NCBI GenBank assembly: GCA_016194305.1
Contig: JACQBW010000034.1
Coordinates: forward strand, 1-43,204
Reading direction: 5' to 3'
DNA from: Nitrospirota bacterium
GTDB taxonomy: Bacteria > Nitrospirota > Nitrospiria > JACQBW01
DNA: 43,204 bases
In this document: positions 1 through 43,204 of the stretch, piece by piece
How positions within the stretch are numbered: the first letter of the stretch is position 1
How the letters are laid out: the number at the start of each line of letters is the position of its first letter
Program-made: the position numbers and the translations under genes
Notes under the pieces: model-generated
The model's database searches: none
Told to the model about the DNA's origin: nothing
Seen by the model: the letters and a program-made list of their open reading frames with translations, nothing else

Positions 1-9
1 CTTAATTTA

Positions 10-15
10 TATAAT
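10..15 (+). promoter_or_regulatory. Candidate -10 box of ald (near-leaderless start)
   Basis: A perfect TATAAT lies 8 nt before the ald ATG, so the predicted transcript would start 1-2 nt before the start codon. No Shine-Dalgarno sequence is present in between. The -35 region is outside or at the edge of the window, so the promoter cannot be fully judged. Confidence 0.45.
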
Positions 16-23
16 CGATCAAT

Positions 24-1124
24 ATGATCATCGGCGTTCCGAAAGAAATCAAGGTCCACGAATACCGGGTGGCCATTGTGCCCCATGGGGTCAAGCGGCT
101 TGTTGAAAACCGTCACGCCGTTTTGATCGAAAAAGGGGCCGGCCTCGGAAGCGGAATATCGGATGAAGAGTTTTCCTCTTCCGGAGCTAAACTGGTTTCC
201 AAGAAAGAACTGTTTCTTCAGTCTGAACTCATTTTGAAAGTCAAAGAACCTCTTCTGGAAGAGGTTCCTCTTTTCCGAAAAGGTCAGATTCTCTTCACCT
301 ATCTCCATTTGGCAAGCGCTCCCTTGCTTGCAAAAGGCCTTTTGGAAAGCGGTATCACAGGAATTGCGTATGAGACGATCGAACTGCCGGACGGCACACT
401 TCCCCTCTTAATGCCTATGAGCGAAATTGCCGGACGTCTTTCTGTACAGGTCGGTGCTTTTTATCTCCAGAAATCTCAGGGAGGGATGGGCGTCTTGTTG
501 TCCGGCCTGGCGGGGGTTCCCCGGGGAGAAGTTGTGATCCTGGGTGGAGGAACGGTCGGTTCCAATGCCGCCCGGATGGCGATCGGCCTGGGAGCAGGGG
601 TGACGGTTCTCGATTCCCGGCCGAACCCCTTAAGACGACTGGATCAGGAGTTCAAGAACCAGATTCAGACGTTGATCTCCTATCCGGAAACTGTGAAAGA
701 GCAGGTGATGAAAGCCGACATTCTGATTGGAGCGGCGCTTATTGCGGGTGCGAAGGCTCCGTTCCTGGTTTCAAAGGAATTGATTTCCAATATGAAAAAG
801 GGGTCCGTAGCGGTAGATGTGTCTGTCGATCAGGGGGGATGCTTTGAAACAACCCGTCCGACAACACATCAGGATCCGGTTTACAGGGTTGGCGAAGTGC
901 TCCATTACGCCGTGACCAATATGCCCGGGGCGGTTCCAAGAACGGCGACTTTTGCACTGACCCATGCCAGCTTTCCTTATGTGTTGAAATTGACCGAGCT
1001 CGGGTTTAAAAGAGCGATACAGAATGATCAGCCCTTTTTGAAAGGGGTCAATCTCCTGTCGGGAAAAGTGACCCACCCCGAAGTGGCCAGAGCAATCAAC
1101 TGTCGATATGAACCTGTTCTATAG
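24..1124 (+). CDS. ald: Alanine dehydrogenase
   Basis: NAD-dependent alanine dehydrogenase, catalysing reversible oxidative deamination of L-alanine to pyruvate and ammonia in the cytosol. The 366-residue length is normal for the family. The conserved active-site residues of the family are visible: Arg15 (EYRVA), Lys74 (KVKEP), His95 (YLHLA) and Asp269 (VSVDQGG). The NAD-binding Rossmann loop GGGTVG is at about residues 174-179, followed by an acidic residue at the end of the second strand (LDSRP, Asp197). The ATG at 24 gives the canonical N-terminus MIIGVPKEIK; there is no Shine-Dalgarno sequence and a TATAAT sits just upstream. The hflX coding frame begins within about 30 nt of the stop codon, so the two may be cotranscribed. 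Confidence 0.96.
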   Translation: MIIGVPKEIKVHEYRVAIVPHGVKRLVENRHAVLIEKGAGLGSGISDEEFSSSGAKLVSKKELFLQSELILKVKEPLLEEVPLFRKGQILFTYLHLASAPLLAKGLLESGITGIAYETIELPDGTLPLLMPMSEIAGRLSVQVGAFYLQKSQGGMGVLLSGLAGVPRGEVVILGGGTVGSNAARMAIGLGAGVTVLDSRPNPLRRLDQEFKNQIQTLISYPETVKEQVMKADILIGAALIAGAKAPFLVSKELISNMKKGSVAVDVSVDQGGCFETTRPTTHQDPVYRVGEVLHYAVTNMPGAVPRTATFALTHASFPYVLKLTELGFKRAIQNDQPFLKGVNLLSGKVTHPEVARAINCRYEPVL

Positions 1125-1154
1125 TTAAAACGCCCATAACCAGGGGAAACGCGT

Positions 1155-2795
1155 ATTCCTTCCTTAATCGGCTATACTTCAGGTCTCAAACCCAACCAGA
1201 TTCGTAAACTCACTCAGCTTTATCGCAGAAAAAATCTCCCTTCTCAACTTATTTCGCCGGAACTGGCAAGAAGCCTCACAGAGCTATCTCTTGAAACCGG
1301 CCGGCAGGTCGGTTTGTTGATACACCGGCAGGGAGGGATTGAAGCGGTGATCATAGGGGACGAACGTGAAATCGTCATTCCCGATCTGAGCGCCTATCGC
1401 CTCGGTGGAAAGAGGCTCAGAGGCCTTCGTTGTATTCATACCCATTTAAAACACGAACCCTTGACGCAGGATGACCTGACTGATCTGGCCCTCCTTCGGC
1501 TGGACTTCATGGCCGTGATCGAAGTCCTGGAAGATGGACTTCCTGGATTTGTCACGTTGGGGTATTTGGTTCCTCCTGATTCGGACCATAAAGTTTACGA
1601 GATACTTCCTCCCGTCCCTTTTCATCAATTGAAGCTTCCCTGCGACGAATTTATATCGGATCTTGAAAAGAAATTAACCCAGGCTCAATCCACGTTCGAC
1701 ATTCATGATCCTCGGGAGAGAGCCCTTTTGGTGTCGGTATCCACCGGAGATCGAATGGACCAGGAGGATTCGCTCGAGGAGCTAAAAGAACTGGCCCGTT
1801 CCGATAATTTGTTGATCCTTGATGCGATGATGCAAAGACCGAAATCGATTCACCCGAAATATTTGCTCGGTTCAGGAAAAGTCAAGGAGGTAGTCATCAA
1901 AGCGCTGCAAGCGGGAGCGACGCTTCTGGTTTTTGACCAGAGTCTTTCACCCGGACAGGCCAAGGCAATTGGTGAACTTTCGGAAATGAAGGTCATCGAC
2001 CGGAATCAGTTGATTCTCGATATCTTTGCCCAGAGGGCCAAAAGCCGGGAAGGAAAAGTTCAGGTGGAACTGGCGCAATTGAAATACCTTCTCCCCAAAC
2101 TTTCAGAAAGGAGCACCGATCTTTCCCGGCTGACCGGAGGGATTGGAGGGAGAGGTCCGGGAGAAACCCGTCTGGAAATTGATCGTCGAAGGGTGCGCGA
2201 GAAGATTGGAAGACTTGAAAAAGAGCTCAGATCGCTGACCCTGGGACGTGAACAACGGAGAATGAGACGGAAAAACAGTGACATTCCCATTCTTTCGATC
2301 GTGGGTTATACCAATGTCGGTAAATCGACCCTGCTGAATATCTTAACCAAAAGCGATGTGACGGCGGAAGATCTCCTCTTTGCAACGCTTGATACGGCCA
2401 GCCGCAGGCTCCGGTTTCCCCGGGAAAGAGAAGTCATCATCACCGATACGGTCGGGTTTATTCGTGACCTTCCCAAAGATCTTTTTGCCGCCTTTGCGGC
2501 CACCCTGGACGAACTTCAGGACTCAGACCTCCTTTTACATGTCGCGGACATGTCGAATCCGAGGGTCGAACAGCAGATCAAGGCGGTCGAGTCCATATTA
2601 GCCCAGCTTCATCTGGAGACGAAACCAAGACTGTTGATTTTGAATAAAATGGATAAAATGGACCCCGAAACGGTCAAAAATCTTACGTTTAGACTTCAGG
2701 GAATTCCGGTCTCGGCGCTTCATCCAGAGAGTCTGGAGAATCTCCTCTTGGCCATGGAGGAAAAAGTCTTTCCTCCCCGTAACTTTTTGGAATAA
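1155..2795 (+). CDS. hflX: GTPase HflX (likely non-AUG start)
   Basis: Ribosome-associated GTPase of the HflX family, known for splitting stalled or hibernating ribosomes under stress. From the first conventional start (TTG at 1314) the protein is 493 residues, but the frame stays open back to 1140. The extra 5' codons encode the conserved N-terminus of long HflX proteins (SGLKPNQIRKL, LYRRK, ISPELARSL, ETGRQVG). The only plausible initiators there are ATT at 1155, preceded at good distance by AGGGGA (1142-1147), or ATC at 1167. With ATT the protein is 546 residues. GTPase motifs counted from ATT: G1 GYTNVGKST about 384-392, G3 DTVGF about 431, G4 NKMD about 496. The HflX-specific GPGETRLEIDRRR segment precedes the G domain. 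The product is certain and the start is inferred; the conservative start is 1314. Confidence 0.92.
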   Translation: MPSLIGYTSGLKPNQIRKLTQLYRRKNLPSQLISPELARSLTELSLETGRQVGLLIHRQGGIEAVIIGDEREIVIPDLSAYRLGGKRLRGLRCIHTHLKHEPLTQDDLTDLALLRLDFMAVIEVLEDGLPGFVTLGYLVPPDSDHKVYEILPPVPFHQLKLPCDEFISDLEKKLTQAQSTFDIHDPRERALLVSVSTGDRMDQEDSLEELKELARSDNLLILDAMMQRPKSIHPKYLLGSGKVKEVVIKALQAGATLLVFDQSLSPGQAKAIGELSEMKVIDRNQLILDIFAQRAKSREGKVQVELAQLKYLLPKLSERSTDLSRLTGGIGGRGPGETRLEIDRRRVREKIGRLEKELRSLTLGREQRRMRRKNSDIPILSIVGYTNVGKSTLLNILTKSDVTAEDLLFATLDTASRRLRFPREREVIITDTVGFIRDLPKDLFAAFAATLDELQDSDLLLHVADMSNPRVEQQIKAVESILAQLHLETKPRLLILNKMDKMDPETVKNLTFRLQGIPVSALHPESLENLLLAMEEKVFPPRNFLE

Positions 2796-2811
2796 AAGGG
2801 GTTTAAAAAGT

Positions 2812-3447
2812 ATGTGGAGGGGAAAAACCGCCCTGAAGAAGGCGGATCGTCACGAAATTGATCCTGATGCCCGTCTGATGCTCCGGTATCGCGAGGGGGA
2901 TGAGCGTTCCTTTGACCTTCTGTTTCACAAATATTTCAAGTATGTTTTGAATATTTCCAGGAGGTTTTTTGAACAAGAGGCGCTTGCCGAAGAGATGGCC
3001 CAGGAGGTTTTTACCCAGATTTATCTGGCCAAAGAAAGTTATGAAGCAACAGCCGCTTTTAAGACCTGGTTATACCGGATCACGCTCAATAAATGTCTGA
3101 ACGAAAAACGAAAAGGGGTCTACCAATTTCCAACGCATTCAATCGACACCCTGATTGAAGATGAAGATGGAGGTTCATACAGCAGGGAGTTAAAGGATCA
3201 ATCGCAGATGTCCCCTCTGGAAGGGCTTGAAAAGGCCGAATTGGAAAAATTATATCAAAAAGGATTGGGATCACTTACCGAGCCGCAGCGGGTCTCGTTT
3301 ATCCTGAGCCGGGACGGGAATCTCTCCTATGCGGAGATTGCACAATCGATGAAAACGACGGAAAATGCGGTGAAATCCCTCATTCATCGGGCGAACTGTT
3401 CCCTCAAGAATTATTTGAAAGCTTCTTTTAAGGATGAAGGAAATTGA
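2812..3447 (+). CDS. ECF-type RNA polymerase sigma factor
   Basis: Sigma-70 family factor of the extracytoplasmic-function class, 211 residues. Region 2 occupies about residues 22-100 (LMLRYREGDERSFDLLF, AEEMAQEVF, FKTWLYRITLNKCLNEKRK). Region 4 is C-terminal (LTEPQRVSFILSR, LSYAEIAQSM, ENAVKSLIHRA). An acidic linker of about 45 residues joins them. It lies 16 nt after hflX and is followed after one nucleotide by its anti-sigma factor, so the pair is translationally coupled. Such factors direct polymerase to an envelope-stress or similar regulon and usually to their own promoter. No separate promoter is visible in the 16-nt gap, so basal expression probably comes from the hflX transcript. The inducing signal cannot be deduced. 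Confidence 0.93.
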   Translation: MWRGKTALKKADRHEIDPDARLMLRYREGDERSFDLLFHKYFKYVLNISRRFFEQEALAEEMAQEVFTQIYLAKESYEATAAFKTWLYRITLNKCLNEKRKGVYQFPTHSIDTLIEDEDGGSYSRELKDQSQMSPLEGLEKAELEKLYQKGLGSLTEPQRVSFILSRDGNLSYAEIAQSMKTTENAVKSLIHRANCSLKNYLKASFKDEGN

Positions 3448-3448
3448 A

Positions 3449-3967
3449 ATGATGAATTGTCACGAAACTGAAGAACAGTTAACTTCCTATCTGGATCTCG
3501 AGTTATCGTTAGGGGAAAGGGAATCGATTAAAGAGCATCTTTTGGGCTGTTCCCATTGTCGGGAAGCCCTTAATGAATTGAAGAAAGTGGGGCAATGGGT
3601 TCATCTGGTTCAATCTGAGCCGGACTTCTATTTTGAAAAACAGTCTCTGAGAATCGTTAAATCTTCGGGTGTCACTCGCGAAGAGAAGATTGTTTGGGCT
3701 CTGGCTCCGTGGGAGCTTTTCCGTGTCCCCTCATTCCGGCGGGCCGCGATCACGTTCGTTTTTCTTTTCGCGGTCGTGACTGCCTATTACCTGGGTTATC
3801 AATCCCGTCCTTTCTGGGTGGCTCAAAGTGTGGGTGTTTCAGAGCGTGACCTTGAAAAAATCAACCGGGAAATCGATTTCTATCAAGATTTCGAAATGAT
3901 TCACCAGCTCGATCTTCTCAAAAAGATGGATACGGGGAGCGAAAAGGGAAAGGAGCAGAATTTATGA
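3449..3967 (+). CDS. Anti-sigma factor, zinc-finger (zf-HC2/ZAS) membrane protein
   Basis: Membrane-anchored anti-sigma factor for the ECF sigma encoded just upstream. The N-terminal zinc-binding anti-sigma motif is visible: Cys4, then His30-x3-Cys34-x2-Cys37 (EHLLGCSHC), numbered from the ATG at 3449. One hydrophobic segment of about 19 residues (AAITFVFLFAVVTAYYLGY, about residues 99-117) predicts a single membrane span with a short periplasmic tail. The start at 3449 is preferred because AAGGA lies 8 nt upstream; an in-frame ATG at 3434 would overlap the sigma gene and has its SD too close. The stop overlaps the next gene by 4 nt (ATGA). Confidence 0.88.
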   Translation: MMNCHETEEQLTSYLDLELSLGERESIKEHLLGCSHCREALNELKKVGQWVHLVQSEPDFYFEKQSLRIVKSSGVTREEKIVWALAPWELFRVPSFRRAAITFVFLFAVVTAYYLGYQSRPFWVAQSVGVSERDLEKINREIDFYQDFEMIHQLDLLKKMDTGSEKGKEQNL

Positions 3968-4266
3968 CAAAGATTCATTCCGTTATCCTGGGTGGAATCT
4001 TCTTCCTCACTTGCATGGTGGCCACTCCCGTTTCTGCGCAGGTGGAACGACTGACTCCTCAGGAAAGAGAAAAGGTCAAAAAGAATTATGAAGAGTATGA
4101 AAAGTTGCCACCCGAGGAAAAGAGCCGTTTAAAACAGAGATTCCAGGAATATCAGCAAGCGCCCCCGGAACAGAAAGAGAAATTGAGGGAAAATTACAAA
4201 AAGTACAAAAACATGAGTCCCGAAGAGCGGCAAAAACTCCATCGAGAGCTGGAAAAAAGAGGTTAA
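3964..4266 (+). CDS. Secreted DUF3106-like protein with four 18-residue repeats
   Basis: A 100-residue protein with a clear signal peptide (residues 1-25, cleavage after VSA). The whole mature part consists of four tandem copies of an 18-residue unit starting at residues 30, 48, 66 and 84: [L/A/M]-x-P-[E/Q]-[E/Q]-[K/R]-x5-x-[Y/F]-x2-[Y/L]-x2. The unit is highly charged, predicted helical, and resembles DUF3106-type periplasmic proteins. It overlaps the anti-sigma gene by 4 nt, so it belongs to the sigma/anti-sigma operon. It could be a periplasmic sensor or modulator feeding the anti-sigma factor, in the way that CpxP/RseB-like accessory proteins do, but that is inference. No catalytic residues are apparent. 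Confidence 0.8.
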   Translation: MTKIHSVILGGIFFLTCMVATPVSAQVERLTPQEREKVKKNYEEYEKLPPEEKSRLKQRFQEYQQAPPEQKEKLRENYKKYKNMSPEERQKLHRELEKRG

Positions 4267-4319
4267 ATCCGAACGCGCAATGAGTTGAAGTCGAGGTCTT
4301 TTTTTTAATCAGCTAGTTG

Positions 4320-4328
4320 TGTTATAGT
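4320..4328 (+). promoter_or_regulatory. Extended -10 promoter, leaderless start of the 4336 gene
   Basis: TG-T-TATAGT forms an extended -10 element ending 7 nt before the ATG at 4336. The predicted transcription start falls on or next to the start codon. The spacer has no Shine-Dalgarno sequence and no good -35 box is seen. Confidence 0.4.
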
Positions 4329-4335
4329 AAATTAA

Positions 4336-4725
4336 ATGAAATTAGTTCGATTCTGCTCCACTTTGATATTATTGGGCGTGGCCTTGTCCATGACGGGCCG
4401 GGGAGTTTACGCCGTGGAGCCTCAAACGACCGCAGGCGCGTCTAAAATTGTCATCGTCACCCCAAAAGAGGGGGACCATCTCCCTGCCAGTGATGAAGTC
4501 CAGATCGAATATCAATTTGTCCGTGGCATGAAAGACAACGGAAATCATGTTCATGTCTATCTGGATGGCGAAAATGAGGGGACGTCAAGACGTTCTCCAA
4601 GAGGACTGGGAAAACTTGCTCCCGGAAAACATACCGTATTATTAAAAGTGTCCAATCAGGATCATGAGTGGGTCAACGTGGAAGCCACGGTGCAGTTTGA
4701 GGTTTCTGCTCATCCCTCCCGTTAA
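4336..4725 (+). CDS. Small secreted protein, probable Ig-like beta-sandwich
   Basis: A 129-residue protein with an N-terminal signal peptide (about residues 1-26, ending GRGVYA). The mature part reads as one small beta-sandwich domain: a VTPKEGDHLPASDEVQIEY start, a His-rich loop (NGNHVHVYLDG) and a closing PGKHTVLLKVSNQDHEW segment. This pattern resembles DUF4399-like or cohesin/Ig-like secreted domains. The cluster of histidines (NHVHVY, GKH, DHEW) could bind a metal, which is speculation. It has its own putative promoter, is separated from the sigma operon by 69 nt, and is followed 12 nt later by ilvE. The exact function is unknown. Confidence 0.75.
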   Translation: MKLVRFCSTLILLGVALSMTGRGVYAVEPQTTAGASKIVIVTPKEGDHLPASDEVQIEYQFVRGMKDNGNHVHVYLDGENEGTSRRSPRGLGKLAPGKHTVLLKVSNQDHEWVNVEATVQFEVSAHPSR

Positions 4726-4737
4726 GGAGTTTTTTTC

Positions 4738-5655
4738 ATGTTAAAAGAAACAAAATTTATCTGGCTGGACGGAAAACTGGTCCCCTGGGGTGAAGCGAAG
4801 GTCCATGTTCTGACCCATTCCCTCCACTACGGATTGGGGGTATTTGAGGGGATCCGTTGTTATAAAGGGAGTGCGGGACCGGTCATTTTCCGGCTGAAGG
4901 AACATACCGAACGCTTATTTGATTCGGCCCATATTACCCGGATGAAAATTCCGTTCAGCATAAAAGAGATCATGGATGCGACGATCGAAACGGTGAAGAC
5001 AAATGGGCTGGAAGAAGGTTATATCCGGCCACTGGTATTTATCGGCTATGGTGAAATGGGTCTTTACGTTAAGGAGAATCCGATTCAGGTGATGATTGCG
5101 GCCTGGCCCTGGGGGACCTATCTCGGAGATGAAGGAATTAAGAGCGGCATTCGGGTCAAAATCTCTTCATTTACACGGCACCATGTCAATATCAGCATGA
5201 CTCGCGCAAAAGTGAGCGGATACTATGTGAATTCCCAGATCGCAAAGCTCGAAGCAAAGGAACTGGGATTTGACGAAGCGCTCCTCCTGGATACCGAGGG
5301 GTACGTTGCTGAAGGTCCGGGGGAAAATATCTTTATCGTCAGGAAGGGTGAATTGAAAACCGTACCGCTGACATCGATACTGGATGGCATTACCAGAAAC
5401 TCGGTGATGACCCTTGCCAGGGAGCTCGGCATTCCATTTCGGGAGGAACGATTCACCCGGGACGAACTCTATATCGCCGATGAAGCCTTTTTTACCGGAA
5501 CGGCGGCGGAGATTACCCCTATCCGGGAAGTCGATGGAAGGCAGATTGGAAAAGGAAAACCGGGTCCGATAACCCAACGCATTCAGGAGAAGTTTTTTAA
5601 TATCGTCAGGGGAAAAGAAAAATCCCACGCCGAGTGGCTTGTCCCGGTCCGGTAA
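4738..5655 (+). CDS. ilvE: Branched-chain amino acid aminotransferase
   Basis: PLP-dependent class IV aminotransferase of 305 residues, transferring amino groups between glutamate and the keto acids of leucine, isoleucine and valine. Visible signatures are the N-terminal [14 protein letters not shown] motif, the PLP lysine at about residue 158 ([11 protein letters not shown]), and the cofactor-phosphate loop [11 protein letters not shown] with the following LDGITRNSV segment. The ATG at 4738 has a good AAGGAG Shine-Dalgarno that overlaps the stop of the preceding gene. The motif set favours IlvE over D-amino-acid transaminase or aminodeoxychorismate lyase. It is followed 12 nt later by a DUF5069 gene. 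Confidence 0.95.
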
Positions 5656-5667
5656 TCAGCATCCTGG

Positions 5668-6111
5668 ATGAAATTCGATTACAATAAGATCAGATCGCCT
5701 CGAGAAAAGCTTGGGGGGTATCTCTTTCTTCCCCGGTTAATCGACAAAGTCCGATTGCAGGCAAAGGGAGAACTTCCTGCCGAATATTGCGGCAATCTTT
5801 TTGGAAAAGGGAACGCACTCGATAACCGATTGCTTCAGTTTACGGGTCTTGATGCAGAAAAACTTCGGGAAGTCATTTTAACATCCTATCGGGACGAAGA
5901 AGTTCTCGACTGGGTCGAAAAAAATGCAATTCGCCATACCGAAAAAGAAGTGGCGGCCTGGATTAAAGAGATCGACACTTATCGTCCTGCTCCGGAAGGG
6001 GTCCTCTTTCGAAAAAAGAACTATCCCGAACTTGCAAAAAGAATCGATATCGGCGCTCTCAATGTCCTGGACATGATCGACATGGATGAAGGCCGCATAC
6101 CGGTCAAATAA
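5668..6111 (+). CDS. DUF5069 domain-containing protein
   Basis: A 147-residue cytosolic protein matching the DUF5069 family, recognised by its N-terminal signature SPREKLGGYLFLPRLIDK and the central EEVLDWV segment. No signal peptide or membrane span is present. The family has no established biochemical role. It sits 12 nt behind ilvE on the same strand and is probably cotranscribed, with no strong Shine-Dalgarno of its own. Confidence 0.85.
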   Translation: MKFDYNKIRSPREKLGGYLFLPRLIDKVRLQAKGELPAEYCGNLFGKGNALDNRLLQFTGLDAEKLREVILTSYRDEEVLDWVEKNAIRHTEKEVAAWIKEIDTYRPAPEGVLFRKKNYPELAKRIDIGALNVLDMIDMDEGRIPVK

Positions 6112-6158
6112 ACCCGTTCCCCGCTCGTCAGGCATTTCTAACAACAGATCCCCATTTC

Positions 6159-6188
6159 TTGACAGTCACTCATCGAAAGCAGTAGTCT
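6159..6188 (+). promoter_or_regulatory. Promoter of the radical SAM gene, leaderless start
   Basis: A perfect -35 TTGACA (6159-6164) is followed after 18 nt by TAGTCT (6183-6188), a weak -10 box. The predicted start is at about 6195, the A of the ATG. No Shine-Dalgarno sequence is present before the ATG. Confidence 0.5.
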
Positions 6189-6194
6189 CGATCC

Positions 6195-7265
6195 ATGGGA
6201 CGTCCGAGTTCTGAATTCAAGAAGGGCCGCGGAAGCGGAGAGAACCCTCGAAATCGATTTGAGTCATTTTCCAGAATTAAAATAACCGACCCCGACTGGG
6301 AAGCGGAAGAAGAACCTTCTCCTGCTACTCAATTTCTTACCGATACATCCCGCACGATTATTACCACCCACACCAGCCCGGATGTTGGTTTTGAAGCAAG
6401 TATTAATCCATATCGTGGATGCGAACATGGGTGTGCCTATTGTTATGCCAGACCGACTCATGAGTATCTGGGGTTTTCAGCGGGAATGGATTTTGAAACC
6501 AGGATCATGGTGAAACCGAGGGCGCCCGAGCTCCTGCGCGGGGAGCTTTCGTCAAAAAGCTGGATTCCGAAATTTCTTGCGATGAGCGGAGTCACCGATC
6601 CCTATCAGCCGATTGAAAGGAAGTTGGGATTGACCCGCAAGTGCCTTGAAATTTTGCTCGAATTCCGAAACCCTGTCGCAATCATTACTAAAAATTACGG
6701 CGTGGTGCGAGACAAAGACCTCCTTTCGGCTCTCGCGAAATTTCAGGCAGCCATTGTCTATATCTCGATTACCACGCTTGACCGAGACCTCTGCGGGATC
6801 CTTGAACCAAGGACTTCCCGGCCGGAGAAGCGATTGGAAGCCATTTCAATCCTTCACTCAGAGGGGATCCCGACCGGAGTCATGGTCGCACCCGTCATTC
6901 CAGGTTTGACCGATCCGGAAATTCCCCGGATCTTGCAGTCGGCAGCTCAGGCCGGGGCCCGGTTTGCAGGGATGGTTCCGCTTCGTCTTCCGTTTGCGGT
7001 GGCTCCGCTATTTGAGGATTGGCTGGAACAGCATCTCCCGGATCGGAAGAACAAGATTTTAAATCGTATCCGCGAGATCCGGGGAGGCGCCCTGAACGAT
7101 CCTGAGTTTGGTTCAAGAATGACAGGAAAGGGGGTTTTTGCCAGACAAATTCACGATCTATTCGACCTGTCGTGTCGAAAAACAGGTCTTAACCGGGAGA
7201 AATTTCAACTTTCTACCCGGCATTTTCGGCCGCCCGCCGGGAGTCAGATCTCTTTTGATTTCTGA
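6195..7265 (+). CDS. PA0069-family radical SAM protein (SplB-like)
   Basis: A 356-residue radical SAM enzyme of the PA0069 / spore-photoproduct-lyase-like family. The [4Fe-4S]-binding motif is Cys76-x3-Cys80-x2-Cys83 in RGCEHGCAYCYARP. Other family hallmarks are the preceding INPYRGCEHGC, SGVTDPYQPIE (about residue 135), LEPRTSRPEKRL and GVMVAPVIPGLTD. The biochemical substrate of this subfamily is not established, although its members are often annotated as DNA-repair photolyase-like. The basic N-terminal tail (residues 1-45) is low in complexity. The gene has its own promoter and is followed by modA after 76 nt. Confidence 0.9.
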   Translation: MGRPSSEFKKGRGSGENPRNRFESFSRIKITDPDWEAEEEPSPATQFLTDTSRTIITTHTSPDVGFEASINPYRGCEHGCAYCYARPTHEYLGFSAGMDFETRIMVKPRAPELLRGELSSKSWIPKFLAMSGVTDPYQPIERKLGLTRKCLEILLEFRNPVAIITKNYGVVRDKDLLSALAKFQAAIVYISITTLDRDLCGILEPRTSRPEKRLEAISILHSEGIPTGVMVAPVIPGLTDPEIPRILQSAAQAGARFAGMVPLRLPFAVAPLFEDWLEQHLPDRKNKILNRIREIRGGALNDPEFGSRMTGKGVFARQIHDLFDLSCRKTGLNREKFQLSTRHFRPPAGSQISFDF

Positions 7266-7341
7266 TCTTCTTGATTTCCAAAATACGGGACTTCCATACT
7301 TCGTTCGAAAACATTCGGCGATTAAAACAAGGAATCGGATT

Positions 7342-8148
7342 ATGGAGAAGAAAGGAATGGAAAGCATGATCGAGAAAATACCGGTTCGAACTATTGCATT
7401 CGTCATTTTTTTGATCATGGCTTCTTTAAAAGTTTATGCAGGAGAAATGACGATCTCTGCGGCCGCAAGTCTTACCGATGCCCTTCAGGAGATCGGAATG
7501 GTTTTTCTGGAACAGCATCCCGAACACCACGTTTATTTTAATTTTTCAGCATCCGGTCCCCTGATGCGCCAGATTGAACAAGGCGCGCCGGTCGATCTTT
7601 TTATCAGTGCCTCTCCCAACGAAATGAATGAACTGGAATCAAGAGGCTTGTTGATAGACAAATCCCGAAAAGATCTTCTGAGCAATGACGTGGTTCTGAT
7701 CCTTCCGGCGGGGTTGGATCGTCGCGTTCAAAGCTTTCATGATCTTCGGGATGCCTCAATAAAGAAGATTGTTATCGGCGATCCTGCTTTCGTGCCGTGT
7801 GGCCGCTATGCCCAGGAAATCCTGAAAAATCTTGGAATCTGGGATGCTCTCAAACCCAAATTGATCTTTGGAGAAGATGTTCGTCAGGTCCTGGAATATG
7901 TCGCGAGGGACGAAGTTGATGCCGGAGTGGTGTTCGCAACCGATGCGGCAATCAAATCTGGCAGGGTAAAGGTGGCCGCCTTTGCTCCGGAGAAGAGCCA
8001 TAGTCCGGTGCTCTACCCCGTGGCTATCATCAAGAGCTCAAAGAACCCGGAACTAGCCAGAACTTTCCTCAACTTATTGGGAAGTCCAGACGCGCTGGCT
8101 ATTTTTAAGAAATATCAATTTAAACCTTTCGAGGAGAAACTAAAATAA
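7342..8148 (+). CDS. modA: Molybdate ABC transporter substrate-binding protein
   Basis: Periplasmic molybdate/tungstate-binding protein of 268 residues. A signal peptide ends at about residue 33 (SLKVYA), followed by the ModA signature TISAAASLTDALQEIG, then NFSASGPLMRQIEQGAPVD and DEVDAGVVFATDA. The ATG at 7342 is chosen because it has AAGGA about 8 nt upstream and begins a proper signal peptide; the open frame extends further back only by overlapping the radical SAM gene. It overlaps the next small gene by 1 nt (TAATG). No modB (permease) or modC (ATPase) gene follows, so the rest of the transporter must be encoded elsewhere. Confidence 0.93.
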   Translation: MEKKGMESMIEKIPVRTIAFVIFLIMASLKVYAGEMTISAAASLTDALQEIGMVFLEQHPEHHVYFNFSASGPLMRQIEQGAPVDLFISASPNEMNELESRGLLIDKSRKDLLSNDVVLILPAGLDRRVQSFHDLRDASIKKIVIGDPAFVPCGRYAQEILKNLGIWDALKPKLIFGEDVRQVLEYVARDEVDAGVVFATDAAIKSGRVKVAAFAPEKSHSPVLYPVAIIKSSKNPELARTFLNLLGSPDALAIFKKYQFKPFEEKLK

Positions 8149-8354
8149 TGAAAATCAGCGGTCAGAATAAATTACCCGGAGAGATTATCGCCATCAAGAA
8201 AGGGGATATCGAATGTCAGGTCACGATAAAAGTTCACGAAAATCAGGTTGTTTCCGTGATCACGCGAGACAGCGCTGAAGAGATGAAACTGAACATAGGA
8301 GACAGGGTGATTGCCCTGATCAAGGCTACAGAAGTCATGATCATAAAGGACTGA
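8148..8354 (+). CDS. Molbindin (single Mop domain protein)
   Basis: A 68-residue protein consisting of a single Mop/TOBE-like domain, which binds molybdate or tungstate as an oligomer in the cytosol. Recognised by the KLPGEIIAIKKGDIECQV start and the IGDRVIALIKATEVMI end typical of molbindins. It is translationally coupled to modA (stop and start share one base). In related systems such proteins store molybdate or sense it at molybdenum-cofactor regulators. Confidence 0.88.
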   Translation: MKISGQNKLPGEIIAIKKGDIECQVTIKVHENQVVSVITRDSAEEMKLNIGDRVIALIKATEVMIIKD

Positions 8355-8638
8355 TTATGAAAGAGATCCCATCCAGTCGATAGGTTTTTTAGGCCATACA
8401 TTGTTGTCCGTCGGAAAATACGAAATTGTTTTGTTCACGCATTCCACCCCGTTCTCTCCGGTGAAGAGCTCGCCTGGATTCATAAAAATGACTAAAAATA
8501 AAGGCGAAATTCCATATTGATTCGTTTTTTACTATTGGCATAACCTTTGCTTATTTTAAGGGCAGAGTCCAAATCCTTTCTCTTCTATAAGGGATGCTCA
8601 GTTCAAATTTCAACTAAAACAATGTATGAAAGGGATAG
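8355..8638 (+). other. Intergenic region between molbindin and CBS genes
   Basis: This 284-nt stretch holds no gene that I can support. Its right half contains a sigma-54 promoter (8535-8550) and the untranslated leader of the CBS-pair gene. I looked for a palindromic activator site upstream of the promoter and saw none that was convincing. Confidence 0.6.
8535..8550 (+). promoter_or_regulatory. Sigma-54 (RpoN) promoter of the CBS-pair gene
   Basis: TTGGCA-TAACCT-TTGC matches the sigma-54 consensus (TGGCAy-N5-TTGCw) with exactly 10 nt between the -24 GG and the -12 GC. Transcription would start near 8562, leaving a leader of about 77 nt before the CBS gene. Promoters of this type require an NtrC-type AAA+ activator. 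Confidence 0.72.
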
Positions 8639-9028
8639 ATGGTTAAAGTAAAAGAGATTATGACTAAAAAGTTTGTCAAAATAGAAGCGGATAAATCGAT
8701 TCGTGAAGCGTGCAAAATGATGGCAAAAATGAAGATTGGAAGCCTGATGGTATGCAAGGGAACTGAAGTGATTGGAATACTGGAAGAAGGTGATATTATC
8801 AGAAACGTTCTGGCGAGAGATCTCAATTCCTATGTGACCAAAGTGGAGAAAGTGATGTCGGTTCCTTTCATCATTGACGAGGAAAGTACTGATGATGAAG
8901 CGAGTGATATGATGAATCAGCATCATGTCAGGCATCTGGCTGTGACTTCGGACTCGAAGATCGCCGGGATCATCTCGATGCTCGACTTGATCCGCCCGGT
9001 CTATTCAGGAAAATCATTTTGGGCATAA
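8639..9028 (+). CDS. CBS domain-pair protein
   Basis: A 129-residue stand-alone Bateman module made of two CBS domains, at about residues 1-60 (VKEIMTKKFVKIEAD, VIGILEEGDIIRNV) and 65-122 (VEKVMSVPFIIDEES, IAGIISMLDLIRPV). Such modules usually bind adenine nucleotides (AMP, ATP, SAM) and act as sensors for partner proteins; the ligand cannot be read from sequence. The ATG at 8639 has an AAGGG Shine-Dalgarno. A sigma-54-type promoter lies about 90 nt upstream and a terminator 35 nt downstream, so the gene is monocistronic. Confidence 0.93.
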   Translation: MVKVKEIMTKKFVKIEADKSIREACKMMAKMKIGSLMVCKGTEVIGILEEGDIIRNVLARDLNSYVTKVEKVMSVPFIIDEESTDDEASDMMNQHHVRHLAVTSDSKIAGIISMLDLIRPVYSGKSFWA

Positions 9029-9062
9029 AAAATCGATTTTTTTGTCGAGAGGTAATTTTGGA

Positions 9063-9087
9063 AGAGGCGCGAGCCTCTCTTTTTTTG
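9063..9087 (+). terminator. Rho-independent terminator after the CBS gene
   Basis: A hairpin with 6-bp stem AGAGGC/GCCTCT and GCGA loop is followed by a run of T residues. It ends the CBS-gene transcript. Confidence 0.75.
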
Positions 9088-9125
9088 CCTGTTTTAACTG
9101 CGGAGTAAGCGATTTTACCCCAACG

Positions 9126-9164
9126 AAAAAAAGGGTTACAGCTATAGCTGTAACCCTTTTTTTT
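9126..9164. terminator. Bidirectional terminator between the CBS gene and tRNA-fMet
   Basis: A perfect 10-bp stem GGGTTACAGC/GCTGTAACCC with a TATA loop is flanked by an A-tract on the left and a T-tract on the right, so it works on both strands. On the minus strand it lies directly after the tRNA-fMet gene, and on the plus strand it backs up the CBS terminator. Confidence 0.85.
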
Positions 9165-9169
9165 CTTCA

Positions 9170-9243
<74 letters not shown>

Positions 9244-9248
9244 GAAGC

Positions 9249-9277
9249 ATCGTAACAAAGCCATCAGGCGATGTCAA
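9249..9277 (-). promoter_or_regulatory. Sigma-70 promoter of tRNA-fMet
   Basis: On the minus strand, TTGACA (9277-9272), a 17-nt spacer and TACGAT (9254-9249) form a near-consensus promoter. The -10 box ends only 5 nt before the first tRNA base, so the transcript is predicted to begin within a few nucleotides of the mature 5' end. Confidence 0.8.
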
Positions 9278-9321
9278 TTTTAATTTGGGTATGGCTCCCT
9301 TCACGTCAGGGAAATTCGTGA

Positions 9322-9350
9322 TTGAACCCCTTTTTAAGGCTTGATAGAAT
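9322..9350 (+). promoter_or_regulatory. Promoter of def, leaderless start
   Basis: TTGAAC (9322-9327), a 17-nt spacer and TAGAAT (9345-9350). The predicted start coincides with the A of the def ATG at 9357, and no convincing Shine-Dalgarno is present. It would drive the def-fmt cluster. Confidence 0.55.
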
Positions 9351-9356
9351 GGATCA

Positions 9357-9866
9357 ATGTCAGCCATTCAAATTGTGACCTTTCCTGCCCCCATTCTGAG
9401 AGAAAAAGCGTCGCTCGTGATAAACGTCGATGGCGGTCTGCAAAAATTGATCGATCAGATGATTGAAACCTTATATGGCGTGCCGGGTCTCGGCGTTGCG
9501 GCGCCGCAGGTCGGGAAGTCTCTTCGTCTTTTTATTTATGATATGACCCTTAAAGAGGGAGAAAAGCAGAAATTGACTGTGTTGATGAATCCGGAAATCA
9601 TCGCTTCCGAAGGGGAAATTATCGCGGAAGAGGGCTGTCTCTCTATTCCGGAACATTGGGAAAAGGTGAAAAGGGCCGCCCGTGTTCAAATTAAAGGGAT
9701 TAATCGTGAAGGAAAGGAGCTCCGGTATGAGGCCGAAGGGCTCCACGCCAGGCTGATTCAACATGAGATTGATCATCTAAATGGCGTCTTGATGTTCGAC
9801 CATTTGAGTTCTTTGAAACGCAATATCCTCCTAAGAAAATTGAAAAAAGAAAAAAAGCAAAGTTAA
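9357..9866 (+). CDS. def: Peptide deformylase
   Basis: Metalloenzyme of 169 residues that removes the formyl group from the N-terminal methionine of nascent proteins. All three family motifs are present: GLGVAAPQVG (motif I, about residue 44), EEGCLSIP (motif II, with the metal-ligand cysteine) and QHEIDHLNG (motif III, with both metal-ligand histidines and the catalytic glutamate). It is followed after 19 nt by fmt, the classical def-fmt pair. The start ATG lacks a clear Shine-Dalgarno but lies at the predicted transcription start. Confidence 0.97.
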   Translation: MSAIQIVTFPAPILREKASLVINVDGGLQKLIDQMIETLYGVPGLGVAAPQVGKSLRLFIYDMTLKEGEKQKLTVLMNPEIIASEGEIIAEEGCLSIPEHWEKVKRAARVQIKGINREGKELRYEAEGLHARLIQHEIDHLNGVLMFDHLSSLKRNILLRKLKKEKKQS

Positions 9867-9885
9867 TTAATGAGGGAGCGTCGGT

Positions 9886-10821
9886 GTGAATATTGTTTTC
9901 ATGGGCACCCCTGAGTTTGCCGTCCCCTCGTTAGTGGCTTTGGCCGATTCCGGGAAAAACATCATCGCAGTGGTCACCCAGCCTGACCGTCCCAAAGGAA
10001 GAAAACAGATTCTGACACCGTCTCCGGTTAAAGAACGCGCTGAAAAACTCTCTTTTCCAATCTATCAACCTGAAAAAGTCAGAGACCCCCGATTCATCGA
10101 AACGATAAAAACGCTTTCTCCCGATGTCATGGTTGTCGTGGCATTTGGTCAGATCTTGCCCCAGACATTACTCGATGTACCTCGTTTCGGATGCGTCAAT
10201 GTTCATGCTTCGCTACTTCCGAAATTCAGGGGAGCGGCGCCAGTTCATTGGGCCTTGATTGAAGGCGAAAGGGAGACCGGGGTGACCACGATGCTTTTGG
10301 ATGCCGGGATGGATACCGGACCGATGTTAAGAAAAAAGAGTCTGACGATTCTGCCTCAAGAGACGGGAGTGACGCTCTCGCAGAAACTGTCTCATCTGGG
10401 TGCGACAGTTCTCCTGGAGACCCTTGAGGATTTAGAAAAAGGAAAACTCCACCCAATTCCTCAAGATCCGAAATTGGCGACGTATGCGCCACTCCTTAAG
10501 AAAATGGATGGAGAGGTGGTTTGGGAAGAGTCCGCAGTGAGAATTGAAAGAAAATGGAGAGCCTTGACTTTGTGGCCCGGGATGTTTACTTACCATCGTA
10601 AGGGACTCATCAAATTGGTAACGGTAAGGGTCTCCCAGGAAATAATCCGGGCCCAGCCCGGGGAAGTGCTTGATGCCGGAAAAGAAGCGATCATTGTTGC
10701 AACCGGCCAGGGCAGTCTTGAAATTTTAGAACTTCAGCCGGAAAATGGCAGAAAAATGACCGTTTCGCAATATCTTTCCGGACATCCGCTCATGAGAGGG
10801 GAGAGATTGGGGGAAAAATAG
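9886..10821 (+). CDS. fmt: Methionyl-tRNA formyltransferase
   Basis: Formylates Met-tRNA-fMet using 10-formyl-tetrahydrofolate; 311 residues, normal for the family. The N-terminal Rossmann domain carries the catalytic triad Asn105, His107 and Asp143 (VNVHASLLPKFRGAAP and LLDAGMDTG). The SLLPKFRGAAPV signature is intact, and the C-terminal OB-like domain begins at about residue 205. Translation starts at GTG 9886, with GGGAG upstream. It forms an operon with def. Confidence 0.97.
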   Translation: MNIVFMGTPEFAVPSLVALADSGKNIIAVVTQPDRPKGRKQILTPSPVKERAEKLSFPIYQPEKVRDPRFIETIKTLSPDVMVVVAFGQILPQTLLDVPRFGCVNVHASLLPKFRGAAPVHWALIEGERETGVTTMLLDAGMDTGPMLRKKSLTILPQETGVTLSQKLSHLGATVLLETLEDLEKGKLHPIPQDPKLATYAPLLKKMDGEVVWEESAVRIERKWRALTLWPGMFTYHRKGLIKLVTVRVSQEIIRAQPGEVLDAGKEAIIVATGQGSLEILELQPENGRKMTVSQYLSGHPLMRGERLGEK

Positions 10822-10839
10822 AAAACACGATTTGATTTA

Positions 10840-10848
10840 TGGTATACT
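10840..10848 (+). promoter_or_regulatory. Extended -10 promoter of htpX
   Basis: TG-G-TATACT forms an extended -10 box about 55 nt before the htpX ATG. No good -35 box is seen. The leader carries an AAGGA Shine-Dalgarno just before the start. Confidence 0.5.
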
Positions 10849-10902
10849 GACCTCCTGGTTTCACAAACAATGCAATTAAGTACCTGACGAAGGAATGAGA
10901 AA

Positions 10903-11757
10903 ATGAAGAATAATTTGAAAACCACTTTTTTGCTAGTTTTATTGACTCTTCTCATGATTTTTATAGGAGGCGCGATCGGCGGCAGGGGAGGAATGACCAT
11001 TGCCTTTGTCATGGCAATGGGAATGAATTTTATTTCCTACTGGTTTAGCGACAAGATTGTTCTTGCCATGTATGGAGCCAAAGAAGTGTCCCAGAGCGAA
11101 GCACCGGAACTCTACAGTACGGTCAGTTATCTTGCCACCCGGGCAAATATTCCGATGCCAAAAATTTATATCATGGAAAATCCGACACCGAATGCTTTTG
11201 CGACAGGGAGAAATCCCGAACATGCTGCGGTAGCGGTCACCACAGGAATTCTCGGAATATTGAATCGCGAAGAGTTAACCGGTGTTCTGGGTCATGAACT
11301 GGCCCATGTTCAGCATCGTGATATTTTAATCAGTACCGTTGCAGCGGCGATTGCCGGAGCGATCAGCATGCTTGCCAATATGGCACAGTGGGGTCTGATT
11401 TTTGGAGGCGGGCGAAGCGACCGGGAAGAGGGTTCAGGTGGTTTGGCTGGTTCGCTCGTGATGATTATTGTCGCTCCGATTGCCGCGATGCTGGTACAGA
11501 TGGCGATCTCCCGTTCGAGAGAATTTGAGGCGGATCGGGGCGGTGCCCTTATTTCAGGCAACCCCATGTCGCTCGCCAACGCACTTCGAAAACTGGAACG
11601 AGGTGTTCAAGCAGTGCCCATGGATGCCAATCCGGCGACCGCCCATATGTTTATTGTAAGTCCTTTGACCGGCAATGCTTTTTTCAAGCTTTTTTCCACG
11701 CATCCTCCGATGGAAGAGAGAATTGCCCGGCTAGAAAGTATGGTTGTTAACGGCTAA
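10903..11757 (+). CDS. htpX: Membrane zinc metalloprotease HtpX
   Basis: Inner-membrane M48 protease of 284 residues that degrades misfolded membrane proteins. Two N-terminal spans (about residues 8-26 and 31-50) precede the zinc motif His131-Glu132-x2-His135 ([11 protein letters not shown]). Two further hydrophobic segments (about 143-165 and 183-202) follow, then the third ligand region [10 protein letters not shown] (about 205-213). The C-terminal THPPMEERI motif is typical. It has its own promoter and Shine-Dalgarno (AAGGA) and is closed by a terminator. Together with Lon in this window it covers membrane and cytosolic proteolysis. Confidence 0.96.
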
Positions 11758-11775
11758 TCTCATCTTTAAGATTCC

Positions 11776-11821
11776 AAAAAAACCCCATCAAACAGCTTAA
11801 AAGTGTTTTTGGGGTTTTTTT
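11776..11821 (+). terminator. Terminator between htpX and rsmB
   Basis: A long hairpin: ACCCCA/TGGGGT outer stem, then an AAACA/TGTTT inner stem around a small loop, preceded by an A-tract and followed by seven T residues. The A-tract makes it potentially bidirectional. It abuts the possible GTG start of rsmB at 11822. Confidence 0.8.
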
Positions 11822-13189
11822 GTGGAAACCGACCGAATGATGACGAAATCGAATCCTCGACTTTCTGCGCTTCACATTGTGAATGAAGTCGAAGAAAAGG
11901 AGGTGTTTCTCGATCCGCTGATGGAACGGGAATATGAAAAGCTCACTTCGCTTGATCGCGGTTTGCTGAAAGAGCTGGTCTATGGGACCTTGCAATGGCA
12001 AGGCTATCTGGACTGGGTGATTAACCGGTATGCCGATCGAAAGACCCATCGGATGGGAGAGTGGGTTCGAAATACCCTCCGGTTGGGAACCTATCAGCTT
12101 CTCTTTTTGACGAAAATTCCTTCTTTTGCCGCAATTCACGAGAGTGTCGAACTGGTCAAAGAAAAGGAAGGGCTCCCTTCTTCCGGATTTGTTAATGGCG
12201 TTCTCAGATCCATTCTTCGGGATAAAGAAGCGCACAAAATCCCCGATCTGAAAGACGACAGTTCCCATAATATTGCCATCAAGTACTCCCAGCCGGAATG
12301 GCTTGTAAAACGGTGGGTTGCCCGATACGGAATTGAAAACACGCGGACCTGGTTCAAAAGCAAAATCGGCACGCCCCCATTTACCATTCGGGTGAATCGG
12401 GTCCTGATCGATCGGGACCATCTCTCGTCTATCTTGTTAGACGAAGGGATCAGTAACCAGAAAACAGAATTCTCTCCTGTCGGATTGGTTCTGGATAGAC
12501 CTGGAGATGTGACACGCCTCCACTCTTACCAGAAGGGTCTTTTTTATGTCCAGGACGAAGCATCACAACTTGTCCCTTTTTTATTATCTCCTCGATCCGG
12601 AGATCAGATTTTAGATGCCTGCGCCGCTCCAGGTGGAAAAGCGACCCAATTGGCAGAACTCATCGGAGACCGGGGCGAAATTATGGCCGTCGATCAGAGT
12701 CCCGACCGGATTAACACGCTCCAGAGGAATTTAAAGCGTCTCGGCCTGACATCTGTAAAGCCACGCCAATTCGATTTAACCCGAAATGTAAAAGAATTTG
12801 AAAAGAGAGGATTTAACAAAATACTCCTGGATGCCCCCTGTTCGGGCCTTGGAGTGTTAAGCCGCCATCCGGAAGGGAAATGGCAAAAACGGGAAAATCT
12901 CCTCCCCTCCTATTCGAAATCCCAGTCCCAGCTCCTTGAAGTGGTTTCAAAGAGCTTGAAAGGGGGCGGAATCCTGGTATATAGTACCTGTTCAACTGAA
13001 CCGGAAGAGAATGAAAAAGTAATTGAAAAGTTTATAAAGAACAATCCTGCATTCCGGGTTGAGAATCCGAGGGCTTCCCTTCCGGAAGGTTGCAACCGGT
13101 TTATTGGGAAAGACTATTATTTCCGGACCTTTCCTGAAGGGGAGAATATGGATGGATTTTTTGCAGTCAGAATGGTTAAAAAGACATGA
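11822..13189 (+). CDS. rsmB: 16S rRNA (cytosine-C5-)-methyltransferase RsmB (Sun)
   Basis: Methylates C967 of 16S rRNA (E. coli numbering). An N-terminal NusB-like RNA-binding domain covers about residues 10-145. The SAM methyltransferase domain has motif I ACAAPGGKATQLAEL (about 263-277), the DAPCSGLGVLSRHP motif with the release cysteine (about residue 340), and the STCSTEPEENE motif with the catalytic cysteine (about residue 390). The GTG at 11822 overlaps the terminator T-tract; the ATG at 11837 or 11840 is an equally likely start and would remove five or six residues. Its stop overlaps rpe by 4 nt. Confidence 0.94.
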   Translation: METDRMMTKSNPRLSALHIVNEVEEKEVFLDPLMEREYEKLTSLDRGLLKELVYGTLQWQGYLDWVINRYADRKTHRMGEWVRNTLRLGTYQLLFLTKIPSFAAIHESVELVKEKEGLPSSGFVNGVLRSILRDKEAHKIPDLKDDSSHNIAIKYSQPEWLVKRWVARYGIENTRTWFKSKIGTPPFTIRVNRVLIDRDHLSSILLDEGISNQKTEFSPVGLVLDRPGDVTRLHSYQKGLFYVQDEASQLVPFLLSPRSGDQILDACAAPGGKATQLAELIGDRGEIMAVDQSPDRINTLQRNLKRLGLTSVKPRQFDLTRNVKEFEKRGFNKILLDAPCSGLGVLSRHPEGKWQKRENLLPSYSKSQSQLLEVVSKSLKGGGILVYSTCSTEPEENEKVIEKFIKNNPAFRVENPRASLPEGCNRFIGKDYYFRTFPEGENMDGFFAVRMVKKT

Positions 13190-13836
13190 AAAAAATAGCC
13201 CCTTCGATCCTTTCGGCCGATTTTGGCCATTTGGCGGATGAGATAAAAAGGGTAGAAGAAGCGGGGGCTGATATGATCCATGTGGATGTCATGGATGGCC
13301 ATTTTGTCCCCAACCTGACCATTGGTCCTCCTGTGATCGAATTCATCCGGAAAGCCACCGCTCTTCCCCTGGACGTTCATCTGATGATCGAAAGACCAGA
13401 ACAGTCTATCAATGACTTTGTTTCAGCGGGGAGCGATATTCTGACTGTTCATGTCGAAACCTGTCCTCACCTTCACCGGACTATCCAGCAGATTAAGGAA
13501 AAGAATATTAAGGCAGGTGTCACTTTGAACCCGGCGACCTCCCTGACGCTGGTGGAAGAGATCATCGACTCGGTAGATCTTCTGCTCATCATGTCGGTGA
13601 ATCCCGGTTTCGGGGGACAGAGTTTCATCCCTTCGGTTCTTTCCAAGATTCGCCTGGCCCGCAAAATGATCGATCGTAAGAATGCGAAAGTCATGCTGGA
13701 GGTCGACGGGGGAATCAAGATCGACAATATTAAAGAGATCTCCGAAGCCGGCTGTGATGTTTTTGTGGCCGGGTCCGCGATCTTCAAGAGCAAAGATTAT
13801 CGAAAAACGATTACGACGATGAAACAGTTAATATAG
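13186..13836 (+). CDS. rpe: Ribulose-phosphate 3-epimerase
   Basis: TIM-barrel enzyme of 216 residues interconverting ribulose-5-phosphate and xylulose-5-phosphate in the pentose phosphate pathway or Calvin cycle. Visible signatures are APSILSADFGHL, the metal-binding HVDVMDGHFVPNLTIGP, HLMIERPE, the phosphate loop MSVNPGFGGQSF and EVDGGIKIDN. It overlaps rsmB by 4 nt (ATGA), the common sun-rpe arrangement, and is followed 8 nt later by pheS. Confidence 0.97.
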   Translation: MKKIAPSILSADFGHLADEIKRVEEAGADMIHVDVMDGHFVPNLTIGPPVIEFIRKATALPLDVHLMIERPEQSINDFVSAGSDILTVHVETCPHLHRTIQQIKEKNIKAGVTLNPATSLTLVEEIIDSVDLLLIMSVNPGFGGQSFIPSVLSKIRLARKMIDRKNAKVMLEVDGGIKIDNIKEISEAGCDVFVAGSAIFKSKDYRKTITTMKQLI

Positions 13837-13844
13837 GACCGATT

Positions 13845-15407
13845 TTGAACATTTCTGAAATCATCGACTCGCTCCATCCCCTCGAAAAAAAAGTCCTTCT
13901 CTATTTCCAGCAGGTCCCTATACTCCTTTCTGTACCCTTAAAAAAATTAGTAGATTCCCAAGTCATCGATCCTTCTCAAATTGAAATGGTCCTCGGCTGG
14001 CTTCATTCCAAACAGATCTGCGAAGTCATTGTAACAGGGTCCCGCAAGTTTGCTTCATTGACGCCTCTGGGTGAAACCTATGCAAAGTCAGAAATTCCTG
14101 AAATCAGAATTTTCAGTCGGATCAATCAAACCCCGACGACCATCAAGGAGATCCAGACGAGCGCGGAATTTGAACCGGAAGAAAAGAGTTCGGCCATTGG
14201 CGCTTTAAAAGAATCAGGGTTAATCCAGATCGGTCCGGGGGGTGTTCTTCAGGTAAAGAACAGGGATGTTTTAGCCCAGTTTAACAAGATTCAGGATCTT
14301 CTCAAAAAACTTTTGGAAAAAGAGGGGCGTTGTCCAATTCAAGAATTATCTGAAGTTGAAAAAATGATTGCGGAAGAATATTCCCATAAACGAGGAAAGT
14401 CAAAAGGCCTGATTCGGATTGATGAAGAGGTCGAAAGAGAAATTGTCGTTACCCCCGCTCTTGGAAAAAAGATCCTGTCTTCCTTATCCAACGAGCAGAC
14501 CGAAGTGACTTATTCCCAGCTCACGCCCGAGATGTTGAAGGATGGGAGCTGGCGAAATCAGGCGCCCCGTAAATATAACATTCATCTGAGACCTTCCCGG
14601 ATAGCCATTGGAAAAAAGCATCCCTACAGACAATTTCTCGATCTTTTGAAATCGAAACTGGTCGGACTTGGATTTATGGAAATGAGGGGTGAGCTGGTCG
14701 AAACGGAATTCTGGAACAATGACGCTCTTTTTATGCCCCAGTTTCATCCTGCGCGTGATATTCACGATGTTTATTTTGTCAAAGAGCCATTGTTTGCCAA
14801 ATCGATTGGCCAACCTTTTCTCAATCAGGTCTCTGAAGTCCATAAAGACGGCTGGAAGACCGGCTCCAGGGGATGGCGATATGATTTTGATCAGGAAAGG
14901 GCAAAAAGACTCATTTTACGCAGCCAGGGGACAGCGGTTTCTTCCAGGACCCTTGCCTCTAAACCGGAAATTCCCGGAAAATATTTTTCGATCGCGCGCT
15001 GTTTCCGTTATGACCAGGTCGATGCGACCCACGCTTCTGACTTTTTTCAGGTGGAGGGAATTGTACTGGGCGAAACCATTCATTTCAAAACGCTTCTTGG
15101 TCTTTTGACCCTGTTTGCGAAAGAAGTGGCGAAGGCCACGGAGGTAAAATTCCTTCCGGCCTATTTCCCCTTTACGGAACCGTCCGTCGAAGTGCATGTC
15201 AAACATCCTCAACTCGGCTGGATGGAACTGGGGGGGGCAGGACTTTTCAGACCGGAGGTGACCCTGCCTCTCGGGGTAAAGGTTCCGGTCATTGCCTGGG
15301 GGCTCGGACTTGATCGAATGGCAATGATGGCATTGGATATCCAGGATATTCGGGATCTCTTTTCCCCGGATCTGGAATTAGTCCGCTCCAAGAAAGTCTC
15401 GGTGTAA
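13845..15407 (+). CDS. pheS: Phenylalanine--tRNA ligase alpha subunit, archaeal/eukaryotic type
   Basis: Catalytic subunit of PheRS, which charges tRNA-Phe. At 520 residues it is much longer than the usual bacterial alpha subunit (about 330-350), because a winged-helix N-terminal region (about residues 1-215) precedes the catalytic domain, as in archaeal PheS and eukaryotic FARSA. The catalytic half has archaeal-type signatures: KKHPYRQFLDLLKSKLV, TEFWNNDALFMPQFHPARD, TGSRGWRYDF, motif 2 ARCFRYDQVDATHASDFFQ (about residue 384 onward) and motif 3 GLGLDRMAMM (about 486-495). Translation starts at TTG 13845 with AGGA upstream. It is followed 3 nt later by the matching beta subunit. Confidence 0.93.
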   Translation: MNISEIIDSLHPLEKKVLLYFQQVPILLSVPLKKLVDSQVIDPSQIEMVLGWLHSKQICEVIVTGSRKFASLTPLGETYAKSEIPEIRIFSRINQTPTTIKEIQTSAEFEPEEKSSAIGALKESGLIQIGPGGVLQVKNRDVLAQFNKIQDLLKKLLEKEGRCPIQELSEVEKMIAEEYSHKRGKSKGLIRIDEEVEREIVVTPALGKKILSSLSNEQTEVTYSQLTPEMLKDGSWRNQAPRKYNIHLRPSRIAIGKKHPYRQFLDLLKSKLVGLGFMEMRGELVETEFWNNDALFMPQFHPARDIHDVYFVKEPLFAKSIGQPFLNQVSEVHKDGWKTGSRGWRYDFDQERAKRLILRSQGTAVSSRTLASKPEIPGKYFSIARCFRYDQVDATHASDFFQVEGIVLGETIHFKTLLGLLTLFAKEVAKATEVKFLPAYFPFTEPSVEVHVKHPQLGWMELGGAGLFRPEVTLPLGVKVPVIAWGLGLDRMAMMALDIQDIRDLFSPDLELVRSKKVSV

Positions 15408-15410
15408 CCG

Positions 15411-17156
15411 ATGCCCTCCATTTTAATCAAAAAGAGGGATCTGGAGTCTCTGGTCGGAAGAAAGATTTCCATTGTTCAATTCGAATCCTATCTCCCCTGG
15501 GTCAAGGGGGAGTTCAAGGAATTTGATGAGAAGAACGGCGAAATCAAGGTTGAACTAAACGACTCCAATCGTCCCGACCTTTGGTGCAGCGAAGGGATCG
15601 CCCGGCAAATCAAGCTAAAACTTAATAACCGAAATCCAAAATATCCTTTTTATAGACATTCGGCCAAGTCCAAAAAATACAGAATTTTCGTTGAAAAAGA
15701 GGTCGAATCCGTCCGGCCGTATATCGCCGCCTGCGCCGTTTCCAATTTTGTTATGACTGAAGAAGCCCTGGTTCAGTTCATCCAAACCCAGGAAAAGCTG
15801 GCGGATGTCTTTGGTCAGAAAAGAAAATTGTTATCGATCGGAATCTATCATCTTGAACCGGTTGTTTTTCCGCTCGTTTATAAAATGGCATCGTCAACCG
15901 GAACCGGGTTTATCCCGCTCGGATTCGAGGAGAGGATGACTCTCAGGGAGATTCTTGAAAAACATCCCAAGGGGAAAGCCTATCGTCATGTTTTTAAGCA
16001 TGAGAACAAATTACCCGTTTTTGTTGATCAAAAAGGGACCGTTCTCTCCTTTCCTCCCATTATTAACAGCCGCGAAGCGGGAGAGGTTAAGGCGGGAGAT
16101 CGGAATTTAATGTTGGAAGTGACCGGGACCGATCTAAGGCTGGTCAATCTGGTACTGAATATCCTGGCTACCAATCTTTTTGACCGCGGAGCGAAGATTG
16201 AACCGATTGCAGTCTCCTATCCCTTTAAAACCCCGTATGGAAAAGAATTGATTTTCCCGATGGCAATCGATGTGCCGGTGATGGTAGAAATACGGGAGAT
16301 TGAGAAGCTTCTGGGGGAATCTTTTAAACCGGAACGGGTCAAAAAAGCGCTGACCTCCTACGGGCATAACGTGGGCAGGGGGACCGGCACCAAATTGCGA
16401 GTAAACCCGCCACCGTATCGAGACGATCTGCTCCATTCTGTCGATGTGATTGAGGATGTCGCCATCAGTCTCGGTTATAACAATTTTGAACCGGAGCTTC
16501 CGAAAGATTTTTCAAGAGGGAGCTTGTCCAGGGAAGAGTCTTTCTCGGATACACTCCGCGAATATTTTATTGGGTTTGGATTTCAGGAAATGATCTCCAA
16601 TATCCTGAGCTCGCGGGAAGAGCTGGTTGAAAAAATGAATCTGAATCACGCCCCCCTTCATCTGGTTGAAATCGAAAATGTCATGACAGCCCAATTTTCT
16701 ATCGTCCGGAACCAGATACTTCCTTCGCTTTTACGTGTCGAAGCGGCCAGCAGTAAGGCATTTTATCCCCACCATATATTTGAAATTGGAGAGGTGGCCG
16801 AAAAAGATCTTTCACAAGATCTGGGATCCAAAACCCGGATTCAGCTTTCGGCGCTCATCGCCCATCCGAACGCTTCTTTTTCTGAAATGCATTCCTACCT
16901 GGATATGCTTTTCTATTACCTGGTCGGGAGCAAATTTCTGTTTCATGGATTAAAGTCAGTGAATCATTCGAGCTATAATTCCGGAAGATTTGGTGAAATT
17001 TTTTACAGGGACGAAAATAGTCCGGAAAAAGAGATCCGGGTGGGATCGTTAGGCGAAATTCATCCCGAGGTCTTGGAGAGGTGGCAAATCGGAGTGCCCT
17101 GTTCCGCACTCACGCTCGACGTCAATCTCCTGTTAGCACTCACCCAATCCGAATAA
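15411..17156 (+). CDS. pheT: Phenylalanine--tRNA ligase beta subunit, archaeal/eukaryotic type
   Basis: Beta subunit of the tetrameric PheRS, 581 residues. Typical bacterial PheT is about 800 residues with an N-terminal EMAP-like tRNA-binding domain and a C-terminal anticodon-binding (FDX-ACB) domain, and both appear absent here. The N-terminus PSILIKKRDLESLVGRKIS followed by ELNDSNRPDLWCSEGIARQI is the compact archaeal/eukaryotic layout. The editing-type B3/B4 region (about residues 90-260), a B5 domain around LRVNPPPYRDDLLHSVDVIE, and the pseudo-catalytic C-terminal domain follow in order. It is 3 nt behind pheS and partners it. Confidence 0.92.
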   Translation: MPSILIKKRDLESLVGRKISIVQFESYLPWVKGEFKEFDEKNGEIKVELNDSNRPDLWCSEGIARQIKLKLNNRNPKYPFYRHSAKSKKYRIFVEKEVESVRPYIAACAVSNFVMTEEALVQFIQTQEKLADVFGQKRKLLSIGIYHLEPVVFPLVYKMASSTGTGFIPLGFEERMTLREILEKHPKGKAYRHVFKHENKLPVFVDQKGTVLSFPPIINSREAGEVKAGDRNLMLEVTGTDLRLVNLVLNILATNLFDRGAKIEPIAVSYPFKTPYGKELIFPMAIDVPVMVEIREIEKLLGESFKPERVKKALTSYGHNVGRGTGTKLRVNPPPYRDDLLHSVDVIEDVAISLGYNNFEPELPKDFSRGSLSREESFSDTLREYFIGFGFQEMISNILSSREELVEKMNLNHAPLHLVEIENVMTAQFSIVRNQILPSLLRVEAASSKAFYPHHIFEIGEVAEKDLSQDLGSKTRIQLSALIAHPNASFSEMHSYLDMLFYYLVGSKFLFHGLKSVNHSSYNSGRFGEIFYRDENSPEKEIRVGSLGEIHPEVLERWQIGVPCSALTLDVNLLLALTQSE

Positions 17157-17192
17157 TATCATATCAATCCATAGGCCGGCGAAGATGGAATC

Positions 17193-17810
17193 ATGAGCCA
17201 AATCGATTGGATCGGATTTATCCCGGCGTCCGTTGCAGTCATACTCGCTCCAGGTCCCGGTTCCTTGTGGGTAGCCCGGGTGGCGGCTTCGTCGGGCAAC
17301 CGCGCTGCCGGTTCGGCGATGCTCGGAATTTTAACCGGCGATGTCATCCTGGTTTCGCTTTCTCTCTTGGGGGTTTCAGCGCTCTTTTCAGCTTATCCCG
17401 CCCTGTTTCATGCATTTCAACTGGCGGGCACAGCCTATCTGATCTACCTGGGACTGAAGTTATTTCTGACAACGGGACTTCAAAAACAAACGCTTGGCTT
17501 AGAAGAAATCTCGGGAACATTCAAAAAAGGGGTTACCATCACCCTTTCCAATCCGAAGGCCATCTTTTTCTTCATGGCCTTTTTTCCGCTTTTCCTCAGA
17601 TCAGGAGGGGAGGGGTTTCTCTCTTCTTATGCGACGATGACCTTGCTCTTTCTGGGAGCCAACCAGGTTTATCTCTTTTTTTTAAGTCGAATTTTTTGTA
17701 AAGTGGGCGCCGTATTTCAGGAGAACTTGCGGCTGCAAAAAATAGCACGCAAAACCTGTGGAATCGTTTTTATTTTTTTCGGAATCAAGATCGCTTTTTT
17801 CACAGGGTAA
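17193..17810 (+). CDS. LysE/RhtB-family amino acid exporter
   Basis: A 205-residue inner-membrane exporter of the LysE family. The family motif is near the N-terminus (ILAPGPGSLWVARVAASSG, with GSAMLGILTGD following), and about six hydrophobic spans are seen. The loop between spans 3 and 4 carries the typical FKKGVTITLSNPKAIFFF motif. The transported amino acid cannot be predicted. It lies 36 nt after pheT on the same strand, with only a weak ribosome-binding site, and ends just before repeat copy A. Confidence 0.9.
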   Translation: MSQIDWIGFIPASVAVILAPGPGSLWVARVAASSGNRAAGSAMLGILTGDVILVSLSLLGVSALFSAYPALFHAFQLAGTAYLIYLGLKLFLTTGLQKQTLGLEEISGTFKKGVTITLSNPKAIFFFMAFFPLFLRSGGEGFLSSYATMTLLFLGANQVYLFFLSRIFCKVGAVFQENLRLQKIARKTCGIVFIFFGIKIAFFTG

Positions 17811-17852
17811 GGCTTTCTGAAGATCGGGTTTAGAAAGGAGGAAATCAAATTT

Positions 17853-17976
17853 ACAGGTTAGTCAAAAAACTTCATATGCCAGGCCGCAGAAGCGAGGCAT
17901 ACGGAGCGTACATGATGAGTACGTGAGTAATGCCGAGCGACGAGAACGAAGCAGATGAGTTTTTTCACTAACCTGT
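17853..17976 (+). repeat. Structured intergenic repeat, copy A
   Basis: A 124-nt element bounded by 19-nt inverted arms: ACAGGTTAGTcAAAAAACT on the left, and on the right the complement AGTTTTTTCACTAACCTGT, with one C-C mismatch. Inside are AGGCCGCAG, an inner stem GGCAT/ATGCC, an apical stem CGTAC/GTACG around 7 nt, then CGAGAACG and AGCAGATG. The same core with different stems recurs at 18356, 24369 and 28797. It lies between convergent lysE and rplT, 3 nt from the rplT stop. Its T-rich right arm could act as a terminator for either gene. Confidence 0.8.
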
Positions 17977-17979
17977 GGG

Positions 17980-18339
17980 TTAAGCAGCGATATGCTGTTT
18001 CGCCACCTCCACAATCTTATTAAACCCCGCCAGGTCGTTTACCGCTAACTCAGCGAGCATTTTGCGATTAATTCCGATATTGGCCTTTTTTAAGGCATTG
18101 ATAAACCGGCTGTAAGCGATTCCAGCCAATCCTGCGGCCGCGTTGATTCGGGCAATCCAGAGCCTTCTAAAGTCTCTTTTTTTAGCTTTCCGGTCGCGGT
18201 AGGCATATTGAAGACCCTTATCGACCTGTTCAGTAGCTGATCTGAAAAGCTTGCTCTTGGCGCCGTAATATCCTTTCGCCATTTTTAATCTCTTTTTATG
18301 TCTTGTTCTGGTTTTGGTGCCGCCTTTAGCTCGAGGCAT
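17980..18339 (-). CDS. rplT: 50S ribosomal protein L20
   Basis: Ribosomal protein L20, 119 residues, needed for early 50S assembly. The basic N-terminus ([29 protein letters not shown]), [13 protein letters not shown] and [13 protein letters not shown] are diagnostic. It is the last gene of the thrS-infC-rpmI-rplT cluster. In many bacteria pheS and pheT follow rplT directly; here a repeat element and convergent lysE and pheT follow instead. Repeat copy B separates it from rpmI. Confidence 0.97.
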
Positions 18340-18355
18340 GTTATTCTCCTTTATC

Positions 18356-18478
18356 GATCTGACGATAATGAATCACTTGCTGCGTTCTCGCATCTCAACC
18401 TCCTTCAACGTACTAACTCAGTACGCCTCAGTCGTTTTCGAAGCTGCGGCCTGGCAATTAATCCATTCTTGTCAGATC
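18356..18478 (-). repeat. Structured intergenic repeat, copy B (inside the rpmI-rplT operon)
   Basis: A 123-nt element with the same core on the minus strand: AGGCCGCAG, apical stem GCGTAC/GTACG, GCGAGAACG and CAGCAAGTG. Its arms are quite different from copy A (GATCTGAC...AATG paired with CATT...GTCAGATC, about 25 nt with about five mismatches) but still complementary to each other. It sits between rpmI and rplT on the coding strand, ending about 10 nt before the AAAGGAG Shine-Dalgarno of rplT, so it could affect rplT expression. Confidence 0.75.
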
Positions 18479-18536
18479 TATTTGCTAGTTAGTTTGACTT
18501 ATTCTTCACAATTTCAGAGCTTGTGTTTTATGAAAT

Positions 18537-18743
18537 TTAAATTCCGCCGCCGTAAGGGAGTAGTCTTTTAACCATTCTCTCTTCCGCCGGGATCAAAACC
18601 CCTTCAACTTTGAGAGCTCTCTTTCTTTTTGCGTTTTTAGTGGTTAGAAGATGCCTCTCTCCCGCTCGTTTAATGACCACTTTTCCTGTACCCGTAATTT
18701 TAACTCTTTTTGCCATCCCTTTATGGGATTTTATTTTCGGCAT
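18537..18743 (-). CDS. rpmI: 50S ribosomal protein L35
   Basis: Ribosomal protein L35, 68 residues, with the family pattern PKIKSHKGMAKRVKITGTGK at the start and KNAKRKRALKVEGVL in the middle. It is 22 nt downstream of infC and upstream of rplT, the standard order. The end is unremarkable (RLLPYGGGI). Confidence 0.96.
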   Translation of the reverse strand: MPKIKSHKGMAKRVKITGTGKVVIKRAGERHLLTTKNAKRKRALKVEGVLIPAEERMVKRLLPYGGGI

Positions 18744-18765
18744 TTCATAACTCCTTTTTTCAAAT

Positions 18766-19410
18766 TTATTCCGGTTTAGCTTCTTTCACTTCTTCGATTT
18801 TACTCTCCAATCTAATCTCCGCAGGGATTGCCGTTTCAACTTTTGGAATGGCTTCCACTTTTGGAGGTTTAGGTGGTTTGGGTGCCTTTTGTCCCTTTCC
18901 TTTTTCTGATTTCGGAATGACGATCATGACCAGGGTGTTCCCTTCCATCCGGGGAATCTGTTCAATCGTGCCATGAAGGGAAATTTTTTCCATGAACTGG
19001 TTCATCAGTGCCCGGCCGATGGACTGATTGACATTTTCTCTCCCCCGGAACATCAAGGCCACTTTGACTTTGTTTCCCTCTTCCAGAAAATTTCTCGAAT
19101 GTCTGATTTTTATTTCCAGGTCATGCGTATCTGTATAAGGACGAAGCTTAATCTCTTTTAAGACGGCGGTCTTGGAATGGAGCTTGGCATTGTGGAGTTT
19201 TTTGCTCTGTTCGTACTTATATTTCCCATAATCCATGATCCTGCAGACAGGGGGATTGGAAGTAGGAGCGACTTCGACCAGGTCCAGTCCGCTCTCTTCA
19301 GCCTTCTTGATCGCCTCAAAAGTCGGCATGACACCCAGCTGATTGCCTTCTCCATCGATGACCCGCACTTCTCTCGCCCTGATTCCACGGTTGACATTTA
19401 ATTTAACGAT
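18766..19410 (-). CDS. infC: Translation initiation factor IF-3 (ATC start)
   Basis: IF3 controls start-codon fidelity and subunit dissociation. The N-terminal domain (VRVIDGEGNQLGVMPTFEA, DLVEVAPTSNPPVCRIMDYG) and C-terminal domain (LRPYTDTHDLEIKIRHSRNF, VALMFRGRE) are complete. The conserved start LNVNRGIRAREVRVI lies upstream of the first conventional start (19368). In frame, the only usable initiator is ATC at 19410-19408, preceded 7 nt away by GGGAG (19416-19422); an in-frame TGA lies just beyond. This gives 214 residues. The C-terminus is a lysine/proline/glutamate-rich tail of about 40 residues (KAPKPPKPPKVE). It is 30 nt downstream of thrS. Confidence 0.94.
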   Translation of the reverse strand: MVKLNVNRGIRAREVRVIDGEGNQLGVMPTFEAIKKAEESGLDLVEVAPTSNPPVCRIMDYGKYKYEQSKKLHNAKLHSKTAVLKEIKLRPYTDTHDLEIKIRHSRNFLEEGNKVKVALMFRGRENVNQSIGRALMNQFMEKISLHGTIEQIPRMEGNTLVMIVIPKSEKGKGQKAPKPPKPPKVEAIPKVETAIPAEIRLESKIEEVKEAKPE

Positions 19411-19440
19411 ATAGGTTCTCCCGGTTCAAAGTTTTTAATA

Positions 19441-21381
19441 TTATCCATTAAGCCCACCACCAATATCAACGGAATTAATATCCTGATTTAAAATAGAGAC
19501 AAATTGATCGAGCGTCTGACCCTTGAGTTCCTCTCCGCTTCTTTTCCGGACTGAAATCTGGCCCATCTGAACTTCCTTATCGCCGACAATCAACATGTAG
19601 GGGGTCTTTTGAACCTGCGCTTCTCTGATCTTTTGTCCCAGCTTTTCATTTCGGGTATCCACTTCAACCCGATATTTTAGTTTTTTGAGTTCTGCCGAGA
19701 TTCCTTCAGCGTAGGCCAGCTGTTTCTCTGAAATCGGGATGATCAGCGCCTGTACCGGGGCGAGCCAGGTTGGAAAAGCGCCCGCGTAATGTTCGATCAA
19801 AACCCCAAAAAACCGTTCGATGGATCCCATCAGAGCGCGATGAATCATGATCGGCTGATGCTCTTTCCCGTCGGTTCCACGATAAGTGATATTAAACCGC
19901 TCCGGAAGATTAAAATCAACTTGAATAGTAGAACATTGCCAGGCCCGGCCGAGGACATCCTTTATTTTTAAATCGATTTTAGGTCCATAAAATGCCCCTC
20001 CCCCTTCGTCGACCTGATAGGCCAGACCGGAATCTCTCAGACCTTTTGCAAGGGCTTCGGTTGCAATTTCCCATTTGTCGAGCGTCCCGACATATTTTTC
20101 CGGCCGGGTGGAAAGGTAAACTTCGTATTCATCAAATCCGAATTTCCTTAGAGTAGCGAGCGTGAATAAGATAACTTTCAAGATCTCCGCTTCAATCTGT
20201 TCAATCCGGCAGAAGAGATGGGCATCATCCTGGGTGAATCCCCGAACTCTCAGGAGACCATGCAGAACGCCCGATCTTTCGTATCGGTAAACGGTTCCCA
20301 GTTCCGCAAATCGGATGGGAAGGTCCCGGTAGCTGCGGATTCGCGATTTAAAAATCAGAATATGAAACGGGCAATTCATCGGTTTTAATTCAAAATCAGT
20401 TCCTTCCACTTCAATGGGGGAAAACATGTTCTCTTTATAAAATTCAAGATGCCCGCTCTTTTTCCAAAGATCAATTCGCGCAATATGAGGGGTTCCAACC
20501 AGCTCATATCCATCCCTTAAATGCTCCTCGCGCCAGTAGTCTTCGATTATTTTTCGAATCAGCGCTCCTTTCGGATGCCAGAGAACCAGGCCGGGACCGA
20601 TCTCTTCGTGGATCGAAAAGAGGTCAAGCTCCCGTCCGACTTTGCGGTGATCCCTTTTCTTGATCTCTTCCAGTCGGTTTAAATATTGGTCGAGCGCTTC
20701 TTGCGACGGGAAAGAAGTCCCGTAAATTCGCTGAAGCATCCTGTTTTTCTCGTCGCCGCGCCAGTAGGCTCCCGCGGTATGCAAGAGTTTAAAAGCCGGA
20801 ATCTTTCCTGTGGAAGGGAGATGGGGCCCTCTGCAAAGATCGATAAAATCTCCCTGGTGATACAGGGTGATCGGCGCCGCAGGATCGAGATCTTTAATGA
20901 TATCGATTTTGTAATTCTCTCCCTCTTTTTTAAACCGGTTCAGGGCCTGATCTTTAGAGATCTCTTCCCGGATATAGGGGTTGTCTTTCCGGGCAAGCTC
21001 CTTCATCTTATTTTCAATTTTTTCAAGGTCTTCGGGAGTGAAGGGGGTCTCAACTTCAAAATCGTAATAAAATCCATCATCGATGGGCGGACCAATCGCC
21101 AGTTTCACTTTTGGAAAAAGTTCCTTAACGGCTTGTGCCATGAGATGAGCGGAGGAATGGTGAAAAATATCCTGACCTTCTCTGGAATCAAATGTGACGA
21201 GTTCGAATTCGGTATCTCGCAGAACCGGCTCTCTTAAGTCTCTGACTTCTCCATTAATTTTGACCCCGATTCCATGACGGTAGGGTTCGGGAAGTTTTTC
21301 CAAAATTTCAAATATCAGGATTCCTTTTGGAAATTCCTGTTTCAATTGTTGGTTAACTGTAATCTGGATCGTATCTGCCAT
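19441..21381 (-). CDS. thrS: Threonine--tRNA ligase
   Basis: Class II synthetase of 646 residues, complete. Order: TGS domain (about residues 1-62), the editing domain with HHSSAHLMAQAV (zinc-site histidines, from about 75), and the catalytic core with MNCPFHI (zinc cysteine), RFAELGTVYRYERSG (motif 2) and ERFFGVLIEHYAGAFP (motif 3). The C-terminal anticodon-binding domain is present (ALIIPISEKQLAYAE). It heads the thrS-infC-rpmI-rplT cluster. Its ATG is only 16 nt after a terminator-like hairpin whose T-tract nearly touches the weak AGG ribosome-binding site. Confidence 0.97.
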   Translation of the reverse strand: MADTIQITVNQQLKQEFPKGILIFEILEKLPEPYRHGIGVKINGEVRDLREPVLRDTEFELVTFDSREGQDIFHHSSAHLMAQAVKELFPKVKLAIGPPIDDGFYYDFEVETPFTPEDLEKIENKMKELARKDNPYIREEISKDQALNRFKKEGENYKIDIIKDLDPAAPITLYHQGDFIDLCRGPHLPSTGKIPAFKLLHTAGAYWRGDEKNRMLQRIYGTSFPSQEALDQYLNRLEEIKKRDHRKVGRELDLFSIHEEIGPGLVLWHPKGALIRKIIEDYWREEHLRDGYELVGTPHIARIDLWKKSGHLEFYKENMFSPIEVEGTDFELKPMNCPFHILIFKSRIRSYRDLPIRFAELGTVYRYERSGVLHGLLRVRGFTQDDAHLFCRIEQIEAEILKVILFTLATLRKFGFDEYEVYLSTRPEKYVGTLDKWEIATEALAKGLRDSGLAYQVDEGGGAFYGPKIDLKIKDVLGRAWQCSTIQVDFNLPERFNITYRGTDGKEHQPIMIHRALMGSIERFFGVLIEHYAGAFPTWLAPVQALIIPISEKQLAYAEGISAELKKLKYRVEVDTRNEKLGQKIREAQVQKTPYMLIVGDKEVQMGQISVRKRSGEELKGQTLDQFVSILNQDINSVDIGGGLNG

Positions 21382-21391
21382 AACCTAAAAT

Positions 21392-21425
21392 AAAAAAGCA
21401 TCATAAGAAGACCTGATTATGATGC
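21392..21425 (-). terminator. Terminator or attenuator between tRNA-Val and thrS
   Basis: Perfect 9-bp stem GCATCATAA/TTATGATGC with a 10-nt loop, followed on the minus strand by six T residues. It terminates tRNA-Val transcription. Because it ends 10 nt before the thrS start codon, it must be read through for thrS to be expressed from upstream, or else it overlaps a thrS promoter (TGGGCA-N17-TATGAT fits within it). Confidence 0.75.
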
Positions 21426-21448
21426 CCAACCCTCTTTCAATTAAAAAA

Positions 21449-21523
21449 TGGTAGGCACGGGCGGTCTTGAACCGCCGACCTCTACCGTGTCAAGGTAGCG
21501 CTCTACCCCTGAGCTACGCGCCT
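21449..21523 (-). tRNA. tRNA-Val (GAC)
   Basis: Minus-strand cloverleaf: acceptor AGGCGCG/CGTGCCT with one G-U pair, D-arm GCTC/GAGC, anticodon arm CTACC/GGTAG with loop TTGACAC (anticodon GAC), T-arm GGCGG/CCGCC, discriminator A. The terminal CCA is encoded here, unlike in tRNA-fMet of this window. The promoter lies about 60 nt upstream, giving a normal leader of about 50 nt. Confidence 0.95.
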
Positions 21524-21582
21524 GTGGGAAAAACTCTCATAAAAAAGGAAAAGCTCCAGGAAGACTCACAAGAGCTTGAAAT

Positions 21583-21611
21583 AATATATAAAAATCTCCT
21601 CAGGAAGTCAA
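21583..21611 (-). promoter_or_regulatory. Sigma-70 promoter of tRNA-Val
   Basis: On the minus strand, TTGACT, a 17-nt spacer and TATATT. Predicted start near 21576, about 53 nt before the tRNA. Confidence 0.75.
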
Positions 21612-21634
21612 GCAGATAGCCCGGAAGGAGCGAC

Positions 21635-22234
21635 TTATTCTTCTTTGTTGTTCTTTAGGATTTTAACCGGAATATTGAGCTCTTGGATCTTTTTTCGGAG
21701 GGTATTTCGATTTAATCCAAGTATTTCAGCCGCTTGGATCTGGTTACCGTTCGTTTCTTTTAACGTGAGGGTAATCAGAGGTCGTTCAAACTCCTGAAGG
21801 AGGGTGTTGTAAAGGTTACTCTTTTTGGCCGAATAATTTTTCTTAATAAAAGCCTTTAATTTAGATTCCAGGAAATCTTCTACATAGACGGCTTTCTCCC
21901 TGGAAATTTTTTCTTCTTTATCCCCTTCATGAGTGAGGGAATGGGATAACTCTTCGATATGAGGAGCCGTTCTTCTCAAAAATTTTGAAGGTCCGATGAT
22001 TATGAGCGTCTTTTTGAGATCGGACTTGAGCACGTTGTTTAGAAGATGGGAATGTTTTTCCTCTTTTCCTGACTCCAGAAGAACCATACGGTTGCCGAGA
22101 GAAGAGGGCGAAGTGTGAGAAGCCTTTTCATAACTGGAGACTTCGCAGGAGATATTGGATTGCTGAAGTGTTTTTTCAAAAAGAGGGAGAAGTTCCGGAT
22201 CATCGTGAAATAGAAAGACGGTCTGTTTCTGCAT
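21635..22234 (-). CDS. Fis-type DNA-binding protein with degenerate receiver-like N-terminus
   Basis: A 199-residue protein. The C-terminal part (about residues 142-190) is a Fis/HTH_8 helix-turn-helix like that ending NtrC-family regulators ([32 protein letters not shown]). The N-terminal 110 residues look like a receiver domain: a hydrophobic strand then an acidic pair (Asp11-Asp12), and a second strand MVLLE whose Glu54 occupies the usual phospho-aspartate place. No AAA+ sigma-54-activation domain lies between. It may bind DNA constitutively as a repressor or architectural factor. The SD AAGGA precedes the ATG. Target genes are unknown. Confidence 0.75.
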
Positions 22235-22409
22235 GAGGTTCCTTGAGAAAATAATTCTTTGGATTTTTAAAATTTAAAAAAGGAAGAGACTTGGAAAAAA
22301 GTATTTCATTTTTTAGCATATTCCAATTCAAGAGTCAATTCATTCATTCAACAGAGACCATGCTATGGAAGTCCGACAGGAGATAGTGTAATATGGAATC
22401 GACGAAAGA

Positions 22410-23045
22410 GTGATCAGAATGCAAAAAAGAAACATCAGGAAACGGGCCTCCGGCCATCGAAAATCACGAAAAAAGAGAGCCACTCTAATCAATGTTTATC
22501 AGTTGAAAATTGTCTTGATGAATATTGAGCCTCCGATCTGGCGGAGATTTATCGTGCCGGAATCAATGAGTCTTCATTCATTGCACCAGGTCTTCCAGAT
22601 TGTCATGGGCTGGAGCGACAGCCATCTCCATCAATTCGTCTTAGGTGCCGATATTTACGCTGATCCCGAATCGGAACCGGATGGCGAAATGGGTAAAATG
22701 AAGAATGAACACCAGTTTCATCTGGGCGAGCTGTTGCCAATTGAGAGCACGGCGATTACCTATGAGTACGATTTTGGCGACGGCTGGAAACATCTTGTCT
22801 TTGTTGAGAAGATTTCCGCATCCGAGCAGGCGGATCGGGGGCGCCTCATCTGTCTGGAAGGGGAGAGAGCCTGTCCGCCCGAAGATTGTGGAGGCTGCCA
22901 TGGCTATTCTGAAGTTCTTGATATCATTTTTAATCCTTCCCACCCTGATTACGAAGCGATGCTTGACTGGACCGGGAAGGATTTCAATCCAGAGATTTTT
23001 GATGTTCAGAAGGTGAACGCCCTTCTGAAGGAACTGGAGAGCTGA
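22410..23045 (+). CDS. Plasmid pRiA4b ORF-3 family protein
   Basis: A 211-residue protein of the pRiA4b ORF-3 family (PF07929 type). Signatures are YQLKIVLMNIEPPIWRRFIV, SLHSLHQVFQIVMGWSDSHLH, YEYDFGDGWKHLVFVEK, and CPPEDCGGCHGY with three cysteines. Family members are often carried by plasmids and mobile elements, and their function is unknown. The basic N-terminal tail (residues 1-25) is Lys/Arg-rich. The start is GTG 22410 or ATG 22419; neither has a strong Shine-Dalgarno. It is followed 1 nt later by a DUF2130 gene, so the two form an operon. Confidence 0.85.
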   Translation: MIRMQKRNIRKRASGHRKSRKKRATLINVYQLKIVLMNIEPPIWRRFIVPESMSLHSLHQVFQIVMGWSDSHLHQFVLGADIYADPESEPDGEMGKMKNEHQFHLGELLPIESTAITYEYDFGDGWKHLVFVEKISASEQADRGRLICLEGERACPPEDCGGCHGYSEVLDIIFNPSHPDYEAMLDWTGKDFNPEIFDVQKVNALLKELES

Positions 23046-23046
23046 A

Positions 23047-24357
23047 ATGGATCCCTCGAAAGAAAAATTTTTATTGGATCAGATAAAATGCCCGACGTGT
23101 GGCGACCTGATTCCGGTAAATGAAACATTGCATCACCAGTTGATCGAGGCGGCCCGGAAGGAATTAAAAGAAGAAAATGTCGTGCAGCAGAAGCGTGTTA
23201 TGGCAAAAGAGACCGAGCTGAAAGAAAAAGAGAAAGCGCTCCTTATTGCCGAGAAAAATGTGGATCTGCTTGTTGAAAGCAGGTTAAAGCAGGAAAAGGA
23301 CCGACTGCAATCTGACGCGGTATTAAGAGTAAGGGAAGAGTCGGCATTGCAAATCAAAGATATGAGTGCCCAGTTGGCGGAGAAAGATCAGAAATTGAGA
23401 ATGGCCCAGACCGCCGAACTGGATATCAGAAAACAGAAGAGAGATCTGGAAGAAAAAGCGAAGTCGTTCGAACTGGAGTTAGCCAGAAAACTCGATGAAG
23501 AGCGAAGCCTGATTCAGGAGGAGGCTGTCAGAAACGTCTTGGCGGAACATTCGCTAAAAGACGCCGAAAAAGAAAAGAAACTTCAGGATGCCATCAAAGC
23601 CAATGACGAACTTCGTCGAAAACTCCAGCAGGGTTCCCAGCAGACGCAGGGAGAGGTTCTGGAACTGGAATTGGAAGAATTATTAAAAAGCGCATTTCCA
23701 CATGATGATATTGTTCCGGTGACCAAGGGGATAAAAGGGGCAGATCTCCTGCAAAAGGTCTATAGTCCAAATGGTCAGCCTTGCGGGGTGATTGTGTGGG
23801 AATCGAAACATACGAAAGCGTGGAGCGAAAGCTGGATTTCGAAGCTCAAAGATGACCAGCGGGAGATGAAGGCCGACGTTGCGGTCCTCGTCACGGAAGT
23901 TTTGCCGAAAGAGACGAATCGCTTTGGTTTTAGAAACAACATCTGGATTACAAAGATGGATACGGTTCACGGCCTGGCTACAGCGATCCGCATCACGCTG
24001 ATCCAGGTTACAGTCTCCAAACTCCTCTCGGTTGGCAAAAATGAAAAGATGGAAGTGTTATTCCAATATCTTTCCGGCGTGGAATTTAAACAGAAAGTTG
24101 AGGCCATTGTCGAAGCCTTCGTGGCGATGCAGGAAGATTTAAACGAAGAGAAGAGATTTTTTGCGAAAAGATGGGCAAAGCGCGAGAAACAGCTTGAAAG
24201 AGTCATTGCGAATACCGTCGGGATGTATGGAAATCTGCAGGGGCTGATGGGTGCTTCGATGCAAGCTATTCCCGAATTAGAGATGAAAAATGAACCGGAT
24301 TCTGAGCCCCGGTTGGTCTTGAATGACCAGAACGACGATGATCTCTTCGACGCCTGA
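23047..24357 (+). CDS. DUF2130 protein: coiled coil plus PD-(D/E)XK nuclease-like domain
   Basis: A 436-residue protein. It begins with a small Cys motif (KCPTCGDLIPV), followed by a long charged coiled coil (about residues 30-200). The C-terminal DUF2130 domain has a PD-(D/E)XK-like arrangement: Asp233 (KGADLLQ) and Glu252-x-Lys254 (VIVWESKHTKAW), the residues that bind metal in restriction-type nucleases. The following segments (DVAVLVTEVLPKE, MYGNLQGLMGASMQ) are family-conserved. Nuclease activity is an inference from the motif. It is coupled to the pRiA4b gene; repeat copy C follows immediately. Confidence 0.85.
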   Translation: MDPSKEKFLLDQIKCPTCGDLIPVNETLHHQLIEAARKELKEENVVQQKRVMAKETELKEKEKALLIAEKNVDLLVESRLKQEKDRLQSDAVLRVREESALQIKDMSAQLAEKDQKLRMAQTAELDIRKQKRDLEEKAKSFELELARKLDEERSLIQEEAVRNVLAEHSLKDAEKEKKLQDAIKANDELRRKLQQGSQQTQGEVLELELEELLKSAFPHDDIVPVTKGIKGADLLQKVYSPNGQPCGVIVWESKHTKAWSESWISKLKDDQREMKADVAVLVTEVLPKETNRFGFRNNIWITKMDTVHGLATAIRITLIQVTVSKLLSVGKNEKMEVLFQYLSGVEFKQKVEAIVEAFVAMQEDLNEEKRFFAKRWAKREKQLERVIANTVGMYGNLQGLMGASMQAIPELEMKNEPDSEPRLVLNDQNDDDLFDA

Positions 24358-24368
24358 ACATTTCAATA

Positions 24369-24536
24369 CAGGTTTTTCAAACAGCTTCATATGCCCCCTG
24401 CCGAGGACTTCCACGATAAAATTTCTGGCTGTGGGTCGGCCAGGCCGCAGGAGCGAGGAAACCAGAGTGTACATCGTCAGTACATGAGGATTTCCGAGAG
24501 ACGAGAACGTGGCAGATGTGCTGGTTCAGCAACCAG
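24369..24536 (+). repeat. Structured intergenic repeat, copy C (with insertion)
   Basis: Shares with copies A, B and D the core AGGCCGCAGGAGCGAGG, apical stem TGTAC/GTACA around 7 nt, inner stem GGAAA/TTTCC and ACGAGAACG. It is 168 nt long because about 46 nt (24396-24441) are inserted before the core. Its outer arms pair less well (CAGGTT.../...AACCAG). It fills the convergent gap between DUF2130 and PilZ genes and abuts the PilZ stop codon. Confidence 0.7.
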
Positions 24537-24926
24537 TTAGTGGGTTAGGTGAGATTTGAGAATATTCTCTACATGTGTCAAATTATCATAGGAAATGGCG
24601 GAATACCGCGACCCGCAATAATATTCCGTTGTCCCAAAGCCTTCTTCCTCTTTGGTCCAGACCACTTCTGCTACAAATTCTATCGTAATCGAATAATAAT
24701 AGAGCTTCATATCCACTTTTGTCCCGATGGGAAGGTGGGTATTCGAGGTAAACATAAGACCGCCGGTTCCGAGGGTTTTGGCCATCGATTCAACCCTTTT
24801 TGGCAGAAATTCGCTCTTTAGTTTCGGCTTAAGTACTTGAAATTCCGTTTTTAAATCAACTGCCACTCGGGGATGTGCCCGTTTCCTGATATCGTCCGGT
24901 TGAGGTCCAGAAACCTGATTATTCAT
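24537..24926 (-). CDS. PilZ domain protein
   Basis: A 129-residue single PilZ domain, a cyclic-di-GMP receptor fold. The RxxxR ligand motif is Arg16-x3-Arg20 (RKRAHPRVAVDL). The second motif ([D/N]xSxxG) is degenerate (KTLGTGGLMF), so binding may be weak. The rest of the beta-barrel (VDMKLYYYSITIEFVAEVVW) is present. It has a good GGAGG Shine-Dalgarno and its own extended -10 promoter. A GGDEF protein in the same window could supply the ligand. Confidence 0.85.
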   Translation of the reverse strand: MNNQVSGPQPDDIRKRAHPRVAVDLKTEFQVLKPKLKSEFLPKRVESMAKTLGTGGLMFTSNTHLPIGTKVDMKLYYYSITIEFVAEVVWTKEEEGFGTTEYYCGSRYSAISYDNLTHVENILKSHLTH

Positions 24927-24954
24927 AGAGGTTCCTCCGATCTACTAACTATTA

Positions 24955-24963
24955 ATTATAGCA
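24955..24963 (-). promoter_or_regulatory. Extended -10 promoter of the PilZ gene
   Basis: On the minus strand TG-C-TATAAT, about 29 nt before the PilZ ATG, with a GGAGG Shine-Dalgarno in between. Confidence 0.6.
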
Positions 24964-24993
24964 GATTTCCAGGTTTTTGCCGGGCTTCAGTAC

Positions 24994-25317
24994 CTATTTT
25001 TTGGAGGAGAGGAGGCGAGCTTTGGCCAGTTCGTCTTCGGCTTCTTTGATCAGGCCTTTTTTCTGGTAAAGGCGAGAAAGATTGGTATGGGCCATCACCG
25101 CGTCCGGTGAAAGCTCACAAAATTTCTGAGTGACCCGGATGGCGTCATCCAGGCGATTGTTTTTAAAGTAAAATTGTCCGAGAGCCTCCAACCCGTCGAT
25201 AAACCCTGGTTCCTGCACCAATGCCTTTTCAAGATGGGCAATGGCATCTTCCAGCCGGCTTTCGCGAAACGATTTCATGGCTTCTCGAAAGAGATTTTTT
25301 GTGCTTTCCTGGGTCAT
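24994..25317 (-). CDS. Small TPR-repeat protein
   Basis: A 107-residue helical protein of about three tetratricopeptide repeats: SFRESRLEDAIAHLEKAL, EALGQFYFKNNRLDDAIRVT and HTNLSRLYQKKGLIKEAEDE. No signal peptide is seen, so it is probably cytosolic and acts as a protein-binding scaffold; the partner is unknown. A TATACT box about 40 nt upstream and AAAGG before the ATG support independent expression. It lies 67 nt from PilZ on the same strand, so cotranscription is possible. Confidence 0.85.
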   Translation of the reverse strand: MTQESTKNLFREAMKSFRESRLEDAIAHLEKALVQEPGFIDGLEALGQFYFKNNRLDDAIRVTQKFCELSPDAVMAHTNLSRLYQKKGLIKEAEDELAKARLLSSKK

Positions 25318-25422
25318 TTTATAACCTTTCTAAGAATGAATAGCTTGAACCTCAGATAGTATAACTGGCCGATGCCCTACGTTGTCAATATGGAAGTAAA
25401 AGGATCTATGGCCTGAGGGGTT

Positions 25423-25450
25423 TTGATTGATTTTGAAATGTGGGTATGTT
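25423..25450 (+). promoter_or_regulatory. Promoter of the smbP-like gene
   Basis: TTGATT (25423-25428), a 16-nt spacer and TATGTT (25445-25450). Predicted leader of about 45 nt before the ATG at 25503. Confidence 0.45.
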
Positions 25451-25502
25451 AGCTTTTATTCGAAAGAAATTTAACCGCAATTTAATGGATAGGGGGGAAG
25501 TT

Positions 25503-25835
25503 ATGAAACAATTTGTTTTTGGGACTATTCTTTTATTTTGGATTGTTCCAGTGGCCCATGCTGAAGCCAAGGGTCATTGTGGAGAGATGGTTAAAGAGGC
25601 CCAGCAAGCGGTCGATCACGGAAAAGCAGGTCATATCAATGTTCTCGTTGAACATGCTGAGGCCATGATAAAACATGGCACAGAATGCGAAAAAGAGAGC
25701 ACGGCGAAAGACCATGTTAAAGAGGCCCTCAAACATGAGGGAGAAGCGGTTGAACATGGAAAAGCGGGACATTTAGATGTCGCTTTGCATCATGCAGAGG
25801 GCGCACTCACTCATGCCAAAGAGGCAACCAAATAA
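25503..25835 (+). CDS. smbP: SmbP-like small periplasmic metal-binding protein
   Basis: A 110-residue protein with a signal peptide (cleavage after about residue 20, VAHA) and a helical, His-rich mature part. It contains repeated heptad-like units: VDHGKAGHINVLVEHAEAM, VEHGKAGHLDVALHHAEGA and related segments, each with two or three histidines. This matches the small metal-binding protein SmbP first described in Nitrosomonas, which binds copper and other divalent metals. The ATG at 25503 follows a strong GGGGGGAAG Shine-Dalgarno; the in-frame upstream GTG (25440) lacks one and would spoil the signal peptide. It is probably a periplasmic metal buffer. Confidence 0.8.
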   Translation: MKQFVFGTILLFWIVPVAHAEAKGHCGEMVKEAQQAVDHGKAGHINVLVEHAEAMIKHGTECEKESTAKDHVKEALKHEGEAVEHGKAGHLDVALHHAEGALTHAKEATK

Positions 25836-25870
25836 TATTCATTACCCCACTTCATTCTTCGCTTTCAGGA

Positions 25871-25907
25871 TGTTAGCCGGAATGGATATGGAACATTCCG
25901 GCTAACA
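25871..25907. other. Perfect 14-bp hairpin between the smbP-like gene and EamA gene
   Basis: TGTTAGCCGGAATG and its exact complement CATTCCGGCTAACA are separated by a 9-nt loop. There is no T-tract afterwards, so it is not a classical terminator. It could be an mRNA 3' stabiliser or a protein-binding palindrome. The rest of this 134-nt gap shows nothing else clear. Confidence 0.6.
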
Positions 25908-25969
25908 CTCCCGGCTTTACAGACCGAAAATCGTTATAGCCCTTTCTTCGTGATTCTCTGGATGCCTTC

Positions 25970-26881
25970 TTGAATCGTCACAAAAGCATTGGAATTGCCA
26001 GCCTGGTGATCGCTTCGATTGTTTGGGGAGGGTCCATTGTCGCTCAAAAAATCGCGCTACAGAGTTGGCACCCGTATTTTGTCCTTTTCATCCGGGGCGC
26101 CGGAACCTTTCTGCTTATTTTTCCTTATCTATGGATCCGGAGTCAAATTACGTGGGGAGCACTTTATAGAGATCGGAAAAATCTTCTCTGGATGAGTATA
26201 AGCGGATTGGCGAATTCTCTTTTTGTTTTATTTGGCCTCCAGTATACGTCAGCCATGGTTGCCGGTATGATTATGGGGATTGGTCCGATCCTGATGGCGA
26301 TTCTTCTTAAAATACTCGGCAGGCAATCCCTGGATCAGAAAGGTTGGATTGCCGCCTCTCTGACGGTATTCGGGGTGGGTTTCGTTGTTTTTCATCCATC
26401 GGAGGCGGTCGGAAATTCCAAAAATATCTGGGTCGGAGATGTTCTTGTTTTTTTAGGTGTGGTCTCCTGGTCCATTTATACCATCCTGAGCAAGGAGGCG
26501 ATGTCGCATCATTCCCCCCTTTTACTCATGGCATTAACCTGGGCCGGGGTCATTTTTCTTGCTCCCCTCGCATGGAAAGAACAGGCCCCGTCGGGCGGGA
26601 ATATCCTGATCGGATGGTCAGCTCTAGGCTATATTGTTGTTGTTGCGACCGTATTGGCTTTTTTTCTTTGGTTGATTGGACTTCAACAGATCGGATCAGC
26701 GCATTCCATGGTTTACTTGAATTTGATTCCCTTATCCGCAATCCTCTTTTCGGCTTTGCTGCTCGGAGAAACGATCCACTGGCGCCAATGGGTTGGGGGA
26801 GGAATGATTCTGTCAGGAGCCTGGATTGTGACGCTTCAGCAATGGAAAGATGAGGTCAGGAGGGTTTCAGTAAATTCTTAG
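25970..26881 (+). CDS. EamA/DMT-family transporter
   Basis: Inner-membrane drug/metabolite transporter of 303 residues with about ten hydrophobic spans arranged as two EamA repeats (IGIASLVIASIVWGGSIVAQ start; second repeat begins at about residue 160 with VGDVLVFLGVVSWSIYTI). The substrate is unknown. Translation appears to start at TTG 25970, since the nearby upstream ATG is out of frame or stopped; the ribosome-binding site is weak. Its 3' end overlaps the convergent propeller lipoprotein gene by 26 nt. Confidence 0.9.
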   Translation: MNRHKSIGIASLVIASIVWGGSIVAQKIALQSWHPYFVLFIRGAGTFLLIFPYLWIRSQITWGALYRDRKNLLWMSISGLANSLFVLFGLQYTSAMVAGMIMGIGPILMAILLKILGRQSLDQKGWIAASLTVFGVGFVVFHPSEAVGNSKNIWVGDVLVFLGVVSWSIYTILSKEAMSHHSPLLLMALTWAGVIFLAPLAWKEQAPSGGNILIGWSALGYIVVVATVLAFFLWLIGLQQIGSAHSMVYLNLIPLSAILFSALLLGETIHWRQWVGGGMILSGAWIVTLQQWKDEVRRVSVNS

Positions 26882-28004
26882 GAAGAAACCGTGTGACGCC
26901 CCCTTTGTGTCCGGCCCATAACGTTCCTTCTGAATCTTCGACCAGCGCATAGATATCTTCATCAATTCGTTCTTCCATTTTTTCTGCATTTGAAAATTCC
27001 CTGCCGTTAAAATGAGAGATTCCATGATTTGTTCCGAGCCAGAAACCGCCTGCCGGGTCCGCCGAAATTGCGTAAACAACGTTACCGGCCAAGCCTTCCC
27101 GGGTGGTGTAGTTTTTCCATTGTTTTCCGTCAAACCGGGAAAGTCCTCCTCCCCATGTGCCGAACCATTTCACTCCTTCCGTATCAATCCACATTGAGAA
27201 GACATAATTTTCATTGTAGGTTTCTTTTCCTGCTTCATCCACTGTTTCAAGGTTATGTTTGTGACGGGCGAGCTGTATATCTTCCAATTGTTCTGATCCA
27301 TGATGGAGAGCGGCTCCCTGTTTTAAATGAGAACTGTTTTCTGCGCCCAGCCCGTCTTGATGTGTCCAGGTTTGCCATTGTTTTCCGTCAAACCGGTTCA
27401 CACCCCCTTCTGTTCCCATCCAGATCGACTGATCTCGATCGACAGCGACAGCATAAACCCAGGGATTGACCAGCCCATCCTTGACCCGGTAATTGGTAAA
27501 ACGCTTGCCATCAAAGCGGGAGACTCCGTTCCATGTTCCGATCCACATGACGCCGTCGTTTTGATAGGCGATCTGATAAACCCAGGAATCGGCGAGATCG
27601 GGAGGTAAATAAGTCTGCCACCTTTCATCACTCATCAAGCGAGAGAGTCCTCCGGCATTGGTGCCGAACCATTTGGATCCTTCTTTCGAAGCTGAAATCG
27701 TGAAAATATAGGGGCTCTTGAGTCCATCTTTTTGAGTATAGGTCTGGAGAAGCACGCCCGATGTCCGCTGAATTCTCAGTGCTCCGAGAGAAGTCCCTAC
27801 CCAGAGAAAGGGTCCGTCCAACGCGAGAGATCGCACATAGGTATCAGAACCGGTTTCAAAAGTATCAAAAGGGAGGTATTGAACATTTTCAACCGTCCGG
27901 GCGTTTGGTTGAGAGGCACTTTCTTTATGGGAACAGGCGAAAAGCGCTGCGAATGCGAAAAGGAAAAAAATACGGAAAGCGTTCAGTTCAATAAGTGACG
28001 TCAT
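26856..28004 (-). CDS. Lipoprotein with two-component-regulator-type beta-propeller
   Basis: A 382-residue predicted lipoprotein: signal peptide with lipobox LFAC (Cys24). The mature protein is about six to seven Reg_prop-type blades of about 40-50 residues with the pattern W.GT..G..RFDGK.W..Y....GL (for example MWIGTWNGVSRFDGK, IWMGTEGGVNRFDGK, KWFGTWGGGLSRFDGK). This propeller normally forms the periplasmic sensor of hybrid histidine kinases, but here it stands alone with no kinase attached. One inter-blade insertion (about residues 225-265) is His-rich. The start overlaps the lgt stop by 4 nt, so lgt and its likely substrate are coupled. Confidence 0.85.
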   Translation of the reverse strand: MTSLIELNAFRIFFLFAFAALFACSHKESASQPNARTVENVQYLPFDTFETGSDTYVRSLALDGPFLWVGTSLGALRIQRTSGVLLQTYTQKDGLKSPYIFTISASKEGSKWFGTNAGGLSRLMSDERWQTYLPPDLADSWVYQIAYQNDGVMWIGTWNGVSRFDGKRFTNYRVKDGLVNPWVYAVAVDRDQSIWMGTEGGVNRFDGKQWQTWTHQDGLGAENSSHLKQGAALHHGSEQLEDIQLARHKHNLETVDEAGKETYNENYVFSMWIDTEGVKWFGTWGGGLSRFDGKQWKNYTTREGLAGNVVYAISADPAGGFWLGTNHGISHFNGREFSNAEKMEERIDEDIYALVEDSEGTLWAGHKGGVTRFLPKNLLKPS

Positions 28005-28789
28005 CGTGCCGGTTTTCTGTTCAACAGAAACAGGATCATGCCAAAGCCAAGCACTGCCATGGGAAAACTTAAAAATTGACCCATCGAAAATGGACCCAAA
28101 ATGAGCCCGAGCTGGGGATCCGGTTCTCTAAAGAATTCGACAAAAAAGCGAAAGGTTCCGTACCATGCGATAAAAGACCAGAACAAGGCTCCTTGCGGGA
28201 GTTCCTTCCGATTTAAGATGAGCAAAATTAGAAATAGGACAACTCCCTCCAGCGCTGCTTCATAGAGTTGAGAGGGGTGCCGGCAGACCGACCCTCCCAT
28301 TGGGAAAATCATGCACCAGGGAACATCCGTGGCTCGGCCAAAAAGCTCTCCGTTGATGAAATTGCCTAGCCGCCCTAAACCGAGACCGATCGGGATTGCC
28401 GGAATCGCGTAATCGGCTATCTGAAAAAATGAAATCTTCTTATGCTTTGCAAAAAGAATCATGGCGGTCAGTGTGCCCAGGAACCCGCCATGAAATGACA
28501 TTCCTCCTTCCCAGACGTAAAAAATTCTCGCGGGATGTTCGAAGTAATATGAAAAATTATAAAAGAGCGTGTATCCGAGTCTTCCACCCAAAATGACTCC
28601 AAACGCGGCATAGGTGACGGCATCGCCGACATCTTCTTTCGAAAGAGAAAGCTGTTTTTTGTTTTCAATCTGCCTGGAGAGGAAAAGATAGCCGGCGATA
28701 AAACCCAAAAGATACATGAATCCGTACCAGCGGAATGCGAGCGGGCCAAGTCTAAAGAGGATGGGGTCAATATTCGGATAATTAAGCAT
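28001..28789 (-). CDS. lgt: Prolipoprotein diacylglyceryl transferase
   Basis: Inner-membrane enzyme of 262 residues adding diacylglycerol to the lipobox cysteine of prolipoproteins. Family motifs present: FRWYGFMYLLGF (about residue 19), VILGGRLGYTLFYN, GGMSFHGGFLGT and the signature GLGRLGNFINGELFGR (about residues 137-152). Seven hydrophobic spans are seen. The Shine-Dalgarno is poor. Repeat copy D lies only 7 nt upstream of the start codon, so its hairpin would be in the mRNA leader or promoter region. Confidence 0.96.
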   Translation of the reverse strand: MLNYPNIDPILFRLGPLAFRWYGFMYLLGFIAGYLFLSRQIENKKQLSLSKEDVGDAVTYAAFGVILGGRLGYTLFYNFSYYFEHPARIFYVWEGGMSFHGGFLGTLTAMILFAKHKKISFFQIADYAIPAIPIGLGLGRLGNFINGELFGRATDVPWCMIFPMGGSVCRHPSQLYEAALEGVVLFLILLILNRKELPQGALFWSFIAWYGTFRFFVEFFREPDPQLGLILGPFSMGQFLSFPMAVLGFGMILFLLNRKPAR

Positions 28790-28796
28790 ATCAAGT

Positions 28797-28917
28797 AGGC
28801 TGTTGAAAAAGCCTCATTTGCTTTGTTCTCGAATCTCGACATACTCAACGTACCAGTCTCGTACGCCTCCGTTGTCTCGATTCTGCGGCCTAGCAACTGA
28901 AGCTTTTTGAACAGCCT
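28797..28917 (-). repeat. Structured intergenic repeat, copy D
   Basis: A 121-nt element, core on the minus strand, bounded by 16-nt arms AGGCTGTTcAAAAAGC and GCTTTTTcAACAGCCT with a single C-C mismatch at the same place as in copy A. Inside: AGGCCGCAG, inner stem GACA/TGTC, apical stem CGTAC/GTACG around 7 nt, CGAGAAC and AGCAAATG. It lies in the divergent gap between lgt and an orphan gene. Confidence 0.8.
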
Positions 28918-28973
28918 GAAGATTTTTTAAGTTCGTATATATTACGGTGAATCGGTTTTGTTTGCAATAGGAG

Positions 28974-29002
28974 TTGAAGTTTTGTTAGAAAATCTCTAGG
29001 AT
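28974..29002 (+). promoter_or_regulatory. Promoter of the 29023 gene
   Basis: TTGAAG, a 17-nt spacer and TAGGAT. The predicted start at about 29009 leaves a 14-nt leader that contains the AAGGAG Shine-Dalgarno. Confidence 0.5.
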
Positions 29003-29022
29003 ACCCGAAGGAGAAAACGGGC

Positions 29023-29676
29023 ATGGTCAAAAGAATTAAAAGAAAAATAAAAATCACACCGCACACCCGACATCTGATTTCCCTGGCGATGGTGATTTCT
29101 CCGCAATTCGGACCTTCCCGGGAAAGTCCATTCTTGCAGACCTCATTTGATCCGCCGGAATTATTGGCCGATTTTTTTCACCAGCATTTTAGAGTGGAGC
29201 TCTTTCCTGCCGATCGCTTCCTTTCTTTTGAAGAGTATCGGAAATGGGTTGCTTCGACAAAACCGGTAGAGTTTCTCAAAACAGAAATGAAAAAAGGATA
29301 TCTCCATTTTGAAGCGGTACCTGAAACCTCACTTCGTGAAAACGCTTTGGAATGTCTCTTCTTGCCGATATTGGGTGCGGCGACCGATGCGGATTGGGCA
29401 GAGCAGCTCGAAGAATGGACGGAAGGATTCTCGGAGCTTCAAGGAACTGTCTTTCGACATCTGATTGAACCGGTGCTTGGGATTGTACCCGGAGTCGACA
29501 AATGTTTTTACCTGGGGCCCGCTCCGGTCAAGGGCATTAATCAGGTCATTTTTTATCTGCATGGCCGGGTTTCCGACGACTGCCGTTTGAATCAATGGCC
29601 GGTTCCGTCTCTTTTTCCGATTCTTGATTTCAAAATCATCGAAAAATTGCCGCTTAAATATCCCATCTCCTTTTAA
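29023..29676 (+). CDS. Hypothetical protein
   Basis: A 217-residue protein that I do not recognise. The N-terminus is strongly basic (MVKRIKRKIKITPHTRH), and the rest is mixed alpha/beta without signal peptide, membrane span, Cys cluster or known nucleotide-binding motif. Proline-rich turns (FDPPELLADFF, LGPAPVKGIN) and a central acidic helix (ADWAEQLEEWTEGF) are visible. The good Shine-Dalgarno (AAGGAG, 9 nt spacing) and own promoter support real expression. It ends 13 nt from the convergent MFS gene. Confidence 0.7.
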   Translation: MVKRIKRKIKITPHTRHLISLAMVISPQFGPSRESPFLQTSFDPPELLADFFHQHFRVELFPADRFLSFEEYRKWVASTKPVEFLKTEMKKGYLHFEAVPETSLRENALECLFLPILGAATDADWAEQLEEWTEGFSELQGTVFRHLIEPVLGIVPGVDKCFYLGPAPVKGINQVIFYLHGRVSDDCRLNQWPVPSLFPILDFKIIEKLPLKYPISF

Positions 29677-29689
29677 AAATAATTTGAAT

Positions 29690-30961
29690 TCATATTGATT
29701 GCCGGGTTTCTTCCTTTTCCGGATGCAATGTCTTGATCGAGGCATACAAGAGAAGATCGTATACGATCTTTAAACCGCCTCCGAGCAGAATAGGCGTTCC
29801 TGCGGAAAAGGTCAGGACAATCCATCCAGTCATCGCGGGACTTGCGGACTGTGCCAGGGTGCGGCTCATATTTGTGAGAGCCGCCGCCTTTTCCCGCTCA
29901 TGATCTTGAACGACCAGCATTAAGAATGTCTGGCGGGTGGGGACATCCATCTGTGAGAGAAGATGTCTGGAAAATAGCAAAATAACAGCGACGGTTGCAG
30001 TTGGGCTTAAAGCCAAAGCGATCAAAACCAGATTGGAAATCAGGTGGGTAAAGACCATGGTCTTGACCAGTCCGAAGTTTTCGGCGATTCGGGGTGCCAT
30101 GAGAAACGAGATGCCTGAAAGAAGCTGTGCACCGAATGAGATCCAGCCGAGCTGACCGAGATCCAAATGAAATCGGGTGTAAAACCAGTAAATAATAAGG
30201 CTTTGAATCACAAAACCGCCTGCGAAGGCGTCGAGAGCAAAAAGGGCGGCTAATCGTCTTACCAACGGCCTGGAAGGATGATCATCTTTATGAAAAACGC
30301 GCGGAAGAAGTTTGTCTTCGGAATTCAATAATCTGTAAGTGCAGACCTGGATCAGACCGCCTATCAAAAAAATCACGAAGACTGAACGAGTAGAAACCCA
30401 GGTCGTTCCGACGAGGGCTCCTCCCAGGGCGGCCGAAACATATCCCGCAAGATTATAATAACTCATCACTCCGATTAGCCGGTCACGTGAGACCGCTCGG
30501 CCGAGAAGGACTTGTTCCAGTGAGAGGAATGGACCGGTCTCTCCGATTCCCACGGCCAGGCTTCCCAGCATCGCTGCAGCGACGACGAGAATGGGGTGAG
30601 AGGAAGATAGAAACGATGCTCCCGATAACACAATCAGAAGAGAAAGTTGAACGAGTACGGACCGTGGGCCGAAAGATTCAGCGGGACGCCGGATCGCGAA
30701 GGTCAGCGCGGCACTCGACAAAAGCATTACCGTTACGGCCGCTCCGATCTCCTTCGAACCCATTCCAAGATTGTTGAGATAAACAGGGAAAAGGACTCCC
30801 AGAGATCCATAAGAAAAGGTTCTGACCGACTTGGCAAATAGAATAAGCCAGACATCCCTTTTCTGACCCAACAGATTTGGGACGACCGTTAACGAGGGTT
30901 CAAATTGATTCTTATTTTTGCTCTTTTTGATCTTCTGCGACCAAATCGTCATTGGGAACAA
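29690..30961 (-). CDS. MFS transporter
   Basis: Major facilitator superfamily membrane protein of up to 423 residues with about 12 hydrophobic spans in two halves separated by a loop (about residues 215-235, EDKLLPRVFHKDD). The N-half starts LILFAKSVRTFSYGSLGVLFPVYLNNLGMG, resembling drug-efflux-type MFS. The substrate is unknown. The start is uncertain: ATG at 30961 or 30952 would overlap the end of the OmpA gene by 40-50 nt without a Shine-Dalgarno, and the first about 35 residues are polar. A start further in is possible. Confidence 0.88.
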   Translation of the reverse strand: MFPMTIWSQKIKKSKNKNQFEPSLTVVPNLLGQKRDVWLILFAKSVRTFSYGSLGVLFPVYLNNLGMGSKEIGAAVTVMLLSSAALTFAIRRPAESFGPRSVLVQLSLLIVLSGASFLSSSHPILVVAAAMLGSLAVGIGETGPFLSLEQVLLGRAVSRDRLIGVMSYYNLAGYVSAALGGALVGTTWVSTRSVFVIFLIGGLIQVCTYRLLNSEDKLLPRVFHKDDHPSRPLVRRLAALFALDAFAGGFVIQSLIIYWFYTRFHLDLGQLGWISFGAQLLSGISFLMAPRIAENFGLVKTMVFTHLISNLVLIALALSPTATVAVILLFSRHLLSQMDVPTRQTFLMLVVQDHEREKAAALTNMSRTLAQSASPAMTGWIVLTFSAGTPILLGGGLKIVYDLLLYASIKTLHPEKEETRQSI

Positions 30962-31580
30962 TGTGAAGTTCCACCCGCCGGTTTTTGGACCGGCCTTCGG
31001 CGGTACTATTATCGCTCACCGGATTTTCACTTCCGAAACCTTTGGCTGTGACGCGGCTTGATCGGACACCGTTATCGACGAGAAAAAACTTTACCCCTTC
31101 AGCCCGATTCTGGGAAATTCTGTCGTTGACGCTCGCAGAGCCTGTGTTGTCCGTATACCCTGCGACAGTGATATCTGTCTTTGGATATTTTTTAAGAATA
31201 TCCGATATTTTGGTCAGCGATGTTTTGGCTTCGGGTTTGAGTTCCGATTTACCGACATCGAAAAGGATTTTATCATTCATCGTTACGACAATTCCATCCT
31301 GGGTCCTTTGGGTTTCAGCTACCTTTTCCAGCTCGGCGGCCTGTTTATCCATATAGTTTCCGATGAGTCCTCCACCCAGGGCTCCGATTAGTCCGCCGAT
31401 GAGAGCCCCTTGGCCGGCCTTTCCACTTTTGCTTCCGATCAATCCACCGACCGCTGCACCGCCTAAAGCGCCAAAGAGAGCTCCTTTTTCTGCCCGTTTA
31501 TGTTCACCTTCGGTTGCGCATCCCGCAGTAAAGACAATGATTAAAAGTAGTGTGATTCCTTTCATTCCGAATCCTTTCAT
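30912..31580 (-). CDS. OmpA-family lipoprotein with glycine-zipper domain
   Basis: A 222-residue protein. The lipoprotein signal peptide ends at Cys21 (IVFTAGC; the -3 residue is slightly off consensus). A glycine-zipper region (about residues 33-75, GALFGALGGAAVGGLIGS) follows. The C-terminal OmpA-like peptidoglycan-binding domain (about 98-210) has VAGYTDNTGS, RAEGVKFFLVDNGV and GRSKNRRVEL, including the Asp and Arg that bind diaminopimelate. It anchors the outer membrane to peptidoglycan. An AGGAGA Shine-Dalgarno precedes the ATG, and a TTGACC-type -35 box is upstream. The MFS gene overlaps its end. Confidence 0.92.
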   Translation of the reverse strand: MKGFGMKGITLLLIIVFTAGCATEGEHKRAEKGALFGALGGAAVGGLIGSKSGKAGQGALIGGLIGALGGGLIGNYMDKQAAELEKVAETQRTQDGIVVTMNDKILFDVGKSELKPEAKTSLTKISDILKKYPKTDITVAGYTDNTGSASVNDRISQNRAEGVKFFLVDNGVRSSRVTAKGFGSENPVSDNSTAEGRSKNRRVELHIVPNDDLVAEDQKEQK

Positions 31581-31632
31581 CCCGATGTTCTCCTATCGAT
31601 AATAATGTTCAAGTGATTGGGTCAATGACATC

Positions 31633-32085
31633 CTAAATTTCAATTTTTTTCGACTCCTTAATACGATTGATGACGATATAGGACAAGATATAGGAAAGAA
31701 AAGCAACGATCAGTCCGATAATCGTGGTGCCAAGAAAAAAGGGACCGATATAAGGTTTTAAATTTTCAATAAATCGCAAAAGAGTCAAATGTTCCCAGGA
31801 GACCTGGGGTAAAACGGCAGACCCTCCGTATAAATAGATGCCGAACCAGAGACAAAGGCCATACAAGGGGGCGAAAGTCCAGGGATTATTGACAAATGCG
31901 CCGGCAAAAAGGGCGACCGGATTCAAACGAAAGAGCCAGGCTGATAACAGAACCATAATCGTATGAAAACCCAATATTGGAGAAAAGGCAATAAACACGC
32001 CGACGGCAAACGCAAGCGCTATTTTTCGGGGGGAGTCATTAAGATGAAGAAGTTCCTTTATTTTAATTTTGACTTTGGCAATCAT
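31633..32085 (-). CDS. DUF2062 membrane protein
   Basis: A 150-residue inner-membrane protein of the DUF2062 family. Diagnostic features are SPRKIALAFAVGVFIAFSP, LGFHTIMVLLSAWLFRLN and the FVNNPWTFAPLYGLCLWFG motif. About three hydrophobic spans are seen. Function is unknown; members often sit beside glycosyltransferase or envelope genes. The start overlaps thiL by 4 nt, so it is the last gene of the galU-lon-thiL-DUF2062 run. Confidence 0.88.
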   Translation of the reverse strand: MIAKVKIKIKELLHLNDSPRKIALAFAVGVFIAFSPILGFHTIMVLLSAWLFRLNPVALFAGAFVNNPWTFAPLYGLCLWFGIYLYGGSAVLPQVSWEHLTLLRFIENLKPYIGPFFLGTTIIGLIVAFLSYILSYIVINRIKESKKIEI

Positions 32086-33107
32086 GATTTCGAAGTTGAT
32101 ATGAAATGTTCAAATCCCATGTCTTTAAGTTTTAAAAGATTTCCTTCCCGATCGAGATAACGGATCCCCTTCTTTCGAGTTATTTTTCCGACCGACCGTG
32201 CCCCGATTTTACCAGATTGTATCAACTGATTCATGTTTTTTATTTTTTGGGGTGAAACCGAAAATAAAAGTTCGAAATCTTCTCCGCCTGAAAGGGCAAC
32301 CAGGGCGGGATCGACTTTTCTTCTTTTTCCGTATTCCCGGAGTGACGGAGAAAGAGGAAGGTTGTCTAAATGAATCTCAGCGCCGACGTCGCTGGCCTGG
32401 GTGAGATTGAGAATATCAATAAAAAAGCCGTCGGAAATATCGATCATTGCAGAGGCCAGCTTTTTTTGAGAGAGCAGTTGTCCTTCCTTTAGCCGGGGCA
32501 GAGGGGTTAAGTGTCTGCGAAATAGCGATTTCCGCCAGGGTTCCGGATTTGAAGTGCCGAATTGTCTTAAGAGCTCCAGGCCTGCTTTGGAGTCACCCAG
32601 GGTACCTGTGACAAAAAGAGTGTCGCCTGGATGAGATCCGTGTCTTAAGAGGGAATGGTCCGGTCTGACCTCTCCAATCAGGGTAATCCCGATTGTGACC
32701 TTCGGTGCTTCGGAAAGATCTCCTCCAATCAGGCAGGTTCCATTCCGTTTTGCAAGTCTGTCTGCGCCGCGAATCAGTCCGAGAATTCTGGAAACTGAAG
32801 TGGTTGAAGGAAAAGCCAGGGAAAGCAGGAAATACCTGGGGAAGGCCCCCATTGCCGCGATATCACTTAAATTGGCCGCCATGGCCTTGTGGCCGGCCTG
32901 TTCAAACGTCGTATAATCGAAATCAAAGTCAATTTTTTCAATCAGCGTATCTGTGGTGAATACAAGATTCCTCCCGGGACGAGGCTGTATTATTGCGGCA
33001 TCATCGCCCATTCCCACTTTGAGGTTCGGGCAGGCACGGAAAAATCTCTTAAATATCGATTTGAGTAGTTTTCTCTCTCCCCACTTTGAAACCAGCTCCT
33101 CAGGCAT
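32082..33107 (-). CDS. thiL: Thiamine-monophosphate kinase
   Basis: Phosphorylates thiamine monophosphate to the diphosphate cofactor using ATP; about 341 residues from the chosen start. Visible signatures are [11 protein letters not shown] (ATP/metal site), [44 protein letters not shown] and [12 protein letters not shown], all typical of ThiL/PurM folds. The ATG at 33107 ([15 protein letters not shown]) overlaps the lon stop by 8 nt; an upstream in-frame ATG at 33140 would overlap by 41 nt and has no ribosome-binding site. It is likely coupled to lon. Confidence 0.93.
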
Positions 33108-35505
33108 TGGCGGATACAGGAAGACGCTTCCGGGGAACATGATGAGAGGTTTGAATCTGACGTTTTAACGCGTGCTGGAGGACTTCCTCAGTGGTTTCGA
33201 CAAAAATCAGTTTCAGATCCTTTTGAATATGTTTTGGAATTTCCTCCAGGTCTTTTTCGTTCCTTTTCGGCAAAAGGATGGTTTTGATGCCGGCCGCTTT
33301 TGCGGCCAGAATTTTTTCTTTGAGTCCTCCAATGGGCAGGACTCTTCCGCGTAACGTAATTTCGCCGGTCATTGCCACCTCTTTTCGAACCGGGATTGCG
33401 GTCAGAGCAGAAGCGATTGAACAAGCCATTGTAATCCCTGCGGAAGGACCGTCTTTGGGAATGGCTCCAGCCGGAACATGAATATGGATATCGTTTTTTG
33501 AGAAAATATCCGGATGGATTCCGAGCTCCTTGCTTTTTGACCGGATAAAGCTCAGAGCGGCCTGGGCCGATTCCTTCATGACATCTCCTAACTGGCCGGT
33601 GAGAATCAGATTCCCTTTTCCTCTCATGAGCGTCGCTTCCACGTATATAATATCTCCTCCCACTTCGGTCCAGGCGAGACCGGTCGTGACGCCGACCTCG
33701 TCTTTCTTCATTTCTTCTTCGGGGAGGTACTTGGGAATTCCGAGATATTGATTCAGGTTGGTTGGCGTGATCGAATAAAGTTTCGGTTTTCCTTCTGCGA
33801 TTTTCCGGGTTACTTTTCGGAAGACCTGCGCGATTTCTCTTTCCAGATTACGGACGCCGGCTTCCCGGGTATGTTCGGATATGATTTTTCTTAAAGCCGC
33901 TTCAGTCAGCTGTGCGTGTTTTTTTGTAATTCCATTGGCTTCCAGCTGTCTCGGAATCAGATACTGCATGGCGATACCCAGTTTTTCTTCTAGGGTATAG
34001 CCGGAGATTTCAATCACTTCCATTCGGTCCCGGAGCGGTCCCGGAATGGTGTGGATTAAATTAGCCGTGGTAATAAACATGACGTTTGATAGATCGAACG
34101 GGACAGCCAGATAGTGATCCATGAACGCATTGTTCTGCTCCGGGTCAAGCACTTCCAGAAGGGCAGATGAGGGGTCTCCCCTGAAATCTGTTCCAATTTT
34201 GTCTATTTCATCCATCATAAATACGGGATTGAGCGTTCCCGCCTGTTTGATTCCCTGAATAATCTTTCCGGGGAGGGCTCCGACATACGTACGGCGATGT
34301 CCGCGGATTTCCGCTTCATCCCGGATTCCGCCGAGTGAAATACGGACAAATTCTCTACCGAGGGATCGTGCGATCGATTTACCCAATGAAGTTTTTCCGA
34401 CTCCGGGAGGTCCTGCGAAACAGAGTATCGGTCCTTTCATTTTCTCCTTCATTTTTCGGACGGCCAGAAACTCCAGGATTCTTTCTTTGACCTTTTCCAG
34501 ATCGAAATGGTCCTCATTGAGCACCTTGGATGCCAGTTTGATGTTCAGTTTATCCTTCGATTTTTTACTCCAGGGGAGTTCTGCGACGGTTTCGAGGTAG
34601 GTTCTTAAGGTAGCCGCCTCGGCGCTGTCTGGGTGCATTCTTTCCAGTCTCTTTAACTGTTTATCCGCCTCTTTTCCCACTTTTTCCGGCATCTTGGCTT
34701 CTTTAAAACGTTTTCTTAATTCGCCAATCTCCTCCGACCGCTCATCCAGGTCTCCGAGTTCCTTTTGAATCGCCTTGACCTGTTCCCTTAAGTAATACTC
34801 CCGCTGGGTCTTGTCCATTTCCCCTTTGGCTTCGGCCTGAATTTTTTGCTGCATGGAAAGAACATCGATTTCCTTGGCAAGGACTTCGCTCACTTTGCGG
34901 AGCCGTGCGACTGGATCAATCATTTCCAGGATTTCCTGGGCGACATCGACTTTCAAGCCCAAATTGGAGGCGATCATATCAGCAAGACGTCCCGGGTCTT
35001 CGATGTTTTCGAGAATGACCATAATGTCGGGAACCACAATTCTTCCAAAATTGATTATCTTTTCAAGTTGTTCCTTCACCGTCCTCATCAAAGCCTCCAC
35101 TTCCAATGGAAGTTTTTCCTGTTTTGTTTCGGGAATCTTTTCAATTTTGACGGTGAAAAACGGAGATGTTTCCGTATACTCCAGGACCTTTGCCTTCGAG
35201 ATGCCCTGAACCAGAATCTTGATCCGGCCGTCCGGAAGTTTCAACATCCTCATCACCATACCGATGGTTCCAACCGTAAACATATCTTGTGGACCCGGAT
35301 TTTCAATTTCAAGCGACTTTTGCGCGACCAGGAGGACCAGTTTATTCGACCCGAGGGCATGTTCAATCGCCTTGATGGAGAGATCTCTCCCCACAAAGAG
35401 AGGTAGGACCATGTAAGGGAAAACGACGATGTCCCGGATCGGGAGCAGGGGAAGAAGATTTGGGATTTCTATCTGGGAAGCTTCATTTTCAGCTGAGGTC
35501 GACAA
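33100..35505 (-). CDS. lon: ATP-dependent protease La (Lon)
   Basis: Cytosolic AAA+ serine protease of 801 residues. Domains in order: Lon N-terminal substrate domain (about 15-215), coiled coil, AAA+ with Walker [13 protein letters not shown] (about 362) and Walker [12 protein letters not shown], and C-terminal protease domain with catalytic Ser in [11 protein letters not shown] (about residue 685) and Lys in [14 protein letters not shown] (about residue 728). Translation begins at TTG 35505 with AAAGGA 7 nt upstream and a TATAAA box nearby. It sits 19 nt after galU. Complete, with no missing motif. Confidence 0.97.
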
Positions 35506-35524
35506 TGTGTGATCCTTTTATGGT

Positions 35525-36412
35525 TTATAATTTCAGTGACTTTAAATATTCTTTAAATGCTTTTCCAAATTCAGAATTTTTTAGGCCAAATTCAACCGTG
35601 GCCTTTAAAAGGCCGAGTTTGTCACCTGCGTCATGCCTTTTCCCTTCGATCTCATAAGCGTAGGAAGCATTTTCGCGCGTGTATGCCTTTAAACCATCGG
35701 TCAGTTGAATCTCCCCATTTTTACCCGGCTTCGTCTTTTCAAGAATGGTCAATATTTCCGGAGTCAAAATATATCTTCCGATAATGGCAAAATCAGAGGG
35801 AGCTTCATCGGCAGTCGGTTTCTCGACCAGGTCTGAAATCTTATATATCCCTTTTGCCTGAAGCGCTCCGGAGATTACCCCATATTGATGGATTTGATTC
35901 CTGGGGACCCGGTGTACGCCGATGACGGGGGCATGATACCGATGATAAATTTCGATCATCGAAAGGAGAGTCGGCTTGACGGAATCGATAATATCATCTC
36001 CCAGGAGGACGGCAAAGGGTTCGTTTCCAATTAAATGGGCCGCGCATAATATGGCATGGCCGAGTCCGAGGGCTTCCGGCTGACGGACATAACAAAATTT
36101 TGCAGAATTCGAGATCTTTCTGAGGTTTTCAAGGGCCTCCTTTTTCCCTTTCGATTTCAGATTTTCTTCCAGTTCGAAAGAGATATCGAAATGATCTTCG
36201 ATGGCCCGTTTACCTCTTCCTGTGACAATGATGATTTCGGTAATGCCGGATGCAACCGCTTCTTCGACCACATATTGAATAAGGGGCTTGTCAACGAGAG
36301 CGAGCATCTCTTTGGGAGAGGCTTTGGTAGCAGGAAGGAATCGGGTTCCCAGACCCGCGGCTGGAATAATCGCTTTGCGTAACGGGTGCTCGGATTTTTC
36401 TCTTTTCATCAT
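35525..36412 (-). CDS. galU: UTP--glucose-1-phosphate uridylyltransferase
   Basis: Makes UDP-glucose for envelope polysaccharides; 295 residues. Nucleotidyltransferase signature AIIPAAGLGTRFLPATKASPKEM at the N-terminus, then IIIVTGRGKRAIEDHFD, FAVLLGDDIID, IHQYGVISG and LVEKPTADEAPSDFAIIGRY, which are GalU-specific rather than RmlA-like. The start is ATG 36412 (MMKREKSEH). It heads the galU-lon-thiL-DUF2062 run. Confidence 0.95.
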   Translation of the reverse strand: MMKREKSEHPLRKAIIPAAGLGTRFLPATKASPKEMLALVDKPLIQYVVEEAVASGITEIIIVTGRGKRAIEDHFDISFELEENLKSKGKKEALENLRKISNSAKFCYVRQPEALGLGHAILCAAHLIGNEPFAVLLGDDIIDSVKPTLLSMIEIYHRYHAPVIGVHRVPRNQIHQYGVISGALQAKGIYKISDLVEKPTADEAPSDFAIIGRYILTPEILTILEKTKPGKNGEIQLTDGLKAYTRENASYAYEIEGKRHDAGDKLGLLKATVEFGLKNSEFGKAFKEYLKSLKL

Positions 36413-36567
36413 GATCTAAATAGCAAAGAACGGGTTCAGAAATGGCCGCTACAGAATACGGGCTAATCTGGAAATTTCATGGAAGTACGGTAAAATGATC
36501 GTTTTCGGCCATCATATAAGAGATAAACCTTGAAAGTCAACTTATTCGCTTTTTGGGGACCGATTCC

Positions 36568-36596
36568 TTGACAGATTACAATTCCTCGGTTATCTT
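36568..36596 (+). promoter_or_regulatory. Sigma-70 promoter of the GGDEF gene
   Basis: TTGACA (36568-36573), a 17-nt spacer and TATCTT (36591-36596); predicted start near 36603. The leader contains a small hairpin (AACAATA/TATTGTT) and ends in GGAGGAGG. The remaining galU-GGDEF gap (36413-36567) shows no gene; I saw no cyclic-di-GMP riboswitch. Confidence 0.65.
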
Positions 36597-36671
36597 TTCA
36601 AAAGCCTAACAGGGCGAAACAATATATTAATCTATTGTTAATGTTTTTATTATCTCAATAATTGGAGGAGG

Positions 36672-37253
36672 ATGACTTTGGTCAACAAATCTCTTGAAGG
36701 AAAAGATCTCGGTCTGGAATGTAAAGATCGCTGCCAGCTTCCCCGACTTGTCGAATTGGCCACTTATGACGATTTGACTAAAATATTGAATCGAAAAGGA
36801 ATCATTGCCTCGCTGGAAAGTGAATTTAGAAGGGTTTTCAGACATAAATATCCACTTTCGCTTCTCTTGATCGATTTGGACCATTTTAAAAAGATTAATG
36901 ATTCTCACGGGCATATCCAGGGTGATTTTGTATTAAGAGCTTCTTCTTCAAGGATGAAAGAAGCCCTTCGGCAAGAAGACTACCTTGGGCGATATGGCGG
37001 GGACGAATTTCTGGCAGTTCTTCCGCATACCGATTTTAAAGGAGCGATGATCGTAGCACAGAGACTGGTGGAAGAGTTTAGCCAGGCGCCTCTTCAAAGA
37101 GGCAAGCTGTCGTTTAATCAAACGGTCAGTATCGGCGTCGCATCCTATGAATCAGGTGATACGCTGACCTCATTTCTGGAAAGAACAGATGGTGCCCTTT
37201 ATCAGTCTAAAACCGATGGCAGGTGCAGATGTTTTGGTCGGTTTAGCGATTAG
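36672..37253 (+). CDS. Diguanylate cyclase (GGDEF protein) with I-site
   Basis: A 193-residue protein consisting almost only of a GGDEF domain, which makes cyclic-di-GMP from two GTP. The active site RYGGDEFLAVL is at residues 107-117. The inhibitory I-site RQED (Arg100-Asp103) is exactly five residues before GGDEF, so product feedback is expected. DDLTKILNRKG and LLIDLDHFKKINDSHGH are also conserved. Only about 30 residues precede the domain, so no sensor module is present. The ATG at 36672 is very close to GGAGGAGG; TTG 36678 is spaced better. The 3' end overlaps convergent coaE by 11 nt. Confidence 0.92.
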   Translation: MTLVNKSLEGKDLGLECKDRCQLPRLVELATYDDLTKILNRKGIIASLESEFRRVFRHKYPLSLLLIDLDHFKKINDSHGHIQGDFVLRASSSRMKEALRQEDYLGRYGGDEFLAVLPHTDFKGAMIVAQRLVEEFSQAPLQRGKLSFNQTVSIGVASYESGDTLTSFLERTDGALYQSKTDGRCRCFGRFSD

Positions 37254-37863
37254 GTCGAAATTCCTCGAGTATTTCACGGAAGATCTTATGAACTCTTTTC
37301 CGGGTTGATTCCCTGCCCTCATCACCTTTGATAAGGTAATCTGCGTATTTCCTTTTTTGCGAGTGAGAGAATTGTGCCCGAACTCTTTTGACACTTTCGT
37401 CCCGTGTCAGGTGATTTCGTTTGATTAGCCGGCTAATCTGGATTTCTCGCTTCACATGGACCAAAACCACGGCATCCATCTTTACGAATGAGCCGGTTTC
37501 AATTAAGAGCGGACTATCATATACGATCACGGCGTTCCGGTTTTTTCTTTTAATTTGTCTTTCAATTACTCTCTCCTTTTTGAAGATTTCTGGATGAACG
37601 ATGGTGTTCAGAATTTTTCTTTTTTCAGGGTTTTCAAACACAATTTTCCCCATTTTTTTCCGGTCAATTTCTCCTTTTTTGTTTAAACAGGAAGGACCGA
37701 AGGCGCGGACCATTTTTTTGTAAGCCGGTGTCCCGATTTCGGTTACTTGCCGTGCGATCAAATCGGCGTCGATAAGCTCGGTTCCCAAGGCTTTAAACAT
37801 CTTGGCTATTCTGCTTTTTCCTGCAGCGATACCTCCCGTAAGGCCAATTTTCAAAATTCCCAT
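37243..37863 (-). CDS. coaE: Dephospho-CoA kinase
   Basis: Last step of coenzyme A synthesis, phosphorylating dephospho-CoA; 206 residues from the chosen start. P-loop GLTGGIAAGKSRIAKMF is at the N-terminus, followed by IDADLIARQV, IVHPEIFKK and VIVYDSPLLIE, all typical. ATG 37863 is chosen because AAGGA lies 10 nt upstream and it gives the standard MGILKIGLTGG start; an in-frame GTG at 37893 would add ten residues without a Shine-Dalgarno. The C-terminal tail is basic. Confidence 0.95.
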   Translation of the reverse strand: MGILKIGLTGGIAAGKSRIAKMFKALGTELIDADLIARQVTEIGTPAYKKMVRAFGPSCLNKKGEIDRKKMGKIVFENPEKRKILNTIVHPEIFKKERVIERQIKRKNRNAVIVYDSPLLIETGSFVKMDAVVLVHVKREIQISRLIKRNHLTRDESVKRVRAQFSHSQKRKYADYLIKGDEGRESTRKRVHKIFREILEEFRPNR

Positions 37864-37969
37864 ATTTGACGGTTCCTTAAGCCTTTGATACACTTTATAA
37901 AATAAGTCAGCGGTCCAAAATTATACAATTTGTATTGAAAAATCAACTATTTATATCATCGAGGCCCCT

Positions 37970-38905
37970 ATGAGTTCAGATCCAAGAATTACCCTGCTGA
38001 AATCGAATATTGAAAAAATCATTACCGGTAAGGGGGAAATTGTTAAAATGGCTATCGTCACCCTTCTGGCAAAAGGCCATCTTTTAATCGAAGATGTTCC
38101 CGGCGTCGGGAAAACGACCTTGGCCCAATCGATTTCCCGTTCAACGGACTGTTCGTTTAAGCGGATACAATTTACCAGCGATCTTCTCCCATCCGATATA
38201 CTCGGGGTTTCGGTTTACGACCAGATAAAACAGAGGTTTCAATTTATGCCCGGACCAGTCTTTTCAAACATCATTCTTGCGGATGAAATCAATCGAACGA
38301 CGCCGAAGACACAAAGTGCTCTTCTCGAAGCCATGAGCGAAGCCAAAGTTTCCATCGAAAACCGGACGATTCCGCTTCCGCAACCCTTTATGGTGATTGC
38401 GACCCAGAATCCGATTGAGTATCAGGGAACCTATCCCCTTCCGGAATCCCAGCTGGACCGATTTATGATCTGTCTTAGAATGGGATATCCCTCGGTTGAA
38501 GATGAGAAAAAAATTCTGAGATCTCGAATCTTCTCCCATGCGATTGATCAATTGAAGCCTGTATTGACCGGAAAAGATATCCTGGACCTTCAGGAAAGGG
38601 TTGAGGAAGTCAAGGTGTCAGATCCGGTCGTCGACTACATGTTGGCGATTGTCGAGGCGAGCAGGACCTCTGATCTATTTGAATTAGGGGTGAGTACGCG
38701 GGGGACCGCCTTCCTCTTCCGGTCGGTTCAGGCTCTGGCATTTGTAGAAGGAAGAGAGTATGGAACTCCGGATGACGTCAAACGGCTGGTCCCGCTCGTC
38801 TTCTCACATCGGGTGATTGTTCATCCCGAGAAATCAATTAAAGGACGGGGCCTGGAAATTCATCCTATTTTAACGCTTCTCAAAGAGATCCCCGTTCCTT
38901 TATAG
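37970..38905 (+). CDS. MoxR-family AAA+ ATPase
   Basis: A 311-residue MoxR-type AAA+ chaperone. Walker A is DVPGVGKTT (about residues 42-50), Walker B is IILADEINRTTPKTQSALLE (about 101), and MVIATQNPIEYQGTYPLPES with sensor motifs follows. The C-terminal lid is complete. It opens a tight operon with a DUF58 protein (3 nt gap) and a transglutaminase-like protein, the classic MoxR-DUF58-TgpA set. A TATCAT box 10 nt before the ATG and a TTGTAT-like -35 suggest a very short leader. MoxR proteins are thought to help assemble or activate metal-binding or envelope complexes. Confidence 0.94.
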   Translation: MSSDPRITLLKSNIEKIITGKGEIVKMAIVTLLAKGHLLIEDVPGVGKTTLAQSISRSTDCSFKRIQFTSDLLPSDILGVSVYDQIKQRFQFMPGPVFSNIILADEINRTTPKTQSALLEAMSEAKVSIENRTIPLPQPFMVIATQNPIEYQGTYPLPESQLDRFMICLRMGYPSVEDEKKILRSRIFSHAIDQLKPVLTGKDILDLQERVEEVKVSDPVVDYMLAIVEASRTSDLFELGVSTRGTAFLFRSVQALAFVEGREYGTPDDVKRLVPLVFSHRVIVHPEKSIKGRGLEIHPILTLLKEIPVPL

Positions 38906-38908
38906 CCG

Positions 38909-40012
38909 ATGAGGGTTCTTAAACTTTCGATCAAATCAAAATCTCTGATTGTCACTTCATTAGGTGTCCGTTTTATTCTGATGATGATGGCAGTCGGTAT
39001 CGCCGCCGTCAATACCGGCAACAATCTTCTCTATCTTATTTTAGCCATGATGCTGAGTCTCATGGTCATTTCAGGGGTGTTATCGGACACTTCTTTATAT
39101 CGGCTCCGCTACGGCCGGGAATTGCCATCTGCGATCTATGCCGGTCAGCCCGTCAATATGATCCTGACGGTATTTAACGACAAGAAAATTATCCCGGCAT
39201 TTTCTCTGCTTATTGAAGACTCGCTTGAAAAATATTCGGAAGGGTCGATTAAAGATAAATATTTTTTCAAGCTTCCACCGGCGACATCGCAGAAACGCTC
39301 CAGCCGAATTACTTTTGAAAAGCGCGGTGTCTACCCGCTCCAGGGGGTTTCATTTGCAACACGATTCCCGTTTGGAATATTTACGAAGATCAGAAAAGAG
39401 GAAGAATCCCCCGGTTCAGAGATTGTCGTTTTTCCGAGAATTTTCAAAGTTTCAAGCCTAAACGAAAGAGAAACCCTGGTGGGATCTCATTTTTCGACCC
39501 GGAAAGGGCAGGGGATCTCTCTTTATCAATTTCGGCCCTACCATCATGGAGAAGATGCCCGTTCCATCCATTGGAAGACCTCGGCCCGGAAACAAAAACT
39601 GATTGTCAGAGAGTACGAAGAGGAAAAAGAAAAGAAAATTTCAATCGGAATATCGAACAGCGCTCCGATTCCCCCGTCAAATGATGATTTGATTCGATTT
39701 GAAAAAGGGATCGAGCTGGCCGCCTCTTATGTTTCGTTTTATTTGAAAGAAGGGTATCAACTTGCGTTCTTTACCGATGAGACGGTTCTTCCTCTGGGCA
39801 TGGGAGCGGCCCATTTGAAGGAGATTTTAACCTTACTGGCCTCTCTAAAAGCAGTACATCAGTCAGGTCCACTGCCTCGATCGACTCATCCAACAGAAAT
39901 CCCGGTCTTACTGATCTCTCCTTTGAGCCAAAACCAATTCAATTTCAAAAACGACGTAAAGATTTTTCAGCCTGACGAAATTGATCGTCTTGTCTACTGG
40001 AGCGGGGAATGA
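38909..40012 (+). CDS. DUF58 domain-containing membrane protein
   Basis: A 367-residue protein with two adjacent N-terminal membrane spans (about residues 18-62, with NTGNNLLYLILAMMLS between and within) and a cytosolic C-terminal DUF58 domain (von Willebrand A-like). The family motif YQFRPYHHGEDARSIHWKTSAR is clear, followed by KLIVREYEEE. Such proteins act with MoxR ATPases. It starts 3 nt after moxR and its stop overlaps the transglutaminase gene by 4 nt (ATGA). Confidence 0.92.
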   Translation: MRVLKLSIKSKSLIVTSLGVRFILMMMAVGIAAVNTGNNLLYLILAMMLSLMVISGVLSDTSLYRLRYGRELPSAIYAGQPVNMILTVFNDKKIIPAFSLLIEDSLEKYSEGSIKDKYFFKLPPATSQKRSSRITFEKRGVYPLQGVSFATRFPFGIFTKIRKEEESPGSEIVVFPRIFKVSSLNERETLVGSHFSTRKGQGISLYQFRPYHHGEDARSIHWKTSARKQKLIVREYEEEKEKKISIGISNSAPIPPSNDDLIRFEKGIELAASYVSFYLKEGYQLAFFTDETVLPLGMGAAHLKEILTLLASLKAVHQSGPLPRSTHPTEIPVLLISPLSQNQFNFKNDVKIFQPDEIDRLVYWSGE

Positions 40013-42150
40013 AGTTCAGAACCTCTTTTATTCTCTCAGTACACCTGATGGCGCTGGCCAGTTTTCAAGCCTTGATTCAGACCCACGAGCTTCCGTTGAT
40101 CTTTTCTCTTTTGATTGTGACTCTGATCGTAACCAGTTTTGTACTCAATCTGAAATATAAGTCGCTAAAAGTGAACAAAAGCCTGGTCAACGGAGTGATT
40201 TTTGGCGCGGCATTTTTCTTTTTGGGAGACTGGATTTATTGGTCCCGCGGTCTCTTGATGGCCAGCACGCATTTCTTGAATCTTCTGCTGATCATAAAAC
40301 TCTTCACGTTGAAACGCTCGAAAGACTATATTCAGCTCTTTGTCGTCAGTTTTCTTCAGGTTCTGGCTGCTTCTGCCATGAGTATCCAGATTTCGTTTGC
40401 GGTTTCACTTCTTGTCTACCTCATGATGGCAACCTGGGGAATGATACTTTACCAGATGAAAGCCGATATCGAGTATCGTAACCAGATATCCGGATTTCAG
40501 GACAATATTCATTTCCCCGAAACGTTCGAGTCAGAAGAAGTGGTCACTTTTCCTCTCGTCGTGACGACACTTGGCGTCGGCGTCATTTCATTTGTCTTCA
40601 CGCTGATGATCTTTTTCATGATTCCCAGAATGGGAGCAGGATTTTTTCAGAAGAAAGAAGGGGAGGAAATTCGTACCAGCGGTTTTTCTGAAAAGGCCGA
40701 CTTTGGAAGCCTGGCGCCGATTAAACTGGATTCAACGACAGTCATGCGGGTTTCCATGTCGTCGGCCCCTTTTAAGATCTATATTAAAGGGACTTCCTTT
40801 AATGTCTATGATGGAAAGGGGTGGAAAAATACCCTTCATGTTCAGAAAAATCTTTCTGCGGATGAAGAGATTCCCGCGCCTTTGAAATCCGAATCGATCA
40901 TCACACAGGAATATGTGGTCGAACCCATGGATACGTTAGCCATCTTTGCCCTCTCCCAGCCTGTCCGTTTGGAAGGCGGGTTCCGTTCTTTCAATCAGGA
41001 TCAAATGGGAAATCTGACCATGCAGATTAACCCGGGAAACCGCCTTGCTTATAAAATTATTTCTTCGCTTCCGGTCATTTCCAGGCAGGATCGGGAGGCG
41101 AAAGTCGCACAGATTCCTCTCCAGTCCGGCGGACAGACCTATGTCGAATACCCCTTTCCGCATCCGGAGAAGCTGGAAGATCTCGCCCGGCATGCTTCGG
41201 AAGGGACCTCGACTCTCCTGGAAAAAGCATCGGCAGTGCAGCAATATTTAAAAAATAACTATACTTATTCACTGAACGTGTCCCCGTCAAAAGAATATTC
41301 GCCGATGGAGGATTTCCTTTTCCATCAGAAAAAGGGATACTGTGAGCATTTTGCAACGGCCATGGTCCTTATGATGAGAAGCTTGGGAATTCCATCCCGT
41401 TTGGCCACGGGATATTCTCCTGAAGAGTGGAATCCTTACGGCAACTATTTCAAAGTGCGCCAGAGCGACGCCCATGCCTGGGTGGAAGTCTACTTTCCGA
41501 ACAGCGGATGGATTACCTTTGATCCGACGCCCGAAGGAAGAAACTCCCCGTTGAATCTTACATTAACCGCCCAGCTGAAGAAGAGCCTTTTTCCGGTGGA
41601 TCAAATGTTTGACGCACTCCGACTCAAGTGGGATCGCTATGTGGTCCATTATTCCATTCAGGATCAAATGGAGGTGGGGACGGTTCTTCAAAAAAAGGGA
41701 ACATTCTATGCGGGCTATTTGAAAGAGAAGATCCATCGATTATCCGAAAATCCTTCCCGATACCAGAAAAGCGCGGCCGTGTTGATTTTGATCATTTCAG
41801 GAGCGGTTCTCATATACTTCGGAATCAAAAAGCTTTATCCGAATGGGTTTGGAAGGCCGTTTGCTGAAAAAGAGGAGAATGAGGCAGTAACTTATTACCT
41901 TAAATTACTTCAGATTCTCTCCCGGTATCATCTGAACAAGAAACCCCAGCAAACACCTCATGAATTTTTGGCTGAATCAGAAGAAACACTTCACCTGATC
42001 GGAGATCCGTTTTATCCGGGAGCAGAACGACTTACCGAACTCTATTACCAGAATCGTTTCGGTGAGAAAGATCTTTCTCAAGAAGAAAGAAAGCGTTCCG
42101 AAGACCTCCTGAAGACCCTCCGCGAATTTTCAACTCCTTCCCGGAATTAA
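40009..42150 (+). CDS. Transglutaminase-like membrane protein (TgpA/DUF3488 family)
   Basis: A 713-residue inner-membrane protein. The N-terminal part has about six membrane spans (residues 1-215, DUF3488). A periplasmic region with a transglutaminase-core domain follows, with the catalytic triad visible: Cys445 (KKGYCEHFATAM), His489 (SDAHAWVEVY) and Asp505 (ITFDPTPEG). One more span lies at about residues 590-608, and a C-terminal DUF4129-like segment (YYLKLLQILSRYHLNKKP) completes it. It is the third gene of the MoxR operon. The TgpA homologue in Pseudomonas is essential, but its substrate is unknown. Confidence 0.93.
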   Translation: MKFRTSFILSVHLMALASFQALIQTHELPLIFSLLIVTLIVTSFVLNLKYKSLKVNKSLVNGVIFGAAFFFLGDWIYWSRGLLMASTHFLNLLLIIKLFTLKRSKDYIQLFVVSFLQVLAASAMSIQISFAVSLLVYLMMATWGMILYQMKADIEYRNQISGFQDNIHFPETFESEEVVTFPLVVTTLGVGVISFVFTLMIFFMIPRMGAGFFQKKEGEEIRTSGFSEKADFGSLAPIKLDSTTVMRVSMSSAPFKIYIKGTSFNVYDGKGWKNTLHVQKNLSADEEIPAPLKSESIITQEYVVEPMDTLAIFALSQPVRLEGGFRSFNQDQMGNLTMQINPGNRLAYKIISSLPVISRQDREAKVAQIPLQSGGQTYVEYPFPHPEKLEDLARHASEGTSTLLEKASAVQQYLKNNYTYSLNVSPSKEYSPMEDFLFHQKKGYCEHFATAMVLMMRSLGIPSRLATGYSPEEWNPYGNYFKVRQSDAHAWVEVYFPNSGWITFDPTPEGRNSPLNLTLTAQLKKSLFPVDQMFDALRLKWDRYVVHYSIQDQMEVGTVLQKKGTFYAGYLKEKIHRLSENPSRYQKSAAVLILIISGAVLIYFGIKKLYPNGFGRPFAEKEENEAVTYYLKLLQILSRYHLNKKPQQTPHEFLAESEETLHLIGDPFYPGAERLTELYYQNRFGEKDLSQEERKRSEDLLKTLREFSTPSRN

Positions 42151-42670
42151 GGGCACACCCTACTTAATGGATGACCTCTCATCTGAAGAATAAACCAATC
42201 TTATAATATTAAAGATAGCAAAAACAAAGCGCGATAGGGCGCGAGAAGGGTATTCAGCATAATAAGAGGGAGTCATTTCCTCGAAAGACGTCGCAGGGAC
42301 CAAAGTCGATTCCGCAGGTCATCCTGAACGAATGTGGTTGAAACAACAGATATTTGATTTATTGGTGACCTCATGGCTTAGACTACTTCCAGATATCCAC
42401 AACCTTGGACCATTTCTACCGATATACGATTACTTTTGGTAATACACACCCGTTGACTCATAAATAAATGTTAGCGAAGTAATATAAGGAACAGAGCATC
42501 AGATTCTATATTTGTGAAAGAGTTAAGAGGGATTTCTCCTTCTTTCTTATCTCTTCAAGGTATTTCAAAAGTATTTCAAAATCAACTTAGCTTTTTTTAA
42601 ACCAAACTGGAATAGTTACCGAATCGGCGGGTTTTTTGCCCGAAATAAAATGAAGGTCGGACCATTTTTC
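42151..42670. other. Gene-free stretch between the TgpA-like and RibD-like genes
   Basis: About 520 nt without a supportable gene. The longest open frame I read (about 54 codons, ending near 42440) has no start context or recognisable family. The stretch is richer in A+T than the flanks. It contains a tandem 11-nt duplication (42560-42581) and a small CGGG/CCCG hairpin near 42630, possibly the terminator region of the minus-strand reductase gene. Confidence 0.55.
42560..42581 (+). repeat. Tandem 11-nt duplication
   Basis: GTATTTCAAAA occurs twice in direct succession. A small local duplication; no function is evident. Confidence 0.7.
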
Positions 42671-43204
42671 CTATTTTTTCAGGACAACGTGGGTTGCCTG
42701 CTCGGCAGCAACGCGCTCAATGCACTTGAAACCCAAGGCATTTAGATCGAGACCGGAAAAAAGATTCTCACCCTTTCCCATCAGAACGGGCATCAAGGCC
42801 AGGTGCATCTCATCGATCAAGCCGGCCTGTAAATACTGCCGGATGGTGGAGACGCCACCGCCTATCCTAACATCCTTATTGCCCGCGGCTTTTCGGGCCT
42901 GCTGGAGGGCCGATTGGATCCCATCGGTCACGAAGATAAATCGGGTCCCACCTTCCATTTCCAGGGGCGGACGGGTGTGGTGGGTCAATACGAAGGTCGG
43001 AACATGATAGGGCGGGTTAGTTCCCCACCATCCTTTCCAGCTTTCGTCCGGCCAGGGGCCACGAATGGGACCGAACATGTTCCGGCCCAATATCCAGGCT
43101 CCCATGTTCTGGAAGGATCTTTCGCCAAATTGGTTGTCCACACCGGTCGTGCCGCCGCCATTCCCATGCATATCGTTGAATACCTTCGTAGGGAAAAACC
43201 AACC
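42671..43204 (-). CDS. RibD C-terminal/dihydrofolate-reductase-like protein (partial)
   Basis: The C-terminal 177 residues of a dihydrofolate-reductase-fold protein of the RibD_C type. The frame stays open through the window edge, so the 5' end of the gene is missing. Diagnostic motifs are ETGVDN-like GGGTTGVDNQF, GAWILGRNMFGPIRGPW, ESWKGWWG, PTFVLTHHTRPPLEMEGG and DVRIGGGVSTIRQYLQAGLI, followed by LMPVLMGKGENLF. Likely an NADPH-dependent reductase, but the substrate is not known. It is separated from its neighbour by a gene-free stretch, which would fit a recent acquisition. Confidence 0.88.
   Translation of the reverse strand, partial: GWFFPTKVFNDMHGNGGGTTGVDNQFGERSFQNMGAWILGRNMFGPIRGPWPDESWKGWWGTNPPYHVPTFVLTHHTRPPLEMEGGTRFIFVTDGIQSALQQARKAAGNKDVRIGGGVSTIRQYLQAGLIDEMHLALMPVLMGKGENLFSGLDLNALGFKCIERVAAEQATHVVLKK

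Follow-up and report, generated by a model that had tools for sequence, protein, structure and literature searches.

A phenylalanyl-tRNA synthetase gene pair beside rplT

The window, the whole stretch of 43,204 bases that we analysed, is one complete contig (C34) from the fragmented genome of a groundwater bacterium. On its forward strand lie pheS (13845..15407), which starts with TTG and encodes a phenylalanyl-tRNA synthetase (PheRS) alpha subunit of archaeal/eukaryotic type with 520 aa, and pheT (15411..17156), which encodes a beta subunit of the same type with 581 aa. The two genes are separated by three bases. Upstream on the same strand we found htpX (10903..11757), rsmB (11822..13189) and rpe (13186..13836). 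The rpe gene is directly upstream of pheS; its stop lies at 13836, the TTG start of pheS follows 8 nt behind, and both genes are probably co-transcribed. The block htpX-rsmB-rpe-pheS-pheT is also present in relatives.

Downstream of pheT, a gene for an RhtB/LysE-type amino-acid exporter (17193..17810, forward strand) precedes rplT, encoding L20 (17980..18339). This exporter gene was not found at the same position in the other families compared. The rplT gene is located on the reverse strand and is convergent with pheST, and further along the window the same strand carries infC, encoding IF3 (18766..19368), and a thrS of bacterial type (19441..21381). The base composition of pheST resembles that of its neighbours (GC 0.46-0.48).

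Two further observations were made in the window. The IF3 frame of infC extends about 46 residues past the family profile at the C-terminus, while the profile match starts at position 16, so that translation may in fact begin further upstream, at a non-standard codon. In addition, three long open reading frames (23047-24357, 38909-40012 and 40009-42150) are without any NCBIfam match.

The enzyme is of archaeal/eukaryotic type and very probably the only PheRS of the organism

Profile searches, domain content, structural matches and phylogenetic trees confirmed that PheS and PheT form a PheRS of the archaeal/eukaryotic type. PheS matched NCBIfam PRK04172.1 with 559 bits over residues 9-519. PheT reached 477 bits against TIGR00471 (pheT_arch, cut-off 283) and just 113 bits against pheT_bact, below the cut-off of 403 for the bacterial type. 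With 520 and 581 residues, both subunits also have the size of the archaeal/eukaryotic type (about 500 aa for PheS and about 550-590 aa for PheT). In PheT, Pfam detected the B1, B5 and CLM domains and neither the EMAP-like B2 domain (tRNA_bind, PF01588) nor the FDX-ACB domain B8 (PF03147), whereas the same library detected FDX-ACB strongly in the bacterial-type PheT of relatives. The original prediction, which had read the lengths of both subunits, a winged-helix N-terminus and archaeal catalytic signatures in PheS, and the missing EMAP-like and FDX-ACB domains of PheT from the sequence, was borne out in each of these points.

Among solved structures, PheS comes closest to human and Plasmodium cytoplasmic PheRS alpha, and PheT to the human and Pyrococcus PheT. 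The AlphaFold2 model of PheS has a mean pLDDT of 68, with poor parts in the core. Its N-terminal ~215 residues were modelled well and form confident helix-helix-helix-strand modules. The best fold match of this model was human cytoplasmic PheRS alpha over 512 columns, for which the pLDDT supports the fold class only. Domain layout, catalytic motifs and the editing-site Asn are like those of the human and archaeal cytoplasmic enzymes (PDB 3l4g, 2cxi). Carriers of the archaeal type have conserved motif 2 (RCFRYDQVDATHASDFFQVEG), motif 3 and the TEPS loop in the Phe pocket. The pocket itself has the sequence FPFTEPS that is also found in bacteria and many archaea, compared to NPYTEPS in the human enzyme. 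N219 of PheT aligns with Asn217 of P. horikoshii, the editing-site Asn of archaeal PheT (PMC3275996), here in the B3/B4 domain. Since the catalytic motifs and the editing Asn are intact, the enzyme looks active. As an alpha2beta2 enzyme it would activate Phe in the catalytic core of PheS and charge tRNA-Phe, while the B3/B4 domain of PheT would proofread Tyr-tRNA-Phe.

The genome of the organism (2.27 Mb, 37 contigs, ~95% complete) was searched with three profiles for a second pheS or pheT, including the bacterial type, and none was found at this completeness. The sole other match to a pheT profile, C1:39-254 at the edge of a contig, is a tRNA_bind stretch that we take for the end of MetG. An overlooked second copy is unlikely despite the completeness of ~95%, given the class-wide pattern described below. 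The archaeal-type PheST is very probably the only phenylalanyl-tRNA synthetase of this organism.

Archaeal-type PheRS is widespread in Nitrospirota and occurs in two further phyla

A profile scan of the Nitrospirota phylum gave archaeal-type PheT above the cut-off in 212 of 396 genomes. Within the class of the window, 161 of 164 genomes matched pheT_arch at E <= 7e-58, compared to E values of about 1e-16 to 1e-39 when bacterial-type PheT is matched to this profile. The three remaining genomes comprise two without a match and one (G237) in which the end of a contig truncates pheS. Among named relatives, a groundwater 'Nitrospirae bacterium' (L003) is closest, with 75-81% identity in PheS and in the three genes before it, and puts the window in Nitrospirota. 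Outside the class, the archaeal type was found in the Nitrospirota families f14, f15, f18, f21, f22 and f39, and the bacterial type in f16, f17, f19, f23 to f25 and others. Beyond the phylum, 35 of 40 Hyd24-12 (Fermentibacterota) genomes and four of nine NPL-UPA2 genomes also have the archaeal type.

Archaeal-type PheRS has been reported in Spirochaeta, Borrelia and Treponema (Andam and Gogarten 2011, PMC3191353), and PMC2939571 cites Woese et al. for the spirochaete enzyme. In the openly searchable literature, a scope outside which most subscription papers fall, spirochaetes were the only bacterial precedent found, and nothing of this kind was found on PheRS of Nitrospira or Nitrospirae. The original prediction, which named spirochaetes and held the type to be unusual among bacteria, was not supported in this point: the enzyme is class-wide and present in other families of the phylum, in most of Hyd24-12 and in part of NPL-UPA2, and the trait is commoner and older than the prediction implied. 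As in spirochaetes, both archaeal subunits replace the bacterial enzyme completely, and their sizes there (513-528 and 514-573 aa) are similar to those in the window. In contrast to spirochaetes, in which the trait has been read as a synapomorphy of one family, we observed it in other phyla, as a polymorphism within a phylum and with exchanges in place. The phenomenon itself was known; these data extend it to Nitrospirota, as a trait shared across a class, and to two more phyla. Archaeal-type PheRS is therefore unfit as a marker of spirochaetes only, and bacterial PheT as a marker expected in every bacterium. More generally, an essential translation enzyme of two subunits has crossed the domain boundary and has become fixed in whole bacterial classes.

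The bacterial-type enzymes also vary. In Thermodesulfovibrionia-like families and NPL-UPA2 (L163, L165, L176 and most bacterial-type genomes), PheT is without the tRNA_bind domain B2, retains FDX-ACB and has ~680-725 aa, while PheT of f16 and f19 is the full-length form. In two near-complete genomes (G122:C98, L206; G166:C65, L207) a bacterial pheS is located behind rplT with no adjacent pheT. Searches elsewhere in G122 (pheT_arch and pheT_bact) and in G166 (pheT_arch) found none, and the gene is probably missing beside pheS by an assembly gap.

The pheST pair was exchanged in place in a sister family and in NPL-UPA2

The canonical bacterial gene order is thrS-infC-rpmI-rplT-pheS-pheT on one strand. 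We found this order with bacterial pheST in sister Nitrospirota families (L163, L167, L169; L165 for rplT-pheS-pheT). Their enzyme performs the same reaction from the same slot behind rplT and differs from that of the window in its frames of ~335-390 aa for PheS and ~680-825 aa for PheT with FDX-ACB. Family f39 has the canonical order with archaeal pheST directly behind rplT (L170, L173). In NPL-UPA2, pheST is located between rplT and zapA both in a genome with the archaeal type (L004) and in one with the bacterial type (L176). The gap between rplT and pheS in L004 and L048 was considered as a possible site of leftover bacterial pheST; it contains trkA-trkA-trkH.

In a tree of thrS, infC and rplT, f39 grouped with families of the bacterial type (98/95), and the bacterial-type NPL-UPA2 genome grouped with its archaeal-type kin (100/100). 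The RpoB tree agrees on the position of f39 among bacterial-type families (100/98). Because the slot is the same and the genes around it agree with the species tree, pheST alone was exchanged, and both f39 and NPL-UPA2 represent gene displacement in situ.

In the class of the window, pheST lies beside rplT in inverted orientation, mostly behind rsmB-rpe; in the window itself it is inverted relative to rplT with the exporter gene in between. The simplest reading is that the slot was replaced first and was then inverted locally, which would leave the pair facing rplT and read behind htpX-rsmB-rpe. A separate insertion beside rplT would be the alternative.

For ThrRS and SerRS, two distant enzyme forms are known to alternate within a taxon as homeoalleles (PMC3191353). 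A foreign gene at the native operon position is likewise a feature of mosaic operons that arise by gene displacement in situ. We found no paper describing either for PheRS, and the present case is unlike these in that the two genes of an obligate heterotetramer move together.

The resident tRNA-Phe keeps its bacterial identity

Bacterial tRNA-Phe is determined by U20, U45, U59 and A26:G44, and archaeal and eukaryotic tRNA-Phe by G20 (PMC9976931). Archaeal/eukaryotic and bacterial PheRS-tRNA pairs show no cross-reaction (PMC3275996). The tRNA-Phe of the organism (contig C4, near 6390) carries U20, A26:G44, U45, U59, A37 and A73. The same bases were present in all 11 carriers checked, eight Nitrospirota including the organism itself and three Hyd24-12; in the Nitrospirota carriers, tRNA-Phe was located with a relaxed pattern that did not demand T39. 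The bacterial-type genomes compared likewise have U20, A37 and A73. The archaeal loci compared yielded no usable tRNA-Phe. In the carriers checked, conversion of the tRNA to an archaeal identity (G20, G37) is ruled out by the retained U20 and A37.

Since the bacterial identity bases are kept, the exchange affected the enzyme and left the tRNA in place. As the organism's own tRNA-Phe has U20, its PheRS would have to tolerate or prefer this base, and judging from the tRNA sequence we infer that it accepts U20 tRNA-Phe. The cognate base of human and archaeal cytoplasmic PheRS is G20, which was not found here; this base belongs to the tRNA partner and is no defining feature of the enzyme family. 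The carrier lineages offer natural experiments in which a foreign synthetase had to become compatible with the tRNA already present, and a single phylum with both PheRS types on very similar tRNAs allows a comparison.

The tRNA-Phe genes in the family of the window (G000:C4 near 6430, L245; G131:C14, L244) do not encode the 3' CCA, unlike those of all other genomes compared.

Origin and descent of the archaeal-type pheST

In the PheT tree, every sampled bacterial carrier fell into one clade (100/100), within which Nitrospirota (97/99), NPL-UPA2 (100/100) and Hyd24-12 (100/100) each formed a clade. Pyrococcus, represented by 348 residues only, and one Asgard sequence adjoined the carrier clade (94/91), which is compatible with the affinity to Thermococcales reported for spirochaete PheRS. 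With bacterial-type PheS as the root, the PheS tree again joined the carriers in one clade (100/100), which was nested inside Archaea. Both trees were built without spirochaete, TACK or methanogen sequences. The nesting of the carriers within Archaea indicates that the enzyme came from Archaea, and the trees support a transfer from Archaea to Bacteria with one origin for the sampled carriers. Together with the single copy, this placement outside the ordinary bacterial clade upholds the predicted horizontal replacement of an essential enzyme, for which a tree and a genome search for bacterial-type pheST had been proposed as checks. When archaeal-type sequences were sought on plasmids, just ordinary bacterial PheS was among the matches listed.

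PheT of the window's family grouped with f15 and f21. We considered whether this reflects a transfer inside the phylum and dismissed it, as monophyly of the class was not rejected in the PheT tree (AU p 0.233). Because pheST resembles its neighbours in base composition and vertical inheritance within the class was not rejected, the acquisition is ancient. For the whole phylum, a single gain followed by vertical descent is too simple, since the RpoB tree demands at least three switches of PheRS type within Nitrospirota.

We therefore consider it very likely that the sole PheRS of the organism is an archaeal-type enzyme that goes back to an ancient single entry, an exchange in place, a putative later inversion in the class and a retained bacterial tRNA. 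An archaeal pheST pair would have entered Bacteria in the distant past, in a single event that accounts for all sampled carriers. It would have replaced the bacterial pair in the ancestry of the window's class, with vertical inheritance since, and the replacements in Nitrospirota and NPL-UPA2 would have taken place in the slot behind rplT. A wider reading, which we put forward tentatively, is that pheST genes are interchangeable homeoalleles repeatedly swapped in place across phyla, and that the enzyme rather than the tRNA shifted its recognition of nucleotide 20 from G to U.

The direction of the exchange within Bacteria might also have been the reverse. The archaeal type would then be ancestral in the carrier phyla, or in a large group of bacteria, with the bacterial type as the newcomer in the Thermodesulfovibrionia-like families, f16, f19 and some NPL-UPA2. 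The wide distribution of the carriers as a single clade, and the bacterial-type families scattered among them in the RpoB tree, agree with such a history. We nevertheless regard it as unlikely, as the bacterial-type outgroup places the carriers inside Archaea and not beside them. Separate transfers, with a different archaeal donor for each phylum, would fit the distant relationship of the carrier phyla and the number of switches within Nitrospirota, but are very improbable given the one carrier clade with full values in both subunits and the separate clade of each phylum inside it in PheT. Archaeal contamination or a chimeric contig, which might be suspected for a window that is one contig of a fragmented genome, is refuted by the bacterial neighbouring genes, the uniform base composition and a gene order that recurs in numerous genomes of the class, some of them closed on a single contig.

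Unusual rpoB genes were also noted. RpoB of family f22 (G010:C13, L119; G019:C1, L120) contains large insertions, with an open frame of ~1,725 aa. In one NPL-UPA2 genome (G396:C96, L121) the rpoB frame comprises 2,508 aa, a length that points to a fusion of rpoB with rpoC.
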